A DNA stretch of 36,323 nt from Gammaproteobacteria bacterium (GTDB taxonomy: Bacteria; Pseudomonadota; Gammaproteobacteria; Steroidobacterales; Steroidobacteraceae), in NCBI GenBank assembly GCA_003132025.1, contig PKWJ01000035.1:101088-137410 (forward strand). The letters are read 5' to 3'. This document shows positions 1 to 36,323 of the stretch, piece by piece (positions within the stretch are counted from its first letter, which is position 1; each line of letters begins with the position of its first letter). The position numbers and the translations under genes were made by a program. The notes under the pieces are model-generated. The model made no database searches, was not told the origin of the DNA, and saw only the letters and a program-made list of their open reading frames with translations.

Positions 1-191
1 GGCGAATCCAGTTGCATCGCGGTCCACCAGGGATTTTCCGGCTCGGTCACCGCCAGCGTGCCGATTTTCTTATCGCAGACGGGAATCTGCGGTGGCGGAT
101 TGGTGTCTGCTTGCGCAGTGGACAGGCCCGCTGCCGCCGCCGACGATGCCAGGATCAGTGCCACCCAGTGCCGGGGATCCATAGTGGACAT
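1..191 (-). CDS. CsgG-like envelope protein, 5' part only (runs off the left edge)
   Basis: This is an open frame of 63 codons from an ATG at 191 that leaves the window at base 3. A Shine-Dalgarno GGGAGG lies at 201-206, nine bases before the ATG, which supports this start over the second ATG at 182. The first 30 or so residues form an export signal (hydrophobic WVALILASSAAAAG, then LSTAQA). The mature part contains VCDKKIGTLAVTEPENPWW, a pattern I associate with CsgG/HfaB-like outer-membrane secretion proteins, where it precedes the conserved CsgG core. The call rests on this short stretch only, so the precise function (curli-type export or another CsgG-domain lipoprotein) cannot be decided. 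No lipobox cysteine is evident near the signal cleavage site. Confidence 0.6.
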   Translation of the reverse strand, partial: MSTMDPRHWVALILASSAAAAGLSTAQADTNPPPQIPVCDKKIGTLAVTEPENPWWTAMQLDS

Positions 192-200
192 TTTCGCTTT

Positions 201-206
201 CCTCCC
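201..206 (-). promoter_or_regulatory. Ribosome binding site GGGAGG of the CsgG-like gene
   Basis: On the minus strand GGGAGG is followed by nine bases and then the ATG at 191. It decides this start against the in-frame ATG at 182. Confidence 0.6.
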
Positions 207-307
207 GAGTCTGCGAATATTTGTGTTCAACATCGAGCCGCTCCCGCGGCAATCTTACCCTTAATGCGCTGATCATCGCGATGCCATGATGGATCGGCGT
301 GGTCGCG

Positions 308-328
308 GAATTATTGGAGAATTATTGG
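308..328. repeat. Tandem direct repeat, GAATTATTGG twice at 11-bp period
   Basis: GAATTATTGG occurs at 308-317 and again exactly at 319-328, one helical turn apart. It is AT-rich in GC-rich surroundings. Possible binding site for a regulator of phaR or of the divergent CsgG-like gene (inference). Confidence 0.6.
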
Positions 329-355
329 CGTTTGCGGCTGCGCATCGCGACTACC

Positions 356-377
356 ACAACGCGTTTACAACGCGTTA
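356..377. repeat. Tandem direct repeat of an 11-mer (ACAACGCGTTT / ACAACGCGTTA)
   Basis: Two adjacent 11-bp units match in 10 of 11 positions. Each contains the palindrome AACGCGTT, so the pair places two symmetrical sites on the same helix face. Operator-like, with no known owner. Confidence 0.55.
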
Positions 378-433
378 CGTATGCAGTGCAGTAGGAACGG
401 ACAGCTGCGGCAGCGGCGTTGGCGGTACCGCGG

Positions 434-462
434 TTGGTGCATAACTATATGTTTTATATTAT
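434..462 (+). promoter_or_regulatory. Predicted sigma70-type promoter of phaR
   Basis: TTGGTG (434-439) and TATTAT (457-462) are separated by exactly 17 bases, in an AT-rich block. Transcription would begin near 469, leaving a leader of about 70 bases before the phaR ATG at 538. This is the best-looking promoter in the window, but it is predicted only from sequence. Confidence 0.5.
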
Positions 463-537
463 CTTATGTCACAACATCGGCAACCGGTGCCGATGCCTGC
501 TGCGCTAAGTTGTGCAACGCGAAAGCTGGGATCGACC

Positions 538-924
538 ATGCCGCTGCAACGCCTGATACGCAAGTACTCCAATCGCCGCCTGTATGACACGGCGGCCAGC
601 CGTCACGTCACCCTCGCCGATTTGCGTCAGCTGGTCATCGCCGGCGAGAAATTCCGGGTCATCGATGACAAATCAGCCAGGGATCTCACCCGCTCGGTGC
701 TGTTGCAGATCATCTGCGAGCAGGAGCAGTTCGGTGCGCCGGTGCTGGGCTCGGAACTGCTCGAAATGATCATCCGCTTCCATGGCCGACCGATGCAGGC
801 ACTGCTCAGCCGCTCGCTCGAACAGGCGATGGCAAACCTGGTGCGCCAGCAGGAATCCATGCAGTCCGAAATGGCCAGCGCGCTGCAGGCACCGTTTGCG
901 CCGGACGCGGGCGAAGGCAAGTGA
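538..924 (+). CDS. phaR: Polyhydroxyalkanoate synthesis repressor PhaR
   Basis: 128-residue protein. The N-terminus RLIRKYSNRRLYDTAASRHV followed by TLADLRQLV is the hallmark of the PHB/PHA accumulation regulator DNA-binding domain. The next block (residues about 45-95, with DLTRSVLLQIICEQE and LLEMIIRFHGRPMQ) matches the PHB_acc repeat. Known members bind both PHA granules and DNA, and repress phasin genes and their own gene when no polymer is present. An in-frame ATG at 466 would add 24 residues unlike the family, and it overlaps the predicted transcription start, so ATG 538 is chosen. The C-terminal tail (about 95-128) is a probable helix rich in Q, E and S. The gene is followed six bases later by an SDR reductase. 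No phaC or phasin gene lies in the window. Confidence 0.9.
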   Translation: MPLQRLIRKYSNRRLYDTAASRHVTLADLRQLVIAGEKFRVIDDKSARDLTRSVLLQIICEQEQFGAPVLGSELLEMIIRFHGRPMQALLSRSLEQAMANLVRQQESMQSEMASALQAPFAPDAGEGK

Positions 925-930
925 CGACGC

Positions 931-1692
931 ATGGACGTTCGTGACAAGACCATCGTGGTCACCGGAGGCGGTCGCGGCATCGGCCGGGCGATTGCGCTAC
1001 GCCTCGCGCGTCAAGGCGCCAACCTGGCGTTGCTCGATTGCAATGCCGCCGATCTGGAAGCGACGGTGGCGCTGTGTGGCGGAGAAACCGTGCAGGCACG
1101 CGGCTACGGCGTCGACGTCTCCGATGAGGCCGCGGTGTGCGCGGCCATGGCGCGCATCGCGGCCGACTTCGGTCGCCTGGACGGGCTGGTAAACAACGCC
1201 GGCATCCTGCGCGACGCGCTGCTGGTGAAAGTCAAAGACGGCGCGATCGTCGGGCGCATGTCGATGGAGCAATGGAACGCGGTTATTGCGGTGAACCTCA
1301 CCGGCGTGTTCCTGTGTGGGCGGGAAGCGGCCGCGCGCATGATCGAGAGCGGCAACGGCGGGGTAATCATCAACATTTCCAGCATTTCGCGCACCGGCAA
1401 CGCCGGCCAGAGCAATTACAGCGCGGCCAAGGCCGGGGTGGAGTCCATGAGCGTGGTCTGGGCGCGGGAACTCGCGCGTTACGGCATCCGCGTCGGCACG
1501 GTTGCTCCCGGCTTCACCCGCACCGACATCCTGGCTTCGATGCGCCCGGAACTGCTGGAGCGAACCACCGCGGCGGTACCGCTCAGGCGCCCGGCGACGC
1601 CCGAGGAAATCGCACATGCCGTGATGTTCATCTTCGAGAACGATTACTTTAGCGGCCGCTGCCTGGACGTCGACGGCGGCATGCGGCTGTAG
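931..1692 (+). CDS. SDR-family oxidoreductase, FabG/PhaB-like
   Basis: 253 residues, the usual length of classical short-chain dehydrogenases. Seen: the Rossmann glycine motif TGGGRGIGRA near residue 12, NNAG near 88, and the catalytic set N-S-Y-K (NLTG, ISSIS, YSAAK). The C-terminus FSGRCLDVDGGMRL is typical of 3-oxoacyl-ACP or acetoacetyl-CoA reductases. The predicted reaction is NAD(P)H-dependent reduction of a 3-oxoacyl thioester in the cytoplasm. Lying six bases after phaR, probably in one transcript, it could supply 3-hydroxyacyl monomers (PhaB-like) or belong to fatty-acid metabolism. The sequence does not settle FabG versus PhaB. The ribosome site is weak, so translation may depend on phaR. 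Confidence 0.82.
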   Translation: MDVRDKTIVVTGGGRGIGRAIALRLARQGANLALLDCNAADLEATVALCGGETVQARGYGVDVSDEAAVCAAMARIAADFGRLDGLVNNAGILRDALLVKVKDGAIVGRMSMEQWNAVIAVNLTGVFLCGREAAARMIESGNGGVIINISSISRTGNAGQSNYSAAKAGVESMSVVWARELARYGIRVGTVAPGFTRTDILASMRPELLERTTAAVPLRRPATPEEIAHAVMFIFENDYFSGRCLDVDGGMRL

Positions 1693-1742
1693 CGAAAACA
1701 TATCCTGTAAACACGCCTCCGGGCCTGTGGAGCATGCCACCG

Positions 1743-2297
1743 ATGGAAAAGGTTTTTATTTCGGCTGAATCGCTGTTGCGCGACGCGATGCAGCTCGCCA
1801 TGAAGATCGTCCGCAGCGGCTTTCGGCCGACCTACCTGGTGGCGGTGTGGCGCGGCGGCGCACCGATCGGCATTACGGTGCAGGAAGTGCTCGAATACCA
1901 CGGGATACATACCGATCACATCGCCATCCGAACCTCGTCCTACTCCGGCATCGACCACCAGGCCAAGATGGTGCGGGTGCACGCGCTGGATTACCTGGTG
2001 TCGCGACTATCCGCCGAGGACCAGCTGCTGCTGGTCGACGATGTGTTCGACTCCGGGCGCAGTATCGAGGCCATCATGCGCGAGCTGGCCAACCGCTGCC
2101 GACGCAACCTGCCCGGCCAGATCCGCATCGCGACCGCGTACTTCAAGCCGGAGCGCAACCGCAGCAACATCGTGCCCGACTACTTCATACGTCAGACCAA
2201 CGACTGGCTGGTGTTCCCGCACGAGCTGCAGGGGTTGACCCGTGAGGAAATCCTGGAGCACAAACCGGTCGACCCCAGCTTCTTCGATCCCAGCTAG
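1743..2297 (+). CDS. Phosphoribosyltransferase (HPRT-like)
   Basis: 184 residues. The type I PRTase signature for PRPP binding is clear: LLLVDDVFDSGRS near residue 100, preceded by four hydrophobics and containing the two acidic residues. The N-terminal loop VAVWRGGAPIG corresponds to the family's pyrophosphate loop. Such proteins transfer phosphoribose to purine-type bases in salvage, but the substrate hood (ending TNDWLVFPHEL) is not diagnostic of guanine, xanthine or hypoxanthine. ATG 1743 is preferred over ATG 1734 because GGAG at 1729-1732 lies ten bases before it and only one base before the other. It sits between the SDR and glyoxalase genes in the same direction, suggesting one transcript. 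Confidence 0.82.
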   Translation: MEKVFISAESLLRDAMQLAMKIVRSGFRPTYLVAVWRGGAPIGITVQEVLEYHGIHTDHIAIRTSSYSGIDHQAKMVRVHALDYLVSRLSAEDQLLLVDDVFDSGRSIEAIMRELANRCRRNLPGQIRIATAYFKPERNRSNIVPDYFIRQTNDWLVFPHELQGLTREEILEHKPVDPSFFDPS

Positions 2298-2306
2298 AAT
2301 GTGACG

Positions 2307-2726
2307 GTGAAATACCTGCACACCATGGTCCGCGTAACGGATCTGGCAGCCTCCAGCCAGTTCTACTGCGATGCCTTGGGATTGCGCGAAGTGAAGCGCA
2401 TGAGCAATGACAAGGGGCGTTTCACGCTGGTGTATCTTGCCGCGCCCGGCGACGAGGACGCGCAGATCGAGCTGACCTATAACTGGGATCCGGAAGAATA
2501 TACCGGCGGCCGCAATTTCGGTCACGTGGCCTACGAGGTGGACGACATCTACGCCACCTGCCGCCTGCTGATGCAGCGCGGCGTGACGATCAACCGCCCG
2601 CCGCGCGACGGTAAGATGGCCTTCGTGCGCTCTCCAGACCTGATATCAATCGAACTACTGCAGAAGGGCGCGGCGTTGCCGCCGCAGGAGCCCTGGCTGT
2701 CGATGCCGAGCGTCGGGACCTGGTAG
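2307..2726 (+). CDS. gloA: Lactoylglutathione lyase (glyoxalase I)
   Basis: 139 residues, normal for bacterial GloA. It converts the hemithioacetal of methylglyoxal and glutathione to S-lactoylglutathione in the cytoplasm. All four metal ligands expected from the E. coli enzyme are present: H5 (KYLHTMVRV), E55 (IELTYNW), H73 (FGHVAYEV) and E116 (ISIELLQK). Starting at GTG 2307 places the first histidine at position 5 as in E. coli; a GTG at 2301 would add two residues and is an alternative. There is no ATG in frame. The stop of the phosphoribosyltransferase lies nine bases upstream. The gene converges on the P450 gene with a 15-base gap. Confidence 0.92.
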
Positions 2727-2741
2727 CGTAGCGGCCCGCGC

Positions 2742-4073
2742 TCAGCCGCGTCGCTCGACGCTCATCAGCACATCCTCGCGCATGCGCAGGTTGATGCGCG
2801 CTTCCATTTCCCTCGGACCGGTTTGCGCACAGCGCAGCCGAAAGCCGCGTGCCGCGTGATAGAGATGAATCGCCATTTCGTAGGTCGCGAAGGTTTCGCC
2901 GACGCAATGGCGTGGCCCGGCCGAAAACGGAATGTAGGCAAACCGATGCGCCGCGGAATCCGCACCGGAATCAAAACGCTCGGGTCGAAATTGCTCCGGC
3001 TCGGGCCAGTGCTGCGGATCGCGCTGCACGATATATGGGCTCATGAATACATCGGTGCCAGCCGGCGCGTGGTAGCCGACCAGGCGGTCCGCGTGCAGGC
3101 AACGGCGGGTCAGCACCCACACCGGCGGATACAGGCGCATGGCCTCCAGGATCACCTGGTGCGTGTACTTCAGCGCTGCGACGCTCGTCAGCCGCAGATC
3201 GGGCAGCACCGAAACATCCACCTCGGCATGCAGCTTCGCCTCGACTTGCGGATGCTGCGACAGCAGATACCACACTGAATTCAGCACGGCGGCGGTGGTT
3301 TCGTGTCCGGCGACGATAATCGACATCACCTCGTCGATCAGCTCGCGATGCGACATGGCACTCCCGTCGCTGCGATCGCGCGCCGCCATCATCATTCCGA
3401 GCCAGTCGCCGTCGTCACTGGCGGCGGCGCCGGCGTCCTTGACCGCGGCTTCACGTCGCGTGATCACGGCCTCGATGTGCCGCCCCAATTGCCGAAAGCG
3501 AAAGGCAAAGCGCAGATCGCGCGCGCTTTCCTCGGTAAGCAGCGCGAAAGGGTTGGCACCAAGACCCGACACCAGTCGATCCAGATCCGCGCCCAGGGTG
3601 GCGCGCAGCACGACTTCGAGCGCGCCCTCGCTGGTCTCGCGGGTCACATTGAGCAACTCGCCGCTGGCGGCTTTTTCCGCCCATCCGGCCAGCCGGCGGC
3701 GGCTGACGTCGGCGATCAGGGCGCCGAAGCGTTCGACCCGCGAACGCTGGAACATCGGCTGCATCATGCGATGCTGGCGTTTCCAGACCTCGCCTTCGCT
3801 GACGATGATGCCGTTGCCGACCAATAGTCGGACGCGATCCAGGCCCCGGCCGATGGTGTAGTTGCGGTGATTGGACACCAGCACGCGCTTGATGGTTTCC
3901 GGATCGGCCACGACCCAGGTATCGCTCTTATGACTGGGCGCGTGCACGCGATAAATGTCACCGAACTCGGCGCCATGCTCGATCATGCGCGCCAGCGAAT
4001 CGTCGGTCTCGCCGACATCGAATTGCGCGTGTGCGCACGGCGGGCGCGGGTCATCGCGGTCCGAGGCAGCCAT
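2742..4073 (-). CDS. Cytochrome P450
   Basis: 443 residues, soluble (no membrane anchor), typical of bacterial P450s. Seen: I-helix oxygen-activation motif AGHETT at 255-260, K-helix E310-xx-R313 (EAMR, followed by LYPPVW), PERF near 364, and the heme loop FSAGPRHCVG with cysteine ligand C390. It would hydroxylate or epoxidise a hydrophobic substrate using electrons from separate ferredoxin or flavoprotein partners, none of which is encoded nearby. The MRLYPP-type K-helix resembles fatty-acid and terpenoid P450s, but the substrate cannot be read from sequence. The start ATG has AAGGA a few bases upstream. It is transcribed divergently from pepF. Confidence 0.93.
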   Translation of the reverse strand: MAASDRDDPRPPCAHAQFDVGETDDSLARMIEHGAEFGDIYRVHAPSHKSDTWVVADPETIKRVLVSNHRNYTIGRGLDRVRLLVGNGIIVSEGEVWKRQHRMMQPMFQRSRVERFGALIADVSRRRLAGWAEKAASGELLNVTRETSEGALEVVLRATLGADLDRLVSGLGANPFALLTEESARDLRFAFRFRQLGRHIEAVITRREAAVKDAGAAASDDGDWLGMMMAARDRSDGSAMSHRELIDEVMSIIVAGHETTAAVLNSVWYLLSQHPQVEAKLHAEVDVSVLPDLRLTSVAALKYTHQVILEAMRLYPPVWVLTRRCLHADRLVGYHAPAGTDVFMSPYIVQRDPQHWPEPEQFRPERFDSGADSAAHRFAYIPFSAGPRHCVGETFATYEMAIHLYHAARGFRLRCAQTGPREMEARINLRMREDVLMSVERRG

Positions 4074-4166
4074 GGAATCCTTAACAGCAGTGGATCATGG
4101 CTCGCAATATAGCCGACCACCGCCGCGATTGTCCGGCAACGCGGCAGCTCCGCGCCCTGCCCGGTA

Positions 4167-4195
4167 GCGTTTGATATCATCGCGTCGCCAAACGC
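4167..4195. promoter_or_regulatory. Inverted repeat before the oligoendopeptidase gene
   Basis: GCGTTTG at 4167-4173 and its exact complement CAAACGC at 4189-4195 are separated by 15 bases and end 14 bases before the ATG at 4210. This could be an operator between the divergent P450 and peptidase genes or a leader hairpin. No regulator is identified. Confidence 0.35.
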
Positions 4196-4209
4196 ATCAG
4201 GGCAGAACA

Positions 4210-6147
4210 ATGAACACCTACACCGCACCGTGCCTGAACTCACCCCCGGACCGGTCAACGCTGCGCGCCGCGCTGCTGGCCGCGCTCAGTTGCCTGCTGC
4301 TGCATGGCGCGCCGGTCGCGGCCGCTGCCCCGCCTGCAGCCGCGGAGGAGGATGCCTCCGCCGGCATGTGGGATCTGTCCGATCTGTACCCGTCGCCGGA
4401 AGCCTGGGCAGAGGCCTACGCGCACGCGCAGGCGGCCGCCGGGGCGCTCGAAGGGTACAAGGGCACGCTGGGGCAAAGTGCCACGGCCATGCTCAGCGCG
4501 CTCGACGCCATCAGCGCTGCCCGGCGCGAATCGCTACGCCTGATGGTTTACGCCTCCCTGAAAGGCGATGAGGATCTGCGAATCGCGGTGAATCAGGAGC
4601 GCCGTCAACAGGCTCAGTCGCTGCAAACGCTCATCGCACAGAAAACATCCTGGTTCGCACCCGAGGTCATCGCGTTGGGTGCCGACACGGTGCAGCGCTT
4701 CCTGGCAGAGAGCGCGCCGCTGGCGCAGCGCTTCGATTTCCTGCTGCATGACACGCTGCGTGCGGCGCCCCATACGCTTGGCGACCAGGCGGAAGGCGTG
4801 CTGGCCGGCGCCGGCACGGTGCTGCAGCAGCCAGAGACGGTGTATAGCCTGCTGAAGGAGGGCGAGATGCCGATGCCGACGGTGACGCTGTCCAGCGGCA
4901 TCAAGGTGCGGCTGGATTCGGCGGGGTACGAGAAATATCGCCAGTCGTCCAACCGGGCCGATCGCAAGCTGGTGTTCGATGCCTTCTGGGGCGCCTGGAG
5001 CCATTACCAGAGCACCTTCGGAGCCGTGCTCACCACGCAGGTGATGGGCGACGTGTTCAGCGCCAGAGCGCGCAATTTCGCCAGCTCACTCGAGGCGGCG
5101 CAGTTCCCAGACAATATGCCGGTCGCGGTGTACCGAACGCTGCTCGATGAGGCCCACGCCGGGCTGCCGAGCCTGCATCGCTACCTGCGCCTGCGCAAGC
5201 GCCTGCTGGGTATCAACGGACCGCTGCGCTACTACGACAATTATCCGCCGCTGTTTGCACTGCAGCCGCTGCCGCATTTCACTGTCGCGGACTCGGAACG
5301 CATCACGCTCGAGGCGCTGCAGCCGCTGGGGGAGGATTATCTCAACCTGCTGCGTCGTGGCTTTGCCGGTCGCTGGATGAACGTCTATCCGCACCCGGGC
5401 AAGGCCTCGGGCGGCTACATGGCAGGCGACGCCTACGACGTGCATCCGTATCTGCTGCTCAATCACAACGGCGACTACCTGTCACTGTCGACCATCGCGC
5501 ACGAGTGGGGTCATGCAGTGCACACACTGCTGGCGCACGATGCGCAGCCGTTCGAGAAGGCGAGCTATTCGACCTTCATCGCCGAATCGGCTTCCATCGG
5601 AAATGAGATGCTGCTGATCGACTACATGGTGGCGCATGCGGCGTCGAAAGCGGAAAAGCTTTATTACCTCGGCGTGGCATTGGATCAGATCCGCACCGAA
5701 TTTTTCCGGCAGGCCCAGTTCGCCGAGTTCGAGCTGCGGATTCACGAGGAGCAGGAAGCCGGTCATGCGCTGTCGGGCGCGCGCATGAGCGACATGTACT
5801 GCGGCCTGCTGCGCAAGTACTACGGCGAGGCGGATGGTGTCATGAAGATCGATCCGGCCTATTGCATCGAGTGGGCCTTCATCCCGCACTTCTACGGTAA
5901 TTTCTATGTATATCAGTATGCGACGTCGATCGCGGGTGCGGCCTACATGACCGACTCCATCCTGAAGGAAGGCACGCCGGCGCGCGACCGGTTCCTGACC
6001 ATGCTGCGAGCCGGCGGTTCGGACTATCCGTACGAGATCTACAAGCGAGCCGGCATCGACATGGCAAGCCCGGCGCCCTACCGGGCGCTGATCGCGCGCA
6101 TGAACCGCATCCTGGACCAGGTCGAGGCTCTGGCCCCGCAGAAGTAG
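4210..6147 (+). CDS. Exported oligoendopeptidase F-like M3 metallopeptidase
   Basis: 645 residues. A signal peptide is evident (residues about 18-45: hydrophobic LRAALLAALSCLLLHGAP, then an AAAA-rich cleavage region), so the enzyme probably acts in the periplasm. M3B catalytic site: H431-E-W-G-H435 in TIAHEWGHAVHTL, with the third zinc ligand E459 in FIAESAS, 28 residues later as expected. The N-terminal region (MWDLSDLYPS, near 60) is the usual beginning of PepF-type proteins. PepF enzymes cleave short peptides of roughly 7-17 residues. Most studied PepF proteins are cytosolic, so the leader is noteworthy. ATG 4210 is preferred over ATG 4171 because the longer version places a charged stretch before the signal. 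The gene ends 44 bases before the convergent cardiolipin synthase. Confidence 0.9.
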   Translation: MNTYTAPCLNSPPDRSTLRAALLAALSCLLLHGAPVAAAAPPAAAEEDASAGMWDLSDLYPSPEAWAEAYAHAQAAAGALEGYKGTLGQSATAMLSALDAISAARRESLRLMVYASLKGDEDLRIAVNQERRQQAQSLQTLIAQKTSWFAPEVIALGADTVQRFLAESAPLAQRFDFLLHDTLRAAPHTLGDQAEGVLAGAGTVLQQPETVYSLLKEGEMPMPTVTLSSGIKVRLDSAGYEKYRQSSNRADRKLVFDAFWGAWSHYQSTFGAVLTTQVMGDVFSARARNFASSLEAAQFPDNMPVAVYRTLLDEAHAGLPSLHRYLRLRKRLLGINGPLRYYDNYPPLFALQPLPHFTVADSERITLEALQPLGEDYLNLLRRGFAGRWMNVYPHPGKASGGYMAGDAYDVHPYLLLNHNGDYLSLSTIAHEWGHAVHTLLAHDAQPFEKASYSTFIAESASIGNEMLLIDYMVAHAASKAEKLYYLGVALDQIRTEFFRQAQFAEFELRIHEEQEAGHALSGARMSDMYCGLLRKYYGEADGVMKIDPAYCIEWAFIPHFYGNFYVYQYATSIAGAAYMTDSILKEGTPARDRFLTMLRAGGSDYPYEIYKRAGIDMASPAPYRALIARMNRILDQVEALAPQK

Positions 6148-6154
6148 CACGTGG

Positions 6155-6188
6155 CGGCGCCGCACCGCGGCGTCCTGCCGCGGCGCCG
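6155..6188. terminator. GC-rich inverted repeat between convergent genes
   Basis: CGGCGCCGC (6155-6163) pairs with GCGGCGCCG (6180-6188), a perfect 9-bp stem with a 16-base loop; an alternative inner stem CCGCGG/CCGCGG overlaps it. It lies between the stop codons of the peptidase and cardiolipin synthase genes, where a bidirectional terminator would be expected. No T-tract follows, so it is not a textbook intrinsic terminator. Confidence 0.35.
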
Positions 6189-6191
6189 TAC

Positions 6192-7607
6192 TCACAGATA
6201 TGGCAGCATCAGGTGCGCCGCGTTATTGCGCAGGCGGCTCGCCAGGGAACGCTCCTCAAGGTCGGTCGCGGTCAGGCGGGTGGTCTGGTTGGCGACGATT
6301 TTCGCGCTCACCTGCTCGACCAGAGCCGACTGGTAGACCTCGACGTTGACCTCGAAGTTCAGCCTGAAGCTGCGCATATCCCAATTGGTGCTGCCGACGA
6401 AGCACCAGACGTTGTCGACCGCCAGCAGTTTCGAATGATCGAACGGCGGCGCGTGAGTCCAGACTCGGCAGCCGGCCGCCAGCAACGGTCCGATGTGCGC
6501 GCGCATCGCCCAATCGACCGTCGGATGGTTGCTGTTCGCCGGCAGCACGATGTCCACCACGACGTTACGCATGGCGGCCAGTGCCAGCGCAGTGATGATG
6601 CGATCGTCAGGCAGAAAGTACGGCGTCATGATCTGGATCGACGAGCGCGCGCAGCCAATCGCTTCCAGCACCAGCAGCTCGATTTTCTCCAGATCCTGAT
6701 CCGGACCTGAAGTGATGACGCGCGCCAGGCTGTCGCCGGCGGCGCTGAGACTGGGGAACCACGCCGGCCCGGCCAGCGTCTCACCGGTGGTGAAGTGCCA
6801 CTGGGCGGCGAATGCCTCACACAATTGTGCCACCACCGGCCCGTCGACGCGAAAGTGCGTGTCGAGCACCGGATGATGGGGATTGCCTGCAATGACATTT
6901 TCATCGCCGATGTTCAAGCCGCCGGTGAAGGCGATGCGGCCATCAACGCTCAGGATCTTGCGATGGCTGCGCAGATTTAAAAACGGCATGCGCCAGGGCA
7001 GCGCCGAATGCATGAAGCGGGCGACCGCGACTCCCGCATGGCGCAGCTTTCGATACGTGGCGGATACCAGGTAACCGCCACCATAGCCATCGATCAGCAC
7101 CCGTACTTCGACTCCGCGCTGGCGCGCAGCGCTCAGCGCCGCGATGAATTCACGACCGGCCTTGTCGGCGCGAAAGATATAGCTCGACAGCGCGACACTG
7201 ACCGCGGCGCCTTCGATCGCCGCGATCATCTGCGGATAGGCGACATCGCCATTGGCCAGCATGACGATGGCGTTACCGGGCTGGATGTTGCGCCGGCTGA
7301 TGCGGCGCGCCGCGAGCTCGAGGCCAGCCAGGTGCGCACAGCCGGCAGGTGGCGGCGAGGATGCGACGACCGTCTCGTCGGGCACGGCGGCGCCGGCGCT
7401 CCTGGCGCGCCGCTGCACGCGGTTGATGCCCAGGAACAGGTACAGCACGCTGCCGACGACCGGCGACAGCCAGGCGAGCCCGATCCAGGACACCGCCGAG
7501 CCGGGATTGCGGTTGTGCGCCAGCACGTGCAGGGTGACGCCGGCGGCGAGCACAAAGTGCATGATCGACAGCGTAATTGCGACGTAGGGAGCCAACACTG
7601 CCGGCAC
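6192..7607 (-). CDS. cls: Cardiolipin synthase (phospholipase D superfamily)
   Basis: 471 residues, matching bacterial ClsA-type enzymes. Two N-terminal membrane helices (about residues 5-25 and 35-60, VAITLSIMHFVLAAGVTL and WIGLAWLSPVVGSVLYLFLG) are followed by two HKD motifs: HRKILSVDG in the first half and HSKLLAVD in the second, each with the downstream GG/GS-N segment. The enzyme condenses two phosphatidylglycerols (or PG with PE) at the inner membrane. The start is a GTG at 7607, supported by GGAGG at 7614-7618 six bases upstream. It lies 24 bases after the GT2 gene in the same direction and may be the last gene of the envelope glycan cluster. Confidence 0.92.
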   Translation of the reverse strand: MPAVLAPYVAITLSIMHFVLAAGVTLHVLAHNRNPGSAVSWIGLAWLSPVVGSVLYLFLGINRVQRRARSAGAAVPDETVVASSPPPAGCAHLAGLELAARRISRRNIQPGNAIVMLANGDVAYPQMIAAIEGAAVSVALSSYIFRADKAGREFIAALSAARQRGVEVRVLIDGYGGGYLVSATYRKLRHAGVAVARFMHSALPWRMPFLNLRSHRKILSVDGRIAFTGGLNIGDENVIAGNPHHPVLDTHFRVDGPVVAQLCEAFAAQWHFTTGETLAGPAWFPSLSAAGDSLARVITSGPDQDLEKIELLVLEAIGCARSSIQIMTPYFLPDDRIITALALAAMRNVVVDIVLPANSNHPTVDWAMRAHIGPLLAAGCRVWTHAPPFDHSKLLAVDNVWCFVGSTNWDMRSFRLNFEVNVEVYQSALVEQVSAKIVANQTTRLTATDLEERSLASRLRNNAAHLMLPYL

Positions 7608-7631
7608 GCCTTGCCTCCGAAGCGATCGATG

Positions 7632-8456
7632 TCAGCGCTGCAACTTGTGGGTGCGCAGTTCCTCGTCGGCCAGCGCCACTGAGCGCTCAAAATAGCGCAT
7701 CTCGTAGAACCGCATACGCTTATATAGTGCGTAGTGCGCCGCCATGTAGGCCGCCACCCAGCCGCGCCACCCGTCCAGTATCGCCAGCCGGAACAGGTAA
7801 TCCTTGACGAAAGTCAGCATGAACACCCACGGCCATTCGTAGGGCCTGGTGGCGCGGCCGTGCTCGCGCCAGTCCAGCGCCTTGAGTTCGGCATAGCGCA
7901 GGTACTTGAGCTGCATGTGCACCAGCGTGGGATTCAGGTAGTGCATGAACGGCGGTTGGAAAGTGACTTCCGCGCCGCTGTACTGCAACGACTCGTGCAC
8001 CCGGGCTTCGCTCCAGCGCGCGCGCGCGCGGTGGTAGATGCGCGGTTTTCGCTCGCGCACCATGAAACGGTACCAGCGCAGCGGCTTGCCCATGAACCAG
8101 GCGGTGCGAAACAGCACGCCGGCCGCCGCCGCCGAAGCCAGCAGCTGCGGCAGCTCAAGTTGCAGCGCGCCAGCCAGCTGCGGCGTCAGCGCTTCATCGG
8201 CATCGAGCGACAGAATCCAGTCGTAGCTTGCCAGGCCGGCGGCGAAGTTGCGCTGCGCACCGAAGCCGAGCCAAGGCTGCTCGACCACGCGGGCGCCGCG
8301 GGCAGCGGCAATGGCGCGCGTGTCGTCGTCGCTGCCGCAGTCGACCACGATCTTTTCGGCGGCGAACGGCACGCTGTCGAGGCAGCGCGCGATATTCGCC
8401 GCCTCGTTGTAGGTGATGACGACCAGGCTGATGGGCAATGTGAGCGGTGAGGACAT
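7632..8456 (-). CDS. Glycosyltransferase family 2 (WaaE/KdtX-like)
   Basis: 274 residues. GT-A fold features: SLVVITYNEAANIARCLDSV at the N-terminus, VDCGSDDDT, and the metal-binding LSLDADEAL near residue 88. The remainder (WFMGKPLRWY, VHESLQYSG, basic C-terminal half ending in KRMRFYEMRYFERS) resembles the lipopolysaccharide-core glucosyltransferase group WaaE/KdtX, which adds a sugar to inner-core heptose on the cytoplasmic face. The open frame extends upstream to 8846, but that part is a shadow of the GT9 gene. ATG 8456 follows the GT9 stop by seven bases and begins the family-typical sequence. The acceptor is unknown. Confidence 0.88.
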   Translation of the reverse strand: MSSPLTLPISLVVITYNEAANIARCLDSVPFAAEKIVVDCGSDDDTRAIAAARGARVVEQPWLGFGAQRNFAAGLASYDWILSLDADEALTPQLAGALQLELPQLLASAAAAGVLFRTAWFMGKPLRWYRFMVRERKPRIYHRARARWSEARVHESLQYSGAEVTFQPPFMHYLNPTLVHMQLKYLRYAELKALDWREHGRATRPYEWPWVFMLTFVKDYLFRLAILDGWRGWVAAYMAAHYALYKRMRFYEMRYFERSVALADEELRTHKLQR

Positions 8457-8463
8457 CGGCAAT

Positions 8464-9507
8464 TCACCCGCGCTGTGGGCCGGTGCGCACCGCCCGTTGC
8501 CATGCGGCCAGCACCTGCTGCGGGGTAATGTACAGCATCGAGCGGTGCCCTTCGTATTCGCCCGCCACGCATTCGACCACGGCATCCCTGCCGCGCGGCG
8601 CGTACATGAACGGCTCGCTGGTACCGAACATGGCAACCACGGTGCAGCCCGCCGCCGCCGCCAGGTGTGCCGGTCCGGTATCCACCGACACCATGCCGGT
8701 GGCACGGCCGGCCAGGCCGAGCAGCCTTGATATTGATAACTCGTGCACCACGTCGTACGCGTTGGTGATGGCGGCCAATCGCAGGATCTGCTGGTTGAGG
8801 CTCGATTCCTGCGGCACCCCGAGCAGCAGAATCGCATGCCCGGCATGCAGCGCGCGCAGGCCGCGCAGCACCTGCGCCCAGTTTTCCTCCGGCCAGTACT
8901 TGGAATTGCTGCGACGGCGGCGCAGGCCGCGACGCATGGTGCGCTTGTTGCCGGCCTGAATCAGGATCAATGGCAGTCCCGCCCATGGTCTGGCCTGCGA
9001 CCACGCCTCCACCTCGGCCCGCTGCCCGGCGGTGACGATCAGCTCGCCGAAAGCATCGGCGGCCGCGAGCGGCAGGTCCGCGCCACCCAGGACCGCGGGA
9101 TTACGATAGGCGAAGCGCAGCCATCGATCACAGAAGTGCGAGCGATGAAGTCCGGGCAGATCCTCATGGTGACACCAGTACTGCGGGGTCCAGCCAGCGC
9201 GCAGCAGCAGCGAGCAGATTTTGCGATTATCGTGGTCGAACAGCCACGTGGGTCCGGCCCCGCGCGCGCGCAGCTCGCGTACCAGCCGATGCTGGGCCGG
9301 GCTCAAGCCGTAGACGGCCTTGCGGCTGGCGAGCAGAAAGATATCGCCGACGCCTGGCTGGCCGCGCAGCAGCGGCCGCGTCCAGTCGGCGGCCGCCACC
9401 ACATCCACCGGCTGACTAAACCGCGCATGTAGATGTCGAATGGCCGCCGTGAGCATCACCATGTCGCCCAGGGCACCGAAGCGCACCGCTAGCGGCCGTG
9501 GATTCAA
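8464..9507 (-). CDS. Glycosyltransferase family 9 (heptosyltransferase-like)
   Basis: 347 residues from a TTG start at 9507. N-terminal AVRFGALGDMVMLTAAIRHL is the typical beginning of GT9 heptosyltransferases. Further GT-B landmarks are LILIQAGNK at the domain junction and VSVDTGPAHLAAAAGCTVVAMFG, the nucleotide-heptose binding signature. Members transfer L-glycero-D-manno-heptose to LPS inner core or related acceptors. The open frame continues upstream to 9840, but that part is a shadow of the preceding gene. The TTG overlaps the TGA of the preceding gene (4-base overlap), indicating coupled translation; a GTG at 9486 is the only near alternative. Donor and acceptor cannot be read from the sequence. 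Confidence 0.87.
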   Translation of the reverse strand: MNPRPLAVRFGALGDMVMLTAAIRHLHARFSQPVDVVAAADWTRPLLRGQPGVGDIFLLASRKAVYGLSPAQHRLVRELRARGAGPTWLFDHDNRKICSLLLRAGWTPQYWCHHEDLPGLHRSHFCDRWLRFAYRNPAVLGGADLPLAAADAFGELIVTAGQRAEVEAWSQARPWAGLPLILIQAGNKRTMRRGLRRRRSNSKYWPEENWAQVLRGLRALHAGHAILLLGVPQESSLNQQILRLAAITNAYDVVHELSISRLLGLAGRATGMVSVDTGPAHLAAAAGCTVVAMFGTSEPFMYAPRGRDAVVECVAGEYEGHRSMLYITPQQVLAAWQRAVRTGPQRG

Positions 9508-10562
9508 TGCGCGCGGCCGATGTCGGCGACCGCCTGTTGCAGGCGCGCCACGAAACCGTGCTTGTTGTCCAGAAACCAGTGCCGCGCGGCGGCGCCGATC
9601 GCATCGAGCTGCGCCGTGCTCAGCGCCAGCGAGCGCTCGATCGCGGCCTCCAGCGCGGCTTCGTCGAAGCGCGCGATCCTGGCCAGATTGTGCTGTTCGC
9701 CCAGGCGCGCATTGATCAGCATGCCGCGCTCGACGCCGACCAGTTCGTTCATCGGCGGCGCATCGCAGGTAAAGGTCACTGCGCCGACGCTCATGCCTTC
9801 CGCGATGTAATGCCCCCACCCTTCCGCCTCGGAAAGACACAGATGGAAGCGATGCGCGTTCTGCAGCGTGCGTAGCTCGCTATCGCTGACGAAACCGCCT
9901 GCATGGACGATGTTGGCGGCCGCCGGCTTGCCGGCGGCTGTTCCCTGGCGCGAATCCTGCACCAGCGTGAGCCGCGGCCATTGCGGATGGCGCTGCCACA
10001 GCGCCAGCAGGCGTTCGGTGCCTTTGAGCGGACTGCGGCCGGCGAGGTGCAGGAACTGCGGCTGGCGCAGCACCGCTGGCTGGAAGCGATCATCGCTGTC
10101 GAAACCTATCCGCCGCACGCGGCAGCCGCGCGCGGCGAACAGCTGTTCGGCGAATGCGGTCTTGGCCCAGATACGATCGGCGATGTCCAGCATCGCGACA
10201 TCGCGACGATCAAACCACTCGGGGTTGGGCACCAGCACGTTGCAGCGCGCCTGCTGGACGAATTGCGGCCAGACGTGCTCGAGCATGATGTTGGCGTCGA
10301 ATGGCGGCCGCGGCCCGGCACGCTGCCAGCGTGCGAGGTGCCAGCGGCCGATTCGCATCGCGAGCCGCGTGCGCAGCGAACGCCGGCGCTTGCGGTCGTG
10401 GCGCTCGCACACCTGCTGCGTCACTTCGCAGCCGCAGGCGCTAAGCGCCGCGGCCAGCAGCTCCAGGTCGCGCGACAGCCCCACGCCGTTTGATTTTCCG
10501 ATCAGCCGCAGCTTGAGCGCCGGCTCGAGCACGGCCGGCTGGTCAGCGTGCGCCGGTATCAC
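9504..10562 (-). CDS. Glycosyltransferase, GT-B fold (GT4-like)
   Basis: About 352 residues. The C-terminal half contains FLHLAGRSPLKGTERLLALW (phosphate-binding part of GT-B enzymes) and SEAEGWGHYIAEGMSVGAV, which carries the E-x7-E signature of retaining GT4-type transferases. The N-terminal half (LRLIGKSNGVGLSRDLELLA) looks like an acceptor domain. The chosen start is the GTG at 10562, whose GTGA overlaps the stop of the upstream protease gene; GTG 10565 is equally possible, and the reading frame stays open to 10628. The 4-base overlaps at both ends tie this gene translationally to the protease before it and the GT9 gene after it. The sugar and acceptor are unknown. Confidence 0.83.
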   Translation of the reverse strand: MIPAHADQPAVLEPALKLRLIGKSNGVGLSRDLELLAAALSACGCEVTQQVCERHDRKRRRSLRTRLAMRIGRWHLARWQRAGPRPPFDANIMLEHVWPQFVQQARCNVLVPNPEWFDRRDVAMLDIADRIWAKTAFAEQLFAARGCRVRRIGFDSDDRFQPAVLRQPQFLHLAGRSPLKGTERLLALWQRHPQWPRLTLVQDSRQGTAAGKPAAANIVHAGGFVSDSELRTLQNAHRFHLCLSEAEGWGHYIAEGMSVGAVTFTCDAPPMNELVGVERGMLINARLGEQHNLARIARFDEAALEAAIERSLALSTAQLDAIGAAARHWFLDNKHGFVARLQQAVADIGRAH

Positions 10563-12952
10563 CACGTCGGCGGCCGGCTCAACGGACGGCGGCGTAGCAG
10601 CAGTGCGCTGGCTAATGCCAGCAGCCACAGCCTATCGAAACCACCGCCGCCGCCGCCGGTGCCGACTGCCCTGGCGGTCAGTACCACCGAATTGGAGTTG
10701 CTGCCGCCAGAGCCGCTACAGCTGAGCGTGTAGGTGTAGCTGCCGGCGCTGGTCGGTGTGACAGTCTGGCTGCCGCTGGTGGGCAGCGCGCCGGACCAGT
10801 TGCCCGAGGCGCTGCAAGCACTGGTGTTGACCGACGACCAGCTTAAGGTCGCGGAGCCGCCGACGGTCACGGCGGTCGGGCTCAGCGCCATGGCCGGAGG
10901 CGCCGGCGGCAGCAGCGCCAGCGCCGCATCGGCCTGTATGAAGCCGTAGCCGCTGTCATTGTTCGGCACGGTGCCCATGGCCAGCGCACTGTTCTCCAGG
11001 GCGGTATCAATCTGTGCCGCGGTCAGTGCCGGGTTGGCCTGCCACATCAGCGCAGCGGCAGCGGCGGCATGCGGCCCGGCCGCCGAAGTGCCGAAGAAAT
11101 TAGGGTATGAGGCATCGTTCTGGCATGCCGCAATGGCGGTGTTGAGTGTGTTGCTCGGCAATCCGTACTGTTGCAGCGAGAATCCGAGGAAGGTGTCGTT
11201 CACGCCGTCGGGGCCGACGAAGTCCGGTTTCTGGCGCAGCTGCGGCGAGGCCAGGCGTGCGCCGCTGGACCCGAACAGGATCGGATCGCCACCGGCCGAT
11301 GAAAACGACTCGAGTACCGCGGGCGCGGTACCGCATTCTGGCGTGCGAAAATAGAACGCCGCGCCGACCGCCATCGCGCCCGCGGCGCTGGGATGACCCT
11401 GGATCGTCGGGCTGTTGGTGGCAAACGCATTGATCGATACCGCTGCGCCATCGCCGTCGAGTGCCAGTTTGATCAGTCCAGGGGCGTGAGCATTTGCCAG
11501 AGCGATCGACACGCTCAGTGTTGCGGCAGCCGTCGATGCCGTGGCGGCGGCCGAATTACCGATGATCAGCAGCTGCACCGGATCCACGCCGGTGGGGTTC
11601 GGGCCGGTGCAGCTGACGGTGGTCGTGACGTTCTGGAAATCGATCTGGTCGCCAAGCGCGCCGCTGACGCACACATTGATCGAGCTGGTGGCGCCGCCGC
11701 TGTTGGGGGCGCCGGTCACGTAGGGTTGATCCCATTCGACGATCAGCGACACGAATTCGCCCGGATACAGCGCAGGAATCGTCACCGGCAGCGAGGTCGT
11801 AGTGGTCGCCCCCGTCGGGTCGAAATTGAGCAGCAGCTCGCCGGCGCTGGGGCCGCTGGTGGAAGCCAACGGAAACATCGGCGCCGGGTTTTCGTAGGAC
11901 ACGCGCGCATCGTTGCCGGCCGAGGAGAAGTAGGCAACGCCGGTCGCCGCCACCTGATCGATCGCCTGCGCCACAATGCCGTCCTGGAAAAACGGCTCGT
12001 CCGGGTAGCCGATATCGTCGTCGATGATCTTCGCGCCGGAGGCGGCCAGAGCGACAATGCCGTCGGCAAAATCGGCCTCGCTGCTGGCACCGGTGTGGAA
12101 CGCGAGGCCCGCACTTGGCGCCACCGCGTGAACGATCTGCAGCAGCGCCCGGCCTTCATCGCCGAATGGCAGCTGCTCGGGCTCACCATAGTCCAGGCAC
12201 GGCGCCTCCTGGAGCACGCTGATCCCCGCTGGCAGTGCGCCGGTCATCTGGTCGGTGGCGTAGGTCGCCGTATAACCATTGGATGCGTAGCCGTTGAAAC
12301 CAGAGGCCGGCAAGCCGGCAGTGGCGTAGGCCTGGTAGCAGTTGAAACTATCGGATAGCACACCGACGGTGATGCCAGCCCCACTCAGACTTGGATAACT
12401 GGCACGAATGGCGGCGCTGCCCTGCACGAAATCGCCTTGCGTCGCGACCGGGCCAGCGCGCGTTCTGGGCATCGACGCCCGCGCATACCGCAGCTCGGTG
12501 AGGCTGCCGGCGCGCGCGATCTGATCCAGCGGCAGCCAGCCGCCCACGTCGTTGGAGAACACCGCCGCGTCGCGCAGCCCCAGATCCAGTAGCGCGCGCT
12601 TGAGCGCCTGGGCATCGCCGGTGGTGACCGCATCGATCAGCACCTCGGGAGTAGCGAGCGGTGCGCGCAGCCGAAAGCGTGCCGCCGGATTGATGGCGCG
12701 AAGGTCGGCCAGCGGGTGGTCGACGGAGATGCTGGCATAGCGCTGCGCAATCTCCGCCAGCGCGCCGTCCAGCTTGTCGGCGCCGAGCCGGCGTGCCGCC
12801 TGTGCCGGCCCGGCCCCAAATACTCGCAGCCCCGGTGCCGCCGCCGGCGCCCCGGACTGCGAGCCGGCCGGCGTCAACGCGGCGCCGCCTGCTGGTCCGA
12901 TGATCAGCAACCCCAGCAGCACCGCGCCCGGCCGGCGGCAACCCGGCATCAT
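10559..12952 (-). CDS. Exported subtilase/S53-like serine peptidase with Ig-like and GlyGly-CTERM domains
   Basis: 797 residues. Signal peptide at 1-25 (AVLLGLLIIGPAGGAA). Peptidase domain about 185-660: ITVGVLSDSFN carries the first aspartate D201; SSAGND supplies oxyanion N347; the serine lies in FFGTSAAGPHAAAAAALM, near residue 640. The usual HGT histidine motif is missing. Its place is taken by GDEGRALLQ with E266, which resembles the Glu of sedolisins (S53) and the S53-like group usually labelled S8. An Ig-like region (about 695-755, GGSATLSWSS) precedes GGGGGGFDRLWLLALASALL then RRR: the glycine run, hydrophobic helix and basic end of a GlyGly-CTERM sorting signal, processed by rhombosortase. 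Expected location: cell surface or secreted. It is the first gene of the leftward glycosyltransferase cluster. Confidence 0.87.
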   Translation of the reverse strand: MMPGCRRPGAVLLGLLIIGPAGGAALTPAGSQSGAPAAAPGLRVFGAGPAQAARRLGADKLDGALAEIAQRYASISVDHPLADLRAINPAARFRLRAPLATPEVLIDAVTTGDAQALKRALLDLGLRDAAVFSNDVGGWLPLDQIARAGSLTELRYARASMPRTRAGPVATQGDFVQGSAAIRASYPSLSGAGITVGVLSDSFNCYQAYATAGLPASGFNGYASNGYTATYATDQMTGALPAGISVLQEAPCLDYGEPEQLPFGDEGRALLQIVHAVAPSAGLAFHTGASSEADFADGIVALAASGAKIIDDDIGYPDEPFFQDGIVAQAIDQVAATGVAYFSSAGNDARVSYENPAPMFPLASTSGPSAGELLLNFDPTGATTTTSLPVTIPALYPGEFVSLIVEWDQPYVTGAPNSGGATSSINVCVSGALGDQIDFQNVTTTVSCTGPNPTGVDPVQLLIIGNSAAATASTAAATLSVSIALANAHAPGLIKLALDGDGAAVSINAFATNSPTIQGHPSAAGAMAVGAAFYFRTPECGTAPAVLESFSSAGGDPILFGSSGARLASPQLRQKPDFVGPDGVNDTFLGFSLQQYGLPSNTLNTAIAACQNDASYPNFFGTSAAGPHAAAAAALMWQANPALTAAQIDTALENSALAMGTVPNNDSGYGFIQADAALALLPPAPPAMALSPTAVTVGGSATLSWSSVNTSACSASGNWSGALPTSGSQTVTPTSAGSYTYTLSCSGSGGSNSNSVVLTARAVGTGGGGGGFDRLWLLALASALLLRRRPLSRPPTW

Positions 12953-13121
12953 GCGACGACACTGCTGTAAAGGCTGCGCGCTGGCCTCATCTGACGACTC
13001 GGGTACTACCCTTGAGAGTTCCGTTGACGGTTGAGTTTAAACTGGCGCACCAACTCATTGTGGGATATCGAGTTGGCGAGATCCTCGCCGCAGGCACGGC
13101 TGAACGCGCTCGCAACCCTGA
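12953..13121. other. Gap upstream of the peptidase gene, with palindrome GGGTAGTACCC
   Basis: 169 bases between the AGE epimerase stop and the peptidase start. A perfect 5+1+5 palindrome lies at 13001-13011 (GGGTACTACCC on the plus strand), about 50 bases before the peptidase ATG, next to an AT-rich TTTAAA. The leftward frame through 13130-13010 encodes an unrecognised 41-residue tail without a good start. I regard it as non-coding. Confidence 0.4.
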
Positions 13122-14306
13122 TCAACTCAACGACTGGTCGACCATCGCCTTGAGCTCGGCCAGCGCGCAGACGATGTGGTAGAAGCTGCTCGCCGGGGCA
13201 GGCTGCTGCACGAACTGACCCTCGGCCGTCAGGCGGTCGTACCACAGGCCGGGAACCTCGGTGTCGAAATAGCGGCGCAGCCCACGTGCAGCCTGTAACG
13301 CCATCGACCAGTAGCGCGCATTGTGCGTTATGGCCGCCATGCGCAACGCGGCCTTGAGCCGTTCGGTCTGCGGCCACAACCGTGCCTCGCCGTCGCGCAC
13401 ACTGAAGTCATCGAGCAGCTCATTGATGGCGACGCCGCCTCGGATCCCGTGCGCCTCGCCGAGCTGCACCAATCTGGCGGCGGCCCGGTGCGCGGCGGCG
13501 CCGTCCGTGCCGTCCCAGCGCAGCAGCAGCCAGCCCCATTCGAATTGATGGCCGGGTTCGACGATGCGGCCCGCGCTGCCGACCAACGGCGCCCAGCCGG
13601 CATCGAAATATTCGCGCACGGCACCGCTGCCGTGGTCGATCAACCGGTTCAGCGCCAGCGCGACGATCTCAGCCGCCAGCTCCGACCACGCCGGGTCATC
13701 GTCGATCGGGATCCAACTCAGCGCCGCCTCGAGCAGATGCATGTGAGGATTTGCCAGCAACGGTAAAGCATCCGGGACGCCGGAACTGAAGCCCGGCCCG
13801 GATCGCTTCAGCTGCTGATAGAGCGCTACCCGCAACACCCGCGCCGTTTGCAGCAACTCAGGCTGCGGGCCGAGCATGCTCTGGCTCTCGGCCAGCGCGA
13901 GCAGGACGAACGCCTGGTCGTACAGCTGCGCACGCTCGTCGAGCGATCTGCCGTCGGCTGCCACAAGAGTGCGAAACAGCTCGTCGGAGCGACGATAGTG
14001 GCGAAGTAAATATTCCAGGCCGTCCGTCACCAGCCGCGCGGCGTCGGTCGCGCTCCAGCCAAAAGCGCCAGCGCGCGCAAAAGAGTAGATCTGCCGCGCC
14101 GCCACGCGCAGGCGGCGCGGTTGGTCGGCCGTCGGCCCGGCGCTGGTCAGGCTTTCGTGAAAACCGCCGTGTATGCGGTCGTAGCCCTGTGTGGCCCACA
14201 GCGGGTAGGCATAGGTACGCAGCCAGTGCAGCAGCAGTTCCTGCTCATGCCTCAGTTCCAGCGTGGCTTGCGAGGCCTCGGCGTGTGACATCGGCGACAA
14301 TTTCAC
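13122..14306 (-). CDS. AGE-family sugar 2-epimerase/isomerase
   Basis: 394 residues, an (alpha/alpha)6-barrel protein of the N-acylglucosamine 2-epimerase / mannose isomerase family. Seen: GYDRIHGGFHES near residue 42, NPHMHLLEA near 185, EPGHQFEWGW near 248 (catalytic-histidine region) and SFYHIVCALAE near 380 (second catalytic histidine), plus RLWPQTERLKA. Family members interconvert aldose and ketose or 2-epimers: GlcNAc/ManNAc, mannose/fructose, or cellobiose. The GTG start overlaps the fructokinase stop by four bases (GTGA), so the two are coupled. With a fructokinase upstream, a mannose-to-fructose isomerase role is attractive (inference). ATG 14291 is an alternative start. Confidence 0.85.
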   Translation of the reverse strand: MKLSPMSHAEASQATLELRHEQELLLHWLRTYAYPLWATQGYDRIHGGFHESLTSAGPTADQPRRLRVAARQIYSFARAGAFGWSATDAARLVTDGLEYLLRHYRRSDELFRTLVAADGRSLDERAQLYDQAFVLLALAESQSMLGPQPELLQTARVLRVALYQQLKRSGPGFSSGVPDALPLLANPHMHLLEAALSWIPIDDDPAWSELAAEIVALALNRLIDHGSGAVREYFDAGWAPLVGSAGRIVEPGHQFEWGWLLLRWDGTDGAAAHRAAARLVQLGEAHGIRGGVAINELLDDFSVRDGEARLWPQTERLKAALRMAAITHNARYWSMALQAARGLRRYFDTEVPGLWYDRLTAEGQFVQQPAPASSFYHIVCALAELKAMVDQSLS

Positions 14307-15262
14307 CGTGTGGATGTGGTGCTGCGTGCAACCGCGGCGTCCAGCGCGAGCGCCAGCGCCCCGAGCGATCCCGCGCGCCTGCCGAGCCCCGGCGGCCCGA
14401 TGTAGCCATCGAGTGCCGTCGTCACCTCGGGAATGTCGAGGTAACCGTTGAGGCTCGCCGACAGACAGCCGCGGATGCGAGCAAACAGCTGCGGTCGAGC
14501 GCCTAGCACGCCGCCGCCGATGAGTATGCGCTGCGGGGCGACCGACACTGTCAGCATGTGCGTGAGCTGGCCGAGCGCATGCGCAACGGTGTCCCAGATC
14601 GGGCTGTCCGCGGGCAGATCCATCGCCGCGACGCCGCCGCGGGCTTCTATCGCCGGGCCAGAGGCGAGTCCCTCGATACAGTCACCATGAAAGCGGCAGC
14701 TGCCTGGCCAATCGTCGCCCGCGCGGCGCACTATCCGAACGTGGCCCAGCTCCGGATGATGGCAGCCAAGGACGGGTTTGCCGGCCACCACCATGCCGAC
14801 GCCGATGCCGGTGCCCACGGTGATATATGCATAATCGGTCAGTCCATGGGCGGCACCCCAACGCCCTTCCGCCACTGCTGCGCCCGTCACGTCGGTGGTG
14901 AAGTCCACCGGCACTGCGAAGCGCCTTTGGAAGAACCCGGCCAGGTCCACGCCCGCCCATCCCTCCTTCGGCGTGGCGCCGATGCGTCCGAAGGAGCTCG
15001 AACCGCGGCGCAGATCCAGCGGACCGAACGCGGCCACGCCGATCGCGCTGAACTTGCCGACGCCGGAATGCCAACGTCCCAGCACCTGTGCAATGGCCTC
15101 GAGCGTGGTGGCCGGATCGCGGGTCGGCACCACTTCCTCCGCGACGATGTCGCCGGGCCCCCTGCCCAGTACGCATACGCACTTGGTCCCGCCCATTTCG
15201 ACGCCTGCATATATCGCCGAACGCAGGTCGCCGGCGCGCTGGTTGCGTATCGTCTGCATCAT
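14303..15262 (-). CDS. ROK-family fructokinase
   Basis: 319 residues. ATP-binding AGVEMGGTK at 19-27, catalytic D124 in FTTDVTGAA, and AYITVGTGIGVG near 145 are ROK landmarks. The zinc site H174 (ELGHVRI), C189, H192 and C195 (CRFHGDC), followed by EGLASGPAI, matches the Bacillus-type fructokinase subgroup rather than glucokinases. Predicted reaction: ATP-dependent phosphorylation of fructose (possibly mannose) in the cytoplasm. The leftward frame is open back to 17026, but that is antisense to the GH3 gene. ATG 15262 is chosen because AAGGTG lies a few bases upstream and the family sequence begins directly after; ATG 15259 is adjacent. It is divergent from GH3 across 96 bases. Confidence 0.9.
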   Translation of the reverse strand: MMQTIRNQRAGDLRSAIYAGVEMGGTKCVCVLGRGPGDIVAEEVVPTRDPATTLEAIAQVLGRWHSGVGKFSAIGVAAFGPLDLRRGSSSFGRIGATPKEGWAGVDLAGFFQRRFAVPVDFTTDVTGAAVAEGRWGAAHGLTDYAYITVGTGIGVGMVVAGKPVLGCHHPELGHVRIVRRAGDDWPGSCRFHGDCIEGLASGPAIEARGGVAAMDLPADSPIWDTVAHALGQLTHMLTVSVAPQRILIGGGVLGARPQLFARIRGCLSASLNGYLDIPEVTTALDGYIGPPGLGRRAGSLGALALALDAAVARSTTSTR

Positions 15263-15358
15263 CGTCAGCACCTTAAGCGACCCGCGAAAGCCACTGCAAT
15301 CGATATACTGGAACGCTGCGCCGGACAAGACAATCTTAGGCTCATAGGGCGGAAAACG

Positions 15359-17977
15359 ATGACACTGGATGCTTCGATTCGGGCACGCTGGAACCCGCTG
15401 CCCTGGAACCCGCGGCGCTGCCTCGGACCGCTGCTGCTGGGCGCGGCGGCCGCGTTGGGCGCCAGCGCGGCTTGCGCCGCGGACGCGGCCGCAGCGATTC
15501 ATCCGCTCGACTGGCCGGCGGCCGCGCCAGCGGTCGCACCGGATCCAAAACTCGAGCGGTTCGTCGACCAGCTGCTGGGCGCCATGAGCCTTGAGGAAAA
15601 GGTCGGCCAGCTGGTGCAGGCTGACATTGGCTCGATCAAACCCGAGGATCTGCGCAGATACAAACTCGGTTCCATCCTGGCGGGCGGCGGTTCGGCGCCG
15701 GGAAACGACGTGCGTACCAGTGCGGCGCACTGGCTCGAGCTGGTGGATGCGTTCTACCGCGCGTCGGTGACCGACCCGTCGCCGGCTCATGCGCCGGTAC
15801 CGATCCTGTTCGGCATCGATGCCGTTCACGGCCACACTCGCATCCGCGGTGCGACCGTGTTCCCGCACAACGTTGGGCTCGGTGCCGCTCATGACACTGG
15901 CCTGATCGAGCGCATTGGCCAGGCCACGGCCGAGGAAGTCGCCGCCACCGGCATCGACTGGACTTTTGCGCCCACGATCGCCGTGGTGCGCGATTTGCGC
16001 TGGGGCCGCTCCTACGAGAGCTACTCTGAAGACCCGGCGCTGGTCGCGGCCTACGCGCGCGCCATGGTATCTGGCCTGCAAGGTGTCGCCGGCAGCAGAG
16101 CGTTCATGGGCCCCGGTCGGGTGCTGGCCACCATCAAGCATTTTGTCGGTGACGGCGGAACGATCGCCGGACGCGATCAGTTCAACAATGTGTCGGACGA
16201 GCGCACGCTGCGCGACGTGCATGCTGCGGGCTATCCGGCTGCGATCGAGGCCGGGGCACTGACAGTGATGGCCTCCTACAACAGCTGGCAGGGCACCAAG
16301 ATGCACGCCAACCACGCCCTGCTGACCGATGTGCTCAAGGATCGTTGGCGGTTTCCCGGCTTCGTGGTCGGTGACTGGAATGCCCAGGAGGAGATCCCCG
16401 GTTGTACCAAATTCGATTGCCCCGACTTGCTGCTGGCCGGAGTTGACATGTACATGGCTCCCGACAGCTGGCGGCAGGTCTACGCCAACCTGCTGATTGA
16501 GGTGCACTCGGGGCGCATCACGCAGCCAACGATCGATGCCGCGGTACGCCGCATCCTGCGTGTGAAGGCGATGGCGGGCCTGTTCGAGAAACCGGCTCCG
16601 AAGGATCGGCCCGGTGCCGGGCAATTCGACACGCTCGGCAGTGCCGCGCACCGCGCCATTGCGCGCGAGGCGGTGCGAAAATCGCTGGTGCTGCTGAAGA
16701 ACAACGGGCAGCTGCTGCCGCTGGATCCCCATGCGCACATTCTGGTTGCGGGATTCGCGGCCGACGACATCGGCGTTCAGTGCGGCGGCTGGACCATTGA
16801 CTGGCAGGGCGATCACAACACCAATACCGATTTCCCCGGCGCAACTTCGATCTTCGGCGGCATCAAGGCGGCGGTGGAGGCAGCCGGAGGGACCGCGATC
16901 CTCAGCCCGGATGGCAGCTTCAGCCAGCGGCCGGCAGCCGCGATCGTGGTCTATGGCGAGACCCCATATTCGGAGTTCCAGGGCGATCGGGAAACCCTGC
17001 AATTCTCCCCGCATGACGCCAGCCACCTTCAGATCCTGCGCCGCCTCAAGGCCGCCGGCATACCGGTGGTGAGCGTGTTCATCTCCGGCCGTCCGCTCTG
17101 GGTCAACCCTGAACTCAACCTGTCGGATGCGTTCGTGGCCGCGTGGCTGCCGGGCAGCGAAGGCGCGGGCGTCGCCGATCTGCTGTTCAAACCGGCCGAT
17201 GGCTCACCCCGGCGTGACTTCACTGGTCGCCTCAGCTTCTCCTGGCCGGCCACCGCTATGCCGGTCCGCTTCACCGCTTCCGGCAGCGTCGAGGGCGCGC
17301 TGTTTGCACGCGGCTTCGGCTTGTCCTTCACGCAGCCATCGCAGCTGCAGCGACTGGACGAGGACGCGCGGGTGCCGCCGCAACTGCGCACTCCCGACAC
17401 ACTGTTTCACGCCGGCCACGTTACCGCGCCGTGGTCGATTTACGTCGACGATGCGACCGCCGGTGTTCGCCTGACGACAGCGACGCAGCCGAGCCCGCGC
17501 GGTGCGCTCACGGTGCAACTCGAGGCACCGGTGGTGCGCGCGAGCTGGTCGGGACAATCGATCGGTGTGTTCTCCATCGGCGGCCGGGCGACCGACCTGC
17601 GTGCGCGTGCGCGCGACGGCGCGGCACTGGTCGTACGCTACCGGGTTGATTCGCGGCCGCAACAGCCGGTGCGCATCGGCGTGGTCTGCGAGGCGCCCTA
17701 TGAAACACAGGCGCCGGTCGATTCCACGGCGCCGCCGGTCATCTGGACACTGTGCGGGACCAAGACCGGAGCCGCGATCGACATGACGGCCAGGTTTGCC
17801 TCGGCGCCGCCAGGCGTATGGCAGACACTGTCAATGCCGCTGGCCTGCCTTACCGATCAGGGTGCGGATCTGTCGCACGTGTCCGCGCCGTTTGCCGTGG
17901 CCACCAGCGGCCAGTTCGCCGTGAGCTTCGACGAAGTCGACATTTCCACGGCCGCCGGCGACACGGGCTGCCGGTGA
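15359..17977 (+). CDS. Exported GH3 beta-glucosidase with ExoP-like C-terminal domain
   Basis: 872 residues. The signal peptide covers about 1-41 (LGPLLLGAAAALGASAACAA). GH3 N-terminal barrel: FGIDAVHGHTRIRGATVFPH, DLRWGRSYESYSEDP, KHFVGDGGT, and the nucleophile D339 in GFVVGDWN. The second GH3 domain begins with SLVLLKNNGQLLPL and includes VVYGETPYSEFQGDR, where the acid/base glutamate is expected. The last 200 or so residues (from about 660) look like the galactose-binding-like domain of ExoP exo-1,3/1,4-beta-glucanases. It would release glucose from beta-glucans in the periplasm. ATG 15359 is used; longer in-frame extensions overlap the fructokinase gene antisense. It probably shares its induction signal with the divergent kinase and epimerase genes. 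Confidence 0.92.
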   Translation: MTLDASIRARWNPLPWNPRRCLGPLLLGAAAALGASAACAADAAAAIHPLDWPAAAPAVAPDPKLERFVDQLLGAMSLEEKVGQLVQADIGSIKPEDLRRYKLGSILAGGGSAPGNDVRTSAAHWLELVDAFYRASVTDPSPAHAPVPILFGIDAVHGHTRIRGATVFPHNVGLGAAHDTGLIERIGQATAEEVAATGIDWTFAPTIAVVRDLRWGRSYESYSEDPALVAAYARAMVSGLQGVAGSRAFMGPGRVLATIKHFVGDGGTIAGRDQFNNVSDERTLRDVHAAGYPAAIEAGALTVMASYNSWQGTKMHANHALLTDVLKDRWRFPGFVVGDWNAQEEIPGCTKFDCPDLLLAGVDMYMAPDSWRQVYANLLIEVHSGRITQPTIDAAVRRILRVKAMAGLFEKPAPKDRPGAGQFDTLGSAAHRAIAREAVRKSLVLLKNNGQLLPLDPHAHILVAGFAADDIGVQCGGWTIDWQGDHNTNTDFPGATSIFGGIKAAVEAAGGTAILSPDGSFSQRPAAAIVVYGETPYSEFQGDRETLQFSPHDASHLQILRRLKAAGIPVVSVFISGRPLWVNPELNLSDAFVAAWLPGSEGAGVADLLFKPADGSPRRDFTGRLSFSWPATAMPVRFTASGSVEGALFARGFGLSFTQPSQLQRLDEDARVPPQLRTPDTLFHAGHVTAPWSIYVDDATAGVRLTTATQPSPRGALTVQLEAPVVRASWSGQSIGVFSIGGRATDLRARARDGAALVVRYRVDSRPQQPVRIGVVCEAPYETQAPVDSTAPPVIWTLCGTKTGAAIDMTARFASAPPGVWQTLSMPLACLTDQGADLSHVSAPFAVATSGQFAVSFDEVDISTAAGDTGCR

Positions 17978-17995
17978 GCTTAAGGACGTCAGGAC

Positions 17996-18757
17996 TTAAG
18001 GCCCGCGCCGTGACATGAATGCCTGAAACATCGCCTGCGCTTCCGTGCTCAGCAGCCGCTGGGCGAACTCGCGGCCTTCCGACTCGATCACCGTCAGCAT
18101 GCGCTCATGGTCGCGCATCAGTTTTTTCGTTGCCTGCAGCGCCAGCGCCGGCTTGGCGGCCAGTACCTGCGCGGCGGCACGAGCGCGCGGCGTGACCTGA
18201 TCCGCCGGCAGCGCCGCATTGGCCAGCCCGCAGGCGAGCGCTGCCGCGCCGTCGAGTGTTTCCCCGAGTGCGAACAGCGCGAAGGCACGTACATGGCCGA
18301 TACGCGCGGGTAACAACAGGCTGGACGCGGCCTCCGGCACCAGCGCCAGATCGACGAACGGTGTCGAAAATCGCGCGTCGTGGGCAACATAGACCAGATC
18401 GCAATGCAACAGCAGCGTGGTGCCGATGCCGACCGCACGGCCCCGAACCGCCGCCACCAGCGGCTTATCGAACACCGCCAACGCGCGCACGAATCGGAAC
18501 ACATCGTAGCTCTCCAGTGCCTGGCGCGAGCGCGCCTGCGCGGCAAAATCAGCAATGTCATTGCCGGCACAGAAATCCCCGCCCTCGCCATCCAGCAGCA
18601 CCACGCGTATCGACGGGTCGGTGCTGGCCTGCTCCAGGGCCTGCACCAGCGCCTGGTACATCGACGTCGTGAGCGCGTTCTTTTTCTCCGGCCGCGCCAG
18701 CATGATGGCCATCAGGCCGGAAGCCGTCTCGATTCGCACCTGTGGGCATGTGTTCAT
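17996..18757 (-). CDS. Enoyl-CoA hydratase/isomerase family protein
   Basis: 253 residues, usual crotonase length. The fold signatures are RPEKKNALTTSMYQAL near residue 24, GDFCAGNDI near 62 (oxyanion hole) and AVRGRAVGIGTTLLLHCDLV near 100-118. The position of the second catalytic Glu of true hydratases is replaced in the segment FVDLALVPEAASSLLLP, which resembles enoyl-CoA delta-isomerase-like or uncharacterised PaaG-type proteins; exact chemistry is open. ATG 18757 has GAGG nine bases upstream and is preferred to 18784. Convergent with GH3 (18-base gap), divergent from the next SDR gene, suggesting an acyl-CoA degradation pair. Confidence 0.87.
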   Translation of the reverse strand: MNTCPQVRIETASGLMAIMLARPEKKNALTTSMYQALVQALEQASTDPSIRVVLLDGEGGDFCAGNDIADFAAQARSRQALESYDVFRFVRALAVFDKPLVAAVRGRAVGIGTTLLLHCDLVYVAHDARFSTPFVDLALVPEAASSLLLPARIGHVRAFALFALGETLDGAAALACGLANAALPADQVTPRARAAAQVLAAKPALALQATKKLMRDHERMLTVIESEGREFAQRLLSTEAQAMFQAFMSRRGP

Positions 18758-18852
18758 GGTTCCGAACCTCGCCGCGAACGGCATCTCGCATCGTTGCGCA
18801 TCCTGCCTGGGGCGACGATGCTAGCGCGTACGCTGTGGCGCTGACAGGAGCC

Positions 18853-19701
18853 ATGATGACCACCCTAGCAGGCAAGACCGTCTTCATCTCCGGCGCCTCG
18901 CGCGGCATCGGGCTGGCGATTGCGCTGCGTGCGGCCAGGGACGGCGCCAATATTGCCATCGCCGCCAAGACCACAACGCCGCACCCGAAGCTGCCGGGGA
19001 CCATTCACACCGCGGCCGAACAGGTGCGCCAGGCCGGAGGACAGGCACTGGCACTGGAGTGCGATATTCGTTTCGAGCAGCAGATTGAAGCGGCGGTAGC
19101 CAGGACGGTCGAGGTGTTTGGCGGCGTCGATGTCTGCGTCAACAACGCCAGCGCCATCAGCCTCACGCCGACCCTGCAGACCGATGCCAAGCGCTACGAC
19201 CTGATGCATCAGATCAACGGCCGCGGCACCTTCATGGTGTCGCGGGCCTGCATCCCGCACCTGCGGCGGGCGCTGAACCCACATGTATTGATGCTGTCGC
19301 CGCCGCTGCAGCTGGTTCCTGCCTGGTTCGCGCCCTATCCGGCCTATGCGCTGTCCAAGTATTCGATGAGCATCTACGCGATGGCGATGGCGGAGGAATT
19401 TCGTGGCGACGGAATCGCCTTCAATACGCTGTGGCCCCGGACCATCATTGCCACTGCCGCGGTTCGCAATCTGCTCGGCGGCGATGCGGCCATCGGCCGC
19501 AGCCGCACGCCGCAGATCGTCGCCGATGCTGCGCACGTGATTCTCACCAGCAACAGCCGTGAGTTCACCGGCCGGCATTGCATCGACGAAGAAGTGCTGC
19601 TGGCGGCCGGGGTGACGGACTTTGAGGGCTATCGCAGCGTGCCGGGCTCCGCTGCGCTCGCGCCGGATCTGTTTGTGGCTGCGAAGCCGCCGGCCGCTTG
19701 A
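18853..19701 (+). CDS. SDR-family oxidoreductase, HSDL2/AtuB-like
   Basis: 282 residues. SGASRGIGLAIALRAA is the NAD(P)-binding glycine motif, VNNAS takes the NNAG place, and YALSK supplies catalytic Tyr and Lys. The long insertion KTTTPHPKLPGTIHTAAEQV after the second strand and the SPPLQLVPAWFAPYPAY segment are characteristic of the hydroxysteroid dehydrogenase-like 2 / citronellol-catabolism group, although the C-terminal SCP2 domain of human HSDL2 is absent. The substrate is probably a hydroxyacyl-CoA or isoprenoid alcohol (inference). AGGAG lies at 18846-18850, two bases before the first ATG and five before the second (18856), so translation may begin at 18856. Divergent from the enoyl-CoA hydratase. 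Confidence 0.87.
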   Translation: MMTTLAGKTVFISGASRGIGLAIALRAARDGANIAIAAKTTTPHPKLPGTIHTAAEQVRQAGGQALALECDIRFEQQIEAAVARTVEVFGGVDVCVNNASAISLTPTLQTDAKRYDLMHQINGRGTFMVSRACIPHLRRALNPHVLMLSPPLQLVPAWFAPYPAYALSKYSMSIYAMAMAEEFRGDGIAFNTLWPRTIIATAAVRNLLGGDAAIGRSRTPQIVADAAHVILTSNSREFTGRHCIDEEVLLAAGVTDFEGYRSVPGSAALAPDLFVAAKPPAA

Positions 19702-19716
19702 TCCTGCCAGGAAAAC

Positions 19717-19738
19717 GGCGCGACAGCGGCGCGACAGC
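19717..19738. repeat. Tandem direct repeat GGCGCGACAGC x2
   Basis: Two exact adjacent 11-bp copies (19717-19727 and 19728-19738), just after the SDR stop. GC-rich and possibly due to chance or slippage. It has the same 11-bp period as the repeats upstream of phaR but an unrelated sequence. Confidence 0.5.
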
Positions 19739-19842
19739 AGCTGCAGCGACGACATAAGCTGGCGCAGCGAGCTAAACAGCGGCGCCGGCTGACAGCGCCG
19801 GTTGTGACGGCAGCTATGATGGCAGCACCGAGGCACCGTATC

Positions 19843-20358
19843 ATGCGGCCAATCACCCGAGCACCGGCATTCATGCGGACCGCAACGACGAGCGCCCTGA
19901 TTTCCCATTTCCGGCGGCTGGTTTATATCGCCCTCACCGCACTGTGCACCATTGGCGCGGCCGGCGCCGCGGACCTTTCAACGGCTGCCGGCTGGTGGCA
20001 GCCGATTGACGGCAAGAGCGGCAAGCCGCTGGGGCTCATCAATATCTACCAGGACCATGGCCTTTTCTTCGGTCGCATCGAACCGAGCTCCCCGTCCGAC
20101 GATGGCTCGCGAAAATGCACCCGCTGCCCGGATGAACGCAGGAATCAACCGATCATCGGGCTGGTGCTGATACGCAATATGCGGCAGCAGGGCGATGAGT
20201 ACGTGGGCGGGGACATTGTCGATCCGGATAGCGGTTGGATCTATGGCTGCAAGTTCCGCCTGATCGATGACGGCAAGAAACTGGTCATGCGTGGCTATTT
20301 CGGGATTTCCCTGTTTGGACGATCCCAGATCTGGAAGCGCGTGGAACCCAATCGCTAG
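19843..20358 (+). CDS. DUF2147 family exported protein
   Basis: 171 residues. The signal peptide RRLVYIALTALCTIGAAGAA ends near residue 46, so the protein is periplasmic. The mature part follows the DUF2147 pattern: GWWQPIDGKSGKPLGLINIY, DERRNQPIIGLVLI, YVGGDIVDPDSGWIYGCKF, LVMRGYFGISLFGRSQIWKR. The family has no assigned enzymatic role as far as I know. ATG 19843 is chosen because GAGG (19830-19833) lies nine bases upstream; ATG 19873 would give a shorter, more typical signal peptide but has no ribosome site. Two cysteines (CTRC) lie in the mature region. Followed by a hairpin and then the AsmA gene. Confidence 0.8.
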   Translation: MRPITRAPAFMRTATTSALISHFRRLVYIALTALCTIGAAGAADLSTAAGWWQPIDGKSGKPLGLINIYQDHGLFFGRIEPSSPSDDGSRKCTRCPDERRNQPIIGLVLIRNMRQQGDEYVGGDIVDPDSGWIYGCKFRLIDDGKKLVMRGYFGISLFGRSQIWKRVEPNR

Positions 20359-20407
20359 GCGAACCCGCGGCTGGCTGTACATCGCGCGCGCTGCTGTACG
20401 GCGCCAC

Positions 20408-20440
20408 GCCCGCTGTTATCGGACAATTCCGACTGCGGGC
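20408..20440 (+). terminator. Nested hairpin between the DUF2147 and AsmA genes
   Basis: Outer arms GCCCGC (20408-20413) and GCGGGC (20435-20440) enclose inner arms TCGGA/TCCGA around a CAAT loop. The hairpin lies 50 bases after the DUF2147 stop and 60 before the AsmA start. No T-run follows, so it may be a weak terminator or a leader element of the AsmA gene. Confidence 0.4.
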
Positions 20441-20500
20441 ACACAGGCTGATGGCTAATGTCCCGGCATCGCGACAATCCGCGCTCGGCCCGGCGAATAA

Positions 20501-22537
20501 ATGGAATTTTTTAATCGTATACCGCGGTTCGTGCGGTGGATCGGCGGCGTCGTTATCGTCCTGGTGCTGCTGGTCGTGTGCCTGGGACTGATCGACTGGA
20601 ACGCTGCGCGCGGCCCATTGAGCCGCATGCTGTCGCACCGACTCGAGCGACAGGTGACGATCGGCGGGCTTTTGCAGGTGCATCTGTTTTCCACGACTCC
20701 AAGCCTCAATGTGGAAAACCTGACGATCAGCAATCCCGACTGGGCTGGCGGCGGCAACATGCTGGTGCTGCCGCGTCTTCATGTCGCGGTAGTACTCTCC
20801 CGGCTGTTCATGGGCCGTCTGGTACTGCAGACGCTCGAACTGGACCATCCGAAGGTGTCACTGCTGCGCGACGAGAAAGGCCGCGCCAACTGGGAGTTCG
20901 GCAATCCCGACAGGGCCAGCTCGACACCCCAGAAGCCCACGCGGCTGCCGCCGCTGCGCCACTTTGCCCTCCAGGGCGGGGACCTCGCGGTTGACGACGC
21001 CATTCGGAAACTCACGTTCCATGGCATGGTGGGCGCCACGGAAAACGGCGGCGGTCAGACTTCCGAGCCGTTTCAACTGCGCGGCCAGGGCACGCTCAAC
21101 AAGGAGCCATTCAAACTCAGTTTCGAGGGCGACGCGCTGCTGGACATCAAGCTGGATCACCCCTACCAGTTCAAGACGCGGATCGATGCCGGCCCCTCCA
21201 GCGCGACGCTCAGTGGAAAAATTGCCAAACCGTTTGATTTCGGAGGCATCGACGCCGACATCGAACTTCAGGGACAGAATCTCGCCAATCTGTACTACCT
21301 GACGAACCTGGCACTGCCGCTGACTCCGCCCTATCGGTTGTCCTTGCAGCTGCACCGCGACGGTAATCATTTCGCACTGGACAACATCGTCGGCAAGGTC
21401 GGAGCCAGCGATCTGCGAGGCCAGGGCACGGTGGATCTGGCGGAGAAAGACGGCCGTCCCAAACTCACGGCGAGCCTGGCCTCGCAGTCGTTGAATCTCG
21501 GAGATCTCGGCGTGGCTTTTGGTGTCGGAGTACCGCAGCCGAGCGAAGAAGGTGGCAAACCCTCACAGGCACCGCCGCCGCAGCAGCAACCCATTTCGCC
21601 ACTGCTGCTGCCGACATTCCAGTTCCAGTTCGACCGGCTGCGTGCCATGGATGCGGCGGTGGATTTCCGGGCCGACTCGGTGCAGACGCAGAAGATTCCG
21701 TTTCAGAACGTCTCGTTCAAGCTCAAGCTCGATCATGGGATACTGACGATTGACCCGATCGACTTCCAGATGCCGGCCGGCAAGCTCGCCGGCCAGATCC
21801 GCCTTGACACCAGCGGCGGTACACCCGACACCAACCTCGATATCCGGCTGAGTGACATACAACTGAATCAATTCAAATCCAGCAAGTCGTCAGGGCCGCC
21901 GCCCGTGCAGGGCGTCATGCAGGGGCGCTTGCGAGTGGAAGGTCACGGCAATTCCGTGCACGCGATCGCGGCCGATGCCAGCGGCACTGTCAGTGTCGTA
22001 CTGCCGCACGGCGACATGCGCGCCGCGTTCGCCGAACTGGCCGGCATCGATGTGGTGCGCGGCCTGGGACTGCTGCTCGGAAAGAACGACGAGAGCATCG
22101 CGATCCGTTGCGGGATCATCGCCTTTCAGCTGAAAGATGGCGACGCCCAGGCCCAACACCTGGTGTTCGACACCACCAATGTGCTGGTGACCGGCGACGG
22201 ACGCATTACCCTGGACGATGAGAAGCTGGATCTGAATTTGAAGGGCCAGCCGAAGAAGTTCCGCTTCGCCCGGCTGCGTTCGCCGATCAATATTCGCGGC
22301 ACGCTGCGCCACCCGAGCATCAGTCTGTCGACCCCCGCGCTGCTCAAGCAAGGCGCGGTGGCGGCGGGACTGGCGGCCATCGCCACGCCAGTCGCCGCCG
22401 TGCTTGCATTCATCGATCCCGGGCTCGCCAAGGACGCCGACTGCGCCGGGCTGACCGACGAAACGCAGGACATGGTTCAGCAACCGCCGCCGCCCCAGTC
22501 GCCGGATCAGCCGCGGCCGCAGCCACCCGCCAAGTAA
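20501..22537 (+). CDS. AsmA family protein
   Basis: 678 residues. An N-terminal membrane anchor (residues about 12-32, WIGGVVIVLVLLVVCLGLID) is followed by a long periplasmic region. The start (RGPLSRMLSHRLERQVTIGG, LNVENLTISNPDWAGGGNML) matches the AsmA N-terminal domain. The C-terminal part (LRVEGHGNSVHAIAADASGT, FDTTNVLVTGDGRITLDDEKLDLNLKG) is the AsmA-like 2 repeat of the bridge-like lipid-transfer superfamily. AsmA-type proteins are inner-membrane anchored and thought to help phospholipid transport or outer-membrane assembly. A low-complexity proline/glutamine stretch (about 350-367) links the halves, and the tail is proline-rich. ATG 20501 lacks a strong ribosome site. It is convergent with the YihY gene, eight bases away. 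Confidence 0.9.
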   Translation: MEFFNRIPRFVRWIGGVVIVLVLLVVCLGLIDWNAARGPLSRMLSHRLERQVTIGGLLQVHLFSTTPSLNVENLTISNPDWAGGGNMLVLPRLHVAVVLSRLFMGRLVLQTLELDHPKVSLLRDEKGRANWEFGNPDRASSTPQKPTRLPPLRHFALQGGDLAVDDAIRKLTFHGMVGATENGGGQTSEPFQLRGQGTLNKEPFKLSFEGDALLDIKLDHPYQFKTRIDAGPSSATLSGKIAKPFDFGGIDADIELQGQNLANLYYLTNLALPLTPPYRLSLQLHRDGNHFALDNIVGKVGASDLRGQGTVDLAEKDGRPKLTASLASQSLNLGDLGVAFGVGVPQPSEEGGKPSQAPPPQQQPISPLLLPTFQFQFDRLRAMDAAVDFRADSVQTQKIPFQNVSFKLKLDHGILTIDPIDFQMPAGKLAGQIRLDTSGGTPDTNLDIRLSDIQLNQFKSSKSSGPPPVQGVMQGRLRVEGHGNSVHAIAADASGTVSVVLPHGDMRAAFAELAGIDVVRGLGLLLGKNDESIAIRCGIIAFQLKDGDAQAQHLVFDTTNVLVTGDGRITLDDEKLDLNLKGQPKKFRFARLRSPINIRGTLRHPSISLSTPALLKQGAVAAGLAAIATPVAAVLAFIDPGLAKDADCAGLTDETQDMVQQPPPPQSPDQPRPQPPAK

Positions 22538-22545
22538 GGAATTGC

Positions 22546-23523
22546 TCAGCGCCGTCCGGTGGCGGGATGTAGCGGGTCCGCGCCGATCAATTTTGCGCGG
22601 CGACTGGCCTTCGTGCTCCTGACGTCACGCATGTCCCCCTGCTGCGACAGAACATGGGTCAGCTCGGCGCCGAAGAAGAAAATCTGCGATGAGTAATACA
22701 CCCAGACCACTACCACCACCAGCGATCCGGCTTCACCGTAGGCCGATCCGATGCCGGCCTTTCCCAGGTACAGCCCGATCAGGGTCTTTCCAAGGCTGAA
22801 CAGGCCGGCGGTGATCAGGCCGCCGATCCACGAGTGACGCCAATCCGTGGTCGCGTCCGGAATGTAGTGGAAAATGAGGGTGAATAAGGCCGAAGTGCCG
22901 GCGACCGACAGCAGAAAGTCCAGCGCTTGCAGTATCCACTCCGGCAGCGGCAGCGCCCCGCCCATGAATTTACCGATCGCGGCCAGCACGGCGCTCAGCA
23001 GCAGCGATACCAGCAGCATCAAGCCTATGGCCAGCACCAGGCCGAAGGAGAAAAACCGACGCCTGACCAGTGCCAGAATTCCGCCACTGCGGGCGGCGTC
23101 AACTTCCCAGATCTTGTTCAACGCCGATTGCAGCTCGGAGAAGATCTGCGAGGCGCCGAACAACAGCGTCAGCAGACCGAGCATCGAGGCGATCGAGCTG
23201 GCGTGCAAACCTTGCGCATGCGCAATCATGTCGCGCACGGCGCTGGCACCGGCCGGTCCCAGAAGATCCTGAAACTGCAGCAGCACCTGCTCGCGCGCTG
23301 CCTGCACGCCGACAATTGAACCGGCCAGTGCGATCGCCAGGATGACCATAGGCGCCAGCGACAACACGGCGTAAAAGGCCAGCGACGCGCCCAGTCGAAT
23401 GGCCTCGTGCCGATCGCACTCGATCACGGTCCGGCGCAGCAGCTGCCACAGCGCCTTGAAGCTCCATGTGAATTTGACCTTTGGTGTCGACTGGCCGACC
23501 TGTGACGCGTGCGCTTTGCCCAT
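22546..23523 (-). CDS. YihY/BrkB family inner-membrane protein
   Basis: 325 residues. Multiple membrane helices: ASLAFYAVLSLAPMVILAIALAG (the hallmark YihY/BrkB N-terminal block), SIASMLGLLTLLFGAS, FFSFGLVLAIGLMLLVSLLL, FLLSVAGTSALFTLIFHYIP, WIGGLITAGLFSLG, and AGSLVVVVVWVYYSSQIFFFGAEL near the C-terminus. The family was once mislabelled ribonuclease BN; its transport function is unknown. ATG 23523 is preferred; a GTG at 23556 would add 11 polar residues. The cytoplasmic C-terminal tail is basic and does not resemble a domain I know. Confidence 0.9.
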   Translation of the reverse strand: MGKAHASQVGQSTPKVKFTWSFKALWQLLRRTVIECDRHEAIRLGASLAFYAVLSLAPMVILAIALAGSIVGVQAAREQVLLQFQDLLGPAGASAVRDMIAHAQGLHASSIASMLGLLTLLFGASQIFSELQSALNKIWEVDAARSGGILALVRRRFFSFGLVLAIGLMLLVSLLLSAVLAAIGKFMGGALPLPEWILQALDFLLSVAGTSALFTLIFHYIPDATTDWRHSWIGGLITAGLFSLGKTLIGLYLGKAGIGSAYGEAGSLVVVVVWVYYSSQIFFFGAELTHVLSQQGDMRDVRSTKASRRAKLIGADPLHPATGRR

Positions 23524-23677
23524 CGTGTCACTATGCGCCCGCGAATCCTGGTGCACCTAGTGCTGTGGTTGACATGTTGGTGTCAGACGACAGTTTGGCT
23601 GCGCTGTAGGACATTCATTACGGCAGCTTGCGCTCCTGGCAGACACGGCGGGAAGCGTTGCTCTGCGACACTGCGGC

Positions 23678-23773
23678 ATGGAAACGCCAACGCCCCAGCC
23701 TCATGATCCGACCCCCGCTCCGATCGGCGACCCGCCGCCGGCACCCAAGCCGCACGTGCGGCGCCCGCTGTAG
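23678..23773 (+). CDS. Proline-rich 31-residue small protein (tentative)
   Basis: A short frame beginning METPTPQPHDPTPAPIGDPP and ending in a basic PHVRRPL, stop at 23773. About one residue in three is proline. It ends 11 bases before the bacterioferritin-like ATG in the same direction, so the two would be cotranscribed. Short proline-rich proteins of this look occur next to stress genes in some pseudomonads (recollection only). There is no strong ribosome site, and a GC-rich sequence can produce such frames by chance. Confidence 0.4.
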   Translation: METPTPQPHDPTPAPIGDPPPAPKPHVRRPL

Positions 23774-23784
23774 AGCGTTTTCTG

Positions 23785-24354
23785 ATGCCGAACAACGCCG
23801 AAAAGCCGTCGCAGGGCAAGACGCCAGGGATATCCGATGTGGCAACGCTGCGGCAACGGGCCCGCGCGCACATCGAAGACGGCGCGGTGACCGCCAGCTA
23901 TCCGAAGGACCGGGACACGATCATAGAACTTCTGAATCAGGCCCTGGCGACCGAGCTGGTATGCGTGCTGCGCTACAAACGCCATTACTACGCCACCAAA
24001 GGGATCCGCGCCAAAGTCGCCGCCGCCGAGTTTCTCGAGCACGCGCAGGACGAACAGCAGCACGCGGATGAGATTTCGCAACGCATCGTCCAGCTGGGGG
24101 CCAACCCCGACCTCAATCCCTCGACGCTGGCTTCGCGCAGCCACGCCGAGTACGACGAGAGCACCGATCTGGCCGGCATGCTGAAGGCCAATCTGATCGC
24201 GGAGCGGGTTGCAATCGAAAGCTACCGGGAAATGATCGCCTACGTCGGCGAGCGCGACCCCACCACGCACCGCATGCTAAAGGGCATCCTCGCCAAGGAA
24301 GAAGAGCATGCGGAAGACCTCGCCGACCTGCTGGATCAGGACAAGACCACGTAA
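23785..24354 (+). CDS. Bacterioferritin-like diiron protein
   Basis: 189 residues, a four-helix bundle with a 40-residue N-terminal extension. The ferroxidase ligands can be matched one by one: E57 (LATELV), E90-xx-H93 (DEQQH), E140 (IAERVA) and E172-xx-H175 (EEEH). The 33-residue spacing between E57 and E90 equals that between the first two ligands of bacterioferritin. The residue after E90, where bacterioferritin has its heme methionine, is glutamine, so heme binding in the usual way is unlikely. Predicted role: cytoplasmic iron oxidation and storage, or peroxide protection. The ribosome site is weak. Ends five bases from the convergent metallopeptidase gene. Confidence 0.85.
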   Translation: MPNNAEKPSQGKTPGISDVATLRQRARAHIEDGAVTASYPKDRDTIIELLNQALATELVCVLRYKRHYYATKGIRAKVAAAEFLEHAQDEQQHADEISQRIVQLGANPDLNPSTLASRSHAEYDESTDLAGMLKANLIAERVAIESYREMIAYVGERDPTTHRMLKGILAKEEEHAEDLADLLDQDKTT

Positions 24355-24358
24355 TCGG

Positions 24359-25492
24359 CTACGCCGGCGCTGCCGTTTCACTGCTGCGCGGCACTGGCGC
24401 CTGTGCCTCAATGGACGCCCGCGGGGCGGCGGCGACGACATCATGCACAAAGCGCAGTTTTTCGATCGCGGCTGCCGACAGTATGAACGGATACGCATCG
24501 GGCAGACCCATGCCGCGATTCAGGTTGTTGAGCACGTAGGTGACGGGAAACCAGTCGGCGATCAGCTGATCGAAGGCGACCGAGCGATCCGCCGTTTGCA
24601 GGACGATGTGATCCAGCGCCGGCTCGTTGTCGTGGCGCGGCCGCAGCGACAACCCGCACGCCGCCGCGGTCTCCAGCGTGTCGATGATGTGCAGGTAATG
24701 CGCCCAGGTTTCCGCCCAGTCTTCCCATGGGTGGGTAGTCGCATAGGCACTCACGAAGCGCTGCTGCCAGTCCGGCGGCGCACCGCCATTACCGTAGTAT
24801 TCCCTGAGAGCCTGCGCGTAATCGATCCGTTCGTCGCCAAACAACGCCCGAAACCCCGCCAGCTGCGCACTATCGCGGATCAGCCGATCCCAGTAGTAAT
24901 GCCCGATCTCGTGCCGAAAATGGCCGAGCAGCGTGCGATACGGCTCGTGCAGCTGCACCCGCCGACGCTCGCGTTCGGGGTCGTCGGCCTCGGCGACGTT
25001 GACCGTGATCAGGCCCGCATCGTGACCGGTCAGTGTCGGCGTGGCGTCGGCGGTGTCCTCGTCGGCGCAGAACTGAAACGCCAATCCGGCTTCCGGATCT
25101 TCCGCCTTGCTCATTACCGGCAGACGCAGCTGCGCCAGGCCGTACATGAGCCGGCGTTTGGGCGCCTCGAGCCGCTGCCAGCGCTCGACCGATCCGGGTC
25201 GGCTCAGATTGGGAATGAGCTGCGTCAGGCGGCACGATGAACACAGGGGGTTGGAATCGCCAACCGGAATCGCCCAGTTACAGATGCCCTGCGCATTGTA
25301 ATTCTGACACAGGCGATACGCGCGCCCTGCGGCCCGCGACCACGGCGAGGTCCAGGTTCCGTCCGCCGCCTGCTCCAGGGAAGCCATGGCTGTGAGGTCC
25401 GGCAGATACGCCAGCAGGCGGTGGCAATTGGTGCACCGGGTGTTCTCAAAGAACGCCAGATTACCGCAGTGATCGCAATGAAATGCTTTCAT
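24359..25492 (-). CDS. Zinc-ribbon plus putative zinc metallopeptidase (Peptidase_Mx-type)
   Basis: 377 residues. N-terminal zinc ribbon MKAFHCDHCGN with CTNCHR, then a second cysteine cluster (LCQNYNAQGICNW, LCSSCR) up to about residue 90. The remainder carries the metalloprotease motif HEIGHYYWD near residue 200, with downstream EDWAETWAHYLHI supplying possible third ligands. This matches the family described in Pfam as putative zinc-binding metallo-peptidase (PF15887, from memory). No signal peptide, so cytoplasmic. Elsewhere such genes often sit beside alpha-E/circularly permuted ATP-grasp and transglutaminase-like genes; none is present here. ATG 25492 begins the zinc ribbon; the longer open frame to 26305 is antisense to the permease gene. 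Confidence 0.85.
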   Translation of the reverse strand: MKAFHCDHCGNLAFFENTRCTNCHRLLAYLPDLTAMASLEQAADGTWTSPWSRAAGRAYRLCQNYNAQGICNWAIPVGDSNPLCSSCRLTQLIPNLSRPGSVERWQRLEAPKRRLMYGLAQLRLPVMSKAEDPEAGLAFQFCADEDTADATPTLTGHDAGLITVNVAEADDPERERRRVQLHEPYRTLLGHFRHEIGHYYWDRLIRDSAQLAGFRALFGDERIDYAQALREYYGNGGAPPDWQQRFVSAYATTHPWEDWAETWAHYLHIIDTLETAAACGLSLRPRHDNEPALDHIVLQTADRSVAFDQLIADWFPVTYVLNNLNRGMGLPDAYPFILSAAAIEKLRFVHDVVAAAPRASIEAQAPVPRSSETAAPA

Positions 25493-25661
25493 GGTTCGAG
25501 CGACAGTGTGCCCTACTCCTCGCTGCCGCTGGAAGACACATTTGTGCGCGCTTGCGGTAAGGCAGCTCCGACATCGGTGGCGATCGCCAGAATCAGCAAC
25601 TACTATTGCACCATGCCGCACCATACTGGATGCTGCGGCCGGTCTCACCTTCACCACTACC

Positions 25662-26798
25662 ATGAAAGAACCAGCTCCAGCTGCCGATGACGCCGGCGGC
25701 AAGGATCCACGGCGTACGAAATTGCAGGCGCGCGCGTTGCTCGCGCTCGCCGTGTGTGCCGTTACGGCGCTGCTGTACGTGTGCCACGAGGTGTTCGTAC
25801 CGGTCGCGCTCGCGCTGCTGTTCGCGCTGGTGCTCTCCAGCGCCGTGGAGGGGCTGCATCGTCGGGGACTACCGCGCAGCCTGGGCGCGGCGCTGATGCT
25901 GTTGGTGTTGCTGACGCTCGTCGGCGTCACGCTCGATGCCGTGGCCGGGCCGGCCCAGGACTGGTTCGCCGGGCTGCCGCAGACTATGCAGACCATCGAG
26001 CGCAAGCTGCGGCCGGTGCAAAAGGAGCTCAGTCGCATCGAGCTGCTGACCAGCCGCGCCGACGCGTTGGCATCGGCGAGCCCGGCACCGCCACGCAATG
26101 CGCCGGCCCCGGTGCCCAATGCGACCAGCACCATCAGCGCGGCCGACGTTCTGATTGAAACGCGCTCCGGGATAATAAGCACCGTCACGGTCATCATCCT
26201 GACGCTGTTCCTGCTCGCCGGCGGGCCGCCCATGCTGGCGCGGATGATGGCGGCACTCGCAACCGACGTGTACGCGACGCAGGCGCTGAAGGTGATCGAG
26301 GCCATTCGCAGCGAACTCGGACGTTATTACGGCGCCATCGCACTGATCAATCTGGGCCTCGGAATCGCCACCGGAGTGACGATGATGTTGCTTGGCGTTC
26401 CAAACCCGTTCCTGTGGGGAACGGTCGCGGCCGTGCTCAACTTCATACCCTACGTCGGCTCAGCCGTGACACTGCTGATCCTGACGGTAGTTGCGTTGGT
26501 GAGTTTTGATAGTGTCGGTCGGATTGCCGCCGTCCCGGCCAGTTACCTGGCGCTGGCAACCATCGAGGGCCAGGTCGTGCAACCGCTGTTTGTGGGTCAG
26601 CGGCTCGAGATCAATCCGCTGATGGTGTTTCTGGCCGTGTGGTTTGGTGGTTGGATGTGGGGCATCGCCGGCATCACGATTGCGGTGCCGAGCCTGGTGG
26701 CGCTGAAAGTCGCCGCTGAACACAGTACACGCGGCCAGCCACTGGTCGAGTTCCTGAGCCCGATCAGGTCAAAGTTGAAAAGACGCAGCCGGGCCTAA
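25662..26798 (+). CDS. AI-2E family transporter (PerM/TqsA type)
   Basis: 378 residues. Membrane segments: LLALAVCAVTALLYVCHEVF, VALALLFALVLSSAVEGL, SLGAALMLLVLLTLVGVTL, then a cytoplasmic coiled region (about 110-175), IISTVTVIILTLFLLAGGPP, IALINLGLGIATGVTMMLLG, VLNFIPYVGSAVTLLILTVV and a final helix VFLAVWFGGWMWGIAGITI. The family-typical signatures PNPFLWG, NFIPYVGS and EGQVVQPLFVGQRLEINPL are clear. Members export autoinducer-2, ions or other solutes; the substrate is not predictable. ATG 25662 lacks an obvious ribosome site. The stop overlaps the convergent DinB-like gene by four bases. Confidence 0.9.
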   Translation: MKEPAPAADDAGGKDPRRTKLQARALLALAVCAVTALLYVCHEVFVPVALALLFALVLSSAVEGLHRRGLPRSLGAALMLLVLLTLVGVTLDAVAGPAQDWFAGLPQTMQTIERKLRPVQKELSRIELLTSRADALASASPAPPRNAPAPVPNATSTISAADVLIETRSGIISTVTVIILTLFLLAGGPPMLARMMAALATDVYATQALKVIEAIRSELGRYYGAIALINLGLGIATGVTMMLLGVPNPFLWGTVAAVLNFIPYVGSAVTLLILTVVALVSFDSVGRIAAVPASYLALATIEGQVVQPLFVGQRLEINPLMVFLAVWFGGWMWGIAGITIAVPSLVALKVAAEHSTRGQPLVEFLSPIRSKLKRRSRA

Positions 26799-27295
26799 AG
26801 GGAGAGCTGCGCCTTCCAGGCGGCGATCTCGGCGCGGTGTGCGGCGTCGTGCTGCGACATGAAGCTCGGCAGATCGCACAGTGACACCTTGCCGAGGCCC
26901 TCCTGCTGCCCGGATCGAGCCCAGGCGTCGGCGTCGGCTGCGAGCCCCCGCAGCTTGGCAAGATTGCTCCGTCGCGCAGTGCGAAATGCGTCCAGGCCTT
27001 CGGTCAGCGATAGCGACCGGTAGTGCCGGGCGACGGCGATCGCCGCGCCGTCAAAGTCCGGCAATTGCGGTTCGCGCTCGGATAGCAGCTTGTCGATCCG
27101 GCTGCCGAACCCTTCCCGCTCCAGATCCGCCAGATGCCACACCTGTTCGACCGGCGAGAACGTGCCATCCGGAGCCGGCTGGCGAATCAGTTCGGGCCGC
27201 AATGCGTGCAATTCGTGTTCGAGATATTGCGGCATGTCCTCGAGCGAGCGCATCAGCGCTTCGCGCTGCTCCGGGGGGAGCGCCATGTACTGCAT
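26795..27295 (-). CDS. DinB-like four-helix metalloprotein
   Basis: 166 residues. The three-histidine pattern of the DinB/YfiT superfamily is visible: VWHLADLE near residue 53 and SQHDAAHRAEI near 148. The N-terminal helix (EQREALMRSLEDMPQYLEHE) and FSPVEQVWHL are as in DinB_2 proteins. Members bind a divalent metal and act as thiol-dependent S-transferases or are uncharacterised. The start could be ATG 27295 or ATG 27286. Divergent from the retropepsin-like gene across 152 bases. Confidence 0.8.
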   Translation of the reverse strand: MQYMALPPEQREALMRSLEDMPQYLEHELHALRPELIRQPAPDGTFSPVEQVWHLADLEREGFGSRIDKLLSEREPQLPDFDGAAIAVARHYRSLSLTEGLDAFRTARRSNLAKLRGLAADADAWARSGQQEGLGKVSLCDLPSFMSQHDAAHRAEIAAWKAQLSL

Positions 27296-27447
27296 AGGTC
27301 CTGCTGCGGTGGCCCTCGATCGGCCGCGATTATCTCACCGCCGGCGCCGCAAGCGTAAAGTCATTATGTTTCAATTGATTAGGTGCCTTCGAAAAGTTTC
27401 CGGCGAAGCCCGGCAGACGCCCGAAGCGCCAGTCGCCGGTTGGCACT

Positions 27448-28482
27448 ATGATGCGAGTCGTGGCCGCGACGTTCGAACACCTTCGTCGTCGATTTCTGGC
27501 AGCTGCGCTGCCCGTGCTGATCATGTGCACGGTGGCGCACGCAGCGGTCGAGCAGCCAATTCCAGCGCTGCCAGCGCTGCCACCGCCGGCCGAGGCGCCG
27601 GTCGAACAGCTCACGGAAATTGTCGTGCATGCCAGCGAGCCACGATTCGTCGCGCCGACCCGTCGCGATCGTATCGGGCGCATCTGGGCTCCGGTCTTTA
27701 TCAACGATAAGGGGCCATTTCGCCTTGTGCTCGATTCGGGCGCCAACCATTCCGGTATCAACAGCCATGTCGCCGAAGTGCTCGGCCTGCCGCTGAATCA
27801 GTCGCGGCACATGCTGCTGCGGGGTGTCACCGGTGCGGCCGCGGTGCCGACCGTGCGCATCGACAGCTTTACCGTCGGCGACATGGAATTCGGCAGCTCC
27901 GAACTGCCGATCGTGACCGATGCGCTCGGGGGCGCCGATGGCATTCTGGGCACCGACGGCATGTCGGAGCGACGCATATCGGTCGACTTTCGTAACGACC
28001 AGATCATCATCATGCGCTCACATAACGCGCGCGCGGCGGCTGGATTTCGCACCATTCCGTTTGAGTTGATACGCGGCAACCTGGTGGCTGTGGCTGCAAC
28101 CGTGGGCGGCATCCACACCACGGCAATCATCGACACCGGCGGCCAGGTCACGATTGCCAACCTCGCGCTGCGGCGCGCCCTGGAATCGCGATGGTCGCAG
28201 ATCAAGACCCAGCCGGACCAGATCGAGGGCGTTACCACCGATGTACAGGATGGCGATGCCGGCCGCACGCCGCCGCTGCTGATGGGTGAATCCGATCAGG
28301 ACGGCGTGGTCGAAATTCACTACCACGACATGACGTTCGGCGACATGCATATATTCGAGCACTGGCACCTGACCGAGGAGCCGGTAATGCTGATTGGAAT
28401 GGATGCGCTGGGACTGCTCGACACGCTGATCATCGACTACCGAAGGCACGAACTGCAGATTCGGATGCGCGACCAGGACTAG
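27448..28482 (+). CDS. Exported retropepsin-like aspartyl protease
   Basis: 344 residues. Signal peptide about 14-33 (RFLAAALPVLIMCTVAHAAV). Two aspartyl protease half-sites lie on one chain: LDSGAN with D96, and IDTGGQ with D229, each followed by the hydrophobic segments of a retropepsin half (VTGAAAVPTVRIDSF, IIVDYRR-like LIIDYRRHELQIR). Bacterial family members are periplasmic or membrane-associated, often of unknown substrate. A proline-rich linker (residues 36-52) precedes the protease. ATG 27448 and ATG 27451 are adjacent starts. Convergent with the LytTR regulator, 30 bases away. Confidence 0.82.
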   Translation: MMRVVAATFEHLRRRFLAAALPVLIMCTVAHAAVEQPIPALPALPPPAEAPVEQLTEIVVHASEPRFVAPTRRDRIGRIWAPVFINDKGPFRLVLDSGANHSGINSHVAEVLGLPLNQSRHMLLRGVTGAAAVPTVRIDSFTVGDMEFGSSELPIVTDALGGADGILGTDGMSERRISVDFRNDQIIIMRSHNARAAAGFRTIPFELIRGNLVAVAATVGGIHTTAIIDTGGQVTIANLALRRALESRWSQIKTQPDQIEGVTTDVQDGDAGRTPPLLMGESDQDGVVEIHYHDMTFGDMHIFEHWHLTEEPVMLIGMDALGLLDTLIIDYRRHELQIRMRDQD

Positions 28483-28512
28483 CCGCTGCCCGGTCAGGCC
28501 GCGGGGGCGCGG

Positions 28513-29301
28513 CTATTCCGGACTGATCTTCAGCCGCCTTAAATATTCCCTGACGCTCTCGCGATAACCTTCGCTGCTGGTGACGGTAGAGCCGCCGTCC
28601 ACTACGAAGATGAAATCTCCCCTGGGTGTGCGACTGAGTTCGTGCACATGATTGACATTGACCAGGCAGGAACGGCTGATGCGCAATATCGGCTGGGTCT
28701 GCAGCGACTTCTCAGCCTGTTGCAAGGTACTGCGCGCGTGAAAGATCTCGCGGCCGATGGTGACTTTCACGTAGTTGCGATCGCCCTCGACCAGCTCCAC
28801 GTCGGCAACGTCCAGCAGATGCATCCGGCTGCCCGATTCCGCAAGGATGCGCGGGCCGGCGCCGGCCAGGGCTTGTACGTTGCGCTCCAGCTGTGTCATC
28901 AGCGCCATCAACCCGGCCTGCCTTTGCGTCAGGCTCTCGGTACCGCGCCGCCGTCGCACGCGCGCCAGCGTGTCCCGAAAGCGCTGGTCGTCGAATGGCT
29001 TGAGCAGGTAATCGGTGGCGCTGACTTCGAACGCGTCCAGCGCGTAGCGATCGTAGGCGGTAACGAACACGATGAGTGGCAGCGTCTCGGCTTCAAGCGA
29101 GCGCGCCAACGTGATGCCATCGACCGATTCGATCTGGATATCGAGGAACAGCAGGTCCGGCGGACGCGCCCGTATCGCCTCGAGCGCCGCGCGGCCGTCG
29201 CCGTATTCGCCGACGACGTGCAGATCCGCTTCCTTGGCGCAGCATTCCCTCAGCGTGCGGCGCGCCGCCGGTTCATCGTCAACGATGATGACGTCGATCA
29301 T
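28513..29301 (-). CDS. LytTR-family response regulator
   Basis: 262 residues. Receiver domain: acidic pair DDE at 8-10, phosphoacceptor D54 in LLFLDIQIES, conserved T/S in VFVTAYDRYALDAFE and K in YLLKPFD. LytTR DNA-binding domain from about 155: VELVEGDRNYVKV, RSTLQQAEKSL, ILRISRSCLVNVNHVHEL and a C-terminal ESVREYLRRLK. The ATG (29301) overlaps the stop of the kinase gene by four bases (ATGA), so kinase and regulator are translated as a pair. LytTR proteins bind direct repeats about 21 bp apart; such repeats are present upstream of the kinase gene. The target is probably the divergent urcA gene or the operon itself (inference). Confidence 0.93.
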   Translation of the reverse strand: MIDVIIVDDEPAARRTLRECCAKEADLHVVGEYGDGRAALEAIRARPPDLLFLDIQIESVDGITLARSLEAETLPLIVFVTAYDRYALDAFEVSATDYLLKPFDDQRFRDTLARVRRRRGTESLTQRQAGLMALMTQLERNVQALAGAGPRILAESGSRMHLLDVADVELVEGDRNYVKVTIGREIFHARSTLQQAEKSLQTQPILRISRSCLVNVNHVHELSRTPRGDFIFVVDGGSTVTSSEGYRESVREYLRRLKISPE

Positions 29302-30497
29302 TGCCGAGGCGGGTGGCGCAGCCAGGGCAGACGGATCTGCGCCACCCATTGATTGCTCCGATCCGGTCCCGCCGAAAATCCCGCCCGATCGCCAAAGTGC
29401 AGCGCCAGCCGCTCGCGTACGTTGCGCAGCCCAATACCGTCCGCGCCGGCCACCGCATCCGGCGCCATCGTGTTGACCACGCGCAGCAGCAGCTGATCAA
29501 CGGTGGTTTCGGTCTCGACCCGGATTTCCACAGGACCGTCATGCCGCGCCAGCCCGTGCACGACCGCGTTTTCTATCAGCGGCTGCAGTATCAGGCTCGG
29601 TACCCAGGCGCCGGGCACGGTTTCGTTGTCCGGCAACACGATGCCGAGGCGATCGGCGAAGCGCTGCTGCTGCAACTGCAGATAAAGCCGTGCAAATTGC
29701 AGTTCGCCTGGCAACTCGGAAAAATCCAGCTCCCCCGCCGCGAGTAGCCGGCGCAGCAGGTCTCCCAGGTGCACGATCATCGATTGCGCCGCCGGGGGAT
29801 CCCAGACGATATTGCCGCGAATCGTGTGTAGAAGATTGAACAGCGTGTGCGGCGACAGCTGCATGCGCAGAGCCGCCAGTCGCGCGCTGCTCCACGCGCG
29901 CTCCAGCGCCGCCAGTCGCAGCTCGGAATCCCTGAAGCGCTGCACCAGCACATATCCCATGATCAGTGCCAGGCAGAATCCGTACGCGAGCAGGAAGCTC
30001 GTGGTGCTCGCCACCCACAGGGGACTTTTCGCATCGTGCACCATCGAGGCCATGCGCCACGGCACAGACTGAGCACCTGCGTGGGCCTGCTCCCCGACCA
30101 GTACTTCCGATAGCCCAAGGACGGGCGTCCCGAGGGCGGAGAAGATCAGCGCCAATGCTATTTGCGTCGGCCACGTGCGCCACGCAAAACGCCATCCGAT
30201 CCGACGCGATGCCCAGACGCAGACAATCAGCGCCGGATAGAGCAGCAGGTGCTGCACGACACGCGCCTGCCAGGAGGCAAAGAAATGCTCCGATCCCTTC
30301 GGATCCAGCGTGGCAGACATGCCGCGCGCGTACAGCACGTTGGACAGCATGACGTACGCCCAGAACGCGGTCAGTATTCCAAGCTGCGCCCACATCGCGG
30401 ACTTGGCCGCAGTCGCAGCCGACTGGCTCCGGGATGCGATGTCGGCATCCGCCGTAGCGAACGCGCCAGTGAGCCGCTCCGCCGGTATCACGTTCAT
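29298..30497 (-). CDS. LytS/YehU-type sensor histidine kinase
   Basis: 399 residues. Four predicted membrane helices: 36-57, 80-98, 110-130 and 160-185. The His_kinase domain begins at about 200, with the phosphoacceptor H217 in RMQLSPHTLFNLLHTI. The N box is LQPLIENAVVHGLA and the G box is GIGLRNVRERL. The pattern matches PF06580-type kinases that pair with LytTR regulators. No extracellular sensor domain is recognisable; sensing may be by the membrane region. ATG 30497 is chosen: the longer frame (to 30710) runs through the repeat cluster and yields a repetitive, basic, unrelated sequence. Confidence 0.9.
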   Translation of the reverse strand: MNVIPAERLTGAFATADADIASRSQSAATAAKSAMWAQLGILTAFWAYVMLSNVLYARGMSATLDPKGSEHFFASWQARVVQHLLLYPALIVCVWASRRIGWRFAWRTWPTQIALALIFSALGTPVLGLSEVLVGEQAHAGAQSVPWRMASMVHDAKSPLWVASTTSFLLAYGFCLALIMGYVLVQRFRDSELRLAALERAWSSARLAALRMQLSPHTLFNLLHTIRGNIVWDPPAAQSMIVHLGDLLRRLLAAGELDFSELPGELQFARLYLQLQQQRFADRLGIVLPDNETVPGAWVPSLILQPLIENAVVHGLARHDGPVEIRVETETTVDQLLLRVVNTMAPDAVAGADGIGLRNVRERLALHFGDRAGFSAGPDRSNQWVAQIRLPWLRHPPRQ

Positions 30498-30577
30498 CCA
30501 GGCATGTCCCGCATTGCGTCGATTTCGGTAGCGATAGCCTACGCCAGTTCGCGTGGCCCGCCAGTGCGACCGTGCCT

Positions 30578-30649
30578 GCAGGGACGAGTGCGTCGATCGC
30601 AGGGATGAATCGGCTGCGGGTACCAGTGCGTTGCACGCAGGGACCAGTA
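30578..30649. promoter_or_regulatory. Four direct repeats, candidate LytTR binding sites
   Basis: Plus strand copies: GCAGGGACGAGT (30578), GCAGGGATGAAT (30599), GCGGGTACCAGT (30616), GCAGGGACCAGT (30637). They begin 21, 17 and 21 bases apart, forming two pairs at the 21-bp spacing expected for LytTR-type direct repeats. Weaker CCAGT-containing copies precede them near 30545 and 30562. They lie between the kinase gene (minus strand) and urcA (plus strand). A TATACA hexamer at 30692-30697 may be the urcA -10. Ownership by the LytTR protein is inference. Confidence 0.5.
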
Positions 30650-30761
30650 CGCGGCGCGCATACAGACGATCACGGGCCGCATGTTGTCTCCTATACAAGC
30701 ATCGCCGCATGGGGATGCGCCTGTGAAAACCGACATACCAGTATTCGAAAGGAGAGATGTC

Positions 30762-31127
30762 ATGATCACTGCCAACCTGCCGCAGCCGCGGCGTCGCCGC
30801 ACCACCGTACGCATGGCGGCGCTGGTGGGATACTTAATTGCAGCCACCGCGACTGGCATAGCCGGTGCAGCGAGCACCGCCGGCGATGTACCGTCGGTCG
30901 TGGTGCGCTATGCCGATCTTGATCTCGCGACCGATCAGGGTGTGCGCGTGCTGTACGCGCGTATCGCGCACGCCGCGAGCGCCGTGTGCCCGGATGTTCC
31001 GATCAGCGATCTGCACGCTCTCGCCCTGTCCCGGGCTTGCCAGCAGCAAGCGATCGCCAGGGCGGTGCACGCAGTGAACTCGCCGCTGCTCGCCGCGGTC
31101 GATGCGGATCATTGGAAGCGCAGCTGA
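30762..31127 (+). CDS. UrcA family exported protein
   Basis: 121 residues. The signal peptide is at about 10-38 (basic PRRRRTTVR, hydrophobic MAALVGYLIAATATGIAGAA). The mature part has the UrcA pattern: VVVRYADLDLATDQGVRVLY, AASAVCPDV, a second cysteine in ALSRACQQQAIARAV and the final NSPLLAAV. The two cysteines could form a disulfide. UrcA proteins are periplasmic with no known function and are common in proteobacteria such as Xanthomonadales and alphaproteobacteria. ATG 30762 has AAGGAG at 30749-30754, a strong site. Divergent from the kinase/LytTR operon with the repeat cluster between them. Confidence 0.85.
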   Translation: MITANLPQPRRRRTTVRMAALVGYLIAATATGIAGAASTAGDVPSVVVRYADLDLATDQGVRVLYARIAHAASAVCPDVPISDLHALALSRACQQQAIARAVHAVNSPLLAAVDADHWKRS

Positions 31128-31140
31128 TCCGCGTTGCGCG

Positions 31141-31923
31141 TCAGGGGGCCTGCTCGAGCGCGGGGACCAGATCGGCCACCGAATCGATGACGAGATCGGC
31201 GCCTGCGTCGAGCAGTGACCGGCCGGCGCGCTCGATGCGGCGGGCGCGCTCGCTCGCTGGCAGCGCCTGCAATGCCTCGAGCGACAGGCCGAGCGCATTG
31301 CCCGACGCCACTCCAACCGTGAACGCGCCGGCTGCCTTGCCCTCGGCGATTCCAGCTTCCGCGTCGTCCACCTTGACCACCCGTGACAACGGCCAGACTC
31401 CCAGCTCCGCGCAGGCCTTGTAGATCATCAGCGGCGATGGCCGCCCCGCCGGCGTCTCACCGGAACACACGACGTGCTCCGGCACGTAGCCCTGTTCCGC
31501 GGCACGGGCCAATACCGGTTGCATCATTTCTCGCGTGTAGCCGGTCGAGGAGGCCACCCGCAGACCTGCGCTGCGCACTCTATCGAAAGTCGCGCGCGCC
31601 CCGGGGATGAGCGTGGATGCGCGCGCCGCGTGCTCGCGCATCAGCGGGCCGAGACGCGCCATGAGCGACTCAACGTCGCCGGCGTTGGCGTCACGACCAT
31701 GGCGGGCTCGCCAGGCGGCCGCGACTGCGGGTTCCGCCAGCAGCGCCTGGACATGATCGATCTTTGCCCGGCCCATATCGCGGCGCGCGGTAGCGGCATC
31801 GAGCACCACGCCCTCGGCGCCAAACGCCTCGATCAGCGCCTTGACCGGCGCCTCACTGCCGAAATCGACCATGGTTCCAGCCCAGTCGAAAATCACCATG
31901 TCGAAACGGCTCTTGATGCTCAT
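31141..31923 (-). CDS. phnX: Phosphonoacetaldehyde hydrolase
   Basis: 260 residues. HAD-superfamily phosphonatase that splits phosphonoacetaldehyde to acetaldehyde and phosphate in the cytoplasm. Key residues: nucleophile D13 in VIFDWAGTMVDFGSEAP; Schiff-base lysine K54 in DMGRAKIDHV; motif 2 in ASSTGYTREMM; substrate segment GRPSPLMIYKA; and metal aspartates in VVKVDDAEAGIAEG. The ATG overlaps the FAD oxidoreductase stop by four bases (ATGA). It is the last gene of the phosphonate operon and converges on urcA. Its usual partner PhnW (2-aminoethylphosphonate transaminase) is not in the window, so the aldehyde must come from another route, such as the upstream FAD enzyme, or PhnW lies elsewhere. 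Confidence 0.95.
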   Translation of the reverse strand: MSIKSRFDMVIFDWAGTMVDFGSEAPVKALIEAFGAEGVVLDAATARRDMGRAKIDHVQALLAEPAVAAAWRARHGRDANAGDVESLMARLGPLMREHAARASTLIPGARATFDRVRSAGLRVASSTGYTREMMQPVLARAAEQGYVPEHVVCSGETPAGRPSPLMIYKACAELGVWPLSRVVKVDDAEAGIAEGKAAGAFTVGVASGNALGLSLEALQALPASERARRIERAGRSLLDAGADLVIDSVADLVPALEQAP

Positions 31924-33074
31924 GCTGATACTCCGGTATCCAGAAGACTCGTGATCAATTCCTCGCCAATGGCAAAGCCGGTGGACGCACCGGCGCCACA
32001 GGTGACGATGGCGACACGCACCGAGGGTTCCGGCTGGTCGATCACGATCGGCCGATCGCTGGCGGAAGCGTAGGTTCCGATCCAGCGCTCGATGGTTGAC
32101 GGCGGCTCAATCCCGAGCGCCGAGCGAAACTCGTCGAGGATCAGCGCATCCACCTGCTGCTGCGAGAACGGGTCGGGGGTTGCCGCGTAGTGATGGCTGT
32201 CGCCAACCACGAGGCTCCCGTCGGCGCTCTGCACCACGATGAGGTGAATGCCGTGGGTGAGGTGATCGGCCTGCTCCACCGCAAGACGCGCCTTCAGCGC
32301 TGCCGCAACCGGCAGTTCTGCATAGCCGAGGTAGCGTCCCAGTCCCAGGTCCGACATCAACGCACCGGGCAGCCTGAAACCCGGATCGGCGAGCCTGAGC
32401 ATCTGCAGCTTGCAGCGGGTCAGCGCGTAGGCTCCGATACGCTCGGGATACAGCCCGGTGAAATCGTCGCCCGGACACACGGCCACCCGCGCAGCCTGCA
32501 CCCTGCCGCCCGAGGTGTGGACGCTGGGCACTTCGATGGCTCGCACGGTGGTGTTGCGCATGAATGCAACGCCGTGCCTGTTTGCGAGCCACGCTGCCAG
32601 GCGCGGAATCGCGTCGCGCGACTCGACCCGCAGCTCGATCGTACTCTCGAGAACCGCTGCCAGTTGCGGCGCCGTCAGTTGCGGGCAACGACGCCGGGCT
32701 TCGACCGGACTCAGCAGGCGGCAGCCCGCGGCCATCTCGGTTGCCATGAATGCCTCGAGTACGGCTACGGATTCCGCACGACGCACGGCCATCCACAGGC
32801 CGGTGTGCACGATCGCAATGCCGGCTGCGTCAGCGACCTCGTGCCATACGTCTCGAGTCCGTCGCGCGCGCGCCCACATCGTTCCGCGCTGCTGTCCGGT
32901 GACGGTGATGAAGCCGAAGTTACGCACCGAGGCGCCGTTGGCCTGGGCGTCGCGGTCGATCACGATGACGCGCAGCCCGCGCCGCGCGGCGGCGAGCGCC
33001 GTGGCAAGTCCCACGATGCCGGCGCCGACAACGGCGAGATCGAACCGCTCCGACAGTGGGCTGCGCGTCGTCAT
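31920..33074 (-). CDS. FAD-dependent oxidoreductase, TIGR03364 type (phosphonate-associated)
   Basis: 384 residues, DAO-like fold. The FAD-binding dinucleotide motif is DLAVVGAGIVGLATALAAA with ID at the end of the second strand (VIVIDRD). GASVRNFGFITVTGQ, near 48-62, and the C-terminal IVTCGAGASTGFAIGEEL are typical of the TIGR03364 subgroup, known from genomic context to lie beside phnX. A member called PbfC has, as I recall, been reported to oxidise N-methylated 2-aminoethylphosphonate to phosphonoacetaldehyde. That activity would feed PhnX directly. ATG 33074 overlaps the enolase-superfamily gene stop by four bases; the open frame back to 33740 is a shadow of that gene. Confidence 0.87.
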   Translation of the reverse strand: MTTRSPLSERFDLAVVGAGIVGLATALAAARRGLRVIVIDRDAQANGASVRNFGFITVTGQQRGTMWARARRTRDVWHEVADAAGIAIVHTGLWMAVRRAESVAVLEAFMATEMAAGCRLLSPVEARRRCPQLTAPQLAAVLESTIELRVESRDAIPRLAAWLANRHGVAFMRNTTVRAIEVPSVHTSGGRVQAARVAVCPGDDFTGLYPERIGAYALTRCKLQMLRLADPGFRLPGALMSDLGLGRYLGYAELPVAAALKARLAVEQADHLTHGIHLIVVQSADGSLVVGDSHHYAATPDPFSQQQVDALILDEFRSALGIEPPSTIERWIGTYASASDRPIVIDQPEPSVRVAIVTCGAGASTGFAIGEELITSLLDTGVSA

Positions 33075-34174
33075 TCGCGTGCGCTCAGCTGGTGGACCGA
33101 ACGCGCCAGCCATGCGGGGTTGATCTCCACCCCCCAGCCCGGAGCCGACGGGATCGTCACCTGCCCATCGCGGATTGCAAACGGGTCGCCGAGGAACAGA
33201 CCCTCCTGCCACGGATAGTAGTCCGCTCCCTCGATCGAGAACTCGAGGTACTTTCCCGGATTGGCAATCGCGCCCAGCAGGTGCATGGTACAGATCGTTA
33301 CCAGCGACAGGTTGGCGCTGTGCGGTGTGCAGGGTAGCCCGGCGGCAGCCGCCATCGCCGTCACCATCATGGTGCGACTCAGGCCGCCCATGTACATGAC
33401 ATCCGGCTGCACGACATCGACCGCTCGCGTATCGATCATGCGCCGCCACGTCGCCAGGTCCCAGTCCTGCTCGCCGCCGGTCACGTCGAGATCCAGCGCC
33501 TCGGTCACTGACTTCGTCTGTTCGAGTTCCCAATACGGACAGGGTTCCTCGAAATGCGCCACGTCTTCGGACTCGAGCAGTCGGCCGATCTCGATCGCCC
33601 GCGCGGGCGAGTAACCGCCATTGGCATCGACCAGCTTCGCGATGCCATCGCCGAGTGCGCGCGCGACGGTCGGCACGATCGCCTCGGTGCGCCCGGGCCA
33701 CTCGTCGATGTCCCGACCGCACTCGGCTGCGACGCGCCACTTGAATGCGTCGAAACCCTTGATGTCGCGTAGCCGCAGAAGGCGCTGCGCCTCCGCCTCG
33801 GGCGTGATATCGCGTTTCATCGATGAAGCGTAGGCACGCAGCTGGCGCGGCCGTCCGCCGAGCAGTTCAACTACCGGCTTGCCCTGCAGGCGTCCGTGCA
33901 GGTCCCACAGTGCCGTGTCCAGACCCGCGAGCGCCCGGCAGCGGTAGCTGCCTGGAAACTTGTGTTCGCGCTCCTCGATTCGGCGCACCAGCCCGGTGAT
34001 ATCGCCGGCGTCCGCACCCAGCGCCCACGGCGCCACCTGACGGTGGAAGATGGTCGCGGTGATGTCGGCGTTGTAGGTGGAGGTCTGTCCCCAACCCACG
34101 TCGCCGGTATCGGTCGTGAGCCGCACGAAGCAGACGAACTGGTCGGTAAACGTCTCCAGCCGCTGGATTTTCAT
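33071..34174 (-). CDS. Mandelate racemase/muconate lactonizing-type enolase-superfamily enzyme
   Basis: 367 residues. The capping domain (1-120) includes WGQTSTYNADITA and LDTALWDLHGRLQGKPVVEL. Barrel active site: K145-x-R147 (FKWRV), metal ligands D183 (LVDANGGY), E209 (HFEEP) and E235 (TGGEQDWD), the D258 (QPDVMYMGG)-H285 (CTPHSANL) dyad, and E311 (YLEFSIEG). The spacing D-26-E-26-E and the D/H pair 27 apart equal those of mandelate racemase. Such enzymes abstract a proton alpha to a carboxylate (racemases, acid-sugar dehydratases). It overlaps HD upstream and FAD downstream by four bases each, so a phosphonate-related substrate is suggested. I know of no enolase-superfamily member assigned to this pathway. 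Confidence 0.88.
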   Translation of the reverse strand: MKIQRLETFTDQFVCFVRLTTDTGDVGWGQTSTYNADITATIFHRQVAPWALGADAGDITGLVRRIEEREHKFPGSYRCRALAGLDTALWDLHGRLQGKPVVELLGGRPRQLRAYASSMKRDITPEAEAQRLLRLRDIKGFDAFKWRVAAECGRDIDEWPGRTEAIVPTVARALGDGIAKLVDANGGYSPARAIEIGRLLESEDVAHFEEPCPYWELEQTKSVTEALDLDVTGGEQDWDLATWRRMIDTRAVDVVQPDVMYMGGLSRTMMVTAMAAAAGLPCTPHSANLSLVTICTMHLLGAIANPGKYLEFSIEGADYYPWQEGLFLGDPFAIRDGQVTIPSAPGWGVEINPAWLARSVHQLSARE

Positions 34175-34719
34175 GCGCTCAGGCGGTCGATCAGGGCGCG
34201 GTAATGACTCAGATCCGGGGTCGACAGTCCCGCGATCTTGCCCTGGTCGTCCCATTGCCGGACCGCAATCGCTTCGCGATGGTACGGTTCGGCCTGGAAC
34301 CCGGCGATTTCCTCGCTCGACATGGGGCCACCCTGCAGCTTCAAGGTCAGCACCGATGCGGCACTCAGCCGCTTGAAATAAGCCGGATCGGTCGCGCACA
34401 GGAAGCGTTTCGCCGGCACATGCAGGCGCACCGGTTCGCACACCTCGGGACCGAAACGCCGGCCCAGCCAGCGGCTGCCGGTCAGCTCGTGACGCGCATC
34501 GCTGTGCCAGTCGGCGATGTCGTCCGGTACCGCTTCGATCAGGTGCCCGATGTCGTGCAGCAATGTCGCGATGATCAGCGCATCGGATGCATCGGCAGCC
34601 TGGGCGAAATACGCGGCCTGAAGGGCGTGCTCGGTCATGCTCACGGCCTCGCCAAAGTAGGCCGCGGAGCCGCAGCGCGCATAGATCGACAGCACTTCAT
34701 CACTGGTGGTCATCATCAT
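34171..34719 (-). CDS. PhnZ/TmpB-like HD-domain diiron oxygenase
   Basis: 182 residues. HD fold of the phosphonate-associated HDIG group (TIGR03276). The positions recalled from PhnZ structures line up: Y21-xx-E24 (YFGE, lid residues), H31 (TEHALQ), H55-D56 with H59 (LLHDIGH), H77 (HSDARHEL), H100 and K104 (RLHVPAKR; the lysine would hold the phosphonate), and D157 or D158 (VRQWDDQG). PhnZ oxidatively cleaves (R)-1-hydroxy-2-aminoethylphosphonate to glycine and phosphate; TmpB does the same with the trimethylammonio analogue. ATG 34719 overlaps the permease stop by four bases; two further ATGs follow directly. No PhnY/TmpA hydroxylase is in the window, so an already hydroxylated phosphonate may be the substrate. 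Confidence 0.87.
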   Translation of the reverse strand: MMMTTSDEVLSIYARCGSAAYFGEAVSMTEHALQAAYFAQAADASDALIIATLLHDIGHLIEAVPDDIADWHSDARHELTGSRWLGRRFGPEVCEPVRLHVPAKRFLCATDPAYFKRLSAASVLTLKLQGGPMSSEEIAGFQAEPYHREAIAVRQWDDQGKIAGLSTPDLSHYRALIDRLSA

Positions 34720-36092
34720 GGCATCCGGGCGTGCCTGGCGGCGGCCCTGGCCTCCAGTCCGTACAGGCGAGCGGCCCCGATCGCCGCGATAACACTGATC
34801 ACGGCCAGCGACAGAAACACGCCCTTCCAGCCGAAGGCGATCGAGACCCGCGCCACTGTGACACCGCCGAGCACCGAGCCCAGGTAGCCGACACCGTCGA
34901 TGAGACCGGACGACAAGGCGGCGCCCTGCTTGCCGCCGAAGTCGATCGCCAGCGCCCCGCCCAGGTAGGAATACGGTCCGAGCAGACACAACGCCGTGGT
35001 TCCTATTGCAGCCAGCGGCAGCATCGGGCCCACGGTGCTCGGAGGCAGCAGCGCCAGCAGCAGCAGCGCAACGGCGGTAGCCAGCAGCCCCAAACCCATG
35101 ACGGCTGGCCGGCTGTCGGCACCAAGTCGATCGCTCAGCCAGCCGGCGGCGATGACCGACACCGCGCCCACGGCGGGAAACACCGCGCTCGCGCTGGCGG
35201 CCCCGCCCACGCTGTAACCGAAATAATCGCGCAAGTACACCGGCGTCCAGGTGTTGAACGTTTCGCGCACGATGGTACATCCGAGCGACAGCAGGCATAC
35301 CAGCAGAAAGGCGCGGCTCCTGAGCAGCGGCAGCACCAGCGCTGCTACGCTTGCCGGTCGCGCGGCGGAGTCGCCGTACAGGTTCTGCGGGTTCGGCGTC
35401 GCCTCCGGGTAACCGGCGTCGGTACGCGACTCGCGCAACAGCAGCAAATTGGCGATCAGGAAGAATCCCCCGACCGCGGCGGCCAGGTAGAACAGGGCGC
35501 GCCAACCATAGCCGTGACGGATCAGCGCCCCCATGCATTGGCGGGCCACGGCGTCACCGATGAGGTAGCTGATACTCAGGATGCCGACGATGGTACCGTG
35601 CGAGGTGAAGTCGAACCACTTGGAAGACACCTTGATGAGCCCGGCCCAGCCGATCGACTGTGTCAGGCGGTTGCCGAGCCAGGCGATGGTAAACACCGGC
35701 ATCGCGCCGCCGAGCGTGAACAGCAGAGTGAATACGGTGGCGCCGCCCAGGCTGATCAGAAAATTCGGGCGGCCGCCCCAGAAGTCCCCCAGTCCGGTCA
35801 GGAACAGCTTGCCCATGGCGTAGGCGAAAACGCCCAGCGAGGTGATCTGCCCGATATGCACCAGCGCATCGGCATGGCTGATGCCACGGGTCCCCAACTC
35901 GTCGATCAGCAGCGGCGCCGCCACGGACAGGTCGGCGCGGCAGAAATAGCAGGCGGCATAACCACCGAACAGCAATGCTACGACCAGAAACTGCCGCCAT
36001 CGCAGCATCCGGCCAGCCGCTGCACGCGCCGCGCCATCGACGGGGGCGGCGTCGCAAGGCGCCACCGCGCGGCTGTGCTTCACGTCGGGCAT
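34716..36092 (-). CDS. MFS permease of the organophosphate antiporter type (GlpT/UhpT-like)
   Basis: 458 residues with about 12 membrane helices. Opening segments FGGYAACYFCRADLSVAAPLL and GLGDFWGGRPNFLISLGGA, SIGWAGLIKVSSKWF and SHGTIVGILSISYLIGD correspond to the conserved parts of the organophosphate:phosphate antiporter family, where the first-helix arginine (R53 here, YFCRAD) is at the phosphate-binding position of GlpT. DRLGADSRP is the MFS loop in the second half. As the second visible gene of the phosphonate operon it is probably the importer of the phosphonate substrate in exchange for phosphate (inference). The long hydrophilic N-terminus may be shorter if translation begins at M29. 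The stop overlaps the HD gene start. Confidence 0.88.
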   Translation of the reverse strand: MPDVKHSRAVAPCDAAPVDGAARAAAGRMLRWRQFLVVALLFGGYAACYFCRADLSVAAPLLIDELGTRGISHADALVHIGQITSLGVFAYAMGKLFLTGLGDFWGGRPNFLISLGGATVFTLLFTLGGAMPVFTIAWLGNRLTQSIGWAGLIKVSSKWFDFTSHGTIVGILSISYLIGDAVARQCMGALIRHGYGWRALFYLAAAVGGFFLIANLLLLRESRTDAGYPEATPNPQNLYGDSAARPASVAALVLPLLRSRAFLLVCLLSLGCTIVRETFNTWTPVYLRDYFGYSVGGAASASAVFPAVGAVSVIAAGWLSDRLGADSRPAVMGLGLLATAVALLLLALLPPSTVGPMLPLAAIGTTALCLLGPYSYLGGALAIDFGGKQGAALSSGLIDGVGYLGSVLGGVTVARVSIAFGWKGVFLSLAVISVIAAIGAARLYGLEARAAARHARMP

Positions 36093-36097
36093 TGCAT

Positions 36098-36111
36098 CGC
36101 TTTATATAGCG
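36098..36111. promoter_or_regulatory. Small palindrome CGCTTTATATAGCG before the permease gene
   Basis: CGCT and AGCG flank an AT-rich core, six bases before the permease ATG at 36092. It contains a TATATAAA run that could be a -10 region in the leftward direction, without a clear -35. It might be an operator or processing site between the phosphatase-family gene and the permease. Weak evidence. Confidence 0.25.
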
Positions 36112-36123
36112 CTTGTGTTGCAG

Positions 36124-36323
36124 TTATCTGGACGTCGTTGCACGCGGTGAACCGACGCATGAGCAGATCGCGCGGCACAGACTCGCTGAGCTCGCCGCGA
36201 CGAACGAGCCGCGTTCGACGATGCGCGTCGAATCGCCGTTGAGGTCACTGATGCAACCCCCGGCCTCGAGCACGCACGGCGCCAGGGCGCCAATGTCCCA
36301 GGGTTTCATCAGCGTATCGATCG
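36124..36323 (-). CDS. Inositol-monophosphatase-family phosphatase, 3' part only
   Basis: Sixty-five codons from the right edge to TAA at 36124. The segment IDTLMKPWDIGALAPCVLEA then GGCISDLNG is the C-terminal signature of the IMPase family, where the aspartate of WDIGA is a metal ligand; GSFVAASSASLCRAI is the usual C-terminal helix beginning. The family includes inositol monophosphatase, histidinol-phosphatase (HisN-like) and other sugar phosphatases; the missing N-terminal part is needed to decide. It lies 31 bases before the permease gene on the same strand and so may belong to the phosphonate operon. The last 20 residues (SCVGSPRATTSR) look unlike the family and are poorly conserved in general. 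Confidence 0.8.
   Translation of the reverse strand, partial: IDTLMKPWDIGALAPCVLEAGGCISDLNGDSTRIVERGSFVAASSASLCRAICSCVGSPRATTSR

Follow-up and report, generated by a model that had tools for sequence, protein, structure and literature searches.

A putative composite aminophosphonate-utilisation operon with an added enolase-superfamily gene in a Steroidobacteraceae genome

Introduction

The combination of phosphonoacetaldehyde hydrolase (PhnX), a TIGR03364-type FAD enzyme that replaces PhnW, and a TIGR03276-type HD-domain oxygenase in one cluster has already been published for Achromobacter, as hpnW-phnX-phnHD (PMC11203657). In the available text of that paper, the cluster is described with features of its own, namely, the ABC importer phnSTU and a LysR gene, and phnW is located elsewhere in the chromosome; seven of the eight cistrons are named in this text, where the words enolase, mandelate, racemase, and MFS do not occur. 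The same text calls the role of TIGR03276 oxygenases in PhnX clusters without a hydroxylase unsolved.

In the PbfD-PhnX route, a FAD enzyme annotated as TIGR03364 (the annotation given to one PbfD1) yields phosphonoacetaldehyde, at times without PhnW, and, in the accessible part of the report, M3AEP was a substrate for none of the FAD enzymes tested (PMC10590968). The HD oxygenases that act on phosphonates carry di-iron ligands in the pattern H...HD...H...H...D together with a YxxE loop (excerpts of PMC8177086), and use R-hydroxylated substrates (excerpts of PMC8177086 and PMC10574752).

Results and Discussion

The window, that is, the whole 36,323-nucleotide stretch of DNA analysed, contains five consecutive intact genes on the minus strand, with no internal stop codons. 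In order of coordinates, these are PhnX (31141..31923, 260 aa), a FAD-dependent amine oxidoreductase (TIGR03364, HpnW; 31920..33074, 384 aa), an enolase-superfamily enzyme of the mandelate racemase type (33071..34174, 367 aa), a predicted HD-domain di-iron oxygenase of the PhnZ/TmpB type (34171..34719, 182 aa), and a predicted organophosphate-type (GlpT/UhpT/SLC37) MFS transporter (34716..36092, 458 aa). Open reading frames were called by a simple composition rule, and the frames in the gene list that have no family or tblastn match are tentative. The four 4-bp ATGA overlaps described in an earlier note on this DNA (34716-34719, 34171-34174, 33071-33074, and 31920-31923) all read exactly there, and their succession agrees with a tight operon. 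The IMPase-family gene that the note placed upstream of the MFS gene is also found; its stop at 36124 leaves 31 bases to the start of the MFS gene. The right edge of the window is the end of the contig, so this gene is incomplete and genes further upstream are out of view; the C-terminal tail that remains (36124..36323, minus strand, 65 aa) is a fragment that scores 34.1 bits over 53 residues on TIGR02067 (cut-off 275). A scan of the window with a Pho box consensus was empty. The contamination rating of the assembly is 4.67%.

The note had proposed a search for the MFS-HD-enolase-FAD-PhnX order in other genomes. This order, plus a TmpA-like gene, is present in the nearest relative (locus L012 of genome G405), which, together with the intactness of all frames, rules out chance or artefact as the origin of the arrangement. 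The conservation of the four overlaps is incomplete: in L012, gaps of 24 and 14 bases flank the enolase gene, and a 4-base overlap is kept at the TmpA/HD and FAD/PhnX junctions. The IMPase-like gene is not upstream of the MFS gene in that locus. Among the proteins shared by the two loci, the enolase is the best conserved (88% identity, compared with 77 to 83% for the others). In eight of the nine relatives that hold both enolase and HD, the two genes are on separate contigs (some of them short), and in one of these genomes, G400, the FAD-PhnX pair is on a third contig, apart from both. Thus, the overlaps do not show that these genes form one pathway, and the corresponding argument of the note is weak; three modules seem to have been brought together here not long ago.

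The family assignments of PhnX and of the FAD enzyme are firm by profile score: PhnX reaches 309.7 bits on TIGR01422 (cut-off 220), and the FAD enzyme 429.8 bits on TIGR03364 (cut-off 285.1), with an additional match to PF01266. In the PDB search, PhnX matched 3iru (185 bits) and 2iof (175.5 bits), and no close relative of the FAD enzyme was found (best match, 39 bits). FAD and PhnX are neighbours in five genomes, the present one and G405, G400, G433, and G418. A marker search of the window detected no PhnW, PhnA, PhnY, or TmpA-like gene; in the whole genome, PhnJ had no match (the E. coli control was positive), and nothing scored above the PhnW cut-off (best 72.4 vs 400.8 bits). The absence of PhnW, PhnY, PhnA, and C-P lyase stated in the note thus holds within the window for the first three and genome-wide for PhnJ. 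Because the genome contains neither PhnW above the cut-off nor PhnJ, FAD and PhnX are probably its hydrolytic route. The resemblance to the PbfD-PhnX route, as far as that route is described in the accessible text (PMC10590968), consists in a TIGR03364-type FAD enzyme feeding PhnX and is drawn from family annotation; HD and enolase are extras of the window. The family matches, the FAD-PhnX adjacency, and the lack of PhnW above the cut-off all support the proposed passage through phosphonoacetaldehyde to PhnX. Trimethylated AEP, which the note had included among the possible substrates, is probably out of reach of the FAD enzyme, given that none of those tested in the accessible part of PMC10590968 used M3AEP.

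The assignment of HD to the PhnZ/TmpB-type oxygenases is borne out by matches to the structures of TmpB (6npa, 139 bits) and PhnZ (4mlm, 110 bits) and by intact ligands. Its score on TIGR03276 (211.8 bits) is slightly under the cut-off of 214.6, as are those of three relatives (200.4 to 211.4 bits). In the alignment with TmpB and PhnZ, Y21/E24, H31, H55-D56, H59, H77, H100, and D157 are present, that is, the di-iron ligands and the YxxE loop described in the available part of PMC8177086. On the TmpB equivalog model, HD scores 193.7 bits, below the cut-off of 300. The difference from the TmpA/TmpB pathway is that no TmpA-like gene adjoins HD in the window, whereas the nearest relative retains one; indeed, a TmpA-like hydroxylase immediately precedes HD in 9 of the 12 relatives with an HD match. 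The second route of the note, from HD to glycine or betaine plus phosphate, therefore stands with respect to the enzyme type but requires a C1-hydroxylated substrate for which the neighbouring hydroxylase is absent here. With no TmpA-like gene beside it, HD would need either hydroxy-AEP taken up from outside or the TmpA-like protein of contig C5, the best match in the rest of the genome (41% identical to the L012 copy). The apparent loss of TmpA here, set against the relative that keeps it, would allow a direct test of the role of TIGR03276 enzymes without a hydroxylase.

The MFS protein reaches no curated cut-off (TIGR00881, 141.5 bits vs 407.75), and, by sequence, its nearest solved proteins are SLC37A4 (about 70 bits) and GlpT (1pw4, 58.6 bits). 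The two phosphate-binding arginines of GlpT are R45 and R269; the candidate Arg residues of the MFS protein, located in the YFCR and VRE stretches, are identical in 8/8 rows. Homologues of this protein adjoin TmpA-HD in five relatives besides G405/L012, and PhnW together with enolase in two further loci (L048 and L050). It is a candidate OPA-type importer, so far observed with three kinds of phosphonate clusters: TmpA-HD, HD-enolase-FAD-PhnX, and PhnW-enolase. A search for the MFS protein in a sample of the phylum at E 1e-90, without a positive control, gave no match (0/398). A neighbour labelled MFS15 appears, by the start of its sequence, to be a FAD oxidoreductase rather than a transporter, with no NCBIfam match at 1e-40.

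Taken as a whole, the locus is somewhat more probably than otherwise a composite aminophosphonate-utilisation operon. The MFS protein would import the phosphonate; the FAD enzyme, judging by its family, would oxidise N-methyl-AEP, and perhaps AEP, to phosphonoacetaldehyde, which PhnX is predicted to hydrolyse to acetaldehyde and phosphate. HD, with its homology to TmpB and PhnZ and its intact ligands, may provide a second exit, in which glycine or a betaine and phosphate would be released from an (R)-1-hydroxy-(N-methylated) aminoethylphosphonate. The TmpA-like hydroxylase appears to have been lost from the operon, and the enolase-type enzyme would be a third module that arrived recently. The published HpnW-PhnX-PhnHD cluster speaks for this reading. 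Against it weigh the TIGR03276 score of HD and its missing hydroxylase partner, the rarity of phosphonate markers around the enolase elsewhere (see below), the empty Pho box scan, the sub-threshold scores of the MFS protein, the distance of the FAD enzyme from any solved structure, and the contamination rating of the assembly. The two-route model of the note is, in this form, partly supported.

The enolase gene, to which the note gave no step, is the new element of this operon. Its product contains both domains of the mandelate racemase type (PF02746 and PF13378, MR_MLE N and C) and matches the structures 3t9p (575 bits), 3t8q, 3u4f, and 3tcs over the full length with 554 to 575 bits, which places them in the same subfamily by sequence. 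A literature search, judged from its listing, found no papers on these structures. No NCBIfam cut-off was reached (best, arabinonate dehydratase, 128.7 of 650 bits; galactonate dehydratase, 127.3 of 311). K145, R147, D183, N185, E209, E235, D258, and H285 are identical in 94/94 rows of the alignment; by analogy with the superfamily, we take His285-Asp258 to be the base, next to the Lys145-x-Arg147 motif, and Asp183/Glu209/Glu235 to bind Mg. The most likely chemistry is removal of the alpha-proton from an organic acid, in a dehydration, beta-elimination, or epimerisation, and this acid would most likely be one that occurs in several catabolic pathways.

In the KxK motif of mandelate racemase, the second Lys is the base on the other face. 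The motif of the present subfamily is KxR in 94/94 rows, unlike the KxK associated with 1,1-proton transfer, which weighs against a role that the gene order might suggest. The enolase gene immediately follows HD, and the enzyme could be an alpha-hydroxyphosphonate racemase that converts (S)-1-hydroxy-AEP, or a methylated form, to the (R) form used by HD enzymes. Such a step does exist, being performed by the NAD-dependent HAEP racemase PbfF, which likewise comes as an addition to an aminophosphonate cluster; as far as the accessible text goes, PbfF differs from the window enolase in fold (pfam02826) and cofactor, and the enolase would do the same job without NAD (PMC12366243). However, the three PhnW clusters that contain enolase show no HD match. 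We also know of no stable natural alpha-hydroxysulfonates that could be the counterpart substrates in sulfonate clusters. The racemase role is disfavoured, and we consider it very improbable.

The enolase has at least 582 relatives, and we examined 80 enolase loci along with 40 random control stretches. PhnX, FAD, and HD occur together in only one of the 80, L012, so that membership of the enolase in one conserved phosphonate pathway was rejected; it was then partly reinstated by L042, L048, and L050, where, according to neighbour annotation, PhnW, PhnA, PhnY, or a second PhnX adjoins the enolase. Phosphonate markers are present in 4/80 enolase loci vs 0/40 controls, and sulfonate markers in 8/80 vs 1/40, the single control match being an HpsN homologue. 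These enrichments are not significant (Fisher p 0.19 for phosphonate, 0.13 for sulfonate, 0.07 for either), and the tests involve markers chosen post hoc, non-independent loci, and unequal lengths. Thus, the neighbours of this subfamily are mostly non-phosphonate, yet it recurs in PhnW/PhnA/PhnY and sulfonate clusters.

The enolase could also be a bystander that came into the operon from unrelated organic-acid metabolism and confers no phosphonate phenotype, a possibility to which we give about one chance in four. It would fit the 76/80 loci that lack any phosphonate marker (several of these being short contigs), the restriction of the PhnX-FAD-HD context to the window and L012, and the location of enolase and HD on different contigs in most relatives. 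Against it, the gene is internal to the operon rather than at its edge and is kept in both genomes, where it encodes the best conserved protein; furthermore, other phosphonate clusters also contain the enolase, which in L048 and L050 comes immediately after an MFS homologue.

In another reading, a phosphonate would itself be the substrate of the enolase, and the corresponding sulfonate would take its place in sister clusters. The enzyme would then abstract the proton alpha to a carboxylate, with the phosphonate or sulfonate on the next carbon, as in compounds of the phosphono- or sulfolactate type, and eliminate or epimerise. HpsN lies near the enolase in 3/80 loci, and the L035 copy matches the structure of (R)-DHPS dehydrogenase with 542 bits; its product is presumably sulfolactate. 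HpsN alone, or a GMC enzyme with an aldehyde dehydrogenase, could by our reasoning make the needed carboxylate from an alcohol, but the operon in the window has no alcohol dehydrogenase. The basic residues R45, R121, R147, and R162 are invariant in 94 rows, in line with such a substrate; yet the active site is the same in every context, and this speaks for a single substrate common to all. The marker counts point in the same direction as the HpsN neighbours, with the reservations given above, and the sulfonate loci that carry SoeABC-like genes all belong to one clade. The names SoeABC, and TauE for a sulfite exporter, are presumptive, being drawn in part from Pfam or PDB names. To our knowledge, C2-C3 phosphonates or sulfonates are not an established kind of substrate in the enolase superfamily. 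We give direct action on the phosphonate about the same chance as the bystander reading. Equally tentative is its extension, in which the subfamily of 3t9p, 3t8q, 3u4f, and 3tcs would serve in the breakdown of C2-C3 phosphonates and the analogous sulfonates, extending both the PhnX and the PhnW/PhnA/PhnY pathways. The composite operon offers a genetic handle on the substrate of this subfamily, which has four solved structures and for which the literature search found no function.

Two other kinds of neighbours could hint, though speculatively, at a DMSP-lyase-like role of the enolase. AcuI is near the enolase in 10/80 loci vs 0/40 controls, and in L049, the enolase has a DmdA-like neighbour (377 bits, cut-off 410).

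Operon organization and conservation

The operon consists of five complete genes in tandem, all on the minus strand, namely those for an MFS transporter (36092-34716), an HD di-iron oxygenase of the PhnZ/TmpB type (34719-34171), a mandelate racemase-type member of the enolase superfamily (34174-33071), a TIGR03364 FAD oxidoreductase (33074-31920) and the phosphonoacetaldehyde hydrolase PhnX (31923-31141). When the junctions were read in the sequence, the four ATGA overlaps claimed in the earlier note matched exactly in coordinates, and the tail of an IMPase-like gene indeed ends 31 bases before the MFS gene begins. Because contig C19 stops at the right edge of the window, the rest of the IMPase gene and whatever lies beyond it are out of view. 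Further left, at 28516-30497, the minus strand also carries putative response-regulator-like and histidine-kinase-like genes.

PhnX (TIGR01422, 309.7 bits against a cut-off of 220) and FAD (TIGR03364, 429.8 against 285.1) are most similar, among solved structures compared by sequence, to phosphonatases and, with a low score, to monomeric sarcosine oxidases, respectively. HD falls slightly below the TIGR03276 cut-off (211.8 against 214.6 bits) and reaches 193.7 bits on the TmpB model (cut-off 300); its closest structures are TmpB and PhnZ, and, in an alignment using the motif from the accessible part of PMC8177086, it retains Y21/E24 and the His and Asp ligands of both. The MFS protein is phosphoglycerate-transporter-like, with a score below the cut-off, and is closest to SLC37A4 and GlpT. 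In the family profile search, the enolase showed mandelate racemase-type domains and met no equivalog cut-off; its closest structures (3t9p, 3t8q, 3u4f and 3tcs) match over the whole length with 554 to 575 bits, and the literature matches for these entries, with subscription papers thinly covered, were unrelated by title or abstract start.

The combination of PhnX, FAD and HD in one cluster is already known (PMC11203657). An enolase or an OPA-type MFS in such operons was not found in print, judging from listings that covered few subscription papers, and the words enolase and mandelate do not occur in PMC10590968, PMC10574752, PMC12366243 and PMC11203657.

Nine relatives carry both enolase and HD. 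In eight of these (G399, G400, G401, G410, G411, G413, G423 and G433), the two genes are on different contigs, with FAD-PhnX on a third contig in G400; some contigs are short, so the distance is best shown by long ones, such as those of G399. In the nearest relative, G405, the two share one contig (locus L012), where the enolase is flanked by 24- and 14-base gaps and the 4-base FAD/PhnX overlap is still present. Given the split contigs and these gaps, complete welding is peculiar to the window, and the gene order as a whole is limited to two genomes among those examined. Among the best 80 of at least 582 enolase loci, PhnX, FAD and HD accompany the enolase only in L012. The enolase is the most similar of the proteins common to the window and L012 (88% identity, compared with 83% for MFS, 82% for PhnX, 80% for FAD and 77% for HD) and hence is probably under constraint.

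The probable hydrolytic route

FAD adjoins PhnX in the window's genome, G405, G400, G433 and G418. In G423, roughly 6 kb separates the two, which lie on opposite strands; the FAD match (L226) contains one in-frame TAG, a possible sign of a broken or misassembled copy. Across the 19 genomes where enolase or HD had been found, PhnX was matched in seven and FAD in six, the window's own genome included. No PhnW above the cut-off was detected anywhere in that genome (best match, 72.4 of 400.8 bits), although such weak matches mean little because the PhnW family scored below the cut-off in all 14 control genomes; PhnJ had no match there, with a positive E. coli control.

According to the accessible part of Zangelmi et al. 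(PMC10590968), such FAD enzymes convert N-methyl-aminoethylphosphonate (N-methyl-AEP) to phosphonoacetaldehyde, and in one case AEP too; none of those tested accepted trimethylated AEP (M3AEP), and pbfD genes outside the PbfD1 group most commonly accompany phnX alone. On these substrate results, FAD and PhnX would suffice here for a mono- or unmethylated substrate, and M3AEP is probably outside their reach. Putative TPR-like and TonB-receptor-like genes, recognized from sequence starts, lie beside FAD/PhnX in L012 (13061-17834), L172 (2431-7103) and L230 (9914-12897) and might provide an outer-membrane uptake step.

The proposed oxidative route

Among the 12 HD-bearing relatives, nine have a TmpA-like 2-oxoglutarate oxygenase gene directly before HD, namely G405 and eight others whose proteins are 53-66% identical to the G405 copy; three of the nine were scored on the TmpA model (cut-off 400 bits) and gave 333.6 to 348 bits. 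An MFS homologue shares the cluster in six of the nine, in the order MFS-TmpA-HD (G405, G413, G416, G411 and G433) or TmpA-HD-MFS (G410). No TmpA-like match was found near HD in G423, G418 and G437, and the HD match in G437 covers half the length. In the window, HD comes immediately after MFS, with no TmpA-like gene in between. Because the nearest relative has the order MFS-TmpA-HD-enolase-FAD-PhnX, the simplest reading is that TmpA was lost in the window's lineage. It is possible that a copy sits in a gap of the assembly, which comprises 4.2 Mb in 61 contigs (97.04% complete, 4.67% contaminated). The best other TmpA-like protein of this genome is encoded on contig C5 (L205:8537-10272); it is 41% identical to the L012 copy, reaches 366.5 bits (TmpA cut-off 400) and is followed by an HD protein that is highly divergent (34.7 bits to TIGR03276). 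Next to the C5 pair lie ABC transporter genes and a gene for a homologue of 3-keto-acid cleavage enzymes.

HD frames of 413-420 aa stand behind a TmpA-like gene in L164-L167 (G399, G400, G401 and G410). The extra part reads as a HAD-type hydrolase in L164 (105 bits against a beta-phosphoglucomutase-family cut-off of 153) and L167, and the frames of L165 and L166, judging by their length, would carry it as well.

Across the phylum sample, TIGR03276 matches at E 1e-30 were obtained in 37 of the 398 genomes, the window's own included, and HD surroundings were read in 28 of the other 36. Nine of the 28 have a TmpA-like gene next to HD. FAD adjoins HD, with no TmpA-like match, in G130, G237, G286 and G310 (36-38% identity to the window FAD), and FAD together with PhnX does so in G147 (57-58%); PhnA, PhnY or both are beside HD, again without a TmpA-like match, in G324, G249, G170, G322, G366 and G379. 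Given these TmpA-less neighbourhoods, an HD gene lacking a hydroxylase of its own is no rarity; the accessible part of PMC11203657 states this puzzle for Achromobacter and pseudomonads.

The enolase in other contexts

Enolase matches at E 1e-60 were found in 9 of the 398 phylum-sample genomes and 16 of the 98 near-relative genomes, the window's own counted in both. A pattern search of genome_contigs matched at least 590 stretches, at least 582 of which encode relatives; neighbourhoods were analysed for the best 80 of these loci and compared at one threshold with 40 arbitrarily chosen 20-kb stretches from enolase-carrying genomes. Phosphonate markers occur in 4/80 loci versus 0/40 controls (Fisher p 0.19), sulfonate markers in 8/80 versus 1/40, an HpsN homologue (p 0.13), and either kind in 10/80 versus 1/40 (p 0.07). 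The tests are weak, the markers were picked after being seen, and many of the 80 loci are short contigs. Neither kind of marker was found in the remaining 70 loci. At the same threshold, the other neighbours include GMC (11/80 versus 1/40), AcuI (10/80 versus 0/40) and aldehyde dehydrogenase (10/80 versus 2/40). Also recurrent are SDR genes, 3-hydroxyisobutyrate-dehydrogenase-like genes and an ABC transporter of the peptide type. Five plasmid loci, chosen from 69 records with an enolase match, variously contain GMC, aldehyde dehydrogenase, FAD-binding oxidoreductase and ABC transporter genes.

The four phosphonate-linked loci have record titles of Gammaproteobacteria or Steroidobacteraceae. 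L042 encodes PhnW (483 of 401 bits), PhnY (862 of 636), Xsc (897 of 676) and a homologue of PhnA that shares 80% identity with the L050 protein; L050 encodes PhnA (619 of 408 bits), an MFS homologue and homologues of PhnW, at the contig edge, and PhnY (82 and 86% identical to L042); and L048 encodes homologues of Xsc and PhnW (91 and 85% identical to those of L042), PhnX (224.6 of 220 bits) and an MFS homologue. Sulfonate genes surround the enolase in one clade with mostly Rhodobacterales record titles, where a molybdopterin oxidoreductase with ferredoxin and DmsC-like genes, from Pfam domains a putative SoeABC, lies nearby. TauE, Xsc (943 of 676 bits in L049) and HpsN are also among the sulfonate neighbours; the L035 HpsN scores 542 bits to an (R)-DHPS dehydrogenase structure versus 244 for histidinol dehydrogenase. 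No mandelate racemase-type enzyme tied to sulfolactate was found in the literature, with subscription papers thinly covered, and among the sulfonate papers listed none names the enolase superfamily.

In a quick tree of 94 rows, the six SoeABC-linked rows form one clade against the labelled rows. The phosphonate-linked rows need three label changes, for the window with L012 (support 99), L042 with L048 (97) and L050 with L016 (86), and shuffled labels were equally good in 95 of 500 cases; given the starred branches, a single origin of these rows is possible.

K145, R147, D183, N185, E209, E235, D258 and H285, as well as R45, R121 and R162, are identical in 94/94 rows. We take these residues to include three metal ligands, the His-Asp base and a KxR replacing KxK, a pattern that would fit one-base elimination better than two-base racemisation. 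That the active site does not vary across contexts speaks for a single reaction on a single type of substrate. This substrate could be a charged acid, with phosphonate and sulfonate interchangeable; we favour this less and lean to a phosphorus-free acid common to the contexts.

In L042, L048, L050 and L016, the enolase gene is followed by a glutamine-synthetase-like gene and an aldehyde dehydrogenase gene, and in L048 also by the beginning of an alcohol dehydrogenase gene (83 aa, 41 bits); this set is suggestive of a pathway in which an amino alcohol is gamma-glutamylated. DMSP-demethylase-like genes lie near the enolase in L049 (377 of 410 bits) and, as 71-72% homologues, in L046 and L059.
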